From assembly GCA_030652805.1 (NCBI GenBank), contig JAUSPT010000049.1, positions 1-13,665 on the forward strand: a stretch of DNA of 13,665 bases, read 5' to 3'. The stretch comes from a bacterium (GTDB lineage Bacteria > JAHJDO01). Position 1 is the stretch's first letter, and each line of letters opens with the position of its first letter. Below the pieces are notes generated by a model that saw only the letters and a list, made by a program, of their open reading frames with translations, was not told the origin of the DNA and made no database searches. This document shows, one piece after another, positions 1-13,665 of the stretch. The position numbers were made by a program, and so were the translations under genes.

Positions 1-1
1 T

Positions 2-892
2 TTAAAAAGCACCTATTTTATCTGCTTCCTGATGAATCTTTTCAAGTGTTGCTGGAACAAAATTTAATCCATATTTTTTTGCTGTTTCACGGGCACTATC
101 TATTATGTATCCCATGAGCTGTGTTCGCACATCATTTTTATCCAAATAATCAGTTGTATTATGAGTGGCAGCTACTACTGTTTTTATAGGTTGTTTTTTC
201 TCAAGCATAGTCTGCACGTAAGTTCTAATTAATCTTGAATGGACTCCACGCAAAGAATACATATCTGGATTTAATGTTATCCGAGATGAAAACATTCCTG
301 GCAAAAGTGCAGTAACCGGAATTTTATATAAATCAAGATTTCCACATATAAGCCTACTTTCTGAACTTGCATGATGTGCATATGGAAAAGCGCCTCGCCA
401 ATCTCTTCCAACACTACGGTCATATCCCCCCGCATATGTATTCGAAGTTTCTCGATATCCAAGCTCACTCAGAATAGGAAAAGTATGGTCATTTGCTGAA
501 CCATAGCCAGGTTTAAAAACTGTGCTTTCCATCCCCAAAGCATCTTCCCAATCCTGTTTTGCTAATTTCAATATCTCTTTTTGTTTCTTATATTCATATT
601 GTCCAAGATGTTTTCTATATTTCAAATCCCGAAAACTATCACAATGAAATTGCAATCCTAATTCAAACCCCTCCTTTGCAAGTTCAATAAATATTTTCCT
701 GTGTTTCTTTGCTGTAGCTGGTGTAGAGTAAAATCCTCCTATTGCTTTTTTTCTCTTTAATACTTCTGCCATACCTAAAATTGCTTTTTCACTGATACTC
801 CATGATGGCGCACCATCATTCATCCACGATTCTGTTCCTACCCTTTCACAATCCATTGTAAAAATAAAATAAAGATTTTTTTCTATACTCAT
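2..892 (-). CDS. NodB-like polysaccharide deacetylase family protein
   Basis: Complete 296-residue protein without a signal peptide, so probably cytoplasmic. It has the layout of a divergent NodB-homology (carbohydrate esterase 4-like) fold. Strand 1 carries TMDCE (residues 12-16, D14 as candidate base), then H83 with a nearby HLG histidine (H95), FKPGYGSAND (126-135, equivalent to the RxPY/G motif), and a late THN (243-245) that could supply the second catalytic histidine. The canonical TFDD is TMDCE here, so the usual metal Asp is Cys. The standard HxxxH is also not preserved, so metal use is uncertain. A GGGAG SD site (about 904-908) precedes the ATG. It is the last visible gene of the minus-strand operon, downstream of the secreted glycosidase, which suggests it de-N- or de-O-acetylates released sugars or oligosaccharides. 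That role is inferred; the fold call is fairly secure. Confidence 0.72.
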   Translation of the reverse strand: MSIEKNLYFIFTMDCERVGTESWMNDGAPSWSISEKAILGMAEVLKRKKAIGGFYSTPATAKKHRKIFIELAKEGFELGLQFHCDSFRDLKYRKHLGQYEYKKQKEILKLAKQDWEDALGMESTVFKPGYGSANDHTFPILSELGYRETSNTYAGGYDRSVGRDWRGAFPYAHHASSESRLICGNLDLYKIPVTALLPGMFSSRITLNPDMYSLRGVHSRLIRTYVQTMLEKKQPIKTVVAATHNTTDYLDKNDVRTQLMGYIIDSARETAKKYGLNFVPATLEKIHQEADKIGAF

Positions 893-916
893 AATACCAA
901 TTTCTCCCTTATTTGG

Positions 917-1078
917 TTAATACACCTCGATTTCATAAACCGTCGTATGTACCTGCTACCGGACATTATTATTAATAGGATTTTTAGCAGGATTTGAGTT
1001 TATGCCCCAACTTTTGTGTCCATCTCCTGAAAGCAAACCAGTTTTCCTCCTTTTTGGATTTTGGTTTTACAGTTGTCA
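917..1078 (-). pseudogene. Possible decayed 3' end of a gene, in frame with the glycosidase
   Basis: This 183-bp gap holds no normal gene. In the same frame as the upstream glycosidase, past its TGA stop (1076-1078), come a TAA at 1067-1069, 36 open codons (959-1066), a TAG at 956-958, then 12 codons ending in a TAA at 917-919. The last residues read VHTTVYEIEVY. They resemble the glycosidase's own end, YYRVYKIIEVE, and the YEIEVY-like ends of beta-sandwich domains such as F5/8 type C. This may be the scar of a deleted tandem copy or of a former longer C-terminus. A chance match cannot be excluded over so short a stretch. Confidence 0.3.
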
Positions 1079-4000
1079 TTCCACTTCAATAATTTTATAT
1101 ACTCTGTAATATACATCTACAGATTCATAGGTAGGTCTATGGACAAGGATCGCACTATCTTGGTCATATAGAAGCGCTGGTTTCATCCAAAGTTTAATTC
1201 GGTATGTTTTGTTAGGGCTTACTGAAAGTGGACTAGCAAATTGCCATCGAAACCATTTAGCTGACATCTTCTCAACTATTGTTGATTCCCTTTCGATACT
1301 ACTACCGATAATCTGTCCATTATCTATGTCTTCAATTTCTATTATAGTCTTCCCAACGCGCATTTTACTATATAGACTGCTTATTGCTAGTTCTATACCG
1401 GTCAATATACTCATGTCCGGGTCTGTTGTAAAATTTTGAGTCCTTACTAAAACTGGTTCTGCTGCATCTCTACTAATCATTTTATATCTCCACTGTTCAT
1501 TATTCAACTCAGCGGGTGGTTCTGGTTCTAATGCCGGACCAATTATTTCATTGTATATATTATCTACCGTAAAATTATAAACAGGGGAGATACCGAAAAT
1601 ATTACCAGCAATGTCTTCCGCATAAACTCTCCAATACCAAAGAGAGCCAAGTCCAAGTGTAACTGGCTGCTCTATATTGTATTCAGTCGGGATAACCCCA
1701 TACTCACTTAGCCCTATTTTAACGGTATTTACGTCTGTATTTTCAAAATCCGGATCGGATGAATATTGCACACGATATAAACGGGCATTTTGTATCCCAG
1801 ACCACTTCAAATCTATTGAAGTAAGTTTTTCAACATACCCATTAAAATCTGCGCTTTCAATTCTTGCTAACCCATAAATCCCCTGGTCTGGATCATCTTT
1901 AGTATAAACTGCGAATCTCAGATCATGTGAATATTCTCCAATTTCTCCTGCCGTATCAGCATAAACTATATTATTTTCCATTGAACCGTCAACGCCGGTC
2001 ATAATTACCATTCGGGGGTCATCTTCTCCGGGTGTTGTTACTTCAAAATAATATTTTTTATTTGGCTCTATTAAATCACAATATATTGGCCAATAACGCC
2101 ATTTATATTGGCGGTCATTTTGAAACCCTTTGATGCTTGCCTGAGCAAGTTGTATTTCTTTTTTAATGCTGTCATAAATAGTAATAGTGGGAGATGTTAC
2201 TATTGATGAGTAGTAGGTCGCACAGTTTAAAGCTATGCCATAAATACAGGTGGCATTATCTCCTGTTGTAAACGTCTGTCCAATTGGCTTATTTCTATAT
2301 TGTGTCGCTATACCATGACCACTTGGATTTGCTTGATAGCTGATCACAGAGGTCGAATTATCAACATAATAGGTCTTAAAATGAAGACAAGCAGAATAAG
2401 CTTGCATGTCTCCGTTATAATCAGAATAATATGCATTTCCGCCTGAATATGAATGCACCCAGCTCATCTTAACAAGCACCCTATGATCTGGCTGCCCTGG
2501 TGTAGTTAATTCTAGATAGTAGGTAGTATTTGGAGTTAAACCATCATAATGCAGATTCCATTTCCTCCAGTGAAAGTTTCTATCACCAAACCCTTCAATG
2601 CTTGCCTGCGCCAAAAGAACGTTTTTTTGCGGACTGTCATATAAGCTTACTGTGGGGTTATCCGCGATAGCGCCATAGTAACTAGCGCATAAAAATTCAA
2701 CACCTAATATGTTATCAACTTTCGATCCGGTAGTAAAGGTTTGTCCAATTGGTTGATCATAATAATTAATCACTACTCCACTGCTATTATGATGAGGCCA
2801 ATCTAAATATTGATCTATCTCTGAATCTTTAATTGTATAGATTCTAAAGCAAATATCATCACTATACGCGCCCATACCTCCGGCATAATCTGTGTAATAT
2901 ATATCTCCTCCCTGATAGGTATCAGGACTTAAATCTCTTTTAATGGACATTTGAGGACCACTATCTCCAGGAATAGTAATTTCCATATAATACTGCGTCT
3001 CCGGCGTCAACCCTTCACATTGTATATCCCATCTACGCCATTTATATACCTGATCGCCTGAAAAACCAGGTATCGATGCATGGGCAAGTAAAATACTTTT
3101 TGCAGGACTATCATAAATAGAAACAGTAGGAGAAGTAACTGAAGACATATAATACGCATTCCTGCATAGGAGTTCGATACCGCTTATATTAGTCACACCT
3201 GGTCCAGTTTTAAATGTTTGCCCGAGAGGAATCCCCAGATAGGTTACATGCATGTCTGCTGGCTCAGCAGGATTATCCATGAATTGATCTATCATTTCTT
3301 TAAGTTCATACGGTGCAACGTAAAATGAATAAATTTCACTCTCGGCTAATGTACTCCCGGTTTCAAGATGAGTTGCTTTAACCTGCCAATAAAGAGTAGA
3401 ATTCACAGGATAGTCATCCAATATAACTTCTGTATCAGTTACATTCAAAATCTGTGTATTGCCAACAGGAAAGTTCGGGTCTTGCGACCACTTAATTTCA
3501 TATCCTGCATCCCGTAACTCTAACCATTTCAAAGTAATCTTTCCATTATCAGGTCTTACTTTTTGTTCATTAGTCGGGGTAACCAAAGGAAGCCTTATGT
3601 ATTTCAGGAAATAATCATCATTATTAAACTCTGAAAATGCCTCATACTCATTTAAGCCCAAAGGTTCATACACATCAGTTATATCATCAGGTACAAGATA
3701 AACACCCCTGGTTTCATCCCATTCTTCGGTTAAGCGGTCATCTACTTTTATATACCTCATCAGGCCAAATCCTACGAAATCTCTATAAGTCAAAAAAGCT
3801 GCCCATTTTATTGCTGGATAATCTTTTAACGTCTTTTTATAATGAAGAATCATATCTGCCTGCTGCTCCCATCCTATTTTTTCTTCTGCCAGGGCAATAG
3901 GTTTACCAGGAAATTCGTTTACAAAATTCAAATACGCCGCTCGAATATGTGAATCACTGAGGTATTCAGCCCCATCATATGAACCCCCATCCCAGCCGAC

Positions 4001-4693
4001 AGTATCAACATATTTTTCACCGGGATAACATCTTTTTAGAAAATCAAATGGCATATAGATAGCTCCAGCCCATAGCCAGTCCACGTAGATATTCGCCCCT
4101 TCAGTCTCAAATATATTCCATATGTGACGCCATGATTCTGCAAATAATTCCGGGGCAGGATTATTTACTGAAAGATCATATTCTCCTTGTTCGTTATATC
4201 TTGTTGGAGCTCCTGTAAACTCCTTGATATAAGCGAGCTGTATAGGAATCTTCCAATCTTTAATAGCTTGAGCAAACATAATAATTTCATTATCTTTATT
4301 ACCGGCTATGGTATCTCGAAAAGCTTCAATATGACTCATTTCTAATGTGACGGTAGTCTTGTACCAATGAGGGTAATATGACAGAGATGTGAAATTTCCA
4401 TTCTTATAAAAATTTATCACAATGTCTCTAAACCAGGCTATCCTTTCGGGATACACTTCTTTCATGGCATAGCTGTCAACAAGAGCCGTATGCGGCAGAT
4501 TGGGATACTCGGCTCTTTCTTCGTCTAAAAAATTGCCTCTCGTCCCCATTAAGCATCCTCTTTCTGATACCTTCGGTAAGAGTCTGAATTTAATTGGTCC
4601 CGGCGACAGTTCTTCTGCAAAAATAGACAAGCTCATTATAACTAAAAGATTAAATAAACTGGCAAATAAAATTTTACCTCGAAGAGTTCTCAT
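1076..4693 (-). CDS. Secreted multidomain GH26-like glycoside hydrolase with Fn3-like and repeat modules
   Basis: A 1205-residue exported protein. Residues 1-26 form a Sec signal peptide (basic start, hydrophobic core, likely cleavage after IFA). Residues about 50-330 look like a GH26/clan-A TIM barrel: LAYIKEFTG (153-161) at the acid/base position (E158), WRHIWNIFETEGANIYVDW (188-206), YVDTVGWDGG (228-237), and KPIALAEEKIG (264-274) with E270 as candidate nucleophile. GH26 enzymes cut beta-mannans or related beta-glycans; the substrate here is unknown. The usual His before the acid/base Glu is Lys. Residues about 370-460 and 935-1045 are Fn3-like (TLYWQVKA, SLWYWRVYAED). Three copies of a ~150-residue module lie at 468-621, 626-776 and 784-931, with a distant fourth at 1084-1200. 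There is no membrane anchor or recognised sorting tail. A strong SD (GGAAGGAG) precedes the ATG, 41 bp after the isomerase gene. The alternative is a catalytically altered glycan-binding protein. Confidence 0.68.
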   Translation of the reverse strand: MRTLRGKILFASLFNLLVIMSLSIFAEELSPGPIKFRLLPKVSERGCLMGTRGNFLDEERAEYPNLPHTALVDSYAMKEVYPERIAWFRDIVINFYKNGNFTSLSYYPHWYKTTVTLEMSHIEAFRDTIAGNKDNEIIMFAQAIKDWKIPIQLAYIKEFTGAPTRYNEQGEYDLSVNNPAPELFAESWRHIWNIFETEGANIYVDWLWAGAIYMPFDFLKRCYPGEKYVDTVGWDGGSYDGAEYLSDSHIRAAYLNFVNEFPGKPIALAEEKIGWEQQADMILHYKKTLKDYPAIKWAAFLTYRDFVGFGLMRYIKVDDRLTEEWDETRGVYLVPDDITDVYEPLGLNEYEAFSEFNNDDYFLKYIRLPLVTPTNEQKVRPDNGKITLKWLELRDAGYEIKWSQDPNFPVGNTQILNVTDTEVILDDYPVNSTLYWQVKATHLETGSTLAESEIYSFYVAPYELKEMIDQFMDNPAEPADMHVTYLGIPLGQTFKTGPGVTNISGIELLCRNAYYMSSVTSPTVSIYDSPAKSILLAHASIPGFSGDQVYKWRRWDIQCEGLTPETQYYMEITIPGDSGPQMSIKRDLSPDTYQGGDIYYTDYAGGMGAYSDDICFRIYTIKDSEIDQYLDWPHHNSSGVVINYYDQPIGQTFTTGSKVDNILGVEFLCASYYGAIADNPTVSLYDSPQKNVLLAQASIEGFGDRNFHWRKWNLHYDGLTPNTTYYLELTTPGQPDHRVLVKMSWVHSYSGGNAYYSDYNGDMQAYSACLHFKTYYVDNSTSVISYQANPSGHGIATQYRNKPIGQTFTTGDNATCIYGIALNCATYYSSIVTSPTITIYDSIKKEIQLAQASIKGFQNDRQYKWRYWPIYCDLIEPNKKYYFEVTTPGEDDPRMVIMTGVDGSMENNIVYADTAGEIGEYSHDLRFAVYTKDDPDQGIYGLARIESADFNGYVEKLTSIDLKWSGIQNARLYRVQYSSDPDFENTDVNTVKIGLSEYGVIPTEYNIEQPVTLGLGSLWYWRVYAEDIAGNIFGISPVYNFTVDNIYNEIIGPALEPEPPAELNNEQWRYKMISRDAAEPVLVRTQNFTTDPDMSILTGIELAISSLYSKMRVGKTIIEIEDIDNGQIIGSSIERESTIVEKMSAKWFRWQFASPLSVSPNKTYRIKLWMKPALLYDQDSAILVHRPTYESVDVYYRVYKIIEVE
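1901..3292 (-). repeat. Three tandem copies of a ~150-residue protein module within the glycosidase
   Basis: The copies are coded at 3292-2831, 2818-2366 and 2344-1901. Each has the order GQTF(T/K)TG, I-x-G-(I/V), YY, PT(V/I)(S/T)(I/L)YDS, LA(Q/H)ASI-GF, a WR-W motif, a (L/I)xPxxxYYxE(I/L/V)TxPG strand, Y-D at 'YYTDYAGGMGAYS', and a final F-x-x-Y. This is a regular beta-rich pattern with conserved aromatics, as expected of a carbohydrate-binding or wall-binding beta-sandwich. A diverged fourth copy (NFTT, GIEL, KWFRWQF, SPNKTYRIKLW) is coded at about 1094-1444, after the second Fn3-like domain. I do not recognise it as a named CBM family. Confidence 0.85.
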
Positions 4694-4734
4694 GATTATT
4701 TCTCCTTCCTTTTTTTCTTATCGTTTGTGACAAT

Positions 4735-5550
4735 TTACACATTACATAGTAGTTTTTTAAGTGACTTAGCCGCACGTGTAAAGTTTAATGGTCCAGTAAT
4801 CTCACCCTTCTTTTCTCCTAAATGTGGCTCAAGGGAAAGAAATCCATCAAATTTGCGTTTGTTTAAATCGAGTAGAATGTGTTTGAACCCTGCATCACCT
4901 TCACCAGCAACAACAAATTTTTCTTCACCAAGTTTAATATCCTTTATATGAATATACCCAATATAGCCAACAACAGCATTAAACACTTCGGGATAAGGAC
5001 ACTTTTGAAAAAAGTAAACATAGTTACCGGGGTCAAACAATATCCTCAAATTAGGCGAGTTTATTGTAGTCATTATATCAAGCATTTCCTCTAGAGTGGA
5101 ACCATACAGATCTCTCCCCTCATTTTCTAATGATAAGATTAATCCATTTTTTTCTGCCAACTCAGTTTCTATTTTTAACCTTTTTATTACTTCATCTCTA
5201 TATCTACTATGTTCTTTGAGTTCTGCTATATAATAACCAAATATTCTGATATATTTGGTCTCAAAGTACTTAGCCAAAAACAATATTCGTCTGAATTGTT
5301 CCAAATGTAACTCAAAATCATCAGTAATTTTTGCCTTACCTATGGATGATGCAATGGCTGAAACGCTAAATCCTCTTTTATTCAATAGGTTTTTTGTAGT
5401 CTCTGCTTCAGCATTGGACAGTTTTAATAAATTCTTGTTATCTATTCCCCTGCGTAATTCGATATATTTTATTCCTTCAGCTTCTAACAAATCTAATTGG
5501 TCACCAAAAACTGTTGAAATTTCATCCCCAAGACCACTTATTCTAAACAT
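4735..5550 (-). CDS. Sugar phosphate isomerase/epimerase family protein (xylose isomerase-like TIM barrel)
   Basis: A 271-residue cytoplasmic TIM barrel of the AP-endonuclease-2/xylose-isomerase-like superfamily. The metal-site pattern is present: E142 in LSLENEG, D173 in FDPGN, H201 in HIKD, E217 in AGEGD and E241 in SLEPH. Family members isomerise or epimerise keto-sugars, inositols or sugar phosphates with a divalent metal; the substrate cannot be read from sequence. The frame is open to an ATG at 5592, but that start would overlap the upstream gene by 34 bp. The ATG at 5550 gives the usual short N-terminus (MFRISGLGDEIS), lies 8 bp after the upstream stop, and has AGGAG 11 bp before it, so I chose it. 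It is the second gene of the operon, probably coupled to the amidohydrolase, and likely processes a sugar released by the glycosidase. Confidence 0.82.
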   Translation of the reverse strand: MFRISGLGDEISTVFGDQLDLLEAEGIKYIELRRGIDNKNLLKLSNAEAETTKNLLNKRGFSVSAIASSIGKAKITDDFELHLEQFRRILFLAKYFETKYIRIFGYYIAELKEHSRYRDEVIKRLKIETELAEKNGLILSLENEGRDLYGSTLEEMLDIMTTINSPNLRILFDPGNYVYFFQKCPYPEVFNAVVGYIGYIHIKDIKLGEEKFVVAGEGDAGFKHILLDLNKRKFDGFLSLEPHLGEKKGEITGPLNFTRAAKSLKKLLCNV

Positions 5551-5558
5551 AATACCTG

Positions 5559-6398
5559 TTACTCCTGTTTGGATAAATTTATGTTTTTCCAATTAAACCC
5601 AGATTCGGATATAATCCGTTCAGCATTTAAACTCATTATTTTATGCCCTATCTCTTGGTCTCTCATTTTTGCCTCAAAATAAGATTTCCAGAATAGAGCT
5701 TTTTTAATGGGTCCATCCCCACGAACATCTGAACCAAAAAGTATTTTATCAGGACCAACTATCTTTATGACTTCTTTTATTTTATCCGGAGAATCTCTTT
5801 CAACTATTGAACAGGAAGTATCAAGATAAACATTTGGATGTCCTTTTGCAAAGTACACAGCAAAATCGTATGAATGTTTACCTCCCATGTGAGCAGTAAT
5901 AATAACAAGTTTAGGAAACATTTTTGCCACAAGATCCAATGTTATTATTAACATGTTCTTACTTGCCATTCTCTCAGGACCAATTTGCATCTGTTCAGGA
6001 ACCCAATACGGTGACCCGCCAACATGAAAAAGTATCGGCATTTTGGATTTCTCTGCTTTTTCATAAAAAGGAAAACATCTTTCATCATCATAGGCAAAGG
6101 GTGGGAAAATAGCTTTAAGTCCAGCAAAACCTTGTTTATGAAAATAGTCAACAATATCTGGTTTCTTTGTAAAGTCTAGATATGCAAAAGGCACAAAAAA
6201 CCCTTTATATGTTTTCGCAAGATGTAATATCTGTTGATCTTGGTTGCCTTTTAATCCTGCAAATGTATCTCCTGTGGACAATAACCATGTTCTTTTAATA
6301 ACACCCGAATTAACTAAAACACTTGGGTCAAGCAAAACTGCTTTCACACCCGGTTTATTGGTGGGGAAAAAGAAATGGTTATGAGCATCAACTATCAT
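5559..6398 (-). CDS. Amidohydrolase-2 family metal-dependent hydrolase
   Basis: A 279-residue TIM-barrel hydrolase of the amidohydrolase superfamily. It shows DAHNHFF (HxH, H6/H8) on strand 1, FHVGG (H125), TAHMGG (H170) and FGSDVRG (D224), the full metal/catalytic set of the amidohydrolase-2 (ACMSD/LigW-like) group. Members hydrolyse C-O or C-N bonds (lactonases, amidases) or decarboxylate ring acids. Beside a sugar isomerase and a glycosidase, a sugar lactonase is an attractive guess, but the sequence does not prove it. No signal peptide, so cytoplasmic. It is the first gene of the minus-strand operon, with a very strong SD (AAGGAGG) close to the ATG and a short leader that carries the palindromic operator. 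Confidence 0.83.
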   Translation of the reverse strand: MIVDAHNHFFFPTNKPGVKAVLLDPSVLVNSGVIKRTWLLSTGDTFAGLKGNQDQQILHLAKTYKGFFVPFAYLDFTKKPDIVDYFHKQGFAGLKAIFPPFAYDDERCFPFYEKAEKSKMPILFHVGGSPYWVPEQMQIGPERMASKNMLIITLDLVAKMFPKLVIITAHMGGKHSYDFAVYFAKGHPNVYLDTSCSIVERDSPDKIKEVIKIVGPDKILFGSDVRGDGPIKKALFWKSYFEAKMRDQEIGHKIMSLNAERIISESGFNWKNINLSKQE

Positions 6399-6420
6399 TT
6401 TAATACCTCCTTAAATTGAG

Positions 6421-6442
6421 TTACTTAAAGCGCTTTAAGTAA
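6421..6442 (-). promoter_or_regulatory. LacI/GalR-type operator, perfect 22-bp palindrome
   Basis: Every base of this 22-bp site pairs with its mirror; the inner 18 bases are ACTTAAAGCGCTTTAAGT, with a central CG. That symmetry and the AAAGCGCTTT core fit LacI/GalR-family operators. The site starts directly after the -10 box of the minus-strand promoter and would cover the start of transcription, the classic position for steric repression. It lies 22 bp upstream of the amidohydrolase ATG. The repressor gene is not in the window. Confidence 0.85.
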
Positions 6443-6471
6443 ATTAAAACAGATAATATATTACTTGTCAA
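6443..6471 (-). promoter_or_regulatory. Sigma70-type promoter of the glycan-utilisation operon
   Basis: On the minus strand, TTGACA (6471-6466, perfect -35) and TTTAAT (6448-6443, 5 of 6 matches to the -10) are separated by exactly 17 bp. The predicted start, about 6436, falls inside the adjoining palindrome. It would drive the amidohydrolase, isomerase, glycosidase and deacetylase genes. Confidence 0.82.
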
Positions 6472-6480
6472 GTCTTTTTC

Positions 6481-6496
6481 GCCACTAATTGCCACT
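6481..6496 (-). promoter_or_regulatory. Direct hexamer repeat upstream of the operon promoter, possible activator site
   Basis: AGTGGC occurs twice in the same direction on the minus strand (6496-6491 and 6486-6481), separated by AATT, giving a 10-bp period or one helical turn. It ends 9 bp upstream of the -35 box, where an activator touching RNA polymerase could bind. It could also be chance. Confidence 0.35.
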
Positions 6497-6557
6497 TTAT
6501 CGATTTTAAAAGTCCTTAATGCTTTCTATAGATAGCTGTCCCCCCTGCACCATCATT

Positions 6558-6586
6558 TTGAAATTTTTGTGTGTAAGTGCTAGTAT
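6558..6586 (+). promoter_or_regulatory. Probable mutS promoter with extended -10
   Basis: TTGAAA (6558-6563, 5 of 6 to the -35) and TAGTAT (6581-6586, 4 of 6 to the -10) are 17 bp apart, and TGC just before the -10 gives the extended TGn element. The predicted leader to the mutS ATG is about 35 bases. It points away from the operon promoter, so the intergenic region is divergent. Confidence 0.55.
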
Positions 6587-6626
6587 TGTCTTGTAATTAA
6601 CTATTGATAGAGAAAGAAACAGAAAT

Positions 6627-9251
6627 ATGTCAGAACTTACTCCAATGCTCAGGCAGTATCTAGGCATAAAAAAGAACAATAAAAATACGATTCTTTTCTT
6701 CAGGTTAGGGGATTTTTATGAAATGTTTTTTGAGGATGCAAAGCTTGCATCCAGACTTCTTGAGATTACTCTGACTTCCCGCGATGGTGGCAGCGGAAAG
6801 AAAATACCAATGTGTGGCATCCCATATCATGCTGCAGAAAACTATATAGCAAAATTAATAAAAAGCGGCCATAAAGTTGCTATCTGTGAACAAGTTGAAG
6901 ACGCAAAAAAGGCAAAGGGGCTTGTTAAAAGAGAGATTGTAAAAACAATAACTCCAGGTACGGTTCTTTCAAGCTCTATGCTTGATGTAAAGAGCAATAA
7001 TTATCTTGGAGCAGTAGTAATCTCAGACAAAAAATTTGCACTTGCAATCTCGGATCTATCAACGGGTGAGTTTAAAGCAACAGAGTTTTCTGATTATATA
7101 AAATTCTTAGATGAAGTCCGCCGTGTCAATCCAAAAGAAATTATCATCCAAAATTCCTTAATGGAAAATGAAAAGATTAAAAAAGATCTCAGTATATCTT
7201 GCTCTGTTCTAACACCATATGATGACTGGCACTTTGATAGAGAAAGCGCAAACCAGATACTTACTTCTCATTTCAGGACTCAGTCAATGGATGGGTTTGG
7301 ATGCAGGGACTTTCCCGCTGCTGCATGCTGCGGAGGTGCGCTTCTTGAATATATAAAGGATATACAGCAGATTGCGCCAACACACATAAATGATTTCAAG
7401 ATATACTCAACGTCAGAATTTATGATACTGGACAGTGCTACTCAAAAAAATCTTGAACTTATTGAAACTTTAAGTGCTCATGAGAAAAAAGGAACATTAT
7501 TAGACACATTGGATGCAACTCTTACTCCAATGGGAGGTCGTCTCCTGCGAACCTGGGTTGTACAACCTCTGAGAGACTCAGAAGAGATCAACAATAGGCT
7601 TAATGCTGTTAATGAGTTTATAAATTCTGCAGATGTTAATGATAAGGTGAGAGCTATCCTCAGACATATTTTTGATATGGAGAGGATAATCAGCCGTGTT
7701 AATTGCAGTCTGGCTAATGGGCGTGATCTGATAGGTCTCAGAGAGTCATTGAAAAAGATTCCTCAGGTAAAGGAAATAATTAACAAATTCAAGGTACAGA
7801 TGTTGAAGAATGTATGTGAGTCCCTGCAGGATGTCTCAGAACTGGTTAGTTTACTCGATAAAGCTATTGTTGATGAACCTCCAATCAGTATTCGAGATGG
7901 CAATATTATCAAGCAGGGATTTGATGCGGATCTTGATGAAATAAGACAGGTTAGCATAGGAGGAAAGGATTGGATCAAGTCGCTCCAGGTAGAAGAGATT
8001 CAAAGAACAGGAATAAAATCTCTAAAGGTAAGATACAATAAAGTTTTTGGATACTATATTGAAATTACGAAGTCAAACTTGAATATGGTGCCTGATAATT
8101 ACATAAGAAAACAGACACTCTTGGGTTGTGAAAGGTTTATAACTCCTGAGCTGAAGGAGAAAGAAGCGCTTGTTCTTGGCGCAGAAGAGAGAATTAATGA
8201 AGCGGAATATAAGATTTTTACTGATGTGCGCAGTCAAGTTGCATGTGAAACTATCAGGCTTCAAAAAATAGCGCGGGCTATTGGCATTCTGGATGCAGTA
8301 AATTCGTTTGCGTTAGTAGCAATACAAAATAATTACGTAAAACCTGAAATTACAGATTCTGATGTTATAGAGATTGTTGAGGGCAGGCATCCGGTTCTTG
8401 AGAGGCTGGATATCGGAAGTAAATTTGTTCCAAATGATACATATCTCGATAATTCCAGCCAGCAGATAATGATAATCACCGGACCAAACATGGCGGGCAA
8501 GTCAACTTATATTAGACAAGTTGCTCTCATTGTTCTCATGGGACAAATCGGCAGCTTTGTACCCGCAAAAAGCGCAAAGATTGGTACAGTTGATAGAATA
8601 TTTACCAGAGTCGGTGCGTCTGATGAGCTGACAAAGGGACAGAGTACATTTATGATAGAGATGAATGAAGTAGCAAATATACTCAACAATGCCACTTCGC
8701 GTAGTTTAGTAATACTTGACGAAGTAGGAAGAGGCACAAGTACATTTGATGGTGTCAGCATTGCATGGGCAGTGGCGGAATATATACATAACAGCTTAAA
8801 AGTCAATGCGAAGACTCTTTTTGCTACTCACTATCACGAGCTGACAGAACTTGTTCTCACATTGGAAAGAGCAAAGAATTATAATGTTTTGGTAAAGGAA
8901 TGGAATAATGAAGTTATTTTTCTCCATAAGATTGTTGAAGGCCCAACTGATAAGAGCTATGGAATTCATGTTGCGTCTCTTGCAGGTTTACCTAAAGAGG
9001 TCATAGAAAGGGCAAAGGATATCCTTGTTAATTTAGAAAACGAGACAATTTCAGAACAGGGCCTTCCTAAATTCGCTCCTTCTGCAAAGAAGAGCAAAAA
9101 TAAAGAGATAAGAGAGTCTCAGCTTACATTCTTTGCTGCAGTAGATCATCCTGTTGTGGATGAAATAAAAAACTTAGATACAGAGAATATGACACCGCTT
9201 CAAGCGCTTAAGAAACTTGATGAGCTGAAGAAGAAAGTTGAAAAAAAATAA
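6627..9251 (+). CDS. mutS: DNA mismatch repair protein MutS
   Basis: An 874-residue MutS (E. coli MutS has 853), which binds mismatches and small loops as a dimer and recruits MutL. The N-terminus MSELTPMLRQY and the mismatch-reading Phe-x-Glu in GDFYEMF (F30, E32) are typical of MutS1. The connector and lever/clamp regions follow, with RYNKVFGYYIE near residue 475. The ABC ATPase has Walker A GPNMAGKST (about 619-627), Walker B LVILDEVGRGTSTFDG (D698/E699) and the THYHEL switch. The C-terminal tail ends in the helical MTPLQALKKLDELKKKV typical of MutS dimerisation regions. All catalytic elements are present, so it should be functional. The SD is weak (GAGAAAGAAAC); the ATG at 6627 gives the expected N-terminus. 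No mutL is adjacent. Confidence 0.98.
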   Translation: MSELTPMLRQYLGIKKNNKNTILFFRLGDFYEMFFEDAKLASRLLEITLTSRDGGSGKKIPMCGIPYHAAENYIAKLIKSGHKVAICEQVEDAKKAKGLVKREIVKTITPGTVLSSSMLDVKSNNYLGAVVISDKKFALAISDLSTGEFKATEFSDYIKFLDEVRRVNPKEIIIQNSLMENEKIKKDLSISCSVLTPYDDWHFDRESANQILTSHFRTQSMDGFGCRDFPAAACCGGALLEYIKDIQQIAPTHINDFKIYSTSEFMILDSATQKNLELIETLSAHEKKGTLLDTLDATLTPMGGRLLRTWVVQPLRDSEEINNRLNAVNEFINSADVNDKVRAILRHIFDMERIISRVNCSLANGRDLIGLRESLKKIPQVKEIINKFKVQMLKNVCESLQDVSELVSLLDKAIVDEPPISIRDGNIIKQGFDADLDEIRQVSIGGKDWIKSLQVEEIQRTGIKSLKVRYNKVFGYYIEITKSNLNMVPDNYIRKQTLLGCERFITPELKEKEALVLGAEERINEAEYKIFTDVRSQVACETIRLQKIARAIGILDAVNSFALVAIQNNYVKPEITDSDVIEIVEGRHPVLERLDIGSKFVPNDTYLDNSSQQIMIITGPNMAGKSTYIRQVALIVLMGQIGSFVPAKSAKIGTVDRIFTRVGASDELTKGQSTFMIEMNEVANILNNATSRSLVILDEVGRGTSTFDGVSIAWAVAEYIHNSLKVNAKTLFATHYHELTELVLTLERAKNYNVLVKEWNNEVIFLHKIVEGPTDKSYGIHVASLAGLPKEVIERAKDILVNLENETISEQGLPKFAPSAKKSKNKEIRESQLTFFAAVDHPVVDEIKNLDTENMTPLQALKKLDELKKKVEKK

Positions 9252-9267
9252 CGTCTGAGCTAAGACG
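9241..9267 (-). terminator. Rho-independent terminator for the alpha/beta-hydrolase gene
   Basis: On the minus strand, CGTCTTAGCTCAGACG (9267-9252) folds into a stem (CGTCT with AGACG, plus inner AG/CT across one mismatch). It is followed at once by TTATTTTTTTT (9251-9241), a good U-tract. It begins 6 bp past the hydrolase stop and overlaps the last codons of mutS. On the plus strand there is no T-run, so it should not terminate mutS efficiently. Confidence 0.6.
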
Positions 9268-9273
9268 CACGGT

Positions 9274-10356
9274 CTAACGCGTTGCCTTCAGCGACTTGTT
9301 CGCCAGTCGTTCTGGTTCCAGATGCCGGCAGAGGAAGTCAATACCCTCGTCCGACATATCCAGTTCGTGCCCCCCGTCATGTTCTTTATAGCAATATCTC
9401 TCCATGATACCCAGCCGTTTGTAGATGTTCTTAAGTTTTCTGGCTTCCGGCCGTGCACGTCGAACGTTGAACAGGTCGTCTTTCTTGCCGACCTCAATAT
9501 ACAAAGGGCGTGGGCATACAAGGGCTCCGACTTCGGAGTCCATAAAGTGATTTGCTGCATCGAACCATACCCAGTCGACGAAGTCGTACACCTTGCGGTT
9601 GTTGAAGAAGCAGGAAGATACGGCAGTCTTGATCCTCGTGTCTAGTGCGGCAGCAAATAGAGTGTAAAAGCCACCATAAGATAATCCGATCATGCCGATA
9701 CGTTCAGAATCAATATCTTTATGTGTTACGAAATAGTCCAGTGATCTAAAAATTCGATATAGGTCAAGGGCCGCAAGAGACCCGCCGATCTGTTTTAACC
9801 GCCGATCAATAGTATTTTTCTCATACTCGGGCCCAAATCTCTTGGAATCCCAGAGAAGGAGTTGCGGAGCAAATACAGCAACACCCCTTCTGAGGACACG
9901 TCGTGTCATATCGTTGTAGTTAGAAGAACCGAAGAATCCAGAACATAATTCGGGTGTCCCACCGCCGCCGTGTTGAGAGACAACCAAAGGAAATGGACCT
10001 TTGCCATGTGGACGAAAGAAAAGTCCGTAAGTATTCACGCCGGGGAGGGTCTCTATCAGGACACGTGAAATTCGGCCAAGGGAATCCTCGGCAACGTTCT
10101 GGTCTGATGCCAAGGGCACATCTGTTTTCCACCCATCAGTCAACGGCCACCCCAACATTTTTCTCAGTCTTTCTCGGTACCTGGCGACTGATTGCTCGTA
10201 GGAGTCGACAGATGAGAGTTTCGGTTTGAAGTACCTTTTGCGGCGACGGTCTGCTTTCTGCTGCTCCTTGCGAAGAAGAGTCTGTACCTCCTCAAGCATA
10301 GACTTGCGAAAGTCGTTACCGGCCTCAGGAGGTTCACTGTATAGACCCACTGTCAT
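9274..10356 (-). CDS. Alpha/beta-hydrolase (dienelactone hydrolase / acetyl-xylan-esterase-like), probably transferred
   Basis: A 360-residue protein with an alpha/beta-hydrolase core. It has an oxyanion-region HGGGG (129-133), the nucleophile elbow GLSYGG (S226), the acid in GKKDDLF (D293 or D294) and the base in DGGHELD (H330). A long helical N-terminus (about 16-75, with RYRERLRKMLGWPL) precedes the core, as in bacterial acetyl-xylan-esterase-like or Abhydrolase_7-type proteins. No signal peptide is visible. A role removing acyl groups from sugars is possible but unproven. The gene is clearly GC-richer (53-57% in two 60-bp samples) than its AT-rich neighbours. It has almost no SD before the ATG (AGAAAGAAAAAAA), stands alone between two plus-strand genes, has its own terminator, and carries an 11-bp inverted repeat at its ends. 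The C-terminal ANKSLKATR tail looks added on. Confidence 0.8.
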   Translation of the reverse strand: MTVGLYSEPPEAGNDFRKSMLEEVQTLLRKEQQKADRRRKRYFKPKLSSVDSYEQSVARYRERLRKMLGWPLTDGWKTDVPLASDQNVAEDSLGRISRVLIETLPGVNTYGLFFRPHGKGPFPLVVSQHGGGGTPELCSGFFGSSNYNDMTRRVLRRGVAVFAPQLLLWDSKRFGPEYEKNTIDRRLKQIGGSLAALDLYRIFRSLDYFVTHKDIDSERIGMIGLSYGGFYTLFAAALDTRIKTAVSSCFFNNRKVYDFVDWVWFDAANHFMDSEVGALVCPRPLYIEVGKKDDLFNVRRARPEARKLKNIYKRLGIMERYCYKEHDGGHELDMSDEGIDFLCRHLEPERLANKSLKATR

Positions 10357-10378
10357 TTTTTTTCTTTCTGGCGAACAA
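9296..10378. repeat. 11-bp inverted repeat flanking the alpha/beta-hydrolase gene
   Basis: TTGTTCGCCAG at 9296-9306, inside the last codons, and its exact reverse complement CTGGCGAACAA at 10368-10378, 12 bp upstream of the start codon, bracket the gene. The match does not extend further and I see no target-site duplication. It may mark the ends of a small inserted unit, or be chance. Confidence 0.4.
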
Positions 10379-10454
10379 TTAATATACTGAATCCATATTT
10401 CATTAGAAAACTACCTGAAACATATCAAATTTTTATTGATTCAGCAAGAAATTC

Positions 10455-10482
10455 TTGTTAACTTCCACGTTTGCAATATAAT
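10455..10482 (+). promoter_or_regulatory. Promoter of the GDSL lipoprotein gene
   Basis: TTGTTA (10455-10460) and a perfect TATAAT (10477-10482) are 16 bp apart, followed by a leader of about 40 bases. A 13-bp palindrome, CAAGAAATTCTTG (10445-10457), overlaps the -35 and could be an operator. The rest of the divergent gap 10357-10528 is AT-rich with no gene; I found no convincing promoter for the hydrolase in it. Confidence 0.65.
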
Positions 10483-10528
10483 ACAAGGAAACATGGATTT
10501 CGCATATCTAAGTTTTTAGGAGTGTGTG

Positions 10529-11134
10529 ATGAAAAAAATTGCAATGATTTTTCTATTATCTTTTATTGCAGGATGTGGAAGAACTAATCACTGGGAAATT
10601 AAAAACAGCCGTCCGGAGGGAACTAATATCATATGCTTTGGAGATAGTATAACTGAAGGGCTTGGAGCATCAGAAGGATGTGACTATCCATCTCTACTCA
10701 GTAAGAAATTAGGTCTGCCAGTAATCAATGCGGGAATGGGGGGAGATACAACCGAAGATGCAATCAGAAGACTTCAACGTGATGTGCTGGAGAGGCATCC
10801 TAAGATTGTTATAGTAGAGTTTGGCGGCAATGATGCACTGGGGAAAACCGTTCCTATGGAGAAAACCTTTGAGAATTTGGGACTGATTATAACCAGAATT
10901 CAGGAAAAAGGCGCTTTGGTGTTAGTGCTTGGTATCCAGCCATCTTTAATGGGAACAAGCTACAAAAAGAGATTTGTGAAAATCGCAAAAAAACATGGTG
11001 CGCTTGTTATCCCGGATATCTACGATAAAATACTTGGTAAACCTGATATGATGAGTGACCACATCCATCCCTCTGATAAAGGATATGAGCTTATTGCCGA
11101 TCAGGTATATGCTCTACTGAAGCAGTATTTGTAA
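10529..11134 (+). CDS. GDSL/SGNH-family esterase, predicted lipoprotein (TesA-like)
   Basis: A 201-residue protein. The start is a lipoprotein signal: MKKIAMIFLLSFIAGC with the lipobox IAGC and lipid-anchored C16. The SGNH blocks follow in order: FGDSIT (nucleophile S40), NAGMGGDTT (block II Gly), FGGND (N101) and SDHIHPS (D177/H180). This is the arrangement of TesA-type arylesterase/thioesterase/lysophospholipases, which hydrolyse acyl esters; being membrane-anchored, this one probably acts in the periplasm. A GTG directly precedes the ATG, but AGGAG at 10518-10522 sits 6 bp before the ATG, so I take 10529. It has its own promoter. Its stop is 9 bp from the stop of the convergent nuclease gene, with no terminator visible between them. 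Confidence 0.88.
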   Translation: MKKIAMIFLLSFIAGCGRTNHWEIKNSRPEGTNIICFGDSITEGLGASEGCDYPSLLSKKLGLPVINAGMGGDTTEDAIRRLQRDVLERHPKIVIVEFGGNDALGKTVPMEKTFENLGLIITRIQEKGALVLVLGIQPSLMGTSYKKRFVKIAKKHGALVIPDIYDKILGKPDMMSDHIHPSDKGYELIADQVYALLKQYL

Positions 11135-11143
11135 ATCCTCAAA

Positions 11144-12529
11144 CTATCCAAGGCACACTGTTTCATTCTTTTCCGGTATCATGCTTTCAACATTAAGAGA
11201 AACCAGTCTTTCTTTCAACTTTTCAGATTGCTCAGGTTCGCCGTGAACAATGAACACCTTCTTGAGAGAATCTCTGGTTTCATTAACATATTGTACCAGA
11301 TAATCACTGTCTGCATGCGCGCTAAAGGAATCAACAACAACAACCTCTGCCTTTAGTTCATACGGTCTTCCAAAAATGTTGACAGTTGGCCTGTCATGTT
11401 CAACAATCCTTCTTCCGAGAGTATTTTGGGGCATGTATCCTACAATAACAATGGTATTATATGGATTTTCTATATTGTTTTTTAGATGGTGAAGAATTCT
11501 TCCGTGTTCACATGTGCCGGATGCAGATATAATAACCATAGGGCCTCTTTTATTATGTAATTGCTTTGATTGTTCAACATCCTCTATATATGTTATGTTC
11601 TCACTGGCAAGAGGGTCCATGTCCTGGATTTCCTTGCTAAAGTAATCCCTGTTATTCTCAAAAACCTTTGTTACTTTCACAGCGAGCGGACTGTCCACAT
11701 ATATTGGTATCTCTTTTATCTTTCTTTCTCTCAAAAGCCGCGACAGGAAATATATGACCTCCTGAGTTCTTTCCAGAGCAAATGACGGGACAATAATCTT
11801 TCCGCCGCGAGCTACGGTCTTATTCACAACTTCCATGAGCTTCTTCTCTGTTTCTTCTATAGGAGAATGTTTGCGGCCTCCATACGTGCTTTCAATTATA
11901 AGATAATCTATTTTTTTCGGTATTTCAGGATTTCCAACATACGGCAGGTTCGGACGTCCAAGATCTACAGCATAAGCGATACGTATTGTTTTGCCATTAG
12001 CAGAAATGTCAACTGTCGGTATAGAAGAGCCCAGGATATGACCTGCATCAAAGAATGTAAGCTCCATATCCTCTGTCACTCTCTGTTTTTTGTGATAATC
12101 AAGAGCGTAAAGATACCTCAAAGAATTTTCAGCATCATATCTTGTGTAAAGCGCTTCTCTTGGTGGGCGTCCTCTTCGCAGATTTACTTTATTCACATAT
12201 TTTATATCTTCTTCCTGAATATGACCGCTATCCGGCAGCATATACTGGCAGAGCTCCATTGTGGAAGGAGTCAAATACGCCTTTTTTCTGAACCCTTTAT
12301 TTACAAGTGTTGGAAAATTTCCGCAGTGGTCGATGTGGGCATGCGATATTATACAACAATCCAGATCCGATGGATTAATGGGAAACGCGGAATTTACAGT
12401 ATAATACTCATCCCTGTGTCCGTGAAAAAGGCCGCAGTCTATGAGAACTGCAGATTTATCGGTAGTCGCCAAATGCATGGAACCGCTTACTGTTCCAACA
12501 CCACCGCAAAATTTAAATTTTATTGCCAT
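11144..12529 (-). CDS. Metallo-beta-lactamase/beta-CASP family ribonuclease (CPSF73-like)
   Basis: A 461-residue beta-CASP nuclease, the bacterial relative of CPSF73/Ysh1 and of Thermus TTHA0252 (RNA-cleaving, two zinc ions). It has motif 2 SHAHIDHCG (H63, H65, D67, H68), motif 3 DAGHILGSS (H164), motif 4 AYAVDLGR (D189), the beta-CASP insert with PSFALERTQEV and YVDSPLAVKV, then ISASGTCEHGR, GYMPQNTLGRR, SFSAHADSD (H405) and IVHGEP (H429). The whole active site is present. Motif 4 reads AVD where SGD is usual, but the Asp is kept. Likely role: endo- or exonucleolytic RNA processing or decay in the cytoplasm. It is the last gene of a minus-strand cluster; its ATG lies inside the end of the SprT-like gene (10-bp overlap), with a weak AGGT upstream, so translational coupling is likely. 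Confidence 0.95.
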   Translation of the reverse strand: MAIKFKFCGGVGTVSGSMHLATTDKSAVLIDCGLFHGHRDEYYTVNSAFPINPSDLDCCIISHAHIDHCGNFPTLVNKGFRKKAYLTPSTMELCQYMLPDSGHIQEEDIKYVNKVNLRRGRPPREALYTRYDAENSLRYLYALDYHKKQRVTEDMELTFFDAGHILGSSIPTVDISANGKTIRIAYAVDLGRPNLPYVGNPEIPKKIDYLIIESTYGGRKHSPIEETEKKLMEVVNKTVARGGKIIVPSFALERTQEVIYFLSRLLRERKIKEIPIYVDSPLAVKVTKVFENNRDYFSKEIQDMDPLASENITYIEDVEQSKQLHNKRGPMVIISASGTCEHGRILHHLKNNIENPYNTIVIVGYMPQNTLGRRIVEHDRPTVNIFGRPYELKAEVVVVDSFSAHADSDYLVQYVNETRDSLKKVFIVHGEPEQSEKLKERLVSLNVESMIPEKNETVCLG

Positions 12530-13182
12530 ATATAACTACCTGATATCTGTTTTATAGAATTTGCAAGATGCCCCTTTTGCCATTCACATGCTTTTTTGTA
12601 TAAAGAGAAATTCCGTTCAAGTTTTCTGAATTCTTTAGGATGCCTTTGTATCCTGCCATTAACTATCCTTTGTTTAAATATCTCATGCAGCATTTCGTGA
12701 TAAACCAGATAGTTAATGTAGTACAGGGGAACTTTTTTGGTATCAAGAAGCCGATTAATTCTTATAAGATTTTTTTCTGATCCTGTATCTTTCCATGTTC
12801 CCATAAGTCGTTTATTAGGTTTATGTGACCACGTGATATGAAGATTCAGATTACTGCTGAAATATTCGCTATTTAAATTGTTGTAGATTTCTCCAAGATC
12901 AAACACATTCCCAACTGGCTCCGGCAGGATTCTTCGAGTTTTTGATTTGCATACTATTTTATGCTGATTTTGGGTTATAAAATTCCTTATTGTTTTCCTA
13001 CACACAGTGCGTGTGCTTTTTCTTGTAAGACGAGTGTATATCTTAAGTATTGCATCAAGAACATGTTCAGGGGCATTTCTAAACATGTTATGTAATCGGA
13101 TAGTATATTTATTGAAATTTCTCCTACAACTGATCATAATTGTAGAATTATTTGTATAATGAATTGTTATTCGTCTGTTCAA
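12520..13182 (-). CDS. SprT-like zinc metallopeptidase-domain protein
   Basis: A 220-residue protein with a C-terminal SprT-like domain: FDLGEIYNNLNSEYF, a strand IRINRLLDTKKVPLYY, the zinc motif VYHEMLH (H162, E163, H166), and H181 in QRHPKEFRKLE as probable third ligand, then a conserved-looking helix ending in CEWQKGHL. SprT-like proteins are zinc peptidases; eukaryotic Spartan cleaves DNA-protein crosslinks, while bacterial roles are mostly unknown. The basic N-terminus has no signal peptide. The frame opens at a TTG (13182) with no clear SD. The ATG at 13137 (MISCRRNF) is the alternative, but the extra residues ITIHYTNNSTIM read like normal protein, so I keep the TTG. The 10-bp overlap with the beta-CASP gene suggests joint expression. 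Confidence 0.78.
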   Translation of the reverse strand: MNRRITIHYTNNSTIMISCRRNFNKYTIRLHNMFRNAPEHVLDAILKIYTRLTRKSTRTVCRKTIRNFITQNQHKIVCKSKTRRILPEPVGNVFDLGEIYNNLNSEYFSSNLNLHITWSHKPNKRLMGTWKDTGSEKNLIRINRLLDTKKVPLYYINYLVYHEMLHEIFKQRIVNGRIQRHPKEFRKLERNFSLYKKACEWQKGHLANSIKQISGSYIWQ

Positions 13183-13215
13183 TGTTGATAATGTTGGCTA
13201 TGATGGTTTAGGTGT

Positions 13216-13455
13216 TTACAGTCCTATTTTATCAGCAATCTCATAAAACTCTTTTTTATTTATGTTGTCTAAAGTCTTTCCGCGTTTTTTAAGTTGTTCA
13301 TTAAACTTTATTGACTTTTCCTGCATTGTCTTATGCGTGTCTTCAGAACCGCCTACCAGATAGAAATTATAGCCTTTTGTAAACCGCTTATGACCATCTT
13401 TATTATCAAGACCTAATCCAAGTAATATCTTTCTCCAGTTTTTCTCTCTAATCAT
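13216..13455 (-). CDS. Small conserved-looking protein of unknown function
   Basis: A 79-residue basic, soluble protein with no signal peptide or membrane segment. It has a Gly/Asp-rich LGLDNKDGHKRF stretch, LVGGSEDTHKTMQ in the middle and a C-terminal EFYEIADKIGL. The ordered composition, GGAAGGA just before the ATG, and same-strand position 33 bp upstream of the SprT-like gene support a real gene, probably first in that cluster. I do not recognise a named family. A small 5-bp hairpin (13467-13479, ATCCT/AGGAT) lies just upstream of the SD. The insertion-sequence end is only about 40-60 bp upstream, so transcription may now come from it. Confidence 0.65.
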   Translation of the reverse strand: MIREKNWRKILLGLGLDNKDGHKRFTKGYNFYLVGGSEDTHKTMQEKSIKFNEQLKKRGKTLDNINKKEFYEIADKIGL

Positions 13456-13495
13456 GTTCCTTCCATATCCTTTCAGGATTAAAAGCAGTTACATT

Positions 13496-13559
13496 TAACA
13501 CTTTTTTGGGCTATAACTCAAGAGAATGTGCTGGCTGGGCACATAGGTAACACTTTTTG
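13496..13559 (-). repeat. Repeated end motif of the insertion sequence
   Basis: AAAAAGTGTTA occurs twice in the same direction on the minus strand (13506-13496 and 13558-13548), about 52 bp apart. The inner copy is inside the transposase 3' end and the outer copy is beyond its stop. Such paired motifs may be transposase-binding sites near an element end; the exact end cannot be fixed here. Confidence 0.4.
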
Positions 13560-13665
13560 TTTAAGATTCTCATTGTGATTCTCAATATATCTCATGGGTG
13601 TTAAATAATCAAGCGCTTGATGAGGGCGATTAAAATTGTACTCAATCAGCCAATTTGTTACAGCT
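13518..13665 (-). CDS. Transposase/integrase C-terminus (rve-type insertion sequence), partial
   Basis: The minus-strand frame entering from the window edge gives 48 residues to a TGA at 13518-13520. It contains VTNWLIEYNFNRPHQALDYL and a tail ending in CPASTFS. The W-x-x-x-YN-x-x-RPHQAL-x-Y-x-TP signature is the end of the integrase core (rve) region in IS3/IS481-type transposases, after the catalytic Glu, which is off the window. So an insertion sequence lies at the right edge with its 3' end facing this cluster. Whether it is intact cannot be judged. Confidence 0.88.
   Translation of the reverse strand, partial: AVTNWLIEYNFNRPHQALDYLTPMRYIENHNENLKQKVLPMCPASTFS

Follow-up and report, generated by a model that had tools for sequence, protein, structure and literature searches.

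Does the four-gene set that closes a small bacterial contig form an inducible operon for carbohydrate catabolism, and does it represent a conserved but undescribed system for glycan use? The window, that is the whole stretch of DNA analyzed, is a complete contig (C49) of 13,665 bp from a 2.0-Mb genome in 102 contigs. The phylum of the source genome is represented by five genomes in the searched set, all from one genus. An earlier note had proposed that four same-strand genes, separated by short gaps, follow one strong promoter under LacI-type control. The features relevant to this proposal are as follows.

6443 to 6471, minus strand: promoter, read from the minus-strand sequence, with a -35 box TTGACA (6471-6466), a 17-nt spacer and a -10 box TTTAAT (6448-6443).
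6421 to 6442, no strand assigned: predicted LacI-type operator TTACTTAAAGCGCTTTAAGTAA, a perfect 22-bp palindrome with a central CG, found by palindrome search.
5559 to 6398, minus strand: cytosolic TIM-barrel hydrolase of 279 aa, family Amidohydro_2 (PF04909; Pfam E-value 8e-21).
4735 to 5550, minus strand: sugar isomerase/epimerase of 271 aa from the ATG at 5550, family AP_endonuc_2 (PF01261; Pfam E-value 7e-30).
1076 to 4693, minus strand: secreted GH26-like multidomain protein of 1205 aa, from the ORF call, Pfam and repeat analysis, with the signal peptide recognized by eye.
984 to 1079, minus strand: basic ORF of 31 aa, MTTVKPKSKKEENWFAFRRWTQKLGHKLKSC, whose ATG overlaps the stop codon of the secreted protein gene (ATGA).
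2 to 892, minus strand: cytosolic protein of 296 aa of the NodB-like polysaccharide-deacetylase family (Pfam PF01522), whose stop codon lies at the contig end.
1 to 121, no strand assigned: stretch identical to positions 6472-6592 of contig C67, from comparison of the two contigs.

The promoter upstream from the amidohydrolase gene matches 11 of 12 consensus positions. It is missed by an automatic promoter scan because the scanner demands an A at the second position of the -10 box. The palindrome abuts the -10 box on its downstream side, with its center 33 nt upstream from the amidohydrolase ATG, and is not expected by chance (as good a palindrome was found in 0 of 200 shuffles). In a survey of the LacI family that covered 1303 motifs, 1251 took the form of an even palindrome 16-22 nt long and a central CG was present in 1173 (PMC4052901); both the form and the position of the palindrome match such typical sites, supporting the predicted LacI-type control. 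The palindrome is the sole site of its kind in the 2.0-Mb genome with three mismatches allowed. A wider regulon was considered from other AAAGCGCTTT cores and rejected: four fall within the coding regions of unrelated genes and a fifth, about 110 bp upstream from a porin-like gene, has no extended palindrome. Since the remaining cores are thus intragenic or devoid of an extended palindrome, no regulon was inferred.

The gene order behind the promoter is amidohydrolase, isomerase, secreted protein and NodB-like protein, with gaps of 8, 41 and 183 nt and purine-rich ribosome-binding sites upstream from the genes. The arrangement of four same-strand genes behind one strong promoter was thus borne out by the gene calls, the promoter and the palindrome, whereas the description of the gaps as short holds for the first three genes and is less apt for the fourth. 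The isomerase most probably starts at the ATG at 5550, a TTG at 5592 being a less likely alternative. The 31-aa ORF may be nothing real, and no relative of it was found in the loci of its own genome that were searched. Rfam gave no match.

The position of the NodB-like gene bears on the first alternative to be weighed, according to which the functional operon comprises only the first three genes, the NodB-like gene having joined later, with separate expression and with recombination with paralogues on contig C67. Contig C49 terminates at the stop codon of this gene, inside the 121-nt repeat shared with C67, which likely caused the assembly break. The matching stretch of C67 is the site of a NodB-like paralogue. 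Identity between the two genes is mosaic (79-96% in the first 360 nt, 60-68% in the middle and 91-98% at the 3' end), and the last 24 codons contain zero silent differences. The mosaic and the identical final 121 nt reflect either recent recombination or an assembly artefact; the identity could have arisen by gene conversion, or C49 could have been extended by reads of the other copy. The 183-nt gap, the mosaic ending in identity and the location of the C67 paralogue, 2 nt behind a different secreted enzyme, all speak for a late arrival. Against it, the search of the gap for a minus-strand intrinsic terminator, or for RNA structure exceeding that of shuffled sequences (z -0.09), found neither; a promoter-like sequence at 920-891 is a weak match (9 of 12), such matches being not above chance; and on both C49 and C67 a NodB-like gene comes immediately behind the gene of a secreted glycan enzyme. 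We regard the three-gene operon as a possible reading that deserves tentative consideration.

The NodB-like protein itself scores 30.7 bits against PF01522 (cut-off 23.1) and displays no signal peptide by eye. In the alignment of the family, the MDCE motif, H83, H173 and H244 are invariant and THN is also kept. The canonical CE4 His-x3-His metal motif is missing, the first His being Gln81, and distant relatives have HxH as the motif. Since the canonical motif is missing, deacetylation can be considered plausible only. A search of the PDB with the deacetylase profile returned insignificant matches only, and one distant relative (locus L047) lies close to two Amidohydro_2 genes. The earlier suggestion that a deacetylase acts on the released sugars gained no support in view of the lack of a signal peptide, the 183-nt gap and the missing His-x3-His motif.

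Two other genes of the contig deserve mention. The gene at 11144-12529 (minus strand) encodes a metallo-beta-lactamase/beta-CASP protein, probably an RNA-processing nuclease; its best models are Cas14 of type VII CRISPR (366.7 bits, cut-off 800) and archaeal aCPSF1 (282 bits), both scores being far under the cut-off. The alpha/beta-hydrolase gene at 9274-10356 (minus strand) has a GC content of 49.6% versus 38% for the contig and was possibly imported.

Assignment of the two cytosolic enzymes to sugar catabolism relied on their families and on the neighborhoods of their relatives, in which genes lacking a Pfam match or record annotation were named by eye. The amidohydrolase scores 75.5 bits against PF04909 (cut-off 26.4), with no match in NCBIfam and only weak matches to solved amidohydrolases; our guess is a reaction of the sugar-lactonase type. 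Its relatives lie between the sugar-binding protein and the permeases of ABC systems (L053; Deinococcus) and adjoining secreted proteins or enzymes (L048, L054). In Niallia, a relative is located near two Gfo/Idh genes and an isomerase gene, and one in a congener (L052) has neighbors interpreted as NagB-like, aldolase and RpiB genes. The isomerase scores 105 bits (cut-off 31.1) against PF01261, the xylose-isomerase-like TIM barrel, and its relatives are 35-48% identical. Two of them (L082, L083) are found with LacI, KduI/IolB, Gfo/Idh, a DeoC-type aldolase and an ADP-dependent kinase, and another with mannonate dehydratase and Gfo/Idh; those in Thermomicrobium, L079 and L080 have no sugar-catabolic neighbor. 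Bacterial and haloarchaeal operons for sugar catabolism thus contain relatives of both enzymes. The contexts, which include sugar ABC, Gfo/Idh, IolB and glucuronate genes, support the proposed role of both enzymes in sugar catabolism, with no specific substrate indicated. The clusters at L082 and L083, of the sugar-acid or inositol type, resemble the window by an isomerase 42% identical to its own and by the LacI gene of the cluster. They differ in that the window has no KduI/IolB or Gfo/Idh gene and that no secreted enzyme was seen among their ORFs.

The genome contains three LacI genes, on contigs C43, C67 and C77, none of them linked to the C49 operon. Contig C67 encodes secreted CBM9 proteins, TIM isomerases, a PIG-L deacetylase, Gfo/Idh, two DegT aminotransferases and two NodB-like paralogues, 75% and 52% identical to the NodB-like protein of C49. 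Contig C43 encodes LamG, large secreted and BNR-repeat proteins, and C77 (read by eye) carries Gfo/Idh, isomerase, DegT, UroD-like and CBM9-like genes. The secreted glycan-type proteins of these three loci are of the CBM9, LamG, F5/8 or BNR types, and the C49 operon fits this series as one of several LacI loci of such type in the genome. The C67 cluster (L019) is comparable in that a secreted multidomain protein gene is followed by the NodB-like gene encoding the 75%-identical protein, together with LacI and TIM isomerase genes. In contrast, its CBM9 secreted proteins have no Pfam-recognized GH domain, its isomerases are not close relatives of that of the window, and the window operator is not shared. 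Transposase-like genes are present on both sides of the cluster (L019 1131-2486 and L022 1968-3083), which may therefore be mobile. Recurrent LacI loci (L019, L020, L021) also carry large secreted, BNR-repeat and pseudopilin-like proteins and UroD-like genes, and several of the secreted proteins have no Pfam-recognized catalytic domain.

Envelope glycans are frequent substrates of NodB-like enzymes, and the cluster might instead modify an exopolysaccharide or envelope glycan of its own cell, the GH26-like protein trimming the polymer, the NodB-like protein deacetylating precursors and the TIM-barrel enzymes making precursor sugars. The two DegT aminotransferases and the PIG-L deacetylase of the C67 cluster, which can be biosynthetic, favor this role, as does the location of a GH26-like gene of a Curtobacterium plasmid between a glycosyltransferase gene and a UDP-sugar dehydrogenase gene. 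We nonetheless consider envelope modification unlikely, since the promoter has a predicted LacI-type operator, relatives of the cytosolic enzymes lie in uptake and catabolic operons, and the window encodes no glycosyltransferase, flippase or polymerase.

The secreted protein comprises, in order, a GH26-like domain (about residues 40-345), an FnIII-like domain, three repeats of about 155 aa (463-622, 624-777 and 781-934; 40-46% identical among themselves), a second FnIII-like domain and a C-terminal beta-rich region. The repeats have no convincing Pfam or NCBIfam family match. The match to Pfam GH26 (PF02156) is sub-threshold (18.8 bits versus a gathering score of 20.2; E-value of 0.0011 for the domain alone). 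A bridging match was provided by tblastn: actinobacterial plasmid proteins are 22-23% identical to the secreted protein (E-value 3e-5), and one of them is clearly a GH26 protein related to endoglucanase H/Lic26A (E-value 5e-49). Alignment with GH26 homologues located the two predicted catalytic residues.

4220 to 4222, minus strand: codon of E158, the predicted GH26 acid/base (KE in place of HE).
3884 to 3886, minus strand: codon of E270, the predicted GH26 nucleophile.

Both glutamates and the nearby GH26 motifs (YPG..YVD and KPI..AE) are retained in the alignment, and Lys157 takes the place of the His in the HE motif. In the study of BoMan26B, this His was also absent from the GH26 xylanase branch and from one branch of unknown function (PMC6556568). 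The near-threshold score, the bridging match and the aligned glutamates support the identification of a GH26-like secreted enzyme. With respect to the known family (beta-mannanases, lichenases and beta-1,3-xylanases), the protein has the same catalytic residues and surrounding motifs and bridging homologues near Lic26A; it departs from it by KE for HE and by a long repeat-rich C-terminus outside Pfam families. Judged by its sequence, the domain is unusually divergent.

Further searches returned little. Comparison of the secreted protein with solved structures gave no match; matches to SNRNP200, coronavirus S1 and TdT had weak E-values and were taken as chance. The AlphaFold2 model of the GH26 and FnIII region, from the single sequence without an alignment, had a pLDDT of 33 and was discarded. 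A search for this protein in 384 other genomes, four congeners among them, yielded no more than four short, weak hits, which fall outside the catalytic region, and another in a broken frame. Neither a scan of viral contigs with the repeat domain nor two scans of genome contigs gave a match. That the protein is no glycosidase, its degenerate GH26-fold domain serving as a binding or adhesin module, would fit Lys157, the Pfam score, the lack of a structural match and the repeats that make up most of the protein, but is improbable given the retained glutamates and motifs and the two GH26 branches that likewise lack the His.

The question of an undescribed conserved system was addressed by comparing homologue neighborhoods. 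Neither the four congeners nor 380 other genomes yielded the four-gene set, so that the reading as a conserved new system, which the earlier note had considered possible, is not supported, and the operon is most likely a lineage-specific assembly of known, ordinary parts. LacI-regulated carbohydrate utilization operons (PMC4052901) share with it the even central-CG palindrome at the promoter and the combination of glycan-cleavage and sugar-conversion genes; in contrast, C49, a complete contig, shows no LacI gene or transporter, and its operator is unique in the genome. Polysaccharide utilization loci of the Bacteroidota similarly combine a co-regulated secreted glycosidase with accessory enzymes, but C49 has no SusC/SusD-type genes. 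The earlier note had drawn attention to the lack of a transporter and of SusC/D; none is indeed present, and since C49 is a whole contig that ends at the last visible gene of the operon, the lack of a transporter, regulator or SusC/SusD pair is an uninformative effect of the contig end. It is doubtful that the GH26-like domain represents a branch of new specificity, marked by KE for HE, which together with the atypical NodB-like enzyme would open an undescribed catabolic route for an acylated glycan.

We conclude that the four-gene set of C49 is probably a LacI-type carbohydrate-catabolic operon. As suggested by the promoter and operator, a LacI-family repressor encoded elsewhere would keep the strong promoter shut until a sugar effector arrives. 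Induction would lead to secretion of the GH26-like retaining glycosidase, which would cut a beta-linked polysaccharide, its FnIII-like and repeated beta-rich modules probably binding the substrate or the cell surface. The cleavage products would be imported by a transporter encoded outside C49 and fed to central metabolism by the isomerase/epimerase and the amidohydrolase, for which a lactonase-type step appears most likely. The NodB-like protein, if a true deacetylase, would strip acyl groups from intermediates. Counting against a catabolic operon are the lack of a linked transporter, kinase or regulator, which a contig ending at this point could not show, the occurrence of the operator at a single site in the genome, the gap before the NodB-like gene, the lack of a recurring four-gene neighborhood, the sub-threshold GH26 score, the absence of the HE His and the isomerase relatives found outside any sugar context.

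If ordinary, the set is simply another carbohydrate operon. Its lineage appears to run several LacI-type loci around secreted, poorly recognized glycan proteins, and the divergent GH26 enzyme, whose promoter is clearly of an inducible type, would provide an entry point to its substrate.
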